Assembly: GCF_040436345.1 (NCBI RefSeq)
Contig: NC_133233.1
Location: 12,810,735-12,874,734, forward strand
Length of the DNA stretch: 64,000 nt
DNA from: Pagrus major
Taxonomy: Eukaryota; Chordata; Actinopteri; Spariformes; Sparidae
Direction: 5' to 3'
Position 1 is the first letter of the stretch. Every line of letters begins with the position of its first letter. The notes under the pieces are model-generated. The model was not told where the DNA came from, did no database searches, and saw only the letters and a list, made by a program, of their open reading frames with translations. Positions 1 through 64,000 of the stretch are shown here, piece after piece. Position numbers and translations under genes: made by a program.

Positions 1-1390
1 TTATCTACCTGTGGACAAAATCCTCTCACTCTCTCTTTCACACACAGACCCACACTCACACACACATACACCAAGAGAGGTAATTTTATTAAACATTGTT
101 TTACTGTCCCCCTTAAACATTTAATTGAAATATTATCCACTAATACTTTGTGACGCCATACTTATAAATTGTTCCTGCCACTAGAGTTGTGTTTTCCCTG
201 TTGATATCTTGTGTGCTTGCTGAAAAAGTTGTCAGTGGACATAACACACAACTTTTGATTGTGGAACAAGACAGGGCAGTAACTTTTCAACAAGCCTGAG
301 AGGGACATGTCTGGGACTGAAATGTTCTCATTGCAACAGTCAAGTACTAATTTCAAAGAATCTCAGACAGGCTTTGAACAAACATGCCACTGCAGTAATC
401 ATAAAAAGGTGAGCATCTGTTGTTTAACAAGTTGTTGATGACATAGAAGAAATTAATGTTTAGTGAAATTCTCACAAGTGTCATGTCTTGATAGTTGAGT
501 GGGTGGAGATTTGAGTTCTGAAAAGTGCTGCTGTTATTGTCAATGCTTGAAGATGATTTGATGGAACGTGTGTGGTGTTGATAAGAAAACTGAACCATGA
601 GAGCAGCACTGACTAGATTTAAGATAAGAGGTGAGACGTGACCTGCAAATTGCCTCTGGCCATCTCAGGACAGGCACACTTACGTCAAGGTTATGCTGGC
701 TATTCTAGGAAACAAACAGACTCTACCCCGCCACCGCTACATTTACATCCCACATCTTTCCAAGAAAAATAATTCAGCACAATAAAACACCTGTACTTGA
801 TAGTGAAGGATATAAAGCAGAGGGTTAAATTAGGTTAGCATGCTATCCAGTGATGTAAGTCTATAAAGTAACATTAAAACCTCGATCACCAAAGCAGATA
901 AGAGAAATTACTCAAGATCTCAGATCAGGTCAGTTACAATTTTTCACGTTATGTATTACCAGGCTGTTCAACAACACAATATCTATGCAGTATTCAACTC
1001 AACAAAACTGATACACATCAATAAAAGTGAATTGCACATTATAAAATGTAGTCAGAGAAGCCAAAGGTGCAGGAAGTAGTAAACACAAAGCAAAAGTAGT
1101 TCAAACTATTTTGTAAAAAAATCCAAGACATTAATTTGACAATGTATGTGTAATATACAATTATACAAAAACTCGATACCCCGCTATTCATGGCATAATG
1201 CAGAGAATATTTGCATTCCAGAAACTTTCAGGTGGGGCTTATGCACCGAGGGGGATTATGTCCTGTAGGCCTGAGTGATGAATGCCTGGGCATGCCTTCA
1301 CAGCAATCAGTGTCTTACATGCTGGGTTGGCACAATGGGTACCGTTTTAGATTGTTTTTTTTAATACCTTTTGAGCTCATAGAAAGTTCT
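1..1390. other. Intergenic, no gene recognised
   Basis: No reading frame with homology or splice context was found on either strand. The only structure is a degenerate CA/TC tract at about 20-75. The A+T-rich composition and scattered stops are typical of teleost intergenic DNA. Confidence 0.6.
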
Positions 1391-1429
1391 GTGTGACCAT
1401 TGGTGATTTTAGATCTTCCACCTCCCATT

Positions 1430-1765
1430 TTTCTTGTGGTGTACCTCAAGGCCGAGTCATTGGCACATTATTATTCTCCAGTTATATGCTACATCTAGGT
1501 CAGATCTTTTAAAGGGAACAATAGTTTCACTTTTATGCAGATGACTCCCAGATTAATTTCTCATCTGATTCCAACAACATAGCACAATTGGTGACCATAC
1601 AATCCTGTCTTACAGATGTAAGAAACTGGCTCTCTCAAAACTTTCTTCAGCTAAACGCAGATAAATCAGAATCCATTATCATAGCTCCAGACCCCTCAAG
1701 CAAACTTCTCACTTCTCACTTAGGTTCTCTGTCCAGTTGCATCAAATCCAACAACCTGTAAAGCA
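1430..1765 (+). mobile_element. LINE reverse-transcriptase remnant (CR1/L2-like)
   Basis: Broken plus-strand reading frames resemble the palm region of a non-LTR retrotransposon reverse transcriptase. A VPQG-type motif is followed by LLF at about 1438-1475. After a frame change comes the catalytic F-x-YADD box (YADD at 1534-1545). Downstream is a run resembling the usual L2/CR1 region after YADD (LxxxRNWLSQNFLQLNADKSE, about 1606-1670). Frameshifts and the absence of an endonuclease domain show a short dead fragment. The clade is judged from the VPQG/YADD/LNADK pattern, which is also shared by neighbouring LINE clades. Confidence 0.7.
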
Positions 1766-1803
1766 TTCTAACTTATTTTTGAAAAGTGTAACTAAATAAA
1801 GTG

Positions 1804-1833
<30 letters not shown>
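1804..1833. repeat. (TTA)n microsatellite
   Basis: About ten uninterrupted ATT/TTA units directly follow the LINE remnant. It may be the tail of that insertion. Confidence 0.9.
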
Positions 1834-1835
<2 letters not shown>

Positions 1836-2604
1836 AAAAGGGTAATCATGTTTCTTAACCATATTTTCCAAGCACAAATTTACATATGAAAACTAAGATA
1901 TTAAAGAAAAAAACAAAATAATTCTATGAGATCCCAACCAACAGACAAGGGCCACAATAAAAGCAATGGTATCTAAACTAAAACAAAACTAACAGGAGAA
2001 AGTACAGTTGGTGAAGTAAACCCATGTAGCCCCTAAAATCAGACCAGCATGTATTACAGATGTGGTTTGTTATGAGATGGAACATATTTTTTCTGTTGCC
2101 ATGTACAAGGAGATTCATGGAGACTGGTAGAAGCTCTGCACTTTTCCAGGGCAAGACAAAAGGTTTCAGCAAACCATGACCAGTTTGATAAACCACACAT
2201 TCTGTCTTTTGTTTGCTACAAATTATGACAGATTTGGAGCGTAGTTTAGCTGAACAGGGCGAGGCTGATCCTATTTTTTGTAAAATGGCTCACACAAAAC
2301 GTGATTTTGGTGAAAAGTCAGTTTTCATCTCCTGAATAAATTAAATTGCCAAGTAACCTCGCAATCTTTAAGAAATTATCAGTCAGCAGATGACTCAAAT
2401 TACGACTGTCAAAGTTGAACCTTTTTCTCTGAATTGAGCTGAGCTGCATAATTTCAATGAAATCTTCACAGGGAACAGTCACCTCTGTGAACAGAGAGAT
2501 ATGTTAATATGAGAGATAAGATACTAACTACTCTGTGACCCTCCCCCTTCCTTCTCTAAGAAACAGAAGAACTATAAGGGGAGTGGTTTCCACTGTTGTC
2601 GGCC

Positions 2605-2664
2605 TGCAGTATTTATTCAGACACCTTCTGCTTGTTCCTCACAACTCAGTCTGCAACCATAGCC
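2605..2664 (+). promoter_or_regulatory. Probable bco1l core promoter and short 5' UTR
   Basis: A TATA-like TATTTAT lies at 2610-2616, about 30 bp before a plausible start site near 2640, which would give a 5' UTR of about 25 nt. The start codon at 2665 sits in a near-perfect Kozak context (GCCATGG). The region above (1840-2600) holds nothing else that I recognise. The transcription start is inferred. Confidence 0.45.
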
Positions 2665-5600
2665 ATGGACTTTTCCAAGAACGCAGAGGAGAGGCCAGAG
2701 CCCTCTAAGGCAGATGTAAAAGGTAGGTCGAGTTTTTACTATTGATTGAACAAGAAATGCACTGACTTGATAACATAGCTGAATGTTTTATGGTTTTCTA
2801 TGTTTCTTCTCACATAGGGAATATTCCTAGCTGGCTGCAAGGCACACTGCTGCGTAATGGCCCCGGCATCTTTTCAGTGGGGGACACCAGCTACGACCAC
2901 TGGTTCGATGGGATGGCCATCATGCACAGCTTCAACTTTAAAGACGGTTGGTTTTGTATTTCTAACTTCTACCTTTTCTCACAAAAATAAAGAAACTGAC
3001 TGTTACTATAACATTAGGTCTGTTACAGTGTCAGTGAACAGAGCATGCTAAAAGACAACTTATACACATAGAAATTTAAAGAAATTTAAATGGTTTTATT
3101 TTTCTTTACAGGTGAAGTGATCCACAGGAGCAGATTTCTCAGAAGTGACACCTATAAAGCTAACATGGCTGCAAACAGGATAGTGGTGTCGGAAATGGGG
3201 ACAATGGCATACCCAGACCCGAGCAAGAACTTCATTGTCAAGTAAGCACGCTCTTCATTTTATTCAGACCAGCTCTTTCATATTATATATTATATGTTAT
3301 TTATAATTATTTTATTCCTCTTATTTAATCACTTAGATTCACTTAGATTCACTTAGCAAACTTAGAGTTGCAGTATTTGCAAAACAGTTCTTTACACAAA
3401 AAAAATGTTAGTCAATTAACTTTTCAACAAGTTTCTCTAGGTGTTCTAGTATTAGCATAATCAGTCTTTTGTGATGGACTACCCCCCCTGCTGTTTACCT
3501 TCCTGACTGCTGTGGCTTTACAAATGACCCACACATTTCTAGGGGACTCTGACTGTGAGTAAGTCATGTTGTTTGTGTCTATATTATTCCTAAAACTGTC
3601 TTCTTCTTAGGGCTATAACCTTTCTCAACCACACGGTGCCTGACTTCACTGACAACGGGGCAAGCAATTTCATGAAATATGGAAACGACTATTTTGCCAC
3701 CTCTGAAACCAACTACATCCGCAAAATTGATCCTGTGACCCTCGAAACTCAGGACAAGGTAACGTCTTCTGCCGATCTTGATCACTCGCCAGTGATCCTA
3801 TTGACACACATCCAAATGAAACATTTTCATTTTAGAACTCATGAGTTGCTGAATTGTTTCACACAGGTGGACTACTTGAAGTACCTGCCGGTAAACTTGG
3901 CTTCATCCCATCCACACTATGACAAAGAAGGCAATGCCTACAACATGGGAACTTCAATTGCAGAGAAGGGCAAGACGAAATACCTGCTGTTCAAAGTCCC
4001 TGCTGTTGCAGAGAAAGGTATAAACCCCATGACCTGCTCTACTTTGCCCCCTGAGAGCTCTCTTCTCCAATCAGCTGTACTTTGTAAAAAAACACAGCAC
4101 AGGATTATGCAAATGTAGGTGAACCACAGCTGGGCCATGATAAAATGTGCCTGTTGCCATTGGTTCCTTCTGTGAATGTGAATAGAAATATATAAATGCA
4201 TCTTCATAACAGTATACTTTTCAGACACTGACACATGTTGCATACCCTTTAGGTTTTAAATAGTCTAAGTTTTTATAGAGGGACAGAGTGCCCTGTATTA
4301 ATGATTAACTGAACCATTAAATGCATTTTCTTTATATTTACCACAAATTAATAAAATGCTTTGACAAAATAAGTGTTTCTTTTCTTTAACTGATGTCTTG
4401 TGTTGTTATTTTCTTTAAACCTTCAGACAAAGGCAAGAATGTGCCTGTGCTGAAGAACGTGGAGGTGGTCTGCTCCATTCCCTGCCGCTCGCTGCTCACA
4501 CCCAGCTACTATCACAGCTTCGGCATGACTGACAACTACTTCATCTTCATCGAGCAGCCTTTGAAACTGGACATCCTCAAGATGGCCACTGCATACATGA
4601 GGGGGGTCAACTGGGCGAGCTGCCTGAAATTCTGCCCTGATGAAAATGTGAGGGGTCACTGCTGTCTGTTTCTGTTTCTGAGTCTACCAATGTGATGGAC
4701 TGTAGATTTTAATTTCTTCTTCTGGCATCACACTGTGCTGTCTTTCTTAATGCTTTATTTCTTCAACAGACTCTGATCCACCTGATCGACAGAAAGACGG
4801 GCAAAGAGGTCGAGACAAAGTACTACACTGGAGCAATGGTCGTCTACCATCACGTGAACGCTTTCGAGGATGACGGTCACGTGGTCTTCGATGTCATCGC
4901 CTACAAGGATAACAGCCTCTATGATATGTTCTTCATGAGCAAGTTGAATGAAAACACCCAGGATGATGCCTACTCTAAACCAGGCTACAAAAGATTTGCA
5001 CTTCCCATCCACTCAGACAAGGTAGGATTTTTTTTTTTTTATGAATTTATTCTCCTTGAAATTCGAGAAGATGTTCCCTTCAATGCTTAATATTTCCTTT
5101 TTGTCTGTAGGGCATTGCTGTTGGAGAGGACCTGGTGAAACTCAAATACACAACAGCCAGTGCTGTGAAAGAGAAAGAAGGCAAACTAATGTGCCAGGCA
5201 GAGGTGCTCTGTGAAGGTAAAACCAATGCCACTCAAACAGGAAGAGATATCTACTGAAGATAGCATGCTAACCAGCTAGCCACAGGCCTGAAAACCTCTC
5301 TCTCCCACTGGTCCAAAGCTCTTGTGCAAGTGGTGTAAATTTCAACACTCCCTTGGAAGTCCAGCTAGCTGCCTGGCTAACTTAGCTAAGAAGCTAAAAG
5401 TAGCTACGTTCACGGATGTATAAAGTGGATATTCATACTCAAAACAAATAGGAGGTAGCATATTAAGGTTAAACGCTAACTGCAGCCAACTATAGGTGTC
5501 GTTAACTAGTTAGCTCAGTCAGCCATGCAGCCAGCAGTATGGACTGGGAGCTCGGAGCACCAGAGAAGTACAGGTGTTTACACTTCTAGTACAGGATATT

Positions 5601-8206
5601 TGGACCGGGACAGGTTGTGGCTAGCTGGTTAGCATGCTAACATGATGCGCAATACAATACATGGATATCATTATATCAAAACTGTTAGTTCTTCACATGC
5701 TGTCATTAATTTTAGTTGAGTTTTGACTGTTTTCAACCAAAATTCTTACATATTGCACCTTTAAGAGTAATTGATTTGTTTGTGCACACACAAAACCTGT
5801 CTTTTTTTTTAATGTCCATCAGGTTTTGAACTACCCAGAATAAATTATGACTTCAACGGCAAGAGGCACCGGTTTGTCTACGGGAGCAGTGTGGAGGACT
5901 CTGCACTGTCAAAGCTGGTAAGATTACCTATTGTTTTAAATCTGGCTTTTGCAAAAGAGAATTAGTGGAAACATCCGTCCTGTGATTTCTTACAGTCTCA
6001 TTATGGTTATTAGCCAAGAGAGACCCGAAACGTGCAGACTGTTGAAGAACAGATCGTTCAGATGCAGGGCTATTGGGAAACAGATGTTCCTGGTTGCATT
6101 GTTTTTTACGGAGGTAGGAAGCAAATTGCAGAACTGAGAATTACCAGTTGGCAAAACAGAAGGACACTTTGTTAATGTCTGAATCACTAATTGCACCAAC
6201 AATCCATTGTATGGCTCTGGCTCTAACACCCACACATCCTTTCCATTGGGTACACTTATACATTAAGGGATCGGAAACAATTCAAAGAAGCAATAAGTTA
6301 AGTGAAGCTTCAAAGTATTGAGCGACAAAGCTCTCTTACTTAAAAAGAAAGAAAGAGAGCTTCCTTTGCATCTCACGGCATCCGGTCCAGAAGTGCTGGC
6401 AAAGAGGAAGGAAAAAGGAAACATCTTGGTTTAAACAATTAGATATTGTTATTTATTTCCACTTGACACAGAATCCCGACAACATAAGAGAGCTTTGAAA
6501 TTTTTAATGGTGTTTGGATGTGCGCTTTACGCAGTTTTATACCCATGTGAATAAAAGGCAGGATGAGCAAAAGGAAAAGGTAAACATCATGCTGAGGAAA
6601 GTTATTGCTAGGATATCCTTTAGGAAGATGAGACCTTGCACATTTACGCCTGGCCTAGAGCATGTTTATTGTTTATTTCCTCAACAACAAATTAAGTTTG
6701 AAGTAGATCCTGCTTGAGGGGACACCCTGACCTTATTTTGAGCCCAGACATTTGCTATAGGAGCTAAAATATTGTTTTTCATACATGCTTACATACACAA
6801 TAATGTCACCCACCACTTATTATACTTCTCCTTTCAGCCGCACCAATGAGGAACATAAATATGACTGTAATGTGATCAAATGTGCTGAAAAAGTAAAACT
6901 GCAGTCATTTGATGATTAAATTTAGCAAAGTGTGGAGTCTGCATGTTATCCCTGTTCCTGTGTGGGTTTTTTTCTTTTCAAAGAAGTGCATCTTATATTG
7001 ATTGACAACTCTAAGTGGTACTGGGAAGCACTGGGATCCTTCTGATAAAAAATTCCTTGATTACCTAATGAGCTGACCCAACACTTCGACTAAAGCCAGC
7101 CAACCTAATACTAAGAAAAGAGGTGGCACCAGTTCCTGAATTACCACAGCTGACTGACAAGACTGTTTTACAACGTCATAACTCTATTCCAAGTATATAG
7201 TGTGCAGATTACTGAAATTACTGCACGGGCAATTGACATCTACAAGATAAGCTCTTTACATGCCTTACTCATTTGTTTTTCTCACACTGTCCATTGCTGC
7301 TGGACCTCTATTCACCCTCATCTGAGCGTTCCTGTCTCCTTAAGGCCCCTTTTCTGAAAAGCTCAGTCTGCTCTGATTGGCCAGCTCTGACAGGCCTGAG
7401 CAGGCAGCACCTATCATGTTTTGCATCAACTCATTTGGGGTTTTTGCAACCAAGGCTGTGCTGGGGAATGGCAGAGGGCGGTGACTATATAGTTGGGACA
7501 TAACAACCTTACAGAAGTCTTGGCACTGCATTAAAAAGTACAGTTTCTGAATGAGGGTATCAGCATTTCTCCATTGACTGAGCATTATGATACCCTCAGA
7601 GTGTTTATATAACACCTAAGATGTCTCACTTTCTACAACATGGGACCCTTAATGCTTTGTTATGACCTGTTTGTACAGACTAAGTTTAAACATTTCTTAA
7701 TTTTTTTCCCCCAATCTATTTGGTTACTGTAGGTTGCAAAGTTGGACACAGAAACCAAGGAAAGGGTTTACTGGAGTGAGGACAACTGCTGGCCATCAGA
7801 GCCGATGTTCATCCCCAGACCAAATGGAGAGTCAGAGGATGATGGTGAGAATACCGTGTGGTGTGCATGCACAATGTATGACATGTACATGTACGATACT
7901 ATATACCAGCTAGGCTACAAACTCGCAGGAATCTTTAATGATAAGACAGTATGTTTCATTGTGTATTTTTAGAGAGCGTTTGATCTGACAACTTGCTGTG
8001 ATCTGATGTGATTTTACTTTGCACTCTAAACAGTAATCTCTTCCTTTCCATTTGCAGGTGTGGTTTTAGCATCAGTTGTCAACCCAGGCCAGCCTGGTTT
8101 CGTCCTGGTTCTTGATGGCAGAACATTTAAAGAAGTAGGACGAGCATACATTAAGGCTGAGCTGCAAAATAGCGTGCATGGATTTTTTATCCCACAAGGA
8201 AATTAG
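2665..8206 (+). CDS. bco1l: Beta-carotene 15,15'-oxygenase-like (BCO1 branch)
   Basis: This is a non-haem iron carotenoid oxygenase that should split beta-carotene centrally into retinal; the product is cytosolic. Eleven coding exons join without a frame break: 2665-2722, 2818-2946, 3112-3241, 3611-3758, 3867-4017, 4427-4647, 4770-5021, 5111-5216, 5823-5917, 7733-7844 and 8058-8206. They give 516 aa, against about 547 in human BCO1. All four iron-ligand histidines are present: H170 (SSHPHYD), H235 (YYHSFG), H306 ([10 protein letters not shown]) and H508 (SVHGFF). Segments such as [11 protein letters not shown] and [10 protein letters not shown] are BCO1-like rather than BCO2-like, and there is no mitochondrial presequence. 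The C-terminus stops soon after the last histidine, lacking human BCO1's tail. Teleosts carry both bco1 and bco1l, and I favour bco1l from the short tail and the pkia neighbourhood. The family call is sure; the paralogue is moderately sure. Confidence 0.9.
5261..5415 (-). mobile_element. Non-autonomous DNA transposon copy (inverted) in bco1l intron 8
   Basis: This stretch is the reverse complement of the element at 10996-11320. It runs from GCATGCTAACCAGCTAGCC through the CCCACTGG and GTGCAAGTGG segments and matches closely over about 90 bp. It lacks a clear terminal repeat, so it is truncated. It faces a second, direct copy in the same intron. Confidence 0.75.
5468..5764 (+). mobile_element. 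Non-autonomous DNA transposon copy (direct) in bco1l intron 8
   Basis: It shares with the copy at 10996-11320 the blocks GTTAGCTCAG, GTGTTTACAC and GGCTAGCTGGTTAGCATGC. It ends with the same terminal sequence, TTACATATTGCACCTTTAA, at 5764. The 5' end is diverged, so its left boundary is approximate. Confidence 0.75.
5918..7732 (+). other. bco1l intron 9
   Basis: This is the longest bco1l intron (1.8 kb). I see no exon, RNA gene or recognisable transposon in it. Short reading frames inside lack splice or homology support. Confidence 0.6.
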
Positions 8207-8510
8207 CTAGTTGTGTGTACGTAACATCTTCCCAAAAAACTGTGCTGTCTGGCACGGGAAGCTGTTTGAACAGTTTTAGACAAAAGCGCGATGAGGGTGT
8301 GCATGGATTCATGGATGTCTCCTCATCTCTTTCATAGTGATTGTATCCTAACAAATTTTTCTTGGAATGTTTATTAAGAAGCATGCAGATTTATTGATTT
8401 CATATGGATCAAAATGTTGCTTAAGCTTGTATATATATACGACTGTTATGTACTCTCCATTATTCTATTGTACTGCTCTGGTCATTATTGTACCTGTGCA
8501 CCTCCTTTTC

Positions 8511-8516
8511 ATTAAA
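8511..8516 (+). promoter_or_regulatory. bco1l poly(A) signal
   Basis: ATTAAA, a common variant signal, lies 305 nt after the stop codon and next to an A-run. This implies a 3' UTR of about 0.3 kb. Confidence 0.5.
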
Positions 8517-8529
8517 AAAAAAATGTAAC

Positions 8530-10995
8530 TTGAAGATGTATTCCAGTTCTTAAATTAGACAGGATTATAAGAATGACTCAAAAGATGTTATGATAACCAA
8601 TCATGGTTATAGTATGTAAGTGAGACACATGAATGTAAAATGTCTTTCAGTTCATTTTATCATCTGTTGGTAAAGCACGTGGACACGTGTGTCCTCTTAT
8701 CACTCTTAACGTATTTATATAAGTAAGTTCACTCTTAAGCAAAGTCTATTTGATACGCTCCTGCGTTATCTTAGGCACATTACAGCTTTGTGAGCTTTGT
8801 GATGAAAGATTATACAATACACACATGCGCAATATACTATCATTTACATCATATAGACCTATAACCACAGTATCTATTTTAATCAGGAAAGGCTTGATAA
8901 AAACAGATTTAAAGAATGATCAGAATACATTTTTTGTCGTGCTCAAAACGTATGTGAATATATCAATGGTGACCTGGTGCAGTCAGAACAACTTGGAGGT
9001 CATTGCTATAAAAACACATTAGTAGAGATTATATGTATTTCTTTGATCATACTTCATTGTCAGTTTTCATTTTTTAACTTTTCTTGCATTTTCATTTTTA
9101 TTCTATATTTTCTACTCGCTATCCCACATGACGAAATTGCTCTGGCCCAGTGACAAGCCACACAGCCTACTTACATTTGGCATTGAGCAATGAGTTACAG
9201 TCCACAGATGGTCCAGATCTGGTAGCCAGAACACGGGACACATATAGCCCATGACATTGCCATATCTCAGTCAGCTGTATGACCATAGCTGTCCCTATCA
9301 TGTCCGTTCTATGTTGGAGGCAAGACTCATTTTAGTTTATTTAGAGAAAAATGAAGAAATTGAGAACGGCTGGTTTCTTTAAAGGACAACTCCACAAAAA
9401 TGGTTGTTTACTGTTCTGCACCAAAACACCAGGTCAAATTCCATGAGGCAATAAACCTGATATGATGTAAGGCTGCCCTACATGCTAGAAAATGAGTTAG
9501 CCTCATTGTGCCTCTAAATGGGTAACTAGCTTGTTTTGTACTAGTTATACTTTAAATATGGGTCACGTAATAAAATAATTTTAATCTTATCCAACGTTTG
9601 GGAATGTCTGCAACTGGATGAGACTGTATGAGCAGAAAAAATGAATAAGAGCTATTATAACTTATTATTTCATTGTATTTAGTGTGTATTTGTTATAGTG
9701 TGAATCTTTTCTAATATGGTTTTGAAAAGTGTTACATAAAAATGAATAGTTACTTACCATCATCTTCAGACAAACAGTAGGTCTCTAATGACAGTATTTA
9801 TCGTCTGTCATAGGCCTAATCACTATCTAATCACCAACACGGGCATAATCACTACCTTTTGTATAACATCGGCCTATAATTGTAGCGCACCAATCTTATC
9901 ATATGGGTCAACATTACCAGTATATATCCCATCCAGCAGTAAAGAGCAGGAATGACCTAACAGTGTCTATTAACTAACAGTTAATTACCTATCATTTCAA
10001 AATTCAAATTTGATGAGTACTTCTAATGTCGTAGGTTTACTGTTGACCACTAGAGGGAGACAATGACCTTGTTTACGCAGCCCTATCCTCTGTCGACAGA
10101 ACACCATGCATGTCCTGACTCGATTTTCATTTTTCACAGGTGAGATTTAATTGCACATCAACACTTACAAAGATCACAAAACTTAATATGGGGACATTAT
10201 ATAGCAAAGTCATTGACAACAGGGTGGCATGACTCATGAATGAGCTGCAGAAAATAACAACGATACAACATAAGATACAACATGATCGTTGGTGCTCTAG
10301 GTCACCTACAGTGCAAATAGTACTGGTCATTAAATCACACTGTACCTGATTCAGTGTATGAGTTCTTCTGGACCTCTAACTACAGTGTAGAAAAGCCCAT
10401 TACACCTTTACTTTCAATGTGCCATTATGCCAGTGTTATATGAATCCCAGATTGTCCCAGTTTTAGAGTGCATTTCCATATATTTGACTGGTACGACAGG
10501 AACAGGCAGTGTAACATAGCAACCATTATAGTAGAGGGGTGGTTCTTTGTGAGGTTTAAAAGGGAAAGGTTGACTGACAAGAGAAATGGGAAATGCAAAT
10601 TCATTCTAATGGACACCCCATAACACAGAGACGTATAAACACACCTCTGATAAGAAAAAATATCATTAATAACACACTAGTGTACTTGAGTGCAATCAGT
10701 TCTCATTTCCAAAAGCAAATCAATTATTTACCTCAATATCCGCTGTAAACTAATTAACATTTGAACCATATCTTCACACACACACACACCACACACACAC
10801 TCAGACACACATTTGGATAAGCTGAACGGTAGTGCATCGATCTAGGATAACCAGGAAACCGTACAATATGGACACTTTTGAGTTATCTGAAAACTTTACA
10901 TCTTGCACTTGAAGAGAACTCCAGCGTCCCATCTCCATCACACACTACAAAGGCTGAAGACTTCCACATGTCGCCAGCTGCAGACGAGTGGAATG
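8530..10995. other. Intergenic between bco1l and pkia
   Basis: No coding exon was recognised. Part of this stretch may belong to the pkia 3' UTR, whose end I cannot place. It contains a CTCF-like motif at 10047 and a CA tract at about 10774-10805. Confidence 0.5.
10047..10061 (+). promoter_or_regulatory. CTCF-like motif, forward
   Basis: CCACTAGAGGGAGAC closely matches the vertebrate CTCF core (CCASYAGRKGGCRS). It is motif evidence only. Confidence 0.4.
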
Positions 10996-11320
10996 TTTAA
11001 AGGTGAAATATGTAAGAGTTGGCCACCTTGAATTCATCCTCCACTCAAATAGGGGCAGCATATCACCAGAGAAACGTGTTTGTTTTACACATCCATGTCT
11101 GTAGCTTGTTAGCTCAGTTAGCCGTGCAGCTAGCTGGCCTACGAGGGGAGTGTTGGTGTTTACACCACTTGCACAGGAGCTTTGGGCCGGTGGGAGAAAG
11201 AGGTTTTCAGGCCCGCGGCTAGCTGGTTAGCATGCAAACAATATATAGATGTTATTCTATTGATTGAAATACATTTTTGAATGTTCTGAACTAAAAAACT
11301 GTACATATTGCACCTTTAAA
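10996..11320 (+). mobile_element. MITE-like DNA transposon with terminal inverted repeats
   Basis: The left end, TTTAAAGGTGAAATATGTA, is the inverted repeat of the right end, TACATATTGCACCTTTAAA, with one mismatch over 19 bp. The body is 325 bp and noncoding. TTAA occurs at both edges, which could be a TTAA target duplication (piggyBac-like) or part of the TIR itself. Two related copies lie in bco1l intron 8. Confidence 0.85.
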
Positions 11321-12196
11321 TATGATTTACGATAATATAACCAAACAGATTTAGTTCCTGAATAACTGCAAGAGTGAAAGTCAACCTCATAATGAAGGTT
11401 TAAATTATTAATTTAATGACTTACTACATACAAAGTTACAAAACGTTCACATTGTAAATCAAGCAGTACGACGCAAATCTGCTATATCTCACCTGACAGT
11501 ATAAACAAAACATACAATGCCATCCTCCCGCCGGATGTTCAGTTTCACTTTAAAAACAGTGGAGTGCAGTTGTGAGATAATGTCCAGCAAGCTCACACAA
11601 AAACCAATAGATGGATAGAGCTAGATCCAAAGGGGATATTGAAAAAAGTGAGCACTGATTGATGTAAGAGGAGCAGAGGGAGGGTAGGTATCCAATCACT
11701 GTCCCCAGTTCCCTGGAAGTGTTTCAGCCACATCAGTGGAGATTGATTCAAGGCGAGGATGGCAGGGGGGGAGACCAAATCTTAACTCAGTGGATACACT
11801 TAAGCTTGCCCCAAAAACTCTGAACGGCCTCTTTTCCCTCCTCTCCTTTCCTCTCAGGACCAGTCAGTCAAACAAGGCTGGTTGTGGTTGTTGACATCAA
11901 GCCGCGTTCATCGTGCATCACACCCAATCCCGTGTCAGCAGCCATGACGGAAAGTCAGCAAGAAAAGGAGGCTTTTTAAAGAAATTGGAACAACCCCAAG
12001 TGCAGAAGGGAAACTGCGCTGCGGTTGCCATAGGGATGACTTCCTGATGGCTGGATGGTGGCAGGAGAGGATTTTGCTGTGTCTGTTCACAGTGATTAGA
12101 TTAAACCGGCCGGTCAGAGAGGCCTAGCATCCAGGGATCAGGTGGAGGAGAAGAAGGGGCTGTTTGAGTTCACAAATGTCAGCAGCCCGTTGCTGC
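11321..12196 (-). other. Probable pkia 3' UTR and flank
   Basis: This stretch follows the pkia stop codon on the minus strand. It is fairly G+C-rich near the stop and has no other gene. No poly(A) signal could be fixed with confidence. Confidence 0.4.
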
Positions 12197-12985
12197 TTAG
12201 CTACCCTCAGCTTGAGTCTCCTTTTCTTCAGCTGGAGAGTCCTGGCTCTTCTCAGCGTCTTCACTCTCATCACCTGACATAAAAGAGAGAGGCAGACAGT
12301 CAGTTTAATGCACAAGTTACTGTGTACAAAGTCAGCGATGCAAAAGAGGACGGTTGATTCAGCGAGTAAGTCACCAGGAAAACAGCATGAACGGAAGTCA
12401 CCAAGGTGGAAGAAGAAGAACCATAAACTGATGGTTTTCAGACATGTTTTAAGAGAAATAAAAATATCAGTTTATAAACAATTAGTCTGCTTTTAGTGCA
12501 CGTACATGACTCTGGACAGCGAAAAGAATTAATATTAAGCAAAACATATTTTTGAGTGAAGTTGAACTCATTTTCAGTATACCTTTTCTCCCTTGGTGGC
12601 GATTAAGAACATTTTTTGACTTCATACAATAAGTAGTTGTTTTAAAGTAACAACATGCAGACATTAAAACTTTCTGAGTTTGGCACCCCCTGGTGGTAGT
12701 ATTACAAAAGACAACGCACTGTCCACTGTCCATCCACACTCCATAGTCTACATAGATGTAGACACCAGACAATATTAAGCTGTTTGCCGTGGCACTGTGA
12801 AAATATGTGCTGTTATTACCATGATGCCTCTCACCTGACTTGTTGATGTTGAGCTGTGCCAGACTCTGTGACAGGTCAGCTGGCTCCTGCCCTCCAGGGC
12901 CTGCTTGGATGTCATGGATGGCATTCCTGCGGCCGGACCGTCGAGAGGCGATGAAGTCCTCATAGGTCGCCTCCACATCCGTCAT
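12197..12985 (-). CDS. pkia: cAMP-dependent protein kinase inhibitor alpha
   Basis: This small intrinsically disordered protein binds the free catalytic subunit of protein kinase A as a pseudosubstrate and carries it out of the nucleus. Coding exons are 12985-12835 and 12273-12197 (minus strand), with donor CAG|GTGAG and acceptor GTCAG|GTGAT joined in phase 1. The product is 75 aa, against 76 in human PKIA. The N-terminus MTDVEATYEDFIASRRSGRR keeps the amphipathic binding helix, and the pseudosubstrate core RRNAIHD is intact at 19-25. The nuclear-export segment LAQLNINK lies at about residues 42-49. The acidic tail is encoded by exon 2. The start is the ATG of MTDVE, although an in-frame ATG lies three codons upstream. 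An acceptor-like GTGTTAG just before it suggests an upstream noncoding exon that I could not locate. The gene is convergent with bco1l and divergent from zc2hc1a. Confidence 0.95.
12682..12696 (-). promoter_or_regulatory. CTCF-like motif, reverse, in the pkia intron
   Basis: The reverse complement reads CCACCAGGGGGTGCC, one of the best forms of the vertebrate CTCF core. It lies in the intron between the two pkia coding exons. It is motif evidence only. Confidence 0.45.
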
Positions 12986-15871
12986 CGCTAACACACCTCA
13001 CCATAGCAGGGCCTGGCACACACAGCGGCACACACTTACCACAAGTGCACACAGACACACATGGACACAAATGAACACATTCGCCACATTTTTTTTAAAG
13101 GAAAATGACAGAAACGCTGAGAATTTGTGCGATTTGTCCAAGGCAGCTTCACACACATGGATGCATCTGCAGTTTGTGTTGATGTGAAGAAAGTGACACA
13201 TGCACTCATTCAATACATCCCTCCCTCCTCTTATCTTATGACCTAATCCCCGATTAATCTATTTTAATCTCAGTCTAGGGTACAGGCGACACCAGTGACA
13301 CGGAGGAAACAAAATTCTGCAGGAGGAATACTGGGCAATGGAATGAAAGCACAAATGAGGGTGCTGTTGAACTGATGCAATACAGCAGCCAAAAACACAC
13401 ACTCAAAGGGGTAATTATGGCACAAGGGAGGACAGTGCTGTATTCAAATGTCATCCCACTTAGAGCAAGCATGGAGCGTGATCAGAGCTGTGTTGCCGCA
13501 GAGATTTAGGTTAAACCCCTCTGTTGACATTTAACACTCTGTATCAATCTGCCCTTCAGCACTGAGCAGGTTCTGACTTCCCTGCCCCATTTTCACTAAT
13601 TAAAATCCATCAGGCAGAGATTTTTCACAAACTTTATCCATTTTAAATATGTGCACTTGTATAATGTAGAAGAATACAAAGAAAAACAAGCCTCTCTGAA
13701 ACTCAAAAGTCTAAATTTGGGGAATTTTATAGGGAAATTTGTAAAAATGACCTCAACTCCCACATGCATCTATAGTTATTTCCAGAGCTGTGCAAGCTGT
13801 GATTGACCGCGGCTATTTTTGGACTCCTGCTCTGTCATCATCTGAGCACGCTCCCACTCAGCTGTCATTCTCAAAATGGTGTCAAGACGGGCAAGACCCA
13901 ACAGATGTTGTCCATGCACGATTGTCAGACTCAACATGGGGGAGCAAGAGACACAAGATGACTGTTTTCCAATATGAAAACGTAGAATGAGTGTTATCAT
14001 CTCAGAGTCAAACAGTGATGCTGAGTCATCGTCAATAATGTGTTGCTGGGATTTGAAAGTGCCCTTACAAGCACTCCAAGTCATGTGTCAACAGACATAT
14101 GAGGCACAAAATCTTTTATATGGAACATTTGCAGCTGAAAGTGACAGAAGATTCTTGACATGTGTTTCCTGTGCTCATATTCTATGAAATATTAATTTGA
14201 CTGTTTACATAATTTAGTCACACTGTTGCACCCATGATGTGGAACATCAGCAGTGCGTGTGTGCATGTGTGTGTCAGTGTGTGTGTGTGCATGTGTGAGT
14301 ACATGTCCTGCTCTTGTAGAGGCATGCTCGAGCTGTCCTTGTGGCTTTGCTCCCATGTGGGAACCAGAGCTCAGCTGGCCTGAACAACAAAACATCTAGC
14401 ACACAGACTGCAAGCAAACAAATGATCAAATCGCTGAATTATACATCAGGCCAGGGGGCTCTGCCCTCTCTGTCAATGACTAAAAAGTGAAAAGAAAAAA
14501 AAGCAAACTAGGCCGCTCCTGGTCTGCAACCATTTGATTTGTTGTGCTGCCAAACAGAAAATTAGCAGTGAGTGTGGCAGCGGTGAGAGGAGTGCAGGAA
14601 TGGAATCCAGTAAACTTATGCCAATGTTATTCTAGGTGGCCGGGGCGTAACTGGGAATGATGCCCAACACCCTCTCTGTTTCTCTCTAATGCACAAACAA
14701 ACACTCCTTCACATCCATATAGCAAAAAGTACAAAAAATATTCTTAAATATAACATTACCAATATTTCAAAACCATTTCTATGTGAGTGTTATGATTTGT
14801 GTTATTTCCACAGCACCCTTAATCTATGGGCTACGGGATTATGACAGGATTAGTTAAGCAATTTATTAAACGCCCTTGCCTTGTGTCTGTATGAGCTGTC
14901 ATTAGTCCACTGAAAACCTTTATTAGAGAACAGTCTTAATAATTGATGTCCTCTTGCATTTATCATATATTAAGTGCAAAGTGGAGGCTCTACAGCGCAT
15001 CAAGTATGTAATCGTGCGCAATGGAGTCCTCTAATAATTTTCTTTTGTTGACACAGTAAAGACCCAGCCTAGTCTTTAAGACATGCCATTAATGGTGCAG
15101 TAGGATCGACATGCTCACACTGATTGCAATGATAAATCAACAGCCATACTGTATGCCTCTCTCTCTTGACAGACCCCCACAGAGCTCAGTCAGTGCCAGT
15201 AAACGCAGCCTGCATGGATATTACACAGAATTATGCTACCAGACACGCACACTCTAGTCCTACAGTTATTATTATAATCAGCAGGGTACCTGTTTGGGTT
15301 TAAGGGCTTCCGTACATTCGCAGGGGTCAATCACATCAGCTTGAATGCTACTTCGGTATTCCCCGTTGCACTCACGAAAGAGGATTTACCAACATCAAGC
15401 TCATGCCAGAATAGGCTACTACAGCTTCCGGGTACACATTTCAAAATAAAGCCCTTATTTGTGAACTAATACAGTTTGTCACTTATGTCAGCGTTTGAAA
15501 TGAACTTTTTGCTTATTCAGCTTTTGATTTATTTAGTTTAATATTATAAATCAGATTGGTACTTGCATTGTTTCAATATATTTATTGGTGAAAATAAAAG
15601 AACTAGGATAGTAAAATACATATGTCGCAGTGGTATCCAGAAACTGTAGTGCCAACTGCACAGTTTGCATATAAGAAAGATAATAGGCTATTATCATTTC
15701 GTTATATTAAAGCTGCCAATCACGTGGTTGAGGAAAACATTAGACTGTTGAATAAGAAGTCTAAAAGGAGCTTCCTCATTCAGATAAACCCAGAAGGAAT
15801 ACTACCCTAACAATTTTCAATGAAAGCTAAAAGGACAGATGAACAGACAGGGCAGTTGTTGTTTATGTCTG

Positions 15872-15943
<72 letters not shown>

Positions 15944-16540
15944 TCACAGACTCAGTGTGAGAACAGTGTTCTTGTTGTGATGAAGGCAAAGAGGCTATCC
16001 ATTCCCACATTCACTGTGGTCTCATAGCATCTGGCTGTGAATTACTCCATTCAGAAGACACATGTGCTCAATATGCCAAACTGGGAACTTCCTCTGGGCT
16101 AGTGTTTGAGCAAACAAAGGCAACAAGGGGGCACACTCTAGTTAAATTGTTGTCAAAGTTGAAATAGAAAGTAAAAAGTCCTTATTTGATTGGCCACTCC
16201 TTGTATTGTGGGCGGAAAGTATACATACTGACTTTACTAAACTCAATAATACCATCATAAGTAGGATAAAATGTGTTTGTTATCTGTTTCATCAGGAAAA
16301 TCATAAATCATTACTCGTTTTTATCTGGGGATGATAGGCTATTACTTCATTTTCTATTAATTTCACTATCTGTTAGACCCTTGAAACACCTGAATTGACT
16401 AGATTTCCCTAAAATGATGTAAGAGTACTTATTAATAATATCAAAATGGCAAAAGTGATGTCCTTATTGGCCATATTGGGAGATCATGATGTGAATGGGA
16501 AAACAGGGGTTGCCTCCCATGCCCCACCACTGTTCAAAGT
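12986..16540. other. pkia upstream region, head-to-head with zc2hc1a
   Basis: Noncoding DNA should contain the pkia promoter and its 5' noncoding exon or exons, but no donor is distinctive enough to place them. CA/TG-rich tracts lie at about 13000-13070 and 14255-14300. No other gene was recognised on either strand. Confidence 0.5.
15875..15943. repeat. Compound (TG)n-(AG)n microsatellite
   Basis: About 17 TG units with minor interruptions run directly into about 14 AG units. Confidence 0.95.
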
Positions 16541-16549
16541 ACACACTGC

Positions 16550-17107
16550 ACTGACACGACCCGCGCAGTAACAACCAATGAAATGCTCGGATGTTAGGAC
16601 ATGAAGCGGCATCAGACAATCAAGTTGCTATTGGTTGCCAAAGATCAGTAATGTCAAGATAAGTCATTTTCAATCCCAGCCTACGAAAACCCTTTGTCTG
16701 TTAGACCTGAATTATAACGTCGCACGAATACAGGAGCCTACAAACAGAATGTGAATCGTTCATTATTTAGAATAGCAAAAAGCTGATGCATTAATGAGGG
16801 AAATGCGTGAGAAAATGCTCGTAATATAAAGCATATAATATAAAACATAGCAACATTGCGTACATAAGTAAAAAACCTGCCAAGCAAAGTGTGTACTTGT
16901 CACAACACTATCAGAGAGCCTAGATATTGCTGCCTTCTATGGGTTTTGTAATGTTTTTTAAGAAATAGAGGAAATGCCACAGATTTTGAGACCTTCTCGT
17001 TTGTGTTTTTGCGAAGCCGGAAGTGCACAGCGATGAGTGCTCTCACTTCCTCTGTCATGTTTTGCCGTCTGTAACAACAGCAGCAGCATCAGACAAGAGA
17101 TAACCTA
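16550..17107 (+). promoter_or_regulatory. zc2hc1a promoter and 5' UTR
   Basis: Two CCAAT boxes lie at 16575-16579 (forward) and 16630-16634 (reverse). An ETS/GABP-type CCGGAAGT lies at 17017-17024, and an opposing CACTTCCTC at about 17044-17052. There is no TATA box. This fits a TATA-less housekeeping promoter and may also serve the divergent pkia gene. The start site is not fixed. Confidence 0.5.
17033..17074 (+). other. Upstream ORF in the zc2hc1a leader
   Basis: An ATG at 17033 opens a 13-codon frame ending at TAA 17072-17074, 33 nt before the main start codon. It matters only if transcription begins upstream of 17033, as the ETS site just above suggests. Confidence 0.4.
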
Positions 17108-20100
17108 ATGATGGAAGAATTTGAAGGTGAGAGAAATAACTGTTCAGGCGTTCATTTGAGCTGTTTTGTAGCCACGTCGGGCTCACAACTTCTCTGTATT
17201 TATCTTTACAATTTGGCGGAATCATGTACTGTTTTAGCTAACCAGTTTTTGTCAGCGACCTCCCTTTTTGTTTGGGATTTAGCTTAAGTAATGCTAGGTA
17301 ACGTCAGGGCCAAGGATGAAGCTAGCCGCTGACTGTATGGGTGTGATCTCTGCGTTAGCCATAGAAGCTATCCAGTGTTAGCATGCTGCTATCGAAAGAA
17401 CATGATTTAGCTTCACGTTAGGACGGCAAGGAACAGTTGGATATTATTTGTTTTGAATAATGCCTGTGGACACGAATATTTGAATATCTAAAATTAGCTC
17501 ACATAATGTTGACTGACTTGCATGTTTCCAGCATTTGGAAATTATTGGTGGAATCCGTGTAAAATTAACTAATTTGATGACATTAACGTTCGGCCATTGT
17601 CCCAACAATGCATAAACATAGTTCGTGAGAGCATTGTTTCATGCATGTTTGACTAAATACGACAACTGTATCAGTATGACAGGGGTAGTCAGCTGATGTC
17701 TGACTTTTCTGCTTTCCGTGACTTAACCTCCTTCACTAATATCAGAATTTCATCTCTTATTATTGCAGAGGGCGAGGCTCCTCCTGCTGAGGATCTGATT
17801 CAATGCCACATCTGTAAAAGATCTTTCTTCCCCAAAGTCCTGGTAAAAAAAAAAATCTCTCCTCTGTCATTTCTAACGTATCTTAATTGAGATATGAAGG
17901 GATATACTGTGGTAACCAGAAGAAACGTACAGGGTTGTATGAGCAGATGCGTTTTGAAGATGATTTAGTTCAACTAAAACCTGAGACTTGATGGCCAATA
18001 TTGTTCGCTAATATAGTGGCTTTGTCGTGTTAAGCATGCACTAAGACTTTACTGAGGTTGCTGTGGTGGCAGTATTTCCCACAGTTACTGTCAGCTGACA
18101 TGATATCAGCTGTTTGGTTGTGTCATTGACTAAAATCAAAATAGCCAGTAGGGCATTGTGATGAGACATTTGTGAAAGGTAATGTGAAAGATTTTAGACT
18201 ACCTGATTTAAAAACCGTGCTGTTGGACTGAAATGTGTTCTTAAATTTAAACCTGGGAATGCAGATTGTAGATAATGTTTGCTATATAATAGAATCTATT
18301 ACCAGGGTATGAAACTGAAAACAAATGCTAGGTTTGTGCATTTGAAGCTATTTCAAAGGAGCCTCTTATAACACTGAGATACACTGTTGCACTATTGACT
18401 TATTTATAATTGATTGATAATGGAGTAAGGCATTTTGTACAAGGGGTTGCCAATGTAGTAATATTACAGATGGATAAAAACGATTATAACGCATATTTTT
18501 ATTAGAAACAATGTATTCCCCATCATCACAACGTTACTATTTTAACATGACTAAACGTAATGCAGAGTTGGGTTTTGCCACATCAAAGCTACATTGATTT
18601 CAATAACTGGAACATATTGTTTTACAGTAATGCAAATACACACATTAATGATTTTATGTAAGTACTCATTAGTTGACAATGGCTACATTGATGTAGGAGC
18701 ATTATTTTGCTAGCGTCTGTGTATTATGTGGGTATATGTACTTGTGTCTACATTAGGAGGTTTGAAACAATTGGATGCAACATTCAGTAGATTACTGAAA
18801 GTAGTTTCTCAGTTAGATTTCAGTTGAAAGAAGGGTTTGCATTCTTTACTTTGCAGCTGAAGCCACAGAAAGTGTGTTTTTCATGCTATCTGCCCCTTAC
18901 AAAAACAACATTTTTGAAACGTGATTGAATGTAAATGAGAGCCACGATATTGGCAATAGGATGACGGCAAGTGTTTCCAAAACATGTGGAATTAGATAAG
19001 GTTTTATGGTGTATAGTCCTTGTGCATTGCATATTGTTTTGCTCTTTTTACAGGAGAAGCATGCTAAAATTTGCCAAAAGACAGTGACCAAAAGGAGGAG
19101 AGTTTTTGATTCCAGTAGACAGAGAGCTGAGGGCACAGACATCCCCACACTCAAGCCCATCAAACCAAAGGTAAGACTACACCTTTGGAGGGGGTTGGAA
19201 ATCCAACACGAAATTCCAAGAGAGTTCAATTTGACTATTAATGGGAGGAAAAAACTGCTCAAAGTTATACATGTCAGTCTGGTAATTCTGTTGGAAGATT
19301 TGATGAATTTAAGATGCATTTTACATGTTGTCCAAAACATTGTTGTCACTAAACATTTTTATACACTTATGGTACTTTTCATCCACTTTCATGATAAAAA
19401 TAGCCCATCTACCTTTAATCTGAAACCATTAATCCATTCATCTATTCACTATACATATCTACACTAAAAGACTTTGAGTAATGCTTTGGACAGTGCTATT
19501 TAGAAATAAATATTACCTATCACAATTGACAAGGCTGTAGATTTTTAGGCCACACAGCTCAGAACAGCAGAGCTACTGCCATATTTATGGCCTTGTTTAT
19601 CATCAATCATCTGAACAATCGCTATAATTAAATTCAACTTAAGTCACTGGAACCCAGAAGAGAATCAGCTGTTAAAATATACTCAAGCCTATGATCATTA
19701 CTGTGGTGAACAGCTCATGTTTTCTTTGCTGTTCCATTTAGGTAATTTAGTGTTCTGTGTTGGCAGATTATTCTCAAATGTGAAACACTCTTAATTGTAT
19801 TTCAGTCACAAAGTTCATCTTCTTCAGAGAAAGTAAGTTGATTCGACTTTTTTTCATTTGTCCTTTCTTTCTGTATACATGATTTTTAGTTGGCACAGTT
19901 AAACCACTGATGCCCAACAGGCACTCTCTCACTGTTTCTGGCTTTATAAATACTGATTTTCCTTGCTTTGAATCATTGGCTCAAATAGTCTGGAGGTGGT
20001 ATTAGTTTAAAAGTCACTGAAGCTGTGTTTTTTTCCTTATCTTCCCACAATATACAACTGACAATAATCAGTTGTTCCCTATTGTAATTGTATTTTCATT

Positions 20101-23100
20101 TTCTTTAACCACTGTCTATCGTCGAAAGCTGCATGGATTCTTTTGAACCTGTCGTAGACTCTCTTGCTCTTTGGCAATTCATCTTAAAATCACAGAGCTT
20201 TATTAATGGCACCACCTTCATATAGGTTGTCAAGAAGTCTCACAGCACTTTAGGTGACTCTGAGTAACCAAGACTTGCTCATCCTTTTTGTGCCCACTTC
20301 GAAGTTCGTTGCCAGGCAGTAGTTGAAGGGTGATTAGGCTATTTTTTTAAACCTGGGCCCTATGTTCATATATTTTGATATGAAAATGACTAATATACAA
20401 AAAGTTTTGGAATTGGTCCAGGTGATCGCTCAGCCAACAGTCGCAACACTGGCTGCAATGGCTGCAATGCAGTGAGGGCAATTTTAAGCACCAAAGTATG
20501 TCCAATAAAAGTGTTTTTTTTTTTTTTTTTGCCACTGACAGGCTCAGACTGTTATTCTGAGTGTCTGACACAATTACAGAAACGATTCTCTCACAGATAG
20601 ACCTTTTTTGTTGAAGAGTAAGATCCCTTTTTGTTTAACCAACAGCTCCTATTTAACCAAATCCAACAGACTCCATTTATATAAAGTCATTTTATCATTG
20701 TCAAACACACTCAATTCAAACCCAATAGAAACAAAAAAACACCTGAGAAAGAATGTCTTTGTTCGTCTTTCCAGTGTTTTCACAATCAGCTCTGGTATGG
20801 TCAAAATAAACCCTTAATCCACTGTGTTAGATGCGAAAATATTCTGGCTTTACACGCTGTTCTCCCTGCTGGTTCTCTGATGTCCGCACCTCTCTCAATG
20901 TTTTCATGTCTAATACTATAAGCCAAACCAGAGTTGGTGATTGTTGGAACAGTTTGAAGACGAACAAGCATGGTTTTGGTGAGTTTTATTTTGTTTCTGT
21001 CAAGTTGGAATGAAGTACATGATAAAGTTATTGTTTCTGTAAATGGAGTCTGGTGGATCTGACTGCCAGCAGCTGAGGATATCTGCTTTAACAATACTGG
21101 AATTCCCCCCTAAGAAAATACAACCAGAAAAATAGATATAATCTTTCTTTTTCTTGGCTTCAAGTAACTGCAGCACAGTCACTTTATCCTCTCACTGGAG
21201 GCATTCACAGAACATACATCAAGTTGTTTTATGATACTCTCCGTATCACATCATTGACATCATTAGGATTTAATATTCTGTGTATGTGTGTGTATTTATT
21301 GTAGCATGCAGTCAAGGTCTTGGAGAATGAGGAATATACAGTAGATAGTGTGTGGTTAGAGGGAATAAAATAAATAAGTTTGAGTACACTCAAAATGATC
21401 TGTGTTTGCCAGACAAATGGTCTCAATGAACTTGAGACCAAACTGAAGACGGTAACCGTATATCGGAGGAAGTAGGAAGTAAGCAGGGTTATCATGTTGC
21501 CACAGGAGCAGCTCAGCGGACATGCAGTGAACTAATTCTGTCAGAAGTCATCAGCTTTAGATGACACACAGACTGCCACAATGGAAAGACAGGGGGCTTG
21601 TTTTGTTTTTGTTTTTGTTTTTTTCAACATATCAAGGCTGAACAGAAATAAAGTTCATTAGTTATGAAGCAATGACTTCAATAATAGGAATTTCCAGGCC
21701 CTAATAATGGAGAAATAAGAAAATAAACAATAATGTTTTGGAGCTTTAGAGGCACTGAGAGGGGAAGTGACCTCAGTTGATATTTGTGTTTTTTTTTAAG
21801 GCGTTTCTCAGACTACAAAGCCAAAGCCGTCATCTCCTTGAACGGTCACCAAAACCCGTAACTTAAACATTGTAGAGCTGGTCCTGTATATTAGCAGCTC
21901 ACAAAACTGACTAACTACCCTTTCACATAACTGCAGTTGTCAATATGACCAGATTTATTGTGATTTGTTGGTGTTGAGCAAGACGAGTGGTTTAACACAA
22001 AACTAGATGGTGTTTTACTTTATTTACGACGAACTGTGACTTTCTTGACGTGAAAAAAATATCTTTTAAATTGAAAAACATCATATGTGTTGTTCATGGC
22101 ACAATTCAAGCGGGATCAAAAAAATGTTTGTTTTTTTCTCCATTCACTACCATACATATTTTTTCTAAAATAAGGTCCCATGAGGGACACCGGAAGAGGG
22201 GTAACTTCAGCACTCTGTAACGGTCTCTGTCTGGCTCTCACTCGTGGAGAGGGATCGGAGAGGAGAGCTATGACTGCTACCACATTACTGTTGTTTGGTC
22301 CTGTTATGTTGCTTTGTGGGTTGAAGTGTGGGACATTTCTCTTTTATTTGATAAGTGAAGGATCTGTTTATTTGTCAGACTGTACGCCATCAGACCGACA
22401 CACCCGTCCCACGCTTCTGGTTTACACTTTCACACGAGTCAGCTCGCCTCTGTTTAGGCTCTGTTACTACCTCTGCTGGTGGATCAGAGGCGGAACGAAA
22501 CTGTCCCATCATTCATTCATTCATTCATTCATTCATTCATTCATTCATTCATTCATTCTTTCATAAATACGACGAGGCGGAATATCAGCACAAGCATCCT
22601 GCTTTGAAAAAGCAGTGTGAATCGGGGTAGTGACAGCGGCAACAGCTGTCCAAAATTTGTTTAAAAAAAACAGGCTGGTGTAACAGGGCTTCTCCTCTGT
22701 GTTACCTCCTGCCAGGCAGAACCTCCTAAGAAGCAATCCAACTGGCGCAAGAAACATGAGGACTTCATCGCTACCATCCGGGCTGCCAAGGTAGTCACTC
22801 AGGTCATTAAGGATGGAGGACCATTACCCCCACCCCCTCCTCCTACTTATGACCCAGGTAATGGGTAGCTCTATAGAAAAGTGGAAACAAGAACCAAAAG
22901 AATGTATGAATGTAGAAATACAGAAAGAATGTAGAAAAAACTACTACTGTATTATGAGTACTGTTAAGAAATGTATTCATTTTATTGTGTTACAAAACAG
23001 CTGTTTACAAGGGCCACAGTTAAGTAAAAGTAGAAAACATTATTTACAAAAAGGAAATGGTATAGTCAAATCTTCCTTATGCAACAATACTTCAAATTGT

Positions 23101-24014
23101 CTATATGCAGGATTTGTGTCACTGTAGCAGTTTTACAGTAGATGCAGTTCCCGGTATATTTTCTCACCACCTGTTTTGTCTCTAGACTATGTCCAGTGCC
23201 CCTACTGTCAGCGGAGGTTCAACGAGAATGCAGCTGACAGACACATCAAGTTCTGCCAGGAGCAGGCTGCCCGTATGCCCAGCAAGGGCAAGACAGGAGA
23301 TTTAAAAAAGCAACCTGCTCGCACACAGGTACACACATGCACAGGTGGTGACTGTATGTGTACACTAACAGACAATTTGTGTTTTTGTGGAAACATAATC
23401 TGTGAGTTGACTTTGGTTGAACATTTGAGGGCTGACCACAACCCTCATTTAAATCTGGTTGTCTTTTGAACATAAGACACTTTAACAGTGTTAGCACTTG
23501 ATAGTATGAAAAGATTATTTATGATATGTTGAGTACACGCACACACATACGTTTTTGGTTCTAGCTTCCCTCCAATCATGAAAACAGCTTTGTTAATCTA
23601 CAGTTTTCATAACTGAGTGTATGTATAGATAGATACACAGCCACTCTCACCCAAGTACTGTACTTGGCCAGGCAATTCTTAATTCCATGTAATGCCAATT
23701 CTTTATGGTTAAGAAGCATTGTTTTTAATCCATGACACTTCCTTGTCTGTTATTACCATGGTGAGACACCTACTTTGCAGCAGGCATAGAATTACCACCG
23801 TCACTTAGCAACAGTTAATTAGGCAACCAATAAAAGCAGCAGGGTCCAAATGATTTTGGTTTTAGACGTCTGCTTTTTCCAATTTGATGAGAAAAACATT
23901 TTCCATTGCCAATTTCCCAGTGTGCCATGTAGGAGTACATTTTTATATTTGCTATGGATCAGTCAGTTTTTTTTTCTATTTTCGTTTGTAAAGCCAAACC
24001 ACGTTTGGGCATTC

Positions 24015-24047
<33 letters not shown>

Positions 24048-24132
24048 TACAGCTACGAGCCATATTTGTTAATGCTTTGCATCTCATGCTATGAGCACTT
24101 GTTTAGTGTTATATACTTATTAATTATTTATT

Positions 24133-24164
<32 letters not shown>

Positions 24165-27074
24165 TGGCACTTTTCATGCAGTTTTGCAGCACAAAGTGCC
24201 TCACAGAGGGTAAAAACAAACAAACAGTGCAAGACAACATCATAAAAAACCCCAAGCCTCCCACACCCATAAACATACACACAGATACACAGTTACATAC
24301 ACACTCACGTACATACATAGACATACTGACATACATACACCCCCACACACACAAACATACACACACCCACAGACATACACTAGTTATTGCTAAGGAGACA
24401 TGGCTCGGCACAAAGATCAGAGGTGAGGAACAGCTACCTTTGGGGGCCGTGCACACCGAGAGGAATCAAGGTCCATGACTGCAGGGGCGCCACCAAAAGG
24501 ACCGCCCCAGCCCACTCTCTCTCTCTCTCTGTCTTCAGTTCAAGCCTTCTACTCCTGCAAAGAAGGCTGACGCTCCTGCTGTGTCAACCATCCCTTCAGC
24601 CTCCTCTCGTTTACCCCAGAGATCAGGCCTTGGACAGCCCAGTGGTGAGGCCACAGCTGTGCTGATTGTGCATTCTGTGTATTTGTGCCAGATTTTTTTG
24701 AATCATGCAACACTGGTTGTGCTACAATTATACATGGACCACAGTGACATGTGTATGTATGACTTGCTAATTTTTTTTTTTCTCTTTCTTGCTCTAGGAA
24801 TCCCATCTAGTAAGACCTCTTCTGCAGGTTCAATGAGGAGTAATCCCTCCGGCCTCACAAGCCCTCCATCAGGGTCATTACACGCACACGCACACATACA
24901 CTACAATGCCAGATAGCCGTACAGACAAGTCATAGGCATTTTTGTTTGCTGCATTTGCACATTATTGAGGAAAGTATAATGTTATATGTATATATGTTTG
25001 AGTCACTGTAGCCCTGTTATGATCTCATAATTACATTTCAAAGTCCTACTAACTGTATATTAGGAGGGGGAGAAATGTATATTAATGTAGTATCCCCAAG
25101 CCATTTTATATGTAGTTTCTGTGTTTCTTGTATTCAATAGCGACTACTTTATGATAGAAAGACATTATCATAAAACATTAACACTATATTTGACTTAACT
25201 GATGGCATTATAAACATGTCACATCTGTGAATATCATGGGTCAGTGGCAGCTTAAAATTTCTGTCTATGAACCCAATCCTCCAAGTGGTTTGCATTTGAC
25301 ACGTACTTGTCTGGATTCTCCCCACATTTTTGCCCTCAGTGTGGGAAATAAGACCCGAGCAGTGAGCTCTGGCTATGGCTCTGTGAGGAATGCTCAGTCT
25401 GGAATAGGTCTCAACAAGAAGAAAGTAGACACCTACATATCTAGGTAAGCCACTTCACTCACACATTTGCTCCAAAAAACGCAATACTGCAAGAATGAAT
25501 GAAAAGCACAATACAAGCACCATACAGTCTAACTAAACTAACCTGACCTCTTGTGGTTTGTTGGTGTATTACATACACTTTCTGCTCCCATTCTGTAAGC
25601 TGTTGTGTAACTGTATGCAGTTTTACAAAATTCAGCTCTAATTTGACTTACAGATATTGTAAATTTGGCTATAGTTGATTTGAATTTGCTTTCTTAGTTT
25701 CTTATGTGCATGGTCTAGCAGAATGATGCCTTAAACAAAAGAAACTATGCAGCTTGCATAATTATTATGTAAAACATTATGCAAGCTGTACAGCTTAAGG
25801 TTCTGATTAACATAGGTGATACTAAGAAAACACTCTGATTAGTGTCACATACAATCATCATTGATGTGGAAAAATGTGTACACCTGGTCAGTCCTCACTT
25901 GGATGAATAAGGGTGATTTCACACCTGTACTTCGGTTCATTTGGTCCAGACGAAGGGAAAAATATTTTATTTGTATCATAACATATGTTGTTTCTCAAAA
26001 ATGTGTAACTCTAAAAATGTATACGTATGGACTCTCAGAGTTGTGTTTTACAAGTTTCAGTTGTTAAAACTGTGTTGAAAAAATAAGATTGCCTTCTGAA
26101 AGGTTCACGATCACCAGATTAATTTATTATTATTGATTTAACCCTATGAAATCGTGCCAAAATCACATATCTATTATCAAAAATCCTGTGGTTGCTCAGC
26201 CTGTGTAAGAGTCACCTTTTTGAAGCGGTTTCGGTTCGGTGGGCACCAGTCCTATTCCACTTTCACATCTGTCTAAACAATCTGCGCTAATCAGGAACAT
26301 GCACCAAGGTCTGTTTTATCCAAACCAAACATGTTAGGTGTGAAAGCACCCTAAGAACATATTATCATATATATATAGCTTGTATACATGGACACAGTCA
26401 AACTTTACCTAAACGTAATTGCTTTTACTCAACTTTATACAGCATATCCCAGGTCTTACAGAGTCACGTATAATCTCACCACTTGGCAGGAGGCAAACTG
26501 AATAACTCTCAGTCAGTGTTGTTTCTTATTTAATATAATCAAGGGAGAGAAACATTTCCAAGGTCCCATCTTATCTTTAACCCTGAGCACCACAGCTTTC
26601 CAAAACAAAGCATGCCAACTACCACAACCATGAATGAATGAAGAGCTTGAAGTATCCCTTGTAGGACAGCTTGAAGTACTTAATCATTAAACTGAAATCC
26701 CTACCTACTATTATCACAAAAGTAAAACATTTACTTCCATCCATTTTAAGGGGTTTGAGGTAATTTTTTGTTTGCATGTTTTATCACTGTCTTATATTGA
26801 CTTATATGATACACTAATAATAGTGAGGTGTAAAGAATCTATTAAAATCATCAACACTGCACTGTAATATCATTAATAACAACTCAATGTACGTTTTTCT
26901 TAAGCTTGCTGCTTGGTCAACTTTGTTACATTTCTCAGGAATGATGTCGATAGCGTGAACGAAGTTGGAAACGGCGGGATGAAGAGCAAGTTCTGTCATG
27001 CTTGTGGGACCAAGTACCCTGTTGAATCCGCCAAATTCTGCTGTGAGTGTGGGATCCGGAGGATGTGTATCTGA
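17108..27074 (+). CDS. zc2hc1a: Zinc finger C2HC domain-containing protein 1A
   Basis: The molecular role of this vertebrate protein is poorly known; it is probably a zinc-dependent binding protein. Ten coding exons join in frame: 17108-17126, 17769-17842, 19054-19170, 19806-19832, 22716-22857, 23186-23328, 24539-24644, 24798-24873, 25340-25444 and 26939-27074. They give 314 aa, against about 325 in human. Finger 1 is C19-x2-C22-x11-H34-x3-C38 and is split by intron 2. Finger 2 is C131-x2-C134-x11-H146-x3-C150, in the block CPYCQRRFNENAADRH that is near-identical to human. A proline run lies before it. The C-terminus forms a zinc ribbon with C289, C292, C304 and C307 (FCHACGTKYPVESAKFCCEC). 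Two adjacent ATGs occur; the second (17111) has the better context, which would give 313 aa. Exon 4 is a 27-nt micro-exon, and exon 8 uses a weak donor (GG|GTCATT) chosen because it alone keeps frame with exon 9. Confidence 0.95.
20613..21090. repeat. Possible inverted-repeat element in zc2hc1a intron 4
   Basis: CAACAGACTCCATTTATA near 20667 recurs inverted as TGTAAATGGAGTCTGGTGG near 21038. An imperfect hairpin or MITE of about 0.4 kb would span these arms. The ends are not defined. Confidence 0.35.
21800..22508. repeat. Probable interspersed repeat in zc2hc1a intron 4
   Basis: The text resembles sequence often seen dispersed in percomorph genomes, such as AAGGTCCCATGAGGGACACC and the AGAGGCGGAACGAAACTGTC block before the ATTC tract. 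The family is not assigned and the boundaries are approximate. Confidence 0.35.
22509..22558. repeat. (ATTC)n microsatellite
   Basis: About twelve near-perfect ATTC units lie in zc2hc1a intron 4. Translated frames across it (FIHS repeats) are artefacts. Confidence 0.95.
24012..24052. repeat. (CA)n microsatellite
   Basis: A CA tract with single-base interruptions in zc2hc1a intron 6. Confidence 0.9.
24126..24240. repeat. Interspersed repeat in zc2hc1a intron 6
   Basis: The text reads (CAAAT)n, then CTTTATTTATATGGCAC, then CACAAAGTGCCTCACAG. This order recurs in many fish genomes as the end of a retroposon-like repeat. A CA/TA-rich cryptic repeat follows to about 24380. Confidence 0.5.
25908..26356. 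mobile_element. hAT-like MITE in zc2hc1a intron 9
   Basis: The left end, AAGGGTGATTTCACACCTG, is the inverted repeat of the right end, TTAGGTGTGAAAGCACCCT. The interior of about 450 bp is noncoding and contains GGTTCGGT/GTTCATTTGGTCCAGAC-type segments. The ends match a widespread fish MITE family with TTAGGGTG termini. The target duplication is unclear. Confidence 0.7.
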
Positions 27075-28620
27075 TGGAGGTCGGAAGGAGGAGAAACCAG
27101 AAGAACGTAGGGATGCTCCAGTACTCAAACTAGCATCAGAGGGTTTCACAAAGCGCTATTAAGAATTTTTAAAAAGTCATATACATCTGTACTTTCACAC
27201 TTGGGTCTAATTTCACGGCAGTAAAGTGGTTTAATCGGCAGGAAACCCTATGATGCTGTGTTTTCTTCTTCTGCTTCTTCTTCTTCGAAATGTTTGTTTA
27301 GCTGTTTAATTGCTGTACAATTTCGGAGTAGTACAAATTGATGGATCTCAGCTGTGAACTGATCTGGTATAAAGTTATGCGAAACTGTGTGATATGGTTG
27401 ACACAGGAACAACCCATCCAGTTAGCTTTTAATTAGCTTCCTTCTTATTGCTGAAATTGCCCACATCGCTGCTGTTTTCACCATCTCAGACACATGAACA
27501 TCATTGCCGTGAAATGAGTCTGTTTTATTACAAAAACTTAATTTAATATTGTCACTGGACAACAATTAATATTAATAATCCTATAGAGCAGAGACAATAT
27601 CAGCAAGGGAAAGCTATTGAGGCATCTTTAGACAAGGTTAGGGAAGAGAGTAGATACAGGCTCAGAGGTGGGTTGTAAAAGAGTGAAAAATGTAAGATGA
27701 CTCATTAGCGGTGCATGCCATATCTCCCCTATATCTCAGTCCCTAGTCAGACGTGACCTGAAATGCATTCCCGAATCATGTTGGCTTCCGCTTAGTCACA
27801 AACAGAATCTGTTCCCGATGATGTGCAATATGATAGACTACTGAAGAAAACAGTGTGGTTTCTAAAATTAAATGTTTTGGAATTTTTGGAAAGATTGTCA
27901 TCTTGTTTTGACAGGGACCAGTCCAAAAACGAACTAGCTGTCAAAAGGTCAGTGCTCCCTTTAAGGTCACTTTACAGTCAAAGTTTGTAACTATCATAGG
28001 CCTGACTTTTCTAGACAAATGTAGCATTTGCTCAAACCTTTTTAATCCCATATACAGTGTAATGAGTTATTTATTTTCTTATGCCCTTTTTACTCAATGA
28101 ACAATGACTGCACCTTTTTTTGTTAATGCTCTACAGAATTACAATGTTTTTATTTGGATTTGCATGAAAACCTAAATGCACCTGGATGTGTTGCAGTTGC
28201 TTTTTCCATGTCAGTGTTTCTATTGAGTCAGTATTCAATGCATTACGATATTTAAAGTCAATAGTACAGGAACACTGACCTAATTTTACATGCTCTGTAA
28301 GGGGAATGGTTTATTTCTCTGCTTGATATAACAGACACTATTTGTGACCCCACACAGTTCAGTTACAGGTGGAACACTAAGAGGTAAACCGTTAATGTTC
28401 ATTAACAGTGATTTTGTTTGATAATCTTTAAGGTGTAAGGGTTTTGTTTCAAGTTCCATGAAGCAAACTGTATTTATTTTACATGGCAAGAAATGTTGAA
28501 ACAGACTGTATTGGTGTGTTTTCCTCTACTGATTGCAACATTTGTTAGCCTGGATACGGTTGTGCACTTAATTCCATGTATATCCAACATCAATAAATTT
28601 CTATGACAACAGCTGTGACA
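27075..28620 (+). other. zc2hc1a 3' UTR
   Basis: A noncoding stretch from the stop codon ends with a canonical AATAAA at 28592-28597. This gives a 3' UTR of about 1.5 kb. Earlier cleavage is possible. Confidence 0.6.
28592..28597 (+). promoter_or_regulatory. zc2hc1a poly(A) signal
   Basis: Canonical AATAAA followed by TG-rich sequence (GACAGAGTTGTGAGAGTGTC), a good downstream element. Confidence 0.6.
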
Positions 28621-30111
28621 GAGTTGTGAGAGTGTCTGTTGAAGAGAGAGGAAGTATACAGTCGTGTAATCGCATATCTGCAGGTCCTTTTAAGTCTTAA
28701 ATTAAATTTAAAAAATATTAAATCTGACGTAACTCACTGTAATAAACATAAAAACTTACCTCTGCACAGAACCACATATATACCACTTATGTACATTTTT
28801 ACATAGCTGCAATGCTTTAGTAAGAAAAAGATGGATTTGTCTAAAAATTAATTGTCTTAAATTTGGTTAAAATGATCTTAAAAAGCATTTAAGTGTCTGC
28901 TAACTGTAGATGACCTGGTAATACTTTCAATCACATAAAAAACTACGCCTTTGCTTTGTTATCATATAAATACATTTGCAATATGTATGCCATGGGTCAT
29001 AAACATTTATAGTTGCTTTATGTGCTTAAAAGCAAATATACATTTAACAAAAGAAAATTAAACACACTATAATGCATGTATGTATTTGTGATAGGAAGAG
29101 AAAATGGCTGCTACACTGAACGTGGTAGCTGGAACCAGAGAATTGGGAACCAGGAGTCAAAGGCTGCAAGCTTATGTGTTTGTGTTTTTTTGTGTTTCTG
29201 GTTCACAAACCAACAAATGGAATTATAAAAATGAAATAATGTAAAAACAAAAAATGTGGCTTTCTTTGGCTCACCACGCTACAGTACATTCCCCATAAGA
29301 TCTTTCTTTTATAATTAGGCAGGCATCATTCATCAAAACCCCACCTGAATGCTTCTCAGATGTATCCCAGAAAGGAGTCACTTGTGCAAGCTAAACTCAA
29401 CCATCTGTGACAGAATATGCTTTCAAAGTATCAATCATGCTCAATGATTAATCAGCATAATGTCCTCTAAAAGAGATGACTTGACACAGAGCCTAAAACA
29501 ACTCCCAGAAAAAGAAAAGAAAAAAGAGCTCTAGATAACTAAGATAACAACGATGTGCCAGGGCTAGTCATTCTCATCCAAAGTGAAAGCAAAACTCTAT
29601 TTGAGCACCTCAATATTTCCTGTTCATGCTTGAGCAGTCGTCACTAAGTGCAAGTAATGTCGAAACAAATTTTTTTCACAATCTAACCGCTTTAAAAAAA
29701 AAAAAAGTTTGCAACTTAAAACCTTAAACAGTTTCCCTTTTTAAATACACCTTCCCAAAGAGCTTCTTTGCATTGTACCGTGTGCACCTTTTATGTCCAT
29801 AAGAGATTCCTGTGAAATCTGCATTGTAGTGGGTGATATATGCTGCACAGCACTGTGTGAGAGTCAAGTTCGTTCGGCAGCCTTGGAACTTTTCCAGTTG
29901 GCTTAGTAGCTTGTGTCTGTGTAGCTTGGAAACTTATCTGAAGAGTCAGTAGTCATACAACACCAAAAACAGCTGCAAGAGATATATACTGGTACTTGAC
30001 AGGATAGCTTAAATGAAGTGGAAGCTACCTCTTGCTTAATCCGATGAAGGACTACATAGGAGAGACAGGATGTGTAAGTTTTTTTGCTTCACAACGTGCT
30101 GGAGCTTGGTC
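28621..30111. other. Intergenic / il7 3' UTR
   Basis: A+T-rich DNA between the convergent zc2hc1a and il7 genes. The part nearest 30111 should be the il7 3' UTR. No further gene was seen, and no il7 poly(A) signal could be assigned. Confidence 0.45.
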
Positions 30112-33100
30112 TCAGGTCGCCAATAGTGTATTCAGCATCTGGTAGCATCCATTCATGGTAGACACGATTGCCTTAGCTTTGCAAAGTTCCTTCCTGATTG
30201 TTTTCCGTTCGTTCCTCTTTTGTCTCTTTGCCATCCTCTTCGTCTTCAACCTCACCTTGGGTTCTGTAGTCTAGTCAACAGTAGTCAACAAACAAACACA
30301 ATGTACCAATTAGTGTTGTGTTTAGTTTTGTAATCTCATGAACATCAGTTAGGTTAAAGTGCATATTTATCCCTTATCAATTTAAGGTCAAACAAGGCCC
30401 ACTCCTTTTTCAAAATCTGACTGAATTCATCTGAAGGTTCAAAACAAACCATGCGTGAGACAGTATTTTAAATCTATGCTGGTCTGGTGAGGCCTGAGGC
30501 CCTACAGTGGTGCTGGTTTGCTCTGCTGTATGACTCAGACCTCAACTATGAGCATGAATCATCAAATTTGATTCTGATCCGAAACTGTTCAAAATTAAAT
30601 ATGTCACTGAACCAGGATTGGAGTAGAGTGTGGCATCCTGTGAAATCTTTGGAAAATACTCATCACTTAAATTCCAATTTGTTTCATTTCTACAGCATGT
30701 TACAGAGCTAACAAGCAAATATGGAAACATTATGTCTGCACAGTTTATGACATTTCAGTGTGACTCAGAAAGAAACTTGAAAACCTTGAGGGGAATATGT
30801 TACCAAAACCAAAAGGCTTCCAAATGACTATGTTGATTTCTAGTTCCTCGTTCCGATAGTCCCTTCACAAATGTTTTGTTCCTTACAGTGCACAGAGGCA
30901 TAAAGTCGACCTCCTGTTTTCTGTTGTAGCTTGCCTCGCACCAAGTTGTCTTGTGTGAAACAAATAGACTAATGTTTGGATACTCACACAATCGACCGGC
31001 TATGTTCAGTGAGTCACCCACTACAACAGCCTGCCAACATTCCACTGATCTCCCAAATAATGCCAAAGTCTCTCACATAGAAAGTAAAATAATTTCATAA
31101 GAAAAGTACAAAGAAGAAACTACAACTACACATTTAGATTTATATTAACATGCTCAGACTTACCGGCCTCTTAGGACAAGGGCAACGTATTGAGTTTAGG
31201 ACGGATCTGGCCAGTGTTTCTGTGTTGGGAAGCCCTAAATTCTTCATTTTGCACGATAGGCTGTGCAGGTTGCTCACAATAACCTGAAAAACATCGGTAT
31301 ATGAGTCATTTGCAACATGTCACTCAGAGTCTACACCCTTTGTGACCACAAAAATTCGACCCTATGATTAGTGGCACAGTCAATGATCTCTATAAACAGA
31401 TATCTGCGCATGAATGTAGAAAATATGTTGGTATCAGAAGTGTTCTGTTCCCGCGTGTAGTCTGAGTTGTATTGACCAATCATGTTTGAGCTGGTTTTGG
31501 CTGCATGCAGGTAAACAGATGAATACAGAGCTAAAGAGGTGGCTGACTGTGTGGAAGACAGTGTTTCACTGGACGAACTTGGCCAAATGATGGATGGATG
31601 CTCCAGGGTAGGCTTGCTGTCTCAAGCAAATCCATCACACAGGTGTTGAATGAGATTAATATGTGCTTTTCTTGTGGTCTGGAACAGTGAGATCGTTGGA
31701 CTTGCCAACCCTTATGGGCCCCTTTGAGGTTTTGAATCTGCCTATGTGTAAAGAAGTTTTGGAAATGGAGTTGCTGCTGCATATACAGCGATGAACCCCA
31801 ACATTAACAACACTGACAGGTGGAGTGAAAAACTGGATGATTTCGTCACAATGCAATGTGCTCCTGAGAAACTTTTGAGAAACTTCCTACTGAACATCCT
31901 CAGGATGTGTCAGAACAAGTCCGGTCCATGGAGGCCCCACCTGGCTACCCACAGGACTCAAATGATCCACCGCCAGACACCACAGGACACCCACAGAGTC
32001 CTGTTGCCATGCCTCAATGAGTCAGACTCAAGTCTGATCCATGGATTGGACTTGTTCCAGCACATCCCAGAGGTGGTCAACTGGGTTGAGAACTGGGGAA
32101 ATTGGGGGGCCTTGAGCTCTGAACTCAAGGACTCCCCCCCCAACTGAACAGTTTTTGCAGTGTGGCAGGGCACATTGTCCTTCTGGGGTGGGTAGTGCCA
32201 TCAGGGAACGCTATTGCCACAAGGTAATGAACTACCACAAGTATTTGGGTAGGTGGTGCCAAGACCCAAGCTTTCCCAATGAAACATTTTATTGGATCAA
32301 GATGATCAATGTTAATCATTTGACTTGTCAGTGTTTGTAATGTTGTGGCTGTGTATGTACATGCCAAATAAAGAGCAGGGGAAGGGTCTCTGTTTTTATG
32401 GTCACCTAGTATAAATCTTTGATAACATTTTAGGCTCAAAAGCATTAGAAATGATACCAAGCAAATGACTTAATAAAAAGGAAAGGAAATACATGTACAT
32501 AAAAAACATTTTAGCTTACATCTACAGAATAATTATTACTCACCACCACATCGTTGGACGTGCAGTTCTGTAGCCTGTATATCTTCTTAGGGCAGGATAT
32601 GGTTTGCAGCAAGGTTGTGATATTTTCTCTCTTGAATGAATGGAAGTATTACAGTGGTAGATATTAGTCACACAAATACAGATTTTACAGAATAGGGCAG
32701 CTAGTTTCAAGTCTAAACTTTTGTTAATTATTAAATTGTCACCCACCATCCACTATCCACTATCAGTTTTAATCTGATTTACTTTTGTTTGTTTGCTTGA
32801 TGTCTCTGTTTATACTCAGTATCACTGAAAATAAGGACCTCCCTCAACTGGTTCCCAGAGTCTTTGAGGTCCTATCTGTACGAAGGCTGATTGTTGAATC
32901 TCACTCCCAACTTGTCAAATATTGACACTTTGGAATGACGCCCGACCCGACCTACAATCCCAAAGCGTGGGTATTTGACCCGTTGGGAATGAGACACAAA
33001 AATCAACTGTCTTACAAATTGGACCTTTAAATAAAGGTTTGAATGAATGAATTATCTTTGAGAAATCATTTTAATGTTTTGAGGTCATGTTGAAGGTGTT

Positions 33101-33764
33101 AGGTGCTCTCTCTCACAAGTTTAGCTTAAACCTGCATGTTGATGGGAATGATTCCCCATGAGAGTATCTTTTTCTGACTTCATGTAAACGTGCAAACCAG
33201 CTTGTTTCTTTGTTTTGCTTTAGTTTCCCTTGAAAAAATGTTCAAAAAAAAAAAAAACTAAGGAAGGGGAAAAAGTTAACTAAATGCACAAAAACTGGTA
33301 AACATTTAATACCTAATATTAGGTTGCAGCTGCTTTTGCATGATGCTGCTCTAACTTGTCTGCTTCTTTTTACAGTATTTACGTCCCCTCCTTTAATGAT
33401 GAGATTTCAAACCAGACATGATTCTGAATCTATTCTCTGCTCAAAGTCTGTGGTGCATCTTGTTCTCCAGTAGATTGGATTGATCCCATGAGCTGTCATT
33501 TCCTGGCCATAATCCCTGCCTCTTCTCGATAACAATAAACGATAACAATAAAAGTAGATTTCCCTAGATGGCAAATTAAATATATAAATGAACTTTATTG
33601 GTGTCTTACTTACGGTGTTTTCAAGATCAGTGTGGACGGTTGCCATGTAATCTTTCTTAACGTCAGTCGGTGGCCTTATGGTGTCACAGGACAGAGACAG
33701 AGATAGAGGTAGAAGCAGAAAAGCAAGAAGACTGATGCGAAGAAGAGGCTGACAGTTTGTGGTC

Positions 33765-33812
<48 letters not shown>

Positions 33813-34304
33813 GTCAGTCAGCGGATCCAAAACATCTTTGCATTTAATACAGTCTAACTTTTTTTTCATGTAATGAACTCTAATAACACTTGGGTTCTTA
33901 ACATCCATTCATTCCAGTGCAACTTAGTTCCTGTGGACTGCATGGCAGCATGATCAGAGCAGTCTAAACCTCCCTCTCTCCACTCCCACTCACTCTATTG
34001 CTGAGACAGTTCTAATTATTTTTTTGATGATCTCTGCCCACGTAACAGCTAAAAGGAAATTACAATGTTTTTCACTTTGTCAACTAAGTCAGTGCCCCTG
34101 CCATGTCACAATGCTATATGTAACTCTAGTGATGGAAAGTAACTTAGTACATTCATTGAAGTACTTGTACTTTAAACAGGGATGATTGAAATTTAACATA
34201 CAAAACACATTATCAATTTATAAAATGTGATGCATGATTAGAGAACAAAGCACCATGCAGTGCGTAAAGTCATTGGAAACTATGTTGCTTACACGTGAAC
34301 GCAT
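30112..34304 (-). CDS. il7: Interleukin-7 (divergent teleost form)
   Basis: This secreted short-chain four-helix cytokine supports lymphocyte development through IL7R. Five minus-strand exons, all phase 0, join as 34304-34293, 33748-33614, 32630-32544, 31283-31164 and 30270-30112. They give about 170 aa, against 177 in human. Exon 2 encodes a strong signal peptide (SLLAFLLLPLSLSLS) followed by CDTIRPPTD. Exon 3 contains CPKKIYRLQNCTSNDVV, exon 4 contains SNLHSLSCKMKNLG, and exon 5 has a basic KRMAKRQKR stretch and ends LCKAKAIVSTMNGCYQML. The last exon resembles the human C-terminal helix (LCFLKRLLQEIKTCW). Mature cysteines are at 25, 62, 72, 89, 112, 114, 148 and 160. N-glycosylation sites are N52 (NIT) and N71 (NCT). 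The position next to zc2hc1a, transcribed toward it, is the conserved IL7 location. Exon 1 (12 nt, ATGCGTTCACGT before GTAAGC) is the weakest part. It fits the human pattern of a very short first coding exon but could be wrong. Confidence 0.82.
31798..32347. mobile_element. DNA-transposon-like element in il7 intron 3
   Basis: The left end, CAACATTAACAACACTGACA, is inverted at the right end, where CACTGACA reads as TGTCAGTGTTTGTAATGTTG. The arms are about 22 bp and the span about 550 bp. The interior carries fragments reminiscent of widespread fish elements ending in CACTGACAGGTG, but no intact frame. Confidence 0.6.
32896..32998. repeat. Imperfect palindromic repeat in il7 intron 2
   Basis: TCTCACTCCCAACTTGTCAA at 32899 is repeated inverted as TTGACCCGTTGGGAATGAGA at about 32974-32993. 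The arms extend roughly 40 bp around a CGACCCGACC centre. A hairpin-type short interspersed repeat seems likely. Confidence 0.55.
33769..33805. repeat. (AG)n microsatellite at the il7 exon 2 acceptor
   Basis: About 18 AG units on the plus strand read as CT in the il7 transcript. Only 20 nt separate the repeat from exon 2, so it supplies the polypyrimidine tract before ACTGTCAG|CCT. Confidence 0.9.
34127..34178 (+). mobile_element. Fragment of a fish hAT-like MITE (AAGTACTT type)
   Basis: GTGATGGAAAGTAACTTAGTAC followed by TTGAAGTACTTGTACTTTAA matches the start of a common teleost MITE rich in AGTAC/ACTTTTAC words. The fragment is short; a longer relative begins at about 35490. Confidence 0.55.
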
Positions 34305-34309
34305 CAGCA

Positions 34310-35140
34310 ATTATAATCCAATAATAGTCTAAACTATAACACCCTGAAAGTGACTGTTTGTGTGTTGCACTATCACCTCTGCACCTCAACATTACAAGTA
34401 CATTACAAGTGGAACTCAAAGCAGTCTCCAACACGGATGTTTCTATTCCTGTAAACCAGAAGCCAATTCCCGTAAATCTCAAACCTATTTCAGTTTCCAT
34501 CTGACTGGGAATTATTTACGCGGAATTCCCCTACTTGGAAAACCATTTAAGTCTCCGACATACAGCAAATCAGCCAGTCGCTCGGCGGAGAAGGCAGTGG
34601 GACGGATGCGTGTGGAGTCGACTCCGCGGTAAGTTTGGAAAACACTGCGTTAGACAGTACAGACCGTGCATGTGTGCTTTATCCGTCCAACTCTTACACT
34701 GACTGGACTTTGGCTTTAATTCGGCGCGTATTTGGTGTCGTTAAAATCAGTCTAATTCGGTGCGTCACCGCTGTTAGGCCACTTGAGTTAACCTACGGGC
34801 AGCACTCTCACTGTACTCACCATTGGTCATTCTTCATTCATATTGACCGCGGGCTGGAGCTGGAAACCTCGCGCGTGTCTTCATGGCTGCCCAGGTGCTC
34901 GGTCAGCTCGGCTTCCCACCGTGGAGACAAACACACTGGTCCTCTCACTGTCGGTGCGGTTCTGGTGGCTTTTCGAGCTCGGGCATTACAGTCCTTTCCC
35001 CACGTCCTGCGTAACACAGCCGTGCAACCACAGCATGTGATTTTTACTTCCGTCCTCCCCACCAGAGGTTTCGCTTTACATCCAGATGAACTAACGTGTG
35101 AAACGTGTTACACCTGTGGTCAACCCTGAGATTGGATTTT
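34310..35140. other. il7 upstream region, G+C-enriched
   Basis: The region above il7 exon 1 becomes G+C-rich with several CpGs between about 34560 and 35060. It is a plausible il7 promoter. A plus-strand splice donor, CTCCGCG|GTAAGTTT, lies at 34630-34631. Reading frames through the block match nothing I recognise. Confidence 0.35.
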
Positions 35141-35489
35141 TTTTTAATTATTATTATTCTTTTGCTGGCATCCCTGGTTGTTGTGATGGACACTTGTACC
35201 TCACAAGTGTTTTGTGGCTCATGTGGTGGGCACCATGTGGTGAGCATATATCAAATGCCCTCAGTGAGTTTAATTCATTCATTCATTCTCAGTGCCCACA
35301 GCCTCATTTTGTGGACCTTGGATTGTTCTTTTAACTAGGAAGGTAGTGAGTCAGTGTGGATGTGTCACTGATCACATTACTGATTTGCTCCATGTTTGGA
35401 AATGGATGAGTTTGAAGACAGCCCATGGTGCGTCACAGCTAGTACGGTCAATAATGAAAAATGCCAGTATTGAAATGTAACTCAGTAGA

Positions 35490-36078
35490 TCTCCTCAAGT
35501 TTTGTACTAAAGTACCACTTTGACGAGATACTTTTACTACATTTCCATTTTATGCAACTTTATACTTCTACTCCACTACATTTCCGAGGCAAATATTGTG
35601 CTTTTTACCCTTCCTGTCCAGTGAGAACATGTATTGTTGAATGTTTGTGATGAGCTGAAGGATGAAGTGTTCCTTTATGGGTTGAGAAAATTCTCCTCCT
35701 TCTAAAGCTAAATAATCTATTTAGAAACCATCTTGAATTAGCTGGATTTGCATCGTCACAAAGCCGAAAACAATGTGAGAGCCTCACATGACAGTGAATC
35801 TTTGTACAGTATGATTATTTTACAGAATACGATGCATTGCTTTAGATTAAACTACACAACAGTCAAGTAGTTAGCTCAACTATAAACGACTTCAGCAGTA
35901 AAATGCAACATACACATGAATGCAGCAGGAATATTAATCCAGAAACATCAGAGGTAATAGTAAAACACTGACAGGGACTAAGTACTTTTACTTTTGAAAC
36001 TTTAAGCATTCTCCCAACGTGTTATTGCTACTGTTACTTAAGTAAAGGATCTGAATACTTCTTCACTTCCACAATTAA
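35490..36078. mobile_element. hAT-like MITE remnant (AAGTACTT type)
   Basis: Contains TACTTTTACTACATTTCC, TTTATACTTCTACTCCACTA and a terminal TTACTTAAGTAAAGGATCTG-AATACTTCTTC block, all typical of a widespread percomorph MITE. The middle, at about 35620-35960, is diverged. Confidence 0.6.
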
Positions 36079-39000
36079 AAATAACCCCTCAGATTTTCAC
36101 TCTGCTTTTTGGAGCAGTTCTGTCACTGAAACACTTTTACAAGACAAGAGTCTGATTTCCTCAGTATGTCACCACCTTCTGAAATACAAACCAGTTTCAG
36201 GGACACATCAACCTAATGGACCTTTTCGGTAAATGTTCGGCTGTAGTTGTGTTTTTTGTCGTACCTGCCTTTTGAAAAAAATAAACAAAATAAGGATTTT
36301 TTGAACTTTCAAATGTTCAATTACATCCTCAACTTTATCTACATACATACACGCACACGACAAACGTTCAGTCACCTTTAGTCTTTAATTTGTCCTTTGG
36401 AGCAATTAAATAGTTTTGTCTCGCCAGTCTAGTACCACACCTATGCACATATGAAGATAACAGCTCAAGCAATAAAGGTCATTAAGAAACATTAAACACA
36501 CTCTCTAGGCAGAGGCTCAGCTTATGCATGCAGGCTACTGGCATCATTAAGATTTAGCAGCAAGTGCAACTGTGCATTCAGTGAAACCGGACTAGAATGA
36601 GGAAGTATATCGAGAGGAAGCATTAAAAAAGAGAAGAGAATGCAAATGAAGACAGTATTGATGTAATTTATGAGTTCACATCTGGACTGAACATTGATGG
36701 TTCGTCACTACCGCTGTAGATAAAATCAAATGTTTTTCAGTAGGCTTTCCTGTCTAAAATCCTAAATTTCTTTGTCCAGTGTCAATTAACCTTGTAAAGG
36801 TGTAAATTCTTCAGATATTATCCACCCAGAATGTTATTTTCTATTCGAAACAGGACAGGTGGGGGACGAGCAGGACAGAACATCTGTAGCTGAGGCACAG
36901 ATGATAAATATTAGAACCATGCATTTCACTCACACCTACAGATAACAGACTGTCACTGTTTGCTGCCAACTTTGAATTCACACACAATAAACTCAACTTT
37001 TTGCTGCGTAATCTGCATAGTTGCTGTGCTACAGCTGATCCAAGGGGCTTTAGGTAGTTTATTAAGCTTGAGAAGAAGGAAACATTTCTAAACCCATACA
37101 GGAACACTTAATCCCTCAGTATATCAGAAAAACAGTCAACAAATTTGGAGATACATTTTTTTCTCTCCACTAGACGGGAACAACTGTACTACTGCTTGTA
37201 TCCTTAAATTTGAGTCTGTATCGTCTAGTATTGATCCTCTGCTGGCATGTTTAAAAATCTGCATAGCAATAAAAGTATTAAAACATGTGTGTGTGCATGT
37301 GTGTGTGTGTTACAGTGCTGGAGCCCACAGTTATTAAAGACATCCATCAGATTATGACAGTGGTGTCAGGAAGCAGTGCGGCGTGGGACCCAGAACGTGA
37401 TCTGATTAACCATGACAACAGCAATCAAACACACAGATGATGTTTCTGAGCAAGATTCCTCTTGTTTCCTGGTGCTTAGTGATTCACTTACAAAGTATGT
37501 GTCAGGTGTACTGAGACGCAGATCATGGAAGGTGGTAAAGTTATTACATTATTTTTCAGTGTGACTGTGATTCATACTTTTCCAATTTTTGTATTATTCT
37601 GTAACGTTGAGGACACATGTAAATCATCGGAACAAGTGCACGAAACACCGCAAATGGTCATCATTGTTTGTTTGTTTGTTGTGGCAAGGGTTCCAGTTGG
37701 GCGATGTTTGCTATGTGCTGACAGGAATGTAGTCAAGTATTTCTGGGTTGCGGTACGTACAGTACTTTGTGTCTTCTTTCTCAAGACAAAGAAAGGTACA
37801 ACCACCAATCATAGGATAGATACTGGAATGCCTTTGAAAGTTTTATTTGACCTCAGGTATTACAGTAAATGTAAATGTAACATGACAGATACTGTAACCT
37901 GTCACTCTAAACAGGTTGAGAATACATTTTTTACTAAAACCTGAATAATAAAATAAGTAGTAACTTTATTTATAAGTTTTTAAAAAAGACAAATAAATTA
38001 ATCAAGGCACAGACCAAGCAACAAGAGAAAGAAAAAGCTGTGCTGACTCAGGTTGCATTTTTGCTCAAGGTCGTTCATTTACTCATTTGACAAAAAATAG
38101 ACTAAAATAAACATTTTGAGGATAGTTGGATGTGGTTTGGCCAGTGATGAGAGGAGGCATTGATGACAGCTGCTGATGGGAAACAGGTCTTTCATAATGC
38201 TGGGAGGAGATTCAGTGCTGGAGGGTTTTTCAGTGAGAAAAACCATCTCCTCTCCAAAATAATAGGTGACAAGTCAGACAATGGTCAGATAGATTTGTGG
38301 TTCGTTGTTGTTGAGTTTTCTTGGATCATTAAATGGCCACATCTGTGTTTTGGCTTGTTTTGGCTCAAGTCATGTTTACTTACATGAAACGTGCTGACCA
38401 TGATGAATGTGTTTTCTCAACTATCCATCCTGGTCAGCGGCAGCGTCTAGCAGATAAATCTGTCGAAAGAAAATGAATCGCCAACAGTTTTGGCAATTGG
38501 TTAACCATTTCAGTAATTTTTCAAGCAAAAACATCCAACTTTTGAACAGGCTCCAGCTTCTTGAGGTGGAAACAGTCAGCTTTTAGACTCAGTGCTATGA
38601 TGAAGGCAGAAACAGCTGGAAGCTTTAATGAGTAGCCATGTTTTGGTACTTACTGATCTCGTTGAAGGAATGCAAACTGAATGTCTGGTTTGAACCCTCT
38701 GAAGTCCTGTTGGTAAGGGGAAACACATATTGACGGGGGGAACAGACTTCAACAAAATGTGGATAAAGGAGTTCTCCACTGCCGCCCAAACAGCTGAATA
38801 CCAGTTGAAGTCAAGCCGGCTACATTATTATGCTCATTTGTGATTCTAATAAAATATTCTAAGCGCTGTATCGTAGGCCACTGGACTTGAGAGGAGTTGC
38901 AGGCTTTTAAAACTCTGCTGTGCGCTCTGCTATGATTGGCTGTCACTCATCAGTTGCCTCCTATGAAGAGTTTCTGCTGACGTATTCAGATCGTTTACTT

Positions 39001-39730
39001 GAGTCAAAGTACTAATACATGGGAACGTCCGGTCCAACTGATGAGGACGTGTGTCTGGTACTTCCTCTACATAAACAGAAGTGGCAGTCACACTCTCGAT
39101 TCCCTGCCATAACTGATTTTGCCTTGCCCAACTCAGGAACCATACCAACCATAATGATAGACACTGGGGCCTTAAACAGCTAATTTTTCACCATGCTCCT
39201 CCAATCCGACTTAAACACACAGTGTTTTTGTGACCAGAGCTGCAACAATAGAGAGACACACAGCATCTGAGTTGTCAACAAGTCAGTAACACACCCTCTG
39301 AATGGTTAAAGGCTGAAGTTGGCTAAGCTCCGGAAACCTAACCGGCAAGTTTTTCCTTGTCCTTGTGAAAAGCCCCGATGGGAGCTCTCGCCATCAGGTG
39401 ACTCCCCGTCCGTTCACTCCTGTTTTACCTGGGTTTCTATCACCCTCCGTCTTTGCCTTTTTCGTCAGCAGGGTTCCTTCTCTTCTGCAGGTAGAGCTTC
39501 CACAGTTACTACAGTTGTTACTAATAGCAAACATGGAAAACAGATTATCTTCCTGTTTTGGTTGCGCAAATGCAGGCGCACTTCCTTTGTGCTGTAAGTG
39601 AATTCTAATTTTTTTCTGGGGAAGAATCTGAGATGGTAGCAAGCAGAATGGCACAGTGGAAGCAAAACTTATAGGGAAACCATCTTGATGCATGTAAGCA
39701 AAAAATTTAGTCAGTTTCCACTTTAAAAGT
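36079..39730. other. Intergenic, no gene recognised
   Basis: Contains a (TG)n tract at about 37287-37310 and otherwise non-repetitive DNA. Reading frames are short, without splice context or family resemblance. Confidence 0.5.
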
Positions 39731-39734
39731 AAGG

Positions 39735-39917
39735 ATTTGCTGGTATTCTTTGTCATTTATGATGGTAAATGAAGAGTCTTTAGGTTTTGGATTGTTGGCT
39801 GGACAAACGAAGCAATCGTAAGATGTCTCTATGGACTACCAAAAGAGCAGTCAGTTTATCAGGAAAGTAATCGGCGAGATCAATCGATTATGAAAACAAT
39901 CGTTAGCTGAAGCCCTT
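39735..39917 (-). mobile_element. hAT-like MITE fragment (GGGCTGCAACTAACGATT type)
   Basis: The reverse complement starts AGGGCTTCAGCTAACGATTG and continues with ATAATCGATTGATCTCGCCG. The ATCGATTA-rich words identify the same family as the copy at 49665. Confidence 0.65.
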
Positions 39918-40739
39918 CTTTTCAGGCTGTCAGTGGTTTCCCTTTTTTGTCAATGCAGTATAAAACTCCAATCCATCACAATGACCATACAAATGGAGCA
40001 ATGCACTGGAAATCATGGATTGTTTATTCTTGAAAGATATACAAAGGAAACACCAGCACACTGACTCCATGCTACAAGAGTTTAATAATGACAACATTTC
40101 ACTTGTACTTGGAGCTTTATCAGATCAGAATTTTTCTTTGACAGCCTTGCACCTACGTGATGTGAATATAATTATTTGTGTAATTGTTGTAGAAAGGAAG
40201 CAGCATGACTGTACCTGTCTCAGTGCATTTGATGGATATGTTGTTTAAGTAATAAAAAAATCAATATAGATAATTCTGCCTGTGTGTCCCTTCATTGTTG
40301 GCTAGTGAGCCGGTCATAATACTCCTTACCTATTTATATAACAATTTCATTAATCACATGGCCTGTGCATTTTACATTATTGTACATAATTTTACATATT
40401 ATGTGACTTGTTACATATAATTTTATAATTCTAATAAACACTTGTGTGTTTTTGCGGTGAAAACTTCTGATGACATCGTGGAGGGTCTAACTGAAGTAGG
40501 AAACATGACAGTTAGTCATTTGTACAATTTTGCTTTTGTAGTCAAGTTTGGTTTTGGGACACAGCCAAATACTGTGCAGCTTCACATATTCACAGACAGA
40601 CATGAGGGTGTGACTTTGAAACACATCCTGGAATAGATTGTTGCTTCATGTTCTTGTGTGAAAACTGAATTACTGAAATAATTTCCCATAAACTGAGTTG
40701 CAACACATTTTTTGAATGGGAAGGTTTTGACATTTGGTA

Positions 40740-42027
<1,288 letters not shown>

Positions 42028-43983
42028 ATATGACCTAAAGTATGTAGAGTATGTGCTACAGTATAAAGTTATATTTTAGACAATAGTGCACTCCCAACTC
42101 TGTTTATTGTACTTTGTCTGGCCTGGACTGAGCGCTGACGTTCACCCTATCTAAACCTCACTGATGCTTTATTTATGGCTGAACGGGAGGAAATATCTGG
42201 AGCCAGGTGCCAAAATATGCTGGAAATCCCCTCCATTGTTATGTAACAATTTACACCCATGGTTTTGGGATGAGTTGTTTAACAGTCACATGTGTATCAT
42301 GCGTTGTCCAAATACTTTGGTCAGGTATCAACATACCTTTGGCCATGAGATGTTCATCTATTACCCTGACAGTTTACTGTAAATGTATCCGCTGGGCTTT
42401 CCCCTGCAGCTTGGTGCTTCATGCTCATTAATTAAATCGATGGCTGTGAGATGGTTTTATTTCTTGCTAGCTAATACACACAACTCTTCCACCTGCCCAG
42501 CATCCACCTGTAGGCTCCATTTTTAAAATATCTCAAGGGGGATCGTTGCATCTGCTGCTCAGTATGTTTGCATAGGGAGTTACAGGACACAAAACCAAAT
42601 AGCTTTTATCTGTTTGTTCAAGAAGGTGATGCACAAATCACTCTCATAACTCAGCCCAGACCACCTCCGCTCTTGTATTCCTTCCAAGGTCATCAAGTCA
42701 GAAATACACTGTCTTCTTTCAGCTGTCTGAAACTATTTCTCTGCAGCTCACTCGATGAAAACCTCGCATGAATTAGACCAAACTTTGTTTTCCTCACCCG
42801 ATGCTGTAACAATATCTGTTGCCATATTTTTGTGTAAATGAGACATAAAGAGCCAGTAATGTACTGTGACTTGTTTTGTATATTTTCACAAAACGGTTGC
42901 CAAATGAGGCGCCGCATCGGATGAAAGTTCCATTTTATGTGTGTGAGTGTGTTTGAGGGGGAGTCTGGAGTGACCTACCCCATCTTCTGAAAAACACCCA
43001 AGTCATTGGTCAACCATATTACATAAACATGCAATTAAACAGAATGAAACGGTCTCACACAAGTAAAGTGTCCAAGTTCAGCATGTGTGTTTAAGAAAAA
43101 ACCTCCACAGGCATGCCAATGAAGTGACTGCACAATGTAGCAGCCCAGAGGGAGGAAACAATGATATAAGACATTATGTAAAACATCTCAAAGGACAGAC
43201 TTCATCACAACTGTTTTTATTTTATTTTTAAAGATATACTGGTGCCTTTAAATCTGGATGGTTTTATCAACTGTTTCCATAAGTTGAATCTCAGCTCAGT
43301 GGCACCATCTAGTGGTTATTCTTCAGACATGCACGCTCACACCCTTACATACACCACATGTGCTGAGGGCAGGAGGAAGAAACAACTTCAACTACTACTT
43401 TTATGATAAGAAAATCATACACAGTGTTTTTACAGAGGACAAATCATTTTCATTACAATTCACTCACTTCACTTTAATTTTTGTTCTGGCTTTTATTACA
43501 CTAGTATGAAATAAGTTCCCAGTCTCTAAAGAGGAGAATAAGCTCAATTCATCTGCAATATGGGAGAGATTTTAGTTTGTGTCTTTTTTAAATTCCCTTT
43601 TGGCTGTGATGCTATTAGAATGTGGGATGATGGAATAATTAAGTGAAAATATGTCTGTTTTGTCCATATGTGCAAGATGAAACAGCAAATACAAACAATT
43701 CCATATGAAATTACACTGAAGGAAAAATAAACAAAAAGAAAATTAGTCAAATGGGCAGTGATAAGCAGACTGCAAAACCTCCTGCTGTATATGAATAAAA
43801 CTGAGAGACAGATGAACGGGGATAACTAATGAGATTCTTGATTTCGGTGCATTCTCCAGCAGCCATGTTTCGAACAGTGTCAATAGAGACTCTGGCAATA
43901 GAGGGTGGACGGTATAGTTCCAAAACCAACTTAATTATAAGCCACTGATGATTGAGACTGGCTGATGACTATGGTAATGTTGA
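42028..43983. other. Intergenic, no gene recognised
   Basis: Non-repetitive DNA without supported exons. A CTCF-like motif lies at 43301. Confidence 0.5.
43301..43315 (-). promoter_or_regulatory. CTCF-like motif, reverse
   Basis: The reverse complement reads CCACTAGATGGTGCC, a good match to the CTCF core. It is motif evidence only. Confidence 0.4.
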
Positions 43984-44057
43984 TTTCTTTTCTTTTCTTT
44001 TCTTTTCTTTTCTTTTCTTTTCTTTTCTTTTCTTTTCTTTTCTTTTCTTTTCTTTTC
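43984..44057. repeat. (TTTTC)n pentanucleotide repeat
   Basis: About 14 almost perfect TTTTC units. It is homopurine on the minus strand and could adopt triplex (H-DNA). Confidence 0.97.
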
Positions 44058-45777
44058 CAGTATCCTGTTGATCATTCCTTTTGCTCAGACGACCAATGTT
44101 TTGGAAGTCTTTTTAAAGCAACCTTTATTACCATTATTCAATCTATTTTAGTTGAGGGCCACAGTCTCAGCTGGTAAAAATATTATGTTTTGTGCACAAA
44201 AGGGGATTCACCATTTCACCACAGCATGTTACAAGTATGGTAAAGATACCAGTGTACACAAACATAGCTGAATAAAAGATAATCAAACATTTCAGTGTGC
44301 TATATACTTTGAGAGATTAAAAAAATAACTTTGTAAAACTGCATGTGCTCCTTCACCCTCATGTCTTTCCTAACAGATGCAAGCATGCGCAGTAAATCCA
44401 GAAAGGTTCTAGTGACTTTTGAGTTTCCCTGCAGCCACACTGGCTCTACCTGATTCTGCTCTTTACTCCAAACACACAGCTGTTTCTTTCATAACGTTGC
44501 TTTAGATTAAATTCCACTTAATGTGGCATTCATTTGCCAAACATAAATTAAAAACGTGTATACATGAATCACAGAATGGACATAGAGCTAATTCTTGTGA
44601 CTGAGTGGAACAGGTGATTCACTTCTGCTAGCTCACGCATCTGATTAAGTTATGTGATGCACACTCGGTGAAAGGTGACACCGGTACCATAAATAACTGT
44701 GTGTACAAGTGAGGGTGAAGGAAGGTGACACGGCAGATTGAAAGAGTGTTGCTGGTATCAGTGGATCTAACACATCAGCAAACCTGACGATACTCAACCT
44801 GTGTTACTTTTATTAAATTAAATTTAAGCCATTTCATGTTCTACCTACTCATATTTATTTATCAACTTATTGTTTCTCCTGCTCAGTCCATTTCTAGTCT
44901 GTACGAATACAATGAAGTCCTGATTGCAATGCAGTCCTTCTATCCCATTCTATCAGTTTTGGTGCTATGGTGCAACATGGCATCAATACCACATTTGGAG
45001 ACATTAATATAAATGTTATAATCAAACAAAGGGAGGTCATGTAATGTCACAAAAGAAATAGCAATTTGTCTTATACATGTCATTCTTTGTTAGAATTGAG
45101 GATAGTGCAATGATGGAAACGGTACAAGACGGGGTGTCACTCTAGGAACAGTTCTGGGCATACATTAAGATGGAATATATCCTCCTGTGACTATGCGATC
45201 CTGTAGTATGACTCAAGATATACTGTATATAGGGCATGTTTTCCCTCTGTTGTGAGTTTTTTTTTTAATATTTTCCCTCTGGATTTATTCATCTACATGT
45301 TTACTAGATTTCGGTACTGGAATCCTTCACCAAAATATACGATAGTGTGCCATGTGTTTCTGTATCCTAACCTTTGTGAGGCGGATGAATTTGCAAGATC
45401 ATGTGATCATCAGGCGCATCAGGTTTCCTACATCCTGGATAGAGAAAGATATGTATTGCCATGTACCAGGCCCTTGGAAAAAAAGTATGAATTAAAACTG
45501 AAAAGAAGTGAGTGCAAAAATGTGTGAGGAAATATTTGATGAAAGAAGAAATGATCCTTTTTGACAGTCAAGATAAAAAGGAGACAGAAGGGACACAGTG
45601 AGCACAATGGCCATATTTCAACGTAATGAAGATGTTTAAATGTGTGCAAGGAGAGAGGGATTTCAATAAAGACAGAAAAAAGAAAGAAATACGTTCGAGC
45701 CAGCAGAACTGACTGTGCAGAACATATGACACAGGCACGTATCTGACATACTCAGCAGTTCTTGACCTTGGGAAAGC

Positions 45778-45824
<47 letters not shown>

Positions 45825-46560
45825 AAAAGTGAAGGGAATAGGGGGTTGGAAAGATGATGGAGTGCAGGTCAGGTGATATTATCATCACCATAACCCAGTG
45901 GGGATATGGTTGCCATGGAGTGTATACTGTTTGAGTGTGCAGAAAGGGGAGCTGGGGGGATGGGGGACAACATGGGCTGGGTTGGTGGCGTTTGTATTGA
46001 GGGGAAGAATGTGTTCACACAGTCACATATGGGGACTCAGCTAGATCCCTAGAAAGTCAACTAAACTGAATCATTGGATTAGGACAGATTGAGGGTAAGA
46101 GTTAGAGTTAGGTGTGTTGTTTGGTCTCAAGGGTTGTGAAGAACTTAGGGTCATGCAATAAGGCGTTAAAATAATATTGCAATATTCTTAGGCTACATCG
46201 GGATACACATTCTAGTCTTATCTTGATGCTTTGAAGTCTTCTCATAAGCTCTTCATACATGCTTGGACTGGGTGACAAAATACAATATAATGATATTTTA
46301 GACCAAATGCCTCGGTATGGATATGGCGTCAAAATTCCAGAGATGACTATTGGTACTTTCACAAAATGTGAACACAATGACATTTTTGATAAATATTCAT
46401 CAGTAGTGTGGACATGATGACTAAGTGGGTATGGGCAAGTATTAGAACAAGCATAAGGGTCTGGTCAATTCAGAAAATTACACCACTTCACTGTAATGCA
46501 GCCTTTAAAAACAAGAAAAGACAACACTTATTCCATATCAAGACATACTAATATCTGAAA
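44058..46560. other. Intergenic, no gene recognised
   Basis: No supported exon was seen. The stretch holds the (TG)n tract at 45781 and short decayed frames only. Confidence 0.5.
45781..45822. repeat. (TG)21 microsatellite
   Basis: A perfect TG tract of 21 units; CA on the minus strand. Confidence 0.97.
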
Positions 46561-46569
46561 TCTATCTTC

Positions 46570-46985
46570 TTCAAGCAAAAATGGCCAACATTTGCTGTTC
46601 CGAGCGTCTTGATTTGAAAGATTTGCTGCTTTTCCTCATCCTGCATAACATCAAATGAAGAGTGTTTGAGTTTTGGACTGCTGGTTGGACAAATGAAGCA
46701 ACTGGAAGACGTCACTTTGGGCTCTGGGAGATTGTGGTGAGCATTCTTTACTTTTTTTTTGACATTGTATAGTCTAAATGATTACTCATGAAAATTAACA
46801 GCAGCTCAATCAATCATTGGTCGCAAGCTTATCTTTGAGGTCAAGGAAATTGTGTATTTTTCACATTTATTTATTTTTTACATTTTAAACTAAACGATTA
46901 ATCGATTAATTGTAAAAAAAAAAAAACCAAAATAAAATAAGAAAAAAATTATTGGCAGATTAATCAATAATGAAAATAATATAAT
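46570..46985. mobile_element. hAT-like MITE copy (diverged)
   Basis: Shares TTTGGACTGCTGGTTGGACAAATGAAGCAA with the copy near 39780 as two adjoining blocks, and ends in ACGATTAATCGATTAATTG-rich text near 46894. It belongs to the same family as the copies at 39735 and 49665. Confidence 0.6.
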
Positions 46986-47189
46986 AAATATTGGTGTGCA
47001 TAGAAGGGGGGGTGTTACAAGGGACTCGAGTAATTGGTGTCATGGATGACTGTGGAAACTGAGGATTCAATAAGCCCCAAGGTTTCCCTACACAACTAAT
47101 CTCACACTCTGTCAAAGTCAGAAATCACAACGTGAATATGCACATATGACACACATTAAACATCTGGGACAGCTCCCAACCTGCCGCAT

Positions 47190-47698
47190 ACCACCTGAAG
47201 ATGGCGCTCCGTATCCTTGTATGATGGCGATGACGCACGCGCGCATGTGCGTGAATGTGCGTGAGAGAGAGGGAGAGAGAGAGAGAGAGAGAGCGAGGGA
47301 TGCTGTCTGCCTCCTCTCTGGCGGTGTTGCCTCCCCGTCGCTGCAGTGCTGCTCTCCCTTCTTTCTCTCTCTCTCTCTTTCTCTCCCTCCTTCTTTCTGT
47401 CTCGCTTTCGTACCCAGCGCCTCGCCTCTTCCTCCTCCGTCTCCTCCACATCCTTCTGCTCCTCCTCCTCCTCCTCCTCCCCTGCGGATGCCTCAGCCTC
47501 GCAACCCCGTCCCAGCACACCGGCAAATGGTCGCTCCATCCCCGGCAACTCTGGACGCAGGACGCAGCGAGAAGGCGCACCGCTCAGTTCTGATCTGATC
47601 TCAGCGCGCTGCGGATTGACTTGAAGGAGAGGCGGACCAGGAGGCAGAAGGGAAACAAGGGGAAGCCGGTCGCTGGCAGTGGCCAGGATCTAATTTCG
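47190..47698 (+). promoter_or_regulatory. CpG-rich promoter and 5' noncoding exon of an unidentified gene
   Basis: This is the most CpG-dense block in the window (GACGCACGCGCGCATG at about 47231, then many CGs to 47660), flanked by GA and CT tracts. It ends in a strong donor, TTTCG|GTAAGTC, at 47698/47699. Frames across it are low-complexity (Ser/Leu or Arg/Glu runs from CT/GA repeats). The best reading is the first, noncoding exon of a plus-strand gene whose coding exons lie beyond the window. In human the next genes past IL7 include STMN2, but no stathmin start peptide is present, so I leave it unnamed. Confidence 0.5.
47262..47293. repeat. (GA)n microsatellite
   Basis: A GA tract inside the CpG-rich block. 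A mirrored CT-rich tract follows at about 47360-47395. Confidence 0.9.
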
Positions 47699-47699
47699 G

Positions 47700-49664
47700 T
47701 AAGTCATCGCGTTGTTTTAACCCTGCTGTAGACTTGCTATGATCGGACAGAGAGTTAGAAGGTGACAGGTCTTCAAAACGCCTGTGTTTTCAGTTGTCTG
47801 AACATGACTTCTGGATCGTGCATGGTGGATGGTTCTGGGAAAGTGCTGCTTTAAAATATGATGCCCCGCTTTTGCTGCGAAGCTCCTCTCAGAAACAGGC
47901 GTCCAACACACACAACAGATATTTGGCCCCAGCTGACTGCTGACCCAAATTCAGCATTGGTTGTGCGTAAAAGTGCTCCAAAGGTGTGAAAAGCACCTTG
48001 TAAACAAAAGGTGTATGGCTGCTCTTCCTCGCCAGCTGATGATTACTTTGTTTTGACAACTCCATTCACAACCAGAAGTGAAGTTGTAATATCCCTAAAC
48101 ATATCTGGACATGATGTTATGGTACAGCATGATATATGATTTATTACTGAGCCTCGGCTATATCAGAGTTTATTGCTTATAAATCTCATTGTCCACTGAT
48201 GCCCATTAAGTTTTATGGAATTGCCTTTTGTCTGCGAGGCTGTGGAGTATGAGAGGTGACACAAGGATAAGAGTATGGGTAAGACTCCATACCTTTCCCA
48301 CAGCCGTACTTGTGCTTTGATCAATAGACATTTGCAGGAGGGGGATTGTGCGCTGGCAGTTTGTCAAGGGCGCACAATATATCCAGCAGATGATGTGCTG
48401 GAGGAGAGGAGGAGGAGGAGGAGGAGGGCTGCTGTAAGGCATGCTGTGGCTTCATGTTCAGCCTTACTAACATGTCAGCACTTGGAGCAGATGCATGATG
48501 GACAGTCGTGCAGAGAGGGAAAGGGTATTAGTGTAAACCCTTTGTCTTTTGGTCCGCGTTGCTTCCAAACTCTAAAACTTGGGAATGAGATTTGCAGGTC
48601 TGCAGGCGGCTTCCTCTGTGGGCAGGTAAGCAGCCGTGTAACAAGGAGAACACAATCCCCTCTAATTCCCCTCAAACTGACCTCTGGTGCAGGAATATGG
48701 GCATATAGATTTTCCTCCCTCCCATGTCCTCCACACACAACCACTGCTCAGCATGTTATTCACTTTTTTTTTCTCCAAGCACTTGAAGTGATGACGGTAC
48801 AACACTCTCCCGGCCCATCAGCCACACATCTTCAGGCACTCCAATAGATGTATTTTATTGTTGAAGGATAAGCAGCATTAGTAAAGACCTATCACTGTGG
48901 GAACTGTGTCATACACACACACATACACTTACTCCATCTCACTCTCTCTAAATTTCCTAAAGATTAGCTTCTTTTATGTCCAGTGAATGTCTCCAGTGGG
49001 CATGAAAAGCCTCGTCCTTCATCGCGGACACAGATTAAGCTAATTCACACAGCAGCACAGGCCTAATGCCTAATCACTATGCTGCGCCGGCAGAACAGAA
49101 CAGTCTTTATACTGTGGTAGCCGAGAGAGGGAGAGAGAGCAAAGGGGGGAAAGCTAGCCGCCGGTGCCTATTGATCGGACGGAGGGACTACTGGCAGGCG
49201 TCCACAGGATGGAGTGCTGACGACAGTCCAAAGAGCTGCCGGGATGAGCTGGCCAGGCAGTCGCCTTATAGAGTAATGCTGATGAAGGGAGGGGAGAGTT
49301 TGAATTCTAGTTATCCTCGCTGGGTCAGGATGGATTTAAAATATACTGTAACTGTTATGAATTTTATTTTCATCCCAGAGTGAGAGCGGGGTGTGGTTTC
49401 CGTGCATTGTTAGCGTAACAGATCTAATACCATTCTGTGACTGTCAAACTTTGATGTTCATATTGTAGTGTGTATCTGATACAGCATGCTGTACCCCAGG
49501 CCACACATTCTTGACATGTGAAATGAGGAAAGACTGAGATCAAGAGGGGCTGGAGCTCCCCTGTCAAATGTCTGCTTTGAAGTTTGGGGTGTTTGGCCAG
49601 TCGTGTGCTGAGAGGATCAACGTCAGAATCATCTCTGCAGACTGTAAAGTAGCTCCATTCATTG
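47700..49664. other. Putative first intron, proximal part
   Basis: No coding exon was recognised. It contains a (GGA)n tract at about 48404-48427 and a G+C-rich patch at 49110-49270. Open frames here lack homology. Confidence 0.4.
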
Positions 49665-49934
49665 TAGGGCTGCAACTAACAATCACTATTTATTATTGAT
49701 CAATCGTTTGATTATTTCTTTGATTCATCGGTTAGTTTTTCTTTTGATAAAATGTCAGAAAATGGTAAAACGAAAATGTCCAATGTCCTTTTGTTTTGTC
49801 TGCAGCCTAAACCCATCCCGTCCAGATATCCAGATATCCATCTATCCAGTTTTTTACTTTAAAAAATGACTCAAACCCATTAATCGATTATCACAGTTGG
49901 CATTTAAATTGAAAAATCTAACTGTTGCAGCTCG
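49665..49934 (+). mobile_element. hAT-like MITE (TAGGGCTGCAACTAAC type)
   Basis: Starts TAGGGCTGCAACTAACAATC and ends AACTGTTGCAGCTCG, the classic inverted ends of a very common fish MITE. The interior has AAAATGTCAGAAAATGG and TTAATCGATTATCACAG words. No clear 8-bp target duplication remains. Confidence 0.85.
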
Positions 49935-50734
49935 TGTTGACAATGTTCATGTCAGAAATGAAATTCGAGCTTCTGATTTCCCTTTATCTTATGCTTGAAA
50001 TAACAAAGACAGAAATCCTTCAATGGGATGAGACTATTTCCATCCCAGTAATTTTCATAATTCATGTGACATGTAAGACAGCGTAGTGAGCAGGGAGTCC
50101 TACACCAGCAGTACCTGGAGCAAGACACTGAATGAGCAAGACACTGATATATCTCTATCCCTATCTGTCCTACAATGAAACTGACCTTTGACCCTGCATC
50201 AAAGTCGACAGTGCCAAATAGTTCTTCCCCATACTGACACACTATGAATTTATTATTTTTAACGTGGGCACAATTAGATGACTGTTGGAAATGCACAAAT
50301 GGCTTTCCTCCAGAGGAGCTGTGAAGCCTGGTGGCAAATATGGCGCCTCTTTGAGGTCTGAGACAAGCCCAGAGGCAACATCTGATGCTGCTCATTTGTC
50401 AGCATGAGGTGGAAGAAGAGCTATTGTTGTGTTGACTGTGTACTGTATCTTTTCAAGTAGTCCAGTCATCAGCTGATATGAACTTAAGCTCTATTTATGA
50501 CTCTTTCTCCTTGAAAACACAAAAAAAGCTAGTTTCTTTAAATGAGAAGGATCTGTATGTAGGTCCATTCATGTGATTTGCTTCTACTCGACTCAGAGAA
50601 GAAGAAAAAATGCCAACTGTAGAGCATGAAGTGCCATGAAGATGAAAAACATTTTTATGTCCTTGAGCTGTGTTAGCTGCTGTATGCTGTTGATGTTTTC
50701 TTCTATACGTTCACAATAATGCAATGTGAATGGG

Positions 50735-50905
50735 CCTCAGGCAGCCGGCGGACATTTGATCCATACTCGCCGATCGCATTGATTGCATATGCATGGACAC
50801 GGGGGAGGTGCTAATTGGCAGCTTCAGTGTGCTCATCAATCAGCTGACTTGATGCTTCTGTTGGTGACTAGATGCTTATGAGCTTGTTTAATGACATAAA
50901 AAACA
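50735..50905. promoter_or_regulatory. Candidate conserved noncoding element
   Basis: A non-repetitive stretch dense in developmental factor sites: TTGCATATGCATGG (octamer-like), GCTAATTGGC (homeodomain) and CATCAATCAGCTGAC (PBX/HOX-like plus E-box). It is called from motif density alone. Confidence 0.3.
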
Positions 50906-51980
50906 CTGATGCGCCGCTGCTAATGGACAATTTTACAATATCCCCCATTACTGTGGAATTGTTACAAGATTACAGACATGTTCTGCACCATTAAACCCGT
51001 AGTGTCACCCTCCTTAACCCCTCAAGGGTGCTGTGCAGTGCCCCCAACATGGCTATCTTATGGGTCCAGGTAATATTCTCTAGATGTTGTACTTTGTGCT
51101 TAAGTGTGAGTCAGGGTGAGAATGAACTGCATTAGCAGCTTTCCCCATCAGGAACATATTAACCCCTGCTGATCGTCGAGTCTTCATCATTTCTTATTTC
51201 ATATCTGGCAGCGTTAAAGAGAAATAGTGGACCGGCAGTATGTTCCCAAAGAAGAGTTTGCAAACTCTTTCTGTGAACATAATTCACATTGCATGAGTGC
51301 GTTACCAGTGCTACTCCTCTCCAGTGTAAGGCAGGAAATTTAATCAATTTCTCCTTGAATTTCTCATTGAATCTTCATCATTGAAAAGTAATTACACTCC
51401 TGTAATTATTATTCATTATCAAAACTAATTGGTTACATTACTTATTTATTTACCTTTGTTACTCAGCACAGCCCTGTTATGTGCTTTGAAATGACCCCAA
51501 GGCCGCCGTGCCAGAGGTGGGAAGTAATAAAATACTGTACTTAAGTAGATTTTTCAGGTATCATTACCTTACTTGAGTATTCATTTTTCCAACAACTTGA
51601 GTGAAGAAATAAGTAAGTGCCTCCACCTACTTCCAGCCTTGAGCCAAGCTAAGCCATCCCAGACCAGTCTGTCTCCTAAATGGACAGTTTTGTAATTGTA
51701 AGCAACCCTCCATCAATCTCATGGTAGTACCGCAACCCCCAAAATGTCAACATGATGGAGCATTATTGGGATTTGGAGCATGTAATGCAGTCACTTTATT
51801 GCCCAACAGTGCTCCTAACAAGGCTGTATTGTGTCACAATATTCCAATGCACCACTTCATGATTTGATCTTATTGAATATTAAGTATGTATATGCAAAAA
51901 TACTGCATATGTGATCAATTTTCATATGTAGACACAACTGATTGAGCACCATTTTGCTGGCTCTTCATAACCCACTCAGT
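50906..51980. other. Noncoding, no gene recognised
   Basis: Contains another AAGTACTT-type MITE scrap at about 51515-51610 (AAATACTGTACTTAAGTAG). No supported exon. Confidence 0.4.
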
Positions 51981-51984
51981 GTGG

Positions 51985-52200
51985 TATCGTTGTTAGAGGG
52001 GCCCATTCTTCAACCGAAAGGTCTGGCGTCAAGGCCCCATTTTATTGCTGGGGAGTCCTTGAGCAGGACGCAGATTTCCTCGCAGCTCAGAGGTTGGCTT
52101 GCTGTTGGTTTGTCACTGACCCTTTGGCCTCTTTATGTGGAAGGGAAAGAAATGACAGATTTTCCTTTTCGGGGATCAGTATTAAAAAAAAATGTTATTA
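51985..52200 (+). mobile_element. Possible tRNA-derived SINE, degraded
   Basis: A tRNA-like head (TGGTATCGTTGTTAGAGG, then GGTCTGGCGTCAAGGCC) leads to GAGTCCTTGAGCAGGACGC and a tail ending TTTTCGGGGATCAGTATTAA, close to the usual fish SINE ending GGGGATCAATAAAGT. Assigned from resemblance only. Confidence 0.4.
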
Positions 52201-52359
52201 GGGCAGCACCTAACAATTATGTCTTCAGATTGCTTCCCCTGTCCAACCAACAGTCTAAAGACTCTTCATTTAATATCATATGTGACAGAACAGCAGCAGA
52301 TCCGTCCATTTAAGAACCTGGACCCAGCCAGTGCTGGACATTTTAGCTTGAAAAGCGAC

Positions 52360-52440
52360 TGAAACAATTCACGAGTAGTTGGGGATTGATTTTTTTCCCA
52401 TTGACTAATCAATTGATTAACTAATCATTGCAGCTCTGCC
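52360..52440 (+). mobile_element. hAT-like MITE terminal fragment
   Basis: Right end only: TAATCAATTGATTAACTAATC followed within a few bases by ATTGCAGCTCTGCC. Same family as the copy at 49665. Confidence 0.65.
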
Positions 52441-52924
52441 ATTTAATAACAAGAAAGTGGACACAGAGGGGAATAGCACTTGGAATGCTGCACAATGAAC
52501 CTTCTAAGATAGTATCGCCAGACTTTCTGCTGATATGACACAACCTCTTTCATGCTTCTCAGCACCATCAGTGTATCATCACCATCTGCTGACCTTCACA
52601 TTAAAGCCAGAGAAAATATTTGTAGTTTAGAGGTGAAAGGGGCGGACAGTGTGATCACATTACAGCAGCTCTAGTTTGCCTGTTTCAACCTGCACTTTAA
52701 CCTGACAACAATGGCAGCTGAGTTTGATTTTGGTGAATAAGGTTAATGTACAATGACTCAGAGTAGTATGCTTCTTTTCCCCCACTTTGGGAGACAGACA
52801 GATGTTAAGACTGAAGGCACAACTGTACGTTTCTGTAAAACCCCTGATATGATGAAATTTTACATTTCCTTATGTTGCAACTTCACGTTTCTTTGGGTTC
52901 AATTCTCAGTTTTATCTTGTGACA

Positions 52925-53060
52925 ATGCTGTGCTTTGGTCTGGTTAGGTTTAGGCACAAAGACCATATGGTAAGGATTAGGAAAAGATCATGTTTTGGGC
53001 TTAAAGTACTTGTTTTGGTCGCCACAAACATGGCTGGAAAATGTTCCTTTTCATCTTCAT
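52925..53060 (+). repeat. Interspersed repeat, GGTTTAGGCACAAA family
   Basis: GTTAGGTTTAGGCACAAAGA and AAAAGATCATGTTTTGGGC recur in reverse complement at about 62395-62452, so this is a dispersed repeat. Confidence 0.6.
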
Positions 53061-53099
53061 GCTTACAAACATTGAAACGCAGTGGTTGCCACTATTGTC

Positions 53100-54220
53100 G
53101 CCTGTAACTCCACCACCATCCCCTCCACTTTAAGACATAAAAGTTAGAAAAAAAGTTGTGATAAAGTTATGGTAATTAGCCTACAACACATACAAATGTG
53201 AGTGTATCAGCGGTTCGCAGGGACGTGAAGTGCCAACATTTTGTGTTGGCGACTGGGCTGCTTTGCGCGTCTCCAAAAGTAGGGTCAAGCTCAGGTAGCA
53301 GTTAGGGATTTAGCCTTCAGAAGTTTCCTTGAGCATTTAATCCATCTATCAGTGCTGTATCACTCTCCTTCTTCAAAGAAAGAATAGAAAGTGAAGAAGA
53401 AAAGTTGCCGAGCTTTAACAATGCTTTGGATTTATGGCTCGATTTCCACTGATGCCACATGTAGTAAAAATATATGGCCCCATTGTTCTGGGAGGTGGTA
53501 AAAGGTATAACCATTCAGCAATTGCTGTGTATTGTATATTGTTGTGATTAATGAGAGCAGGACTTTGAGGAGCGCAGCAGAAGGAAGACAGGGCGGGAGA
53601 GAGAGAGCGATGTGTCAGTGTTGGAATGAGTCCAGCGAGGCAGCAATATGTGTGAGGGAGAGACAGACAGAGGGAGAGGGCTCTGTGGATGCCTACTAGT
53701 GTGTTTCTGCCGCCGATTCTCCTCCCATCTTCTAATGAGCTCACTGCAGATGGGACTCCCTCTGTCAGCCCGCTGCTCACCTCCTCTCCCCCCACTCCAT
53801 TATCTTCCCTCCTTCCCTTCAGTCTTTAGTGCAAGGGAAAACAAAGAACGGGGGGAAAAAAAATAAGGAACGGAGAGGAAATGAGGGATGTGATGAAGAA
53901 AGAGAGGGGTTAAGGAGGCAGGTTGGTGAAGAGGGGATTCACAGGAAGGGGTTAATGGTGAAAAAGCTTGTTGGGGAGTAAGAATGGCTCATAGGCGGAG
54001 AGAGAAGGAAGAGTGAGTGAGCGACCAGGAAGCATCAAAAGCGAGAAGTGACAGAAAAGTGTGAAGAAGAAACACAGAATGTGATGAGGAAGAGCACAGA
54101 GCGGAACCATGCTACATTTACCGGTGTCAAAAAGGAAAAGGCTGCCCATTAAAACCTAATGGTATGTATTTAGTGCAGGGCCCTACAGTGAGAGGAGGAT
54201 GTCTGTGGTTGCCTAGCCAT
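53100..54220. other. Noncoding, purine-rich at 53590-54130
   Basis: The plus strand is strongly purine-rich with GAGAGAG tracts. No supported exon. Confidence 0.4.
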
Positions 54221-54224
54221 GACA

Positions 54225-54350
54225 TCACTTCTGCGCCTGCCTCAATGTACTCGCTAAGCTGAATTAATAATTGGCTCAGCTAGCCAGGTCTGCCTGAGTT
54301 AATTGAGCATCAAAGAGAAGCCATAGCCGGAGCACAGATCATCTTGATTT
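54225..54350. promoter_or_regulatory. Candidate conserved noncoding element
   Basis: A non-repetitive stretch with clustered homeodomain words (GAATTAATAATTGG, GTTAATTGAGCATCAAAG). Motif density only. Confidence 0.25.
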
Positions 54351-54769
54351 CCCAGGGTGAAAATGAAGCCCAGAGTTGGCTTGAGCATGGCTGAGTGTGG
54401 AAGCGTGCCTACGTGTTCATCTTGTGGTGTGTGTGTGATTGTGACCTTTATTACATGTAAGGGGGTGTTTCATCAGAATTCATGCATCCACCTGCATATC
54501 ACAACTTCGAGGTTCTTGTTCTTGCTTGAGTATTTCATGTTTATGCCACTTTTTACTCTACTGCAAACATTTACTTTGCAGATTGCATGCTGTATCAGAC
54601 CCAAAGCAGCACATTTTTAAATGAACTTATTTTATCTGCAATCGGATAAAAAGAAACACTGATTCTGATAATAAGTAAAATGCTTAATAACAGATCCGAT
54701 AATTGGCCAGGGCGATAACGGCACACCAAGTTAACAGTTAGTATACAGTTTACTAGTGCTAATCCTTTG

Positions 54770-54930
54770 AATACTTAAGTACATGTCATATCAGATACTT
54801 TAAGGGTGTTTTCACATTAGGTACGATTGTACCTACCATTGTACCATCGTACCATCGTACCGTGCCAGTGTTAATCATATGGGTGACTTCTACTTTTACC
54901 AAGGTAATATTTTAAAACGATATCTTTACT
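54770..54930. repeat. MITE scrap with GTACCATCGTACC repeats
   Basis: AAGGGTGTTTTCACATTAGG at about 54802 matches the end of the hAT-like MITE seen at 25908. It is followed by short direct repeats of CATCGTAC. Confidence 0.5.
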
Positions 54931-55269
54931 CAAGTATGACTTCTTGACGCTTTTTACAGCACGGCTTTTAGAGCGATTTTATGAACAATTGGAACACTGA
55001 CAGCCAATCAAAAGCCATCTGAATCATCAGGGCGTCACATGCACAACTTATTTAATTCTTATCCAAGCTATTATTAGTGTTTGATTCTCCTAACTCCTAA
55101 CATCTTTTTCGTTTTGAATTTTGTGAACCCACATCCCTCTGACCCTTTGTGGGATGTCTGAGAAAGTAAAGATGCTAAAAAGGGATTTGCAACAGGCACT
55201 TTCCTGCAGATGTGAGGACGTTAAATGTTGCCAGAAAGGAGAAATTGTTGAAGCTGCAGCGAAAGTGCG

Positions 55270-55272
<3 letters not shown>

Positions 55273-55319
<47 letters not shown>
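55273..55319. repeat. (AG)23 microsatellite
   Basis: A perfect AG tract of about 23 units. Confidence 0.97.
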
Positions 55320-55322
<3 letters not shown>

Positions 55323-57400
55323 TCGCCATAATGACATGTTATGTGGTAGGAAGCAGGGAGGTATATTGTTGTTGGCCTCATCTATAGTCTATTTGCACAG
55401 CAACATGCTATTATCTTTCTGACTGATCAAGTGGGAAATAACATGTTTGGTAGGATATGAACACCTGCGCTTGGATGTGAGCGTGGGCAAGTATGTGTGT
55501 GTTCTTCTTTTGTTTGTTCTTTTGACGCTCACATCATTGTTTTTCTCTGTCAACACAAGGACACACATTGTCACTGATGTGAAGAACCTGAAATCAGGTC
55601 CAGATAGCATCATCCAACACTGCATCCATACAGCTCTTGTGTGCCGTCTACAAGGCAAGGGAAACACTAGTTGATTAAACTTTGACACTTGCTAGAAATG
55701 AGTTTTATAACTGCAGTTGTCATTGCTGCTGTTTGTGTGTGTTTTTTAAGGTTTCACTTGTCACTTTAAAGTCAAGTTTGAAGAAATGCCATCCAACACG
55801 CAAATGTTGAAATCTATTCAGACACACGCTACCTCGCTAAATCTTAAACTACGCGGTAGAAATGACGTGATTCCCTTCACTCGCAGATCCTCTGCTGCTT
55901 CACTTGAGTGACAAATTAAAGTTACTGTGAGGCAGCTGCATTTTAAATCACAGCTCAAAGCATTACCATTTTCCATATTTTTTTTCCATCTGTGGTGTTG
56001 AAGACAAAATCCTTCCACGCTTTGCTTCTTAGACAGTTTGGTGTCATGATTATCAGTTCAGCATGGGTCGCTGGTTTTCTCCATTTTGTGATTGCAAAGT
56101 GCGCAACATTAGCCTAGTTTGCGAGACAGGCAGTGGGTCAGAGAGAAAGCACATCTTGAGGTCACGCTCTCTGCCAAACAATGCACAATGCATGACCTGT
56201 TGCATTTAAACACCAATTTTGAGGTCAAAAAGTCAGCACAGATCAATTCAATTTTTCCACACTTTTGAATTTAAATATTATTCTTTGCACAGCAAGAGAG
56301 GTTTTGACCTGGAACTGTACACATGTCAGTGTTGTCTCCTACGGGCAAAGTGGGTCTGAGTGTTTATGTGAAAAGGAAATGTGAGCATTGATATTGGCGA
56401 CAATAATGGCCTCGAGAAAACAATTATTTGCAAATAGAGGTTTTGTAGGTCATGTTGTCTGGCTGTATAGCAGAGTTTTTCGTCAGTGTACCAGAAGTGT
56501 TCACATGTTGTGGACTCGCCATGCAGCAAGAGGTAATTGAACTGAATTGAACTGTAATTCCTTGGAATTAGAGCATTTGCAGCTGGTAACCTGCACAGCA
56601 TGCTCACAATCACCACCTGCCTTACAGTCAATACAATTTTCACTCAGAGCTTGTCATAAAGGGCAGCTTGGTCAGTTGCCTTGAACTTCAAAATATGACG
56701 CTCTACTTACCTCTTGTGTCAATTTTTTTTACGTGAAGGGCTCTGTCATCAAGTAAGCGATAATACATGTGCAACGTCTGGTTCGTCTTTTGTTTTTTTT
56801 GTTCAGGAAAAATCCTCACATTTGGTCACACAGGACTCAAAGTGCGCTCTCCTGGGGAAAAGTCCTGTTTATGACCCATCCAACCACCCTATCTGCTGCC
56901 TGACTCCTTGTTCTGCTCCACCAGAGGGGTCCTAATGTAGAAATGCTTCATGTGTGAAATATTTGCGCATCACAACAGACATCTGTGATTGGCAGCTACT
57001 TTACTTGCAGTAATTATCTTTACACTCCTAACATCTACTGTACAAAACCAACCACAGTTTTTTCAAGGCTAATACCCATGCAACTTATTAGTTGTCAAAG
57101 AGATCCAGAACAGATATTTTGAACCGATATATGTTTGCCGTAAAAATGAATCTCAGTGACAAACTTTAGAATATCCAGTTCACTTGACTGCAGATGTGGC
57201 CAAGTGTGACTCCAGAAAGCAGGCCTGCAGTACACCCTAAAGTTTGTGGAACATGTCACCATTATTCTTCAAAAATAAATGGGTTCATATATAAAACATA
57301 ATCTATGCTTTCTGTGTATCAGTTTCTGTCCCAAACTCTTATTGCTTTTTCTTACTTTTCTCATTCGCTAGATCTTGGGTAATCCTTGATCCCCAACTGA
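55320..57400. other. Noncoding, no gene recognised
   Basis: No exon, RNA gene or repeat family that I can support. Confidence 0.4.
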
Positions 57401-57467
57401 TACACACACACACAAACACACACACACACAGACCCACACGCACACACGCACACACACACACACACGG
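57401..57467. repeat. (CA)n microsatellite, interrupted
   Basis: About 30 CA-type units with AA, GAC and CG interruptions. Confidence 0.95.
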
Positions 57468-60400
57468 TGGTGTTTCTATCTTAAAAGCTTGAGGCCAGCC
57501 AAGTGGTATAAATGCCATACCCACTGCCTGTGGTCGGCTCAGCAGACAGGCCATAAGCAGCACACACTGATCCTTATCAGATGTGTATTGCTGTGGCTAC
57601 TTCCACCTGTCAATCAAATGCCCTCTCACATCTGCAGAGAAGGATTTGATGGAAATGATGGCAAAGACAGAAACAGACAGAGATAGGGATCAGACCAATA
57701 TGGCCCGTGTATGGATGGAGCCACCGTATTTTATTGCCATGGTGTGTGGGTGGATTTTTGTCCACCTCGATCAATGGAAAACGAATGAAGAAGGTATAGA
57801 GACAGAGAGGGACATCAGAGATCAGAAGCTGCAAAAAGAAGAGGGCAATATGAGAGGAACTTACAGCAACCACCTGTAGGACACAAACCACATTGTACGA
57901 TATGTAAGGAAGAAGCTGAGTGAGGATTTTGCTGCAAGTGTATTCAGCGTGTCTGAAAGAAAAACGGCAGCTGAAATAATGTTGTGACCACGGGGCTTTT
58001 TATTAGGTTGTTTATTGATGTGTGTTGACACTGGAGAGCTGCATCCACAGTCGTGCCTCGGCTCCCGCTGTCCACATTATTCGATTTCATTTCACAGTCC
58101 CTGAGCTAACAAAGGCAGGTTTTTCTGTCTAGCTACACATTGTGCTTGTACCAAGTAAAGCTCATGTCAGTGCGGGCTGCATACGCTCTTTCCCGAAATT
58201 CAGCATTTTTTTATTTGTGCCCAGTTCTTCCTCAGGCATCCTTTGTTATGCCGCATCGCTGACAACAAAATGCTTTCTTTTAACGTAACAGGTTTCTTCT
58301 ATTGGATGTCTTCAGATTAAAATATAAGTGGAACTCCCGTGGACTGTTGTGCTGCAGAGAGCCACAGAAATGTGCGGCTATACTGGAATAAAGAGTGATA
58401 AATATGAAGGTGCATGTTTTGTTGTGAAGCTGCTGGTGTGCCATGAATAATATATCACTGACATCAGGAAGAGGAATGCTTCATGTTAAGATCCGTAAGC
58501 ATGCAGTGGATGCTGACGGTGCTTGGCAATGAAATTCTACAACCTAGATGGCGGGGGAATAAAACTTTTTTTTTCGTATTTTACTTTTGACAGCATGTGA
58601 GGTGTTACTGCATAACTCTTTCAGAAATGTTATTTTAGTGTTAGGGGTTTTTTTGTCGTTGTTTTTTCCCTTCGGGAGGGGAGGTCCATTCTATAAGCCT
58701 GTTGCTTCTTGACTTTTCCTGACATAGCTCTTATTTTTTCATGATCTGGATTTTATAAAATCCAGTGTTTGCAAAAAAATATAACGTCAAATTATAAATC
58801 ATTCCTTTAAATTACTAATGATGACCTCTGTATGCTTTTTTTTGGTTCCCTTAGTTCAGTGATTTTTACCTTTAAAGCAGCTGCAAGGAACTTACATTAA
58901 TGTTGGCGGCCCCTGTGGACAAATGCACCATCTCCACCTGTTGTGAAGATCTTGATCTGGATAGCTTGTGCATTTATTATGAAATTATGAAAGGTAAGCA
59001 TCTATCTGCAGCTATGTAAGAATAATAACTGCTTAAGATTAAGAACAACTTCTTTCCTCAGGTTGGGAGAAACCTCAAATCATCCTCAGCACTCCACCAT
59101 ACATTTTTTTTATTTTATTTTATGATTTATCCAACCTGGATCTTCTTGCTTGCCTATGTAGATTGTATATAGGCACCAGTGTTAAACAGAGACTGTTTCA
59201 TAACCACTTAAAAGTTACATGTAGCTCAGTTTGATTATTTAATTGTGTCCTGAAATGGCTTAATTAGTTTTTTTTAAGCCTAAGGGCTTATAAAAAACAG
59301 CAATATGCCCTCTCAAAGAGATGCTTAATACAACAGTGTTGTCTTCGACAACCAAAATATGTCCATATATCTGAGCCCAAGATCATAGTAAAACTATATT
59401 AACAGAAGAACAATTCAACAGTATTAATTTGAGGCCACATACAAACCCTTTGAGGGTATGAATCGTTAAACTATGGGAACACAATAACTATATTGAGCAC
59501 ACTAATTAGTCCTTTGGTTGAATTATGATCTTAAAGGAATTATTTATTTAAAACTCACCCTGTAATTTTCTCTAATTTTCTTTGGATGTTCATTTGCAAA
59601 CAGGAGAATTCCTAACCCAACCCTGTCTCCTGTTAGAGCTCTGAAGTCAGTGTCTTGCTCAAGGATGCTCATGTTGATCGGAGGCACAGTGTTATACATG
59701 TATACTACATCATGCTGCAGTTAAATTCATGCTGAAACCTTGTTTTCCCCAGCTTTCTTCAAAATGTATAGTTTTTAATAGGGAACCACAGAATTCTGAC
59801 ATTTCTGTCAGCAAACAGAATGTTGTGGTTGCTCATTTGGTGTGAAAATGCCTCATAAATAGCACTTGGTGTTTCATCTTGATTGTCTGTGATACCTTCT
59901 GCATGTGTATACTGTAGGGATCCAAACTGAGGGCCAGGATCTAGAGCTGCGAGTGCACATTAATTTCACTCATCTGTCTTCTGTGGGTTGCATCTGCTAT
60001 GTATAATTCATCAAGCAACTCTCTGTTGATATCCGCATATAAATTAAGTTAGATATTGTGCAGCTCATGAATTTCTAAAGGCGTATGTACACAGTGGCAC
60101 CACAGTGGTACATCAGCTCTGCCGTCTCTTGCTTAGGAGAGGGAAAAAGACTTTGTGTTTTGGAATTTTTTCAATTGTGAAATGGGTAAAAGGAAAGAGG
60201 TAAAAAAAAAAAAAGTGGCCCGAAGGCTTTTCATGAAAAATGCTGGTGAAGCTGAGCCACCCCTCACGTTTGTGCGTACCAATTATGGCTGGAATCTGCT
60301 GGGTCCATTGGATATATGTGGGGTATTTTAGTGGCAGAATAGAGCTGCCTGGGCGTGTCTGTGTCGCAGAAGGTGCACGAACAAAGAGAAGATCAGAAAA

Positions 60401-60719
60401 GCGGAGGAGGTTTGATCGTTTTCACCAACAACTGGCTACACACAGAAAAGGAGACTGAAAAAACAGGTCATGCGTGGGTAACTGACAATGCTCCATTAAA
60501 ATAAAAAATGAGCAAATTGATGGTGACTTGGTATTTTCAAATGCCATCCTGGTCTTTAACTTTAACTGACTTTAACTGTCATTTATTTCATAATTATGGT
60601 TAATTCATCTTGGGTTGTAAAGTATGTGCCGTATCTGCATGTGCTACTTGGATAATTTTGAGGTTCAGTTGTATTCGATGAAGGTTTTAAACAAACCAAA
60701 CAAACGCTCCTCGCACATT
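57468..60719. other. Noncoding, no gene recognised
   Basis: Mostly unique DNA. Open frames, including one at 57583-57879, lack homology or splice context. Confidence 0.4.
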
Positions 60720-60935
60720 CCTTACAAAATGCTACAGTCATTTGCAAAGACAAGATACCCCTCGCTGTTGTTTAGGCCAATTAGGCTCGAAATCTGCCGG
60801 CTTTGGGCCTGTGCCAGAGATTTGGAGTCAAAGTCTTTATGTTTCAGAGCGATGCCTTTGAATGGGATTGAGAAAAAGAGACTCGCCGATTCCCAGAAAT
60901 GCACAGAAATCGCACACAGACGCACGCGCACCATT
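60720..60935. promoter_or_regulatory. Candidate conserved noncoding element
   Basis: A high-complexity, balanced-composition stretch unlike its A+T-rich surroundings, including TTAGGCCAATTAGGCTCG and AAATCTGCCGGC. It could also be an unrecognised exon; frames across it match nothing I know. Confidence 0.25.
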
Positions 60936-61759
60936 TCTGTCACTCTCGTCTCTCTTTTCTCCCCTCGCTTTCTCTCTGTGGACTGTAGATAGACAAGACG
61001 ACACATATTCTAAAACCAAGAGACAAACAATTGATTATATACGCTGTAGTTGCAACAAAAATCCACTTTGCAGCCAGGGAATCTTACACACATACACATA
61101 CACACAACACAGACACATAGACTGCAGGAAAGAGTGAGCTATTGCCAGAAAAGTGTGGAGGTGGGGGGGCTGAGTTAGTAGCTCCCTGCTGCACTGCTAC
61201 CACCAGTTTGCTTATGTTTAATTCAACTAATTTGACCTGCACTGCAGACACGGAATGATGGAAGAGGTTTTCTCAGTGTGGCTCTGCACAGGAACCTTTG
61301 GCTCAGAGAGTATTTTATACTGAAATGGACTATATGGGTCTCTCCAATGGATAAAATAAAAAGATATTGATTTCACAGGCATAGCAAGCAAAGCTGGAGA
61401 TTGCATTTACTGCAGGCAGGTTACCCTTTCTGCACCCTTATTTTTGGAAGGTGGTCAATGTTAGTGTTTCCAGATTCAAAAGGTCACATTCAAATGACAT
61501 AGTTGTCCATTAAACTGGATGGCATTTATGAATCCCATTGTGTGCTGGGTCAGGGATAACTCAAAGGTGCTACATTTTTTTCACCAGGTAGATACAGTTT
61601 CCCGTGAGTTGGGTAGCCCAATCCCAGGAATACAATATTGGCATTTTACGCTTTTGGAAACCACGGATATGTTCAAATTGTGTACATGTCGTACGTATCA
61701 TCAACATTTACTAAAAATGTACTTAACTCATAAATGTCATGATTCTGGTTATTGGTAAG

Positions 61760-62215
61760 ATATTTCCTGTCTTATTTTGAAGTTATATCCACTTGTGTCT
61801 TGTTGTCATTTTCCCCTTCCTGGTCAACTGTGTTCCCAGTGTTCTGTTTGCATCCTGTGCTCCTCCCCCCACACCTGTCTCACATCATCCTCTTTAACAT
61901 TGCCCTGTTCCCAGTGCCTTTAGTTTGTGTTTAAGCATCTGTTGTTCCCTCACTCTTTGTATGTTCGTCAGTCCCATGTCTCCTGTGTTCCTTGTGTACC
62001 AACCTGTGTTTCTACCTGTGTTCCCCAAGCTTCTGGTTTGTTCATCTTTTGGTTTTTGTGGATTTGCCCTGTTTTTTTGTTGTTGTTGTTATTTTTAGCT
62101 TTGTTGCTTGCTTTTAGGACTTTAGTTTTCAGGATTTTAGGAGTCTTGGACTTTTTGTTTCTACCTGGCTGCCTGTTTGTCTGCATTTGGGTGCTCATCA
62201 TTTGACAGACCTTGA
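61760..62215 (+). mobile_element. T/G-rich interspersed repeat, possibly a degraded LTR
   Basis: The long pyrimidine/TG-rich text with many CCTGTGTTCC-type words, GTCTGCATTTGGGTGCTC and a final TTTGACAGACC resembles the LTR-to-leader part of fish Ty3-type retrotransposons. No internal coding part or second LTR was seen, so at most it is a solo LTR. The family is uncertain. Confidence 0.4.
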
Positions 62216-62389
62216 CAACATCATGGTCACACTACATGTACTGTATATGAGCTGGCTTTCATGTCAGGCGGTGGTGGGGATGGTGGTTTTGTGACAGCAG
62301 GACTAGATGGCTGTCAAGCCTGAAGCTGCTGTTTCAATATTAATAAGCAAAAAACCACTGGATATTTTTGACCAGATGTCCATGCAGGC

Positions 62390-62460
62390 CAAAACATGAT
62401 CTTTTAACCCCAACCAAGCTGTTTTTGTGCCTAAACCTAAGCAGACCTTAAACATAGCAT
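62390..62460 (-). repeat. Interspersed repeat, GGTTTAGGCACAAA family, inverted copy
   Basis: AAAACATGATCTTTTAACCC and GTGCCTAAACCTAAGCAG are the reverse complement of the copy at 52925. Confidence 0.6.
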
Positions 62461-62732
62461 TGTTGATTTGGTTTGAGCTGAGAGGCATCCAGCATCATTA
62501 TCAAACTCACTTCAAAGGTGTGTACAGTTCATTTTTTTTGGAGTTTGAGCCCCTTTCAAGAAGGAGTTTCAGAAAGAGCGTCTCCCAATTTACCTGGAAC
62601 CCCTTTATCGTTTCTCCAACACAAGCACCAAGTGTGCATTCATAAGGGAAAGCTGTCTTCTTTCCAAAATAAGAAATAAAGGCGTATTTCAGGGTTTAAA
62701 ATTGGAACACTGATTTCAACCGCTTCTTTACA

Positions 62733-63024
62733 GGCGCGTGACAAGTTTGTTGAACTGTTGAATAATCTGGGATCACAAGTTCTAATGAAACCAAAGGCAC
62801 ACAGTGAGGTGTCTCGCTTTGATCTACTGGAGGTTCTCAGCCCGCCAGCACGCCAAGCCTTAAACTGTTATGACGAGGGCGCGAGCGTGGGGTGGAAGTT
62901 TTTAGATCCCGTCAAGTGTTTCAGAGCGTTACATCATTTCCATGTCTTCCACCAGGAGAGTATTGCAACTGTTTTAGAAGGAGTCAATACCTTTTTCCCC
63001 CCATACAGTGTGACGGGTCAGTGA
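62733..63024 (+). other. Exon-like open frame, unidentified
   Basis: The tract CCGCTTCTTTACAG is a good acceptor at 62733. Past it a frame stays open to a stop at 63022-63024 and begins ARDKFVELLNNLG, unlike the low-complexity frames nearby. Possible donors inside are GAG|GTGTCT (about 62808) and GAG|GTTCTC (about 62832). No family is recognised. It could be an exon of the gene starting at 47.7 kb or a chance frame. Confidence 0.3.
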
Positions 63025-64000
63025 AGTAACTTTAGTGATGCGACCACACACACAGGGATGTTTTATAGAAGCACACTTTAGTTTTGTATACAGTGTAGGA
63101 TGTTCTGCAGTCATACTGTGTAGCAAATTGAATGTCCATTGGTGGTTAGTCAGTCCATGTTACTCTTTCTCCCATTATGGCACATTCACTAAGACAGCAG
63201 GAGGCCAGAAAGAGTGCAGAGGTCTCCACCAGCTTCTCCAGCAGAAGCTCAACGCCCTCAGCCTCATGCCCAGCGGTGGACACATTTTCTCAGCCAGCCC
63301 ATCGGAGACGGCTCCATACTGTGTCGGGCTTGTGCACATACTGTAGGTGTACACTTAATGCACACACATACACACACACACACACTCACATGGCGAATGT
63401 ATCCCAGTGCACATACTGTAAGGAGAAAACATACACCCACTGTCTTGTTTTTCTGTCTTTGTTACATACACTGCAGGATAAATCGAGGGTCAGCAGGTTA
63501 CCGGCAAGAGTCCAGGGGGCCATCGAGGTCCGGTTGTAGAGAAGCCATGGTAGCTGTTAGCCTGGATGCTTGGTTGCTATGACAGCACAGAGATCACCTG
63601 TTCGCTGCAGTGATGGAGTGATATAATGGGCCAGCAGAGGGAGGGGGTTAGACTTTGTGTGGTGTACATCAAAGTACAGCAAGGAGAAGTACTGATTCTG
63701 TTTGATCAATAATAGACTAACATGATTGTAGATACTGTATGCAGCTGCAGTGCAAGTGTGAAAAATTGGCATGCTGTCATTCTGACAATACTAATAATGA
63801 CTGCATTTTTTAAACTTTTTTTTGTTCCAAAAAATGCTATGATGTGATATCCTTGGAAGCTTCATGGCGCTCTAACTGTGTGAATTTGGGTTACTGAAGA
63901 AAAGGCACAAAGAAGGGATAGGTAGCTGTTCAAAGTAGTGTTAATAGCGTGTACCACAAGGAAATAGGGTAAAAAGGATCACCCTACAAAGGAACAATGT
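63025..64000. other. Noncoding, no gene confirmed
   Basis: The block at 63180-63345 has codon-like composition but no convincing frame. A CA tract lies at 63360-63388. Nothing else is supported. Confidence 0.4.

Follow-up and report, generated by a model that had tools for sequence, protein, structure and literature searches.

A candidate il7 gene beside zc2hc1a in Pagrus major, with a protein sequence leaning towards TSLP

The window, by which we mean the whole 64,000-nucleotide stretch of Pagrus major DNA analysed (contig NC_133233.1, C19 in an assembly of 786 Mb and 25 contigs), contains a five-exon candidate cytokine gene on its minus strand, with open frames of two neighbours to its left. 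The outer anchor is a pkia-like frame on the minus strand (12482–12997), in which a PKI domain was recognised from 78 of the 171 residues (Pfam PKI, E 4.6e-19). Closer to the candidate lies zc2hc1a on the plus strand, represented by a frame with a C2HC zinc finger (23128–23469; Pfam zf-C2HC_2, 27.2 bits with a cut-off of 27) and by a zinc-ribbon-like frame (26904–27074) that probably holds its C-terminal end. This end, near 27074, lies 3 kb from the candidate's stop codon, and the two genes converge. Elsewhere in the window, plus-strand frames at 3594–5090 belong to the carotenoid oxygenase/RPE65 family (3594–4118 by Pfam RPE65, E 1e-11, the rest by eye), and a minus-strand frame at 40864–41193 resembles a piece of a Tc1/mariner transposase, for which Pfam gave no match.

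Human IL7 and ZC2HC1A presumably share the convergent orientation seen here, and we take STMN2 to be the neighbour of human IL7 on the other side. A search for stathmin as a right-hand anchor gave, among the 14 matches listed, none on C19, the chromosome of the candidate; the STMN2 flank is a feature of the human IL7 locus and not of the IL7 protein, and the candidate locus is without it. The earlier note had placed the gene exactly where IL7 sits in tetrapods, a placement that agrees with the zc2hc1a/pkia side but not with the STMN2 side. On human 8q21.1, PKIA, ZC2HC1A and IL7 are named as nearby genes in an excerpt from an association paper (PMC4807782).

We examined the minus strand from 35500 to 29500, translated the exons from the coordinates of the earlier note and scored splice sites with vertebrate matrices, ranking them against the AG or GT sites of the window. 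The revised model joins the coding part of exon 1 (34837–34821), exon 2 (33731–33614), exon 3 (32630–32544), exon 4 (31283–31164) and exon 5 (30270–30112) into 166 residues, with intron phases 2,0,0,0. Exon 2 is open and would encode the core of the signal peptide, the first mature cysteine and the helix A region; its acceptor, 17 bases downstream of 33748, scores 3.1 (top 3.5% of AG sites) and its donor a modest 1.9 (3.5% of GT sites). The remaining exons are open and in phase 0: exon 3 (acceptor 1.4, donor 5.3) holds two cysteines and both N-glycosylation sites, exon 4 (acceptor 3.1, donor 6.4) holds, in mature numbering, the TSLP-like Cys65 together with Cys88 and Cys90, and exon 5, behind a modest acceptor (−1.3, 16.7% of AG sites), holds a basic linker, the C-terminal Cys-x11-Cys region and a TGA stop. 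A GA dinucleotide repeat (33768–33812, CT on the gene strand) lies just upstream of both candidate acceptors of exon 2, so that its length might influence the choice between them.

Exon 1 contributes MKNDQ and two bases, a phase 2 end from the ATG at 34837 that is compatible with the acceptor at 33731. Its donor at 34821 (ATG/GTGAGT; score 6.1, top 0.23% of the GT sites of the window) is the sole donor scoring at least 4 within 200 bases of open frame from the ATGs between 36800 and 33760. The exon falls inside a CpG-rich stretch (34501–35000, strand not assigned) that is probably promoter and 5′ UTR, where the observed/expected CpG ratio is 0.98 compared with 0.37 for the whole window, and which is the only such stretch in the profiled 33001–37250. 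It is also the least certain exon, because the proposed start codon has a weak context, with T at −3, and two short upstream ATG frames (34827–34884, minus strand) overlap it and end within it. Such frames resemble what could occur in a translation-limiting 5′ UTR.

The first exon at 34304 and the exon 2 start at 33748 proposed earlier were dropped on splice scores and on position relative to the CpG-rich stretch: the acceptor at 33748 scores −5.0, a value equalled by 40.5% of AG sites, and the donor at 34293 scores 1.7. The description of the gene as having good splice sites throughout thus fails, as does that of all exons as phase 0, intron 1 being phase 2 in the revised model, and the length of about 170 residues becomes 166 in the best model. 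What survives of the five-exon minus-strand structure is the exon 2 donor (33614) with exons 3–5, whereas the first exon and the beginning of the second are replaced. An ISRE-like GAAACTGAAA (34488–34497, minus strand) and a κB-like GGGGAATTCC (34522–34531, minus strand) fall within intron 1 of the revised model, and the window has 11 occurrences of the first pattern and 6 of the second, so they were given no weight. Rfam gave no match at gathering score.

The predicted protein begins MKNDQCLLAFLLLPLSLSLS-CDT, a hydrophobic and signal-peptide-like start as judged by eye and from mean hydropathy only, and has two N-X-S/T sites (NIT and NCT) and a Cys-x11-Cys close to its C-terminal end; the signal peptide, cysteines and two N-glycosylation sites described earlier are borne out to this extent. 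Eight cysteines are found in the candidate mature protein, at positions 1, 38, 48, 65, 88, 90, 124 and 136, alongside six in human IL7 (2, 34, 47, 92, 129 and 141) and six in human TSLP (6, 41, 47, 62, 82 and 109), numbered in the letters used for the comparison. In order and rough spacing the candidate matches all six of each. Taken through Cys88, its steps are 37, 10, 40, 36 and 12, compared with 32, 13, 45, 37 and 12 in human IL7, while the last TSLP step is 27 as against 34 or 36 in the candidate. The final Cys136 has a counterpart in IL7 but none in TSLP, and Cys65 has one in TSLP but none in IL7. The last two cysteines are separated by a step of 12 and stand 10 residues short of the end, the values in human IL7 being 12 and 11. 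An IL7-like C-terminal helix had been proposed, and these two cysteines agree with it in spacing and in distance to the end, but the protein taken as a whole mostly aligns better to TSLP than to IL7, as described below.

The exon lengths modulo 3 are concordant with those of tree shrew IL7. The length of exon 2 in the candidate, 118 nt, is not divisible by three and those of exons 3 and 4 are, the comparison applying to the revised model only. In an excerpt describing tree shrew IL7 (PMC4063794), the frame is kept in transcripts that omit exon 3, exon 5, exons 3 and 5, exons 3 and 4, or exons 3, 4 and 5, and might be lost in those that omit exon 2; the tree shrew gene has six exons there, but the candidate has five coding exons.

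Both strands were searched for a layout modelled on human IL7, in which the cysteines follow in order at its steps to within 6, introns separate them, a Cys-x11-Cys lies close to a stop and the first cysteine is preceded by a hydrophobic stretch; thresholds and exon length ranges were set in knowledge of the candidate, so that the counts flatter it. In the strict setting a single locus in the window fits, the candidate itself, through two chains identical but for the exon 3 donor, for which 32520 also satisfies the cysteine and intron layout. None of 1000 order-3 Markov windows contained the strict layout, and the last three exons were reached in 5 of 1000. A looser layout, with a tolerance of 8 and admitting the weak acceptor proposed earlier, succeeded in 21 of 1000. 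In the genomic 100 kb surrounding wdr36, of which 7500 bases are N, there was no full fit in either setting; in the loose one, two loci satisfied all four exons and failed at the hydrophobic, signal-peptide step.

Profile searches did not recognise the protein. The Pfam IL7 model, run on the assembled protein, gave no match, nor did the TSLP model (PF15216), in a search in which human IL7 and human TSLP were recognised alongside; the only Pfam matches of the candidate, TBCA_PH and DUF6639, were weak and below cut-off. Applied to the genome, the IL7 model had no match, and 14 control genomes were likewise silent. A search of the PDB returned three matches (E 0.22 to 1.9), and the N-terminal part gave three more (E 0.6 or worse), with no cytokine in either set. 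The gene is single copy: four of six genome matches are exons 2–5 of the candidate, the other two having E values of 4.76 and 9.77.

Global alignments, judged against shuffled sequences, leave human IL7 and human TSLP tied with BLOSUM45 (8 and 11 of 5000 shuffles as good, respectively) and place TSLP ahead with BLOSUM62 (41 of 5000 for IL7 and 0 of 5000 for TSLP). The ten references were compared in eight settings, four global and four local, with 2000 shuffles each. Human and mouse TSLP rank first and second in all four global settings, each with 0 to 5 shuffles as good, followed by human IL7 (15 to 68), IL21 (59 to 79), IL15 (204 to 242) and four others (at least 432), mouse IL7 being at the level of noise (384 to 940). 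This lead held with the basic linker masked or the cysteines fixed. Local alignments gave 9 to 42 for mouse TSLP, 40 to 63 for human TSLP, 96 to 324 for mouse IL7, 199 to 802 for human IL7, 371 to 513 for IL21 and at least 1080 for the other five. With TSLP left out, human IL7 was the best of eight references (2 of 500 shuffles as good). In hhalign comparisons no shuffle in 100 equalled the TSLP pair, compared with 72 of 100 for the IL7 pair and 80 of 100 for IL21, with the TSLP match shifted out of register at its N-terminal end. Split by exon, the candidate shows its strongest signal for TSLP in exon 2 (29 of 2000) and for IL7 in exon 5 (68 of 2000). Reversed controls gave a z of −2.5 for TSLP and 123 of 1000 as good for IL7. 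Among the other γ-chain cytokines considered (IL2, IL4, IL9, IL13, IL15 and IL21) the best z was only 2.1, for IL21, and these were set aside. Human IL7 itself aligns to human TSLP with 68 of 1000 shuffles as good and to IL9 with 466 of 1000, so the method misses true relatives.

These alignments place the candidate sequence in the IL7/TSLP branch, leaning to TSLP, while its locus and last segment are those of IL7. Its likeness to interleukin-7 (human, PDB 3di2) lies in the position near zc2hc1a and pkia, six ordered cysteines, exon lengths modulo 3 and a last segment that carries Cys-x11-Cys close to its end; it differs in the lack of a profile match, two extra mature cysteines, the basic linker, a count of five coding exons where IL7 has six and a mouse IL7 alignment that is noise. 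To TSLP (human 8zeu, mouse 4nn5) it is alike in the first helix region (VKKDYMATVHTDL in comparison with IKAAYLSTISKDL), in the counterpart of Cys65, in a basic run preceding the last helix and in its top scores in most alignment settings; it differs in locus, human TSLP presumably lying at 5q22, in that TSLP has only one cysteine in the last helix, and in giving no match to the Pfam TSLP model.

We also looked for a separate TSLP in this genome. WDR36, which we take to be the neighbour of human TSLP, was the one TSLP neighbour searched; its fish counterpart was located on C12 (Pfam Utp21), and the candidate is on C19. Within 100 kb around wdr36, which includes two N runs of 5000 and 2500 bases, tblastn gave among the matches listed only weak ones, many of low complexity, and no convincing TSLP. 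The Pfam TSLP model had three matches in the genome, the best with E 3.14 and none above cut-off, which is weak evidence of absence because the 14 controls were silent and the model misses the candidate too. According to excerpts of reviews, fish lack a known TSLP (PMC6323851; PMC7658486) and none has been identified in zebrafish (PMC9138301), while the TSLP receptor gene is listed as present in that species in another article (PMC1963337). In an excerpt of an evolutionary survey TSLP appears first in monotremes, and the wording on IL7 contradicts itself (PMC8226699).

The zc2hc1a/pkia flank, the lengths of the exons and the spacing of the cysteines give good support to an IL7-type cytokine gene at this locus, and on these grounds the earlier proposal of a cryptic IL7 gene is upheld in part, against it standing the silent Pfam IL7 model and the whole-protein alignment that mostly points to TSLP. 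We consider the candidate, with a probability of roughly 0.84, to be the single-copy il7 of a ray-finned fish, which would encode a short-chain four-helix cytokine from the IL7/TSLP branch that is secreted, glycosylated and held by disulphide bonds. Its being instead an assembly of exons by chance, or a decayed gene without a protein product, is very improbable: the exons are short and diverged with no profile match, the exon 5 acceptor and the exon 2 donor are modest, the start context is weak, and the looser layout does arise in random windows, but 166 codons are open across five exons, the donors of exons 1, 3 and 4 score 5.3 to 6.4, and the gene sits at the expected locus with a strict layout that no random window reproduced.

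An identity as the fish TSLP orthologue, or as a co-orthologue of IL7 and TSLP serving as one ligand for IL7R-α with either the γ chain or CRLF2, is unlikely but has more to commend it. The BLOSUM62, ten-reference global and hhalign comparisons all favour it, as do the pairing of Cys65, the limited genome search that gave no separate TSLP, and the excerpted reviews in which fish have the TSLP receptor but no TSLP. The locus, however, is that of IL7, Cys136 is paired in IL7 and not in TSLP, and the Pfam TSLP model is without a match. Human IL7 is equally good with BLOSUM45, human TSLP scores weakly in local alignment, the hhalign match is N-terminally out of register, and the comparisons ran through ten references and several settings; a real fish TSLP could moreover escape a model that misses the candidate and is silent in 14 controls.

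If the candidate is il7, transcription would start in the CpG-rich stretch, the mature protein would begin near CDT, and the predicted fold would be a four-helix bundle. By analogy, the product may signal through the IL7 receptor α chain and the common γ chain (JAK/STAT5) and so support thymic T-cell precursors, a role that is taken from IL7 biology. Fugu IL7 was reportedly described by Kono in 2008. An excerpt of a review (PMC4929537), citing a 2008 fugu paper, treats IL7 as already known in fish, and IL7 is recorded from cartilaginous fishes in part of another article (PMC6238376). Fish IL7 itself is therefore not new, and the leaning towards TSLP is the interesting part. As the candidate has diverged beyond the reach of profile searches, recognising it from its position, its exon lengths and the layout of its cysteines helps annotation. 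According to an excerpt of a review (PMC9138301), il7-deficient zebrafish are apparently normal except for fewer T precursors, deficits of il7r or jak3 are more severe than loss of il7, and crlf2-like mutants are impaired in T-cell development; a ligand with features of both IL7 and TSLP would be a testable candidate for this open il7/crlf2 point. It is conceivable, if rather improbable, that this IL7-locus gene of fish has retained the form of the ancestor shared by IL7 and TSLP, with a product acting on both IL7R-α/γ-chain and IL7R-α/CRLF2 receptors, and such a ligand would then provide at least part of the unfound TSLP signal that fish receptors expect.
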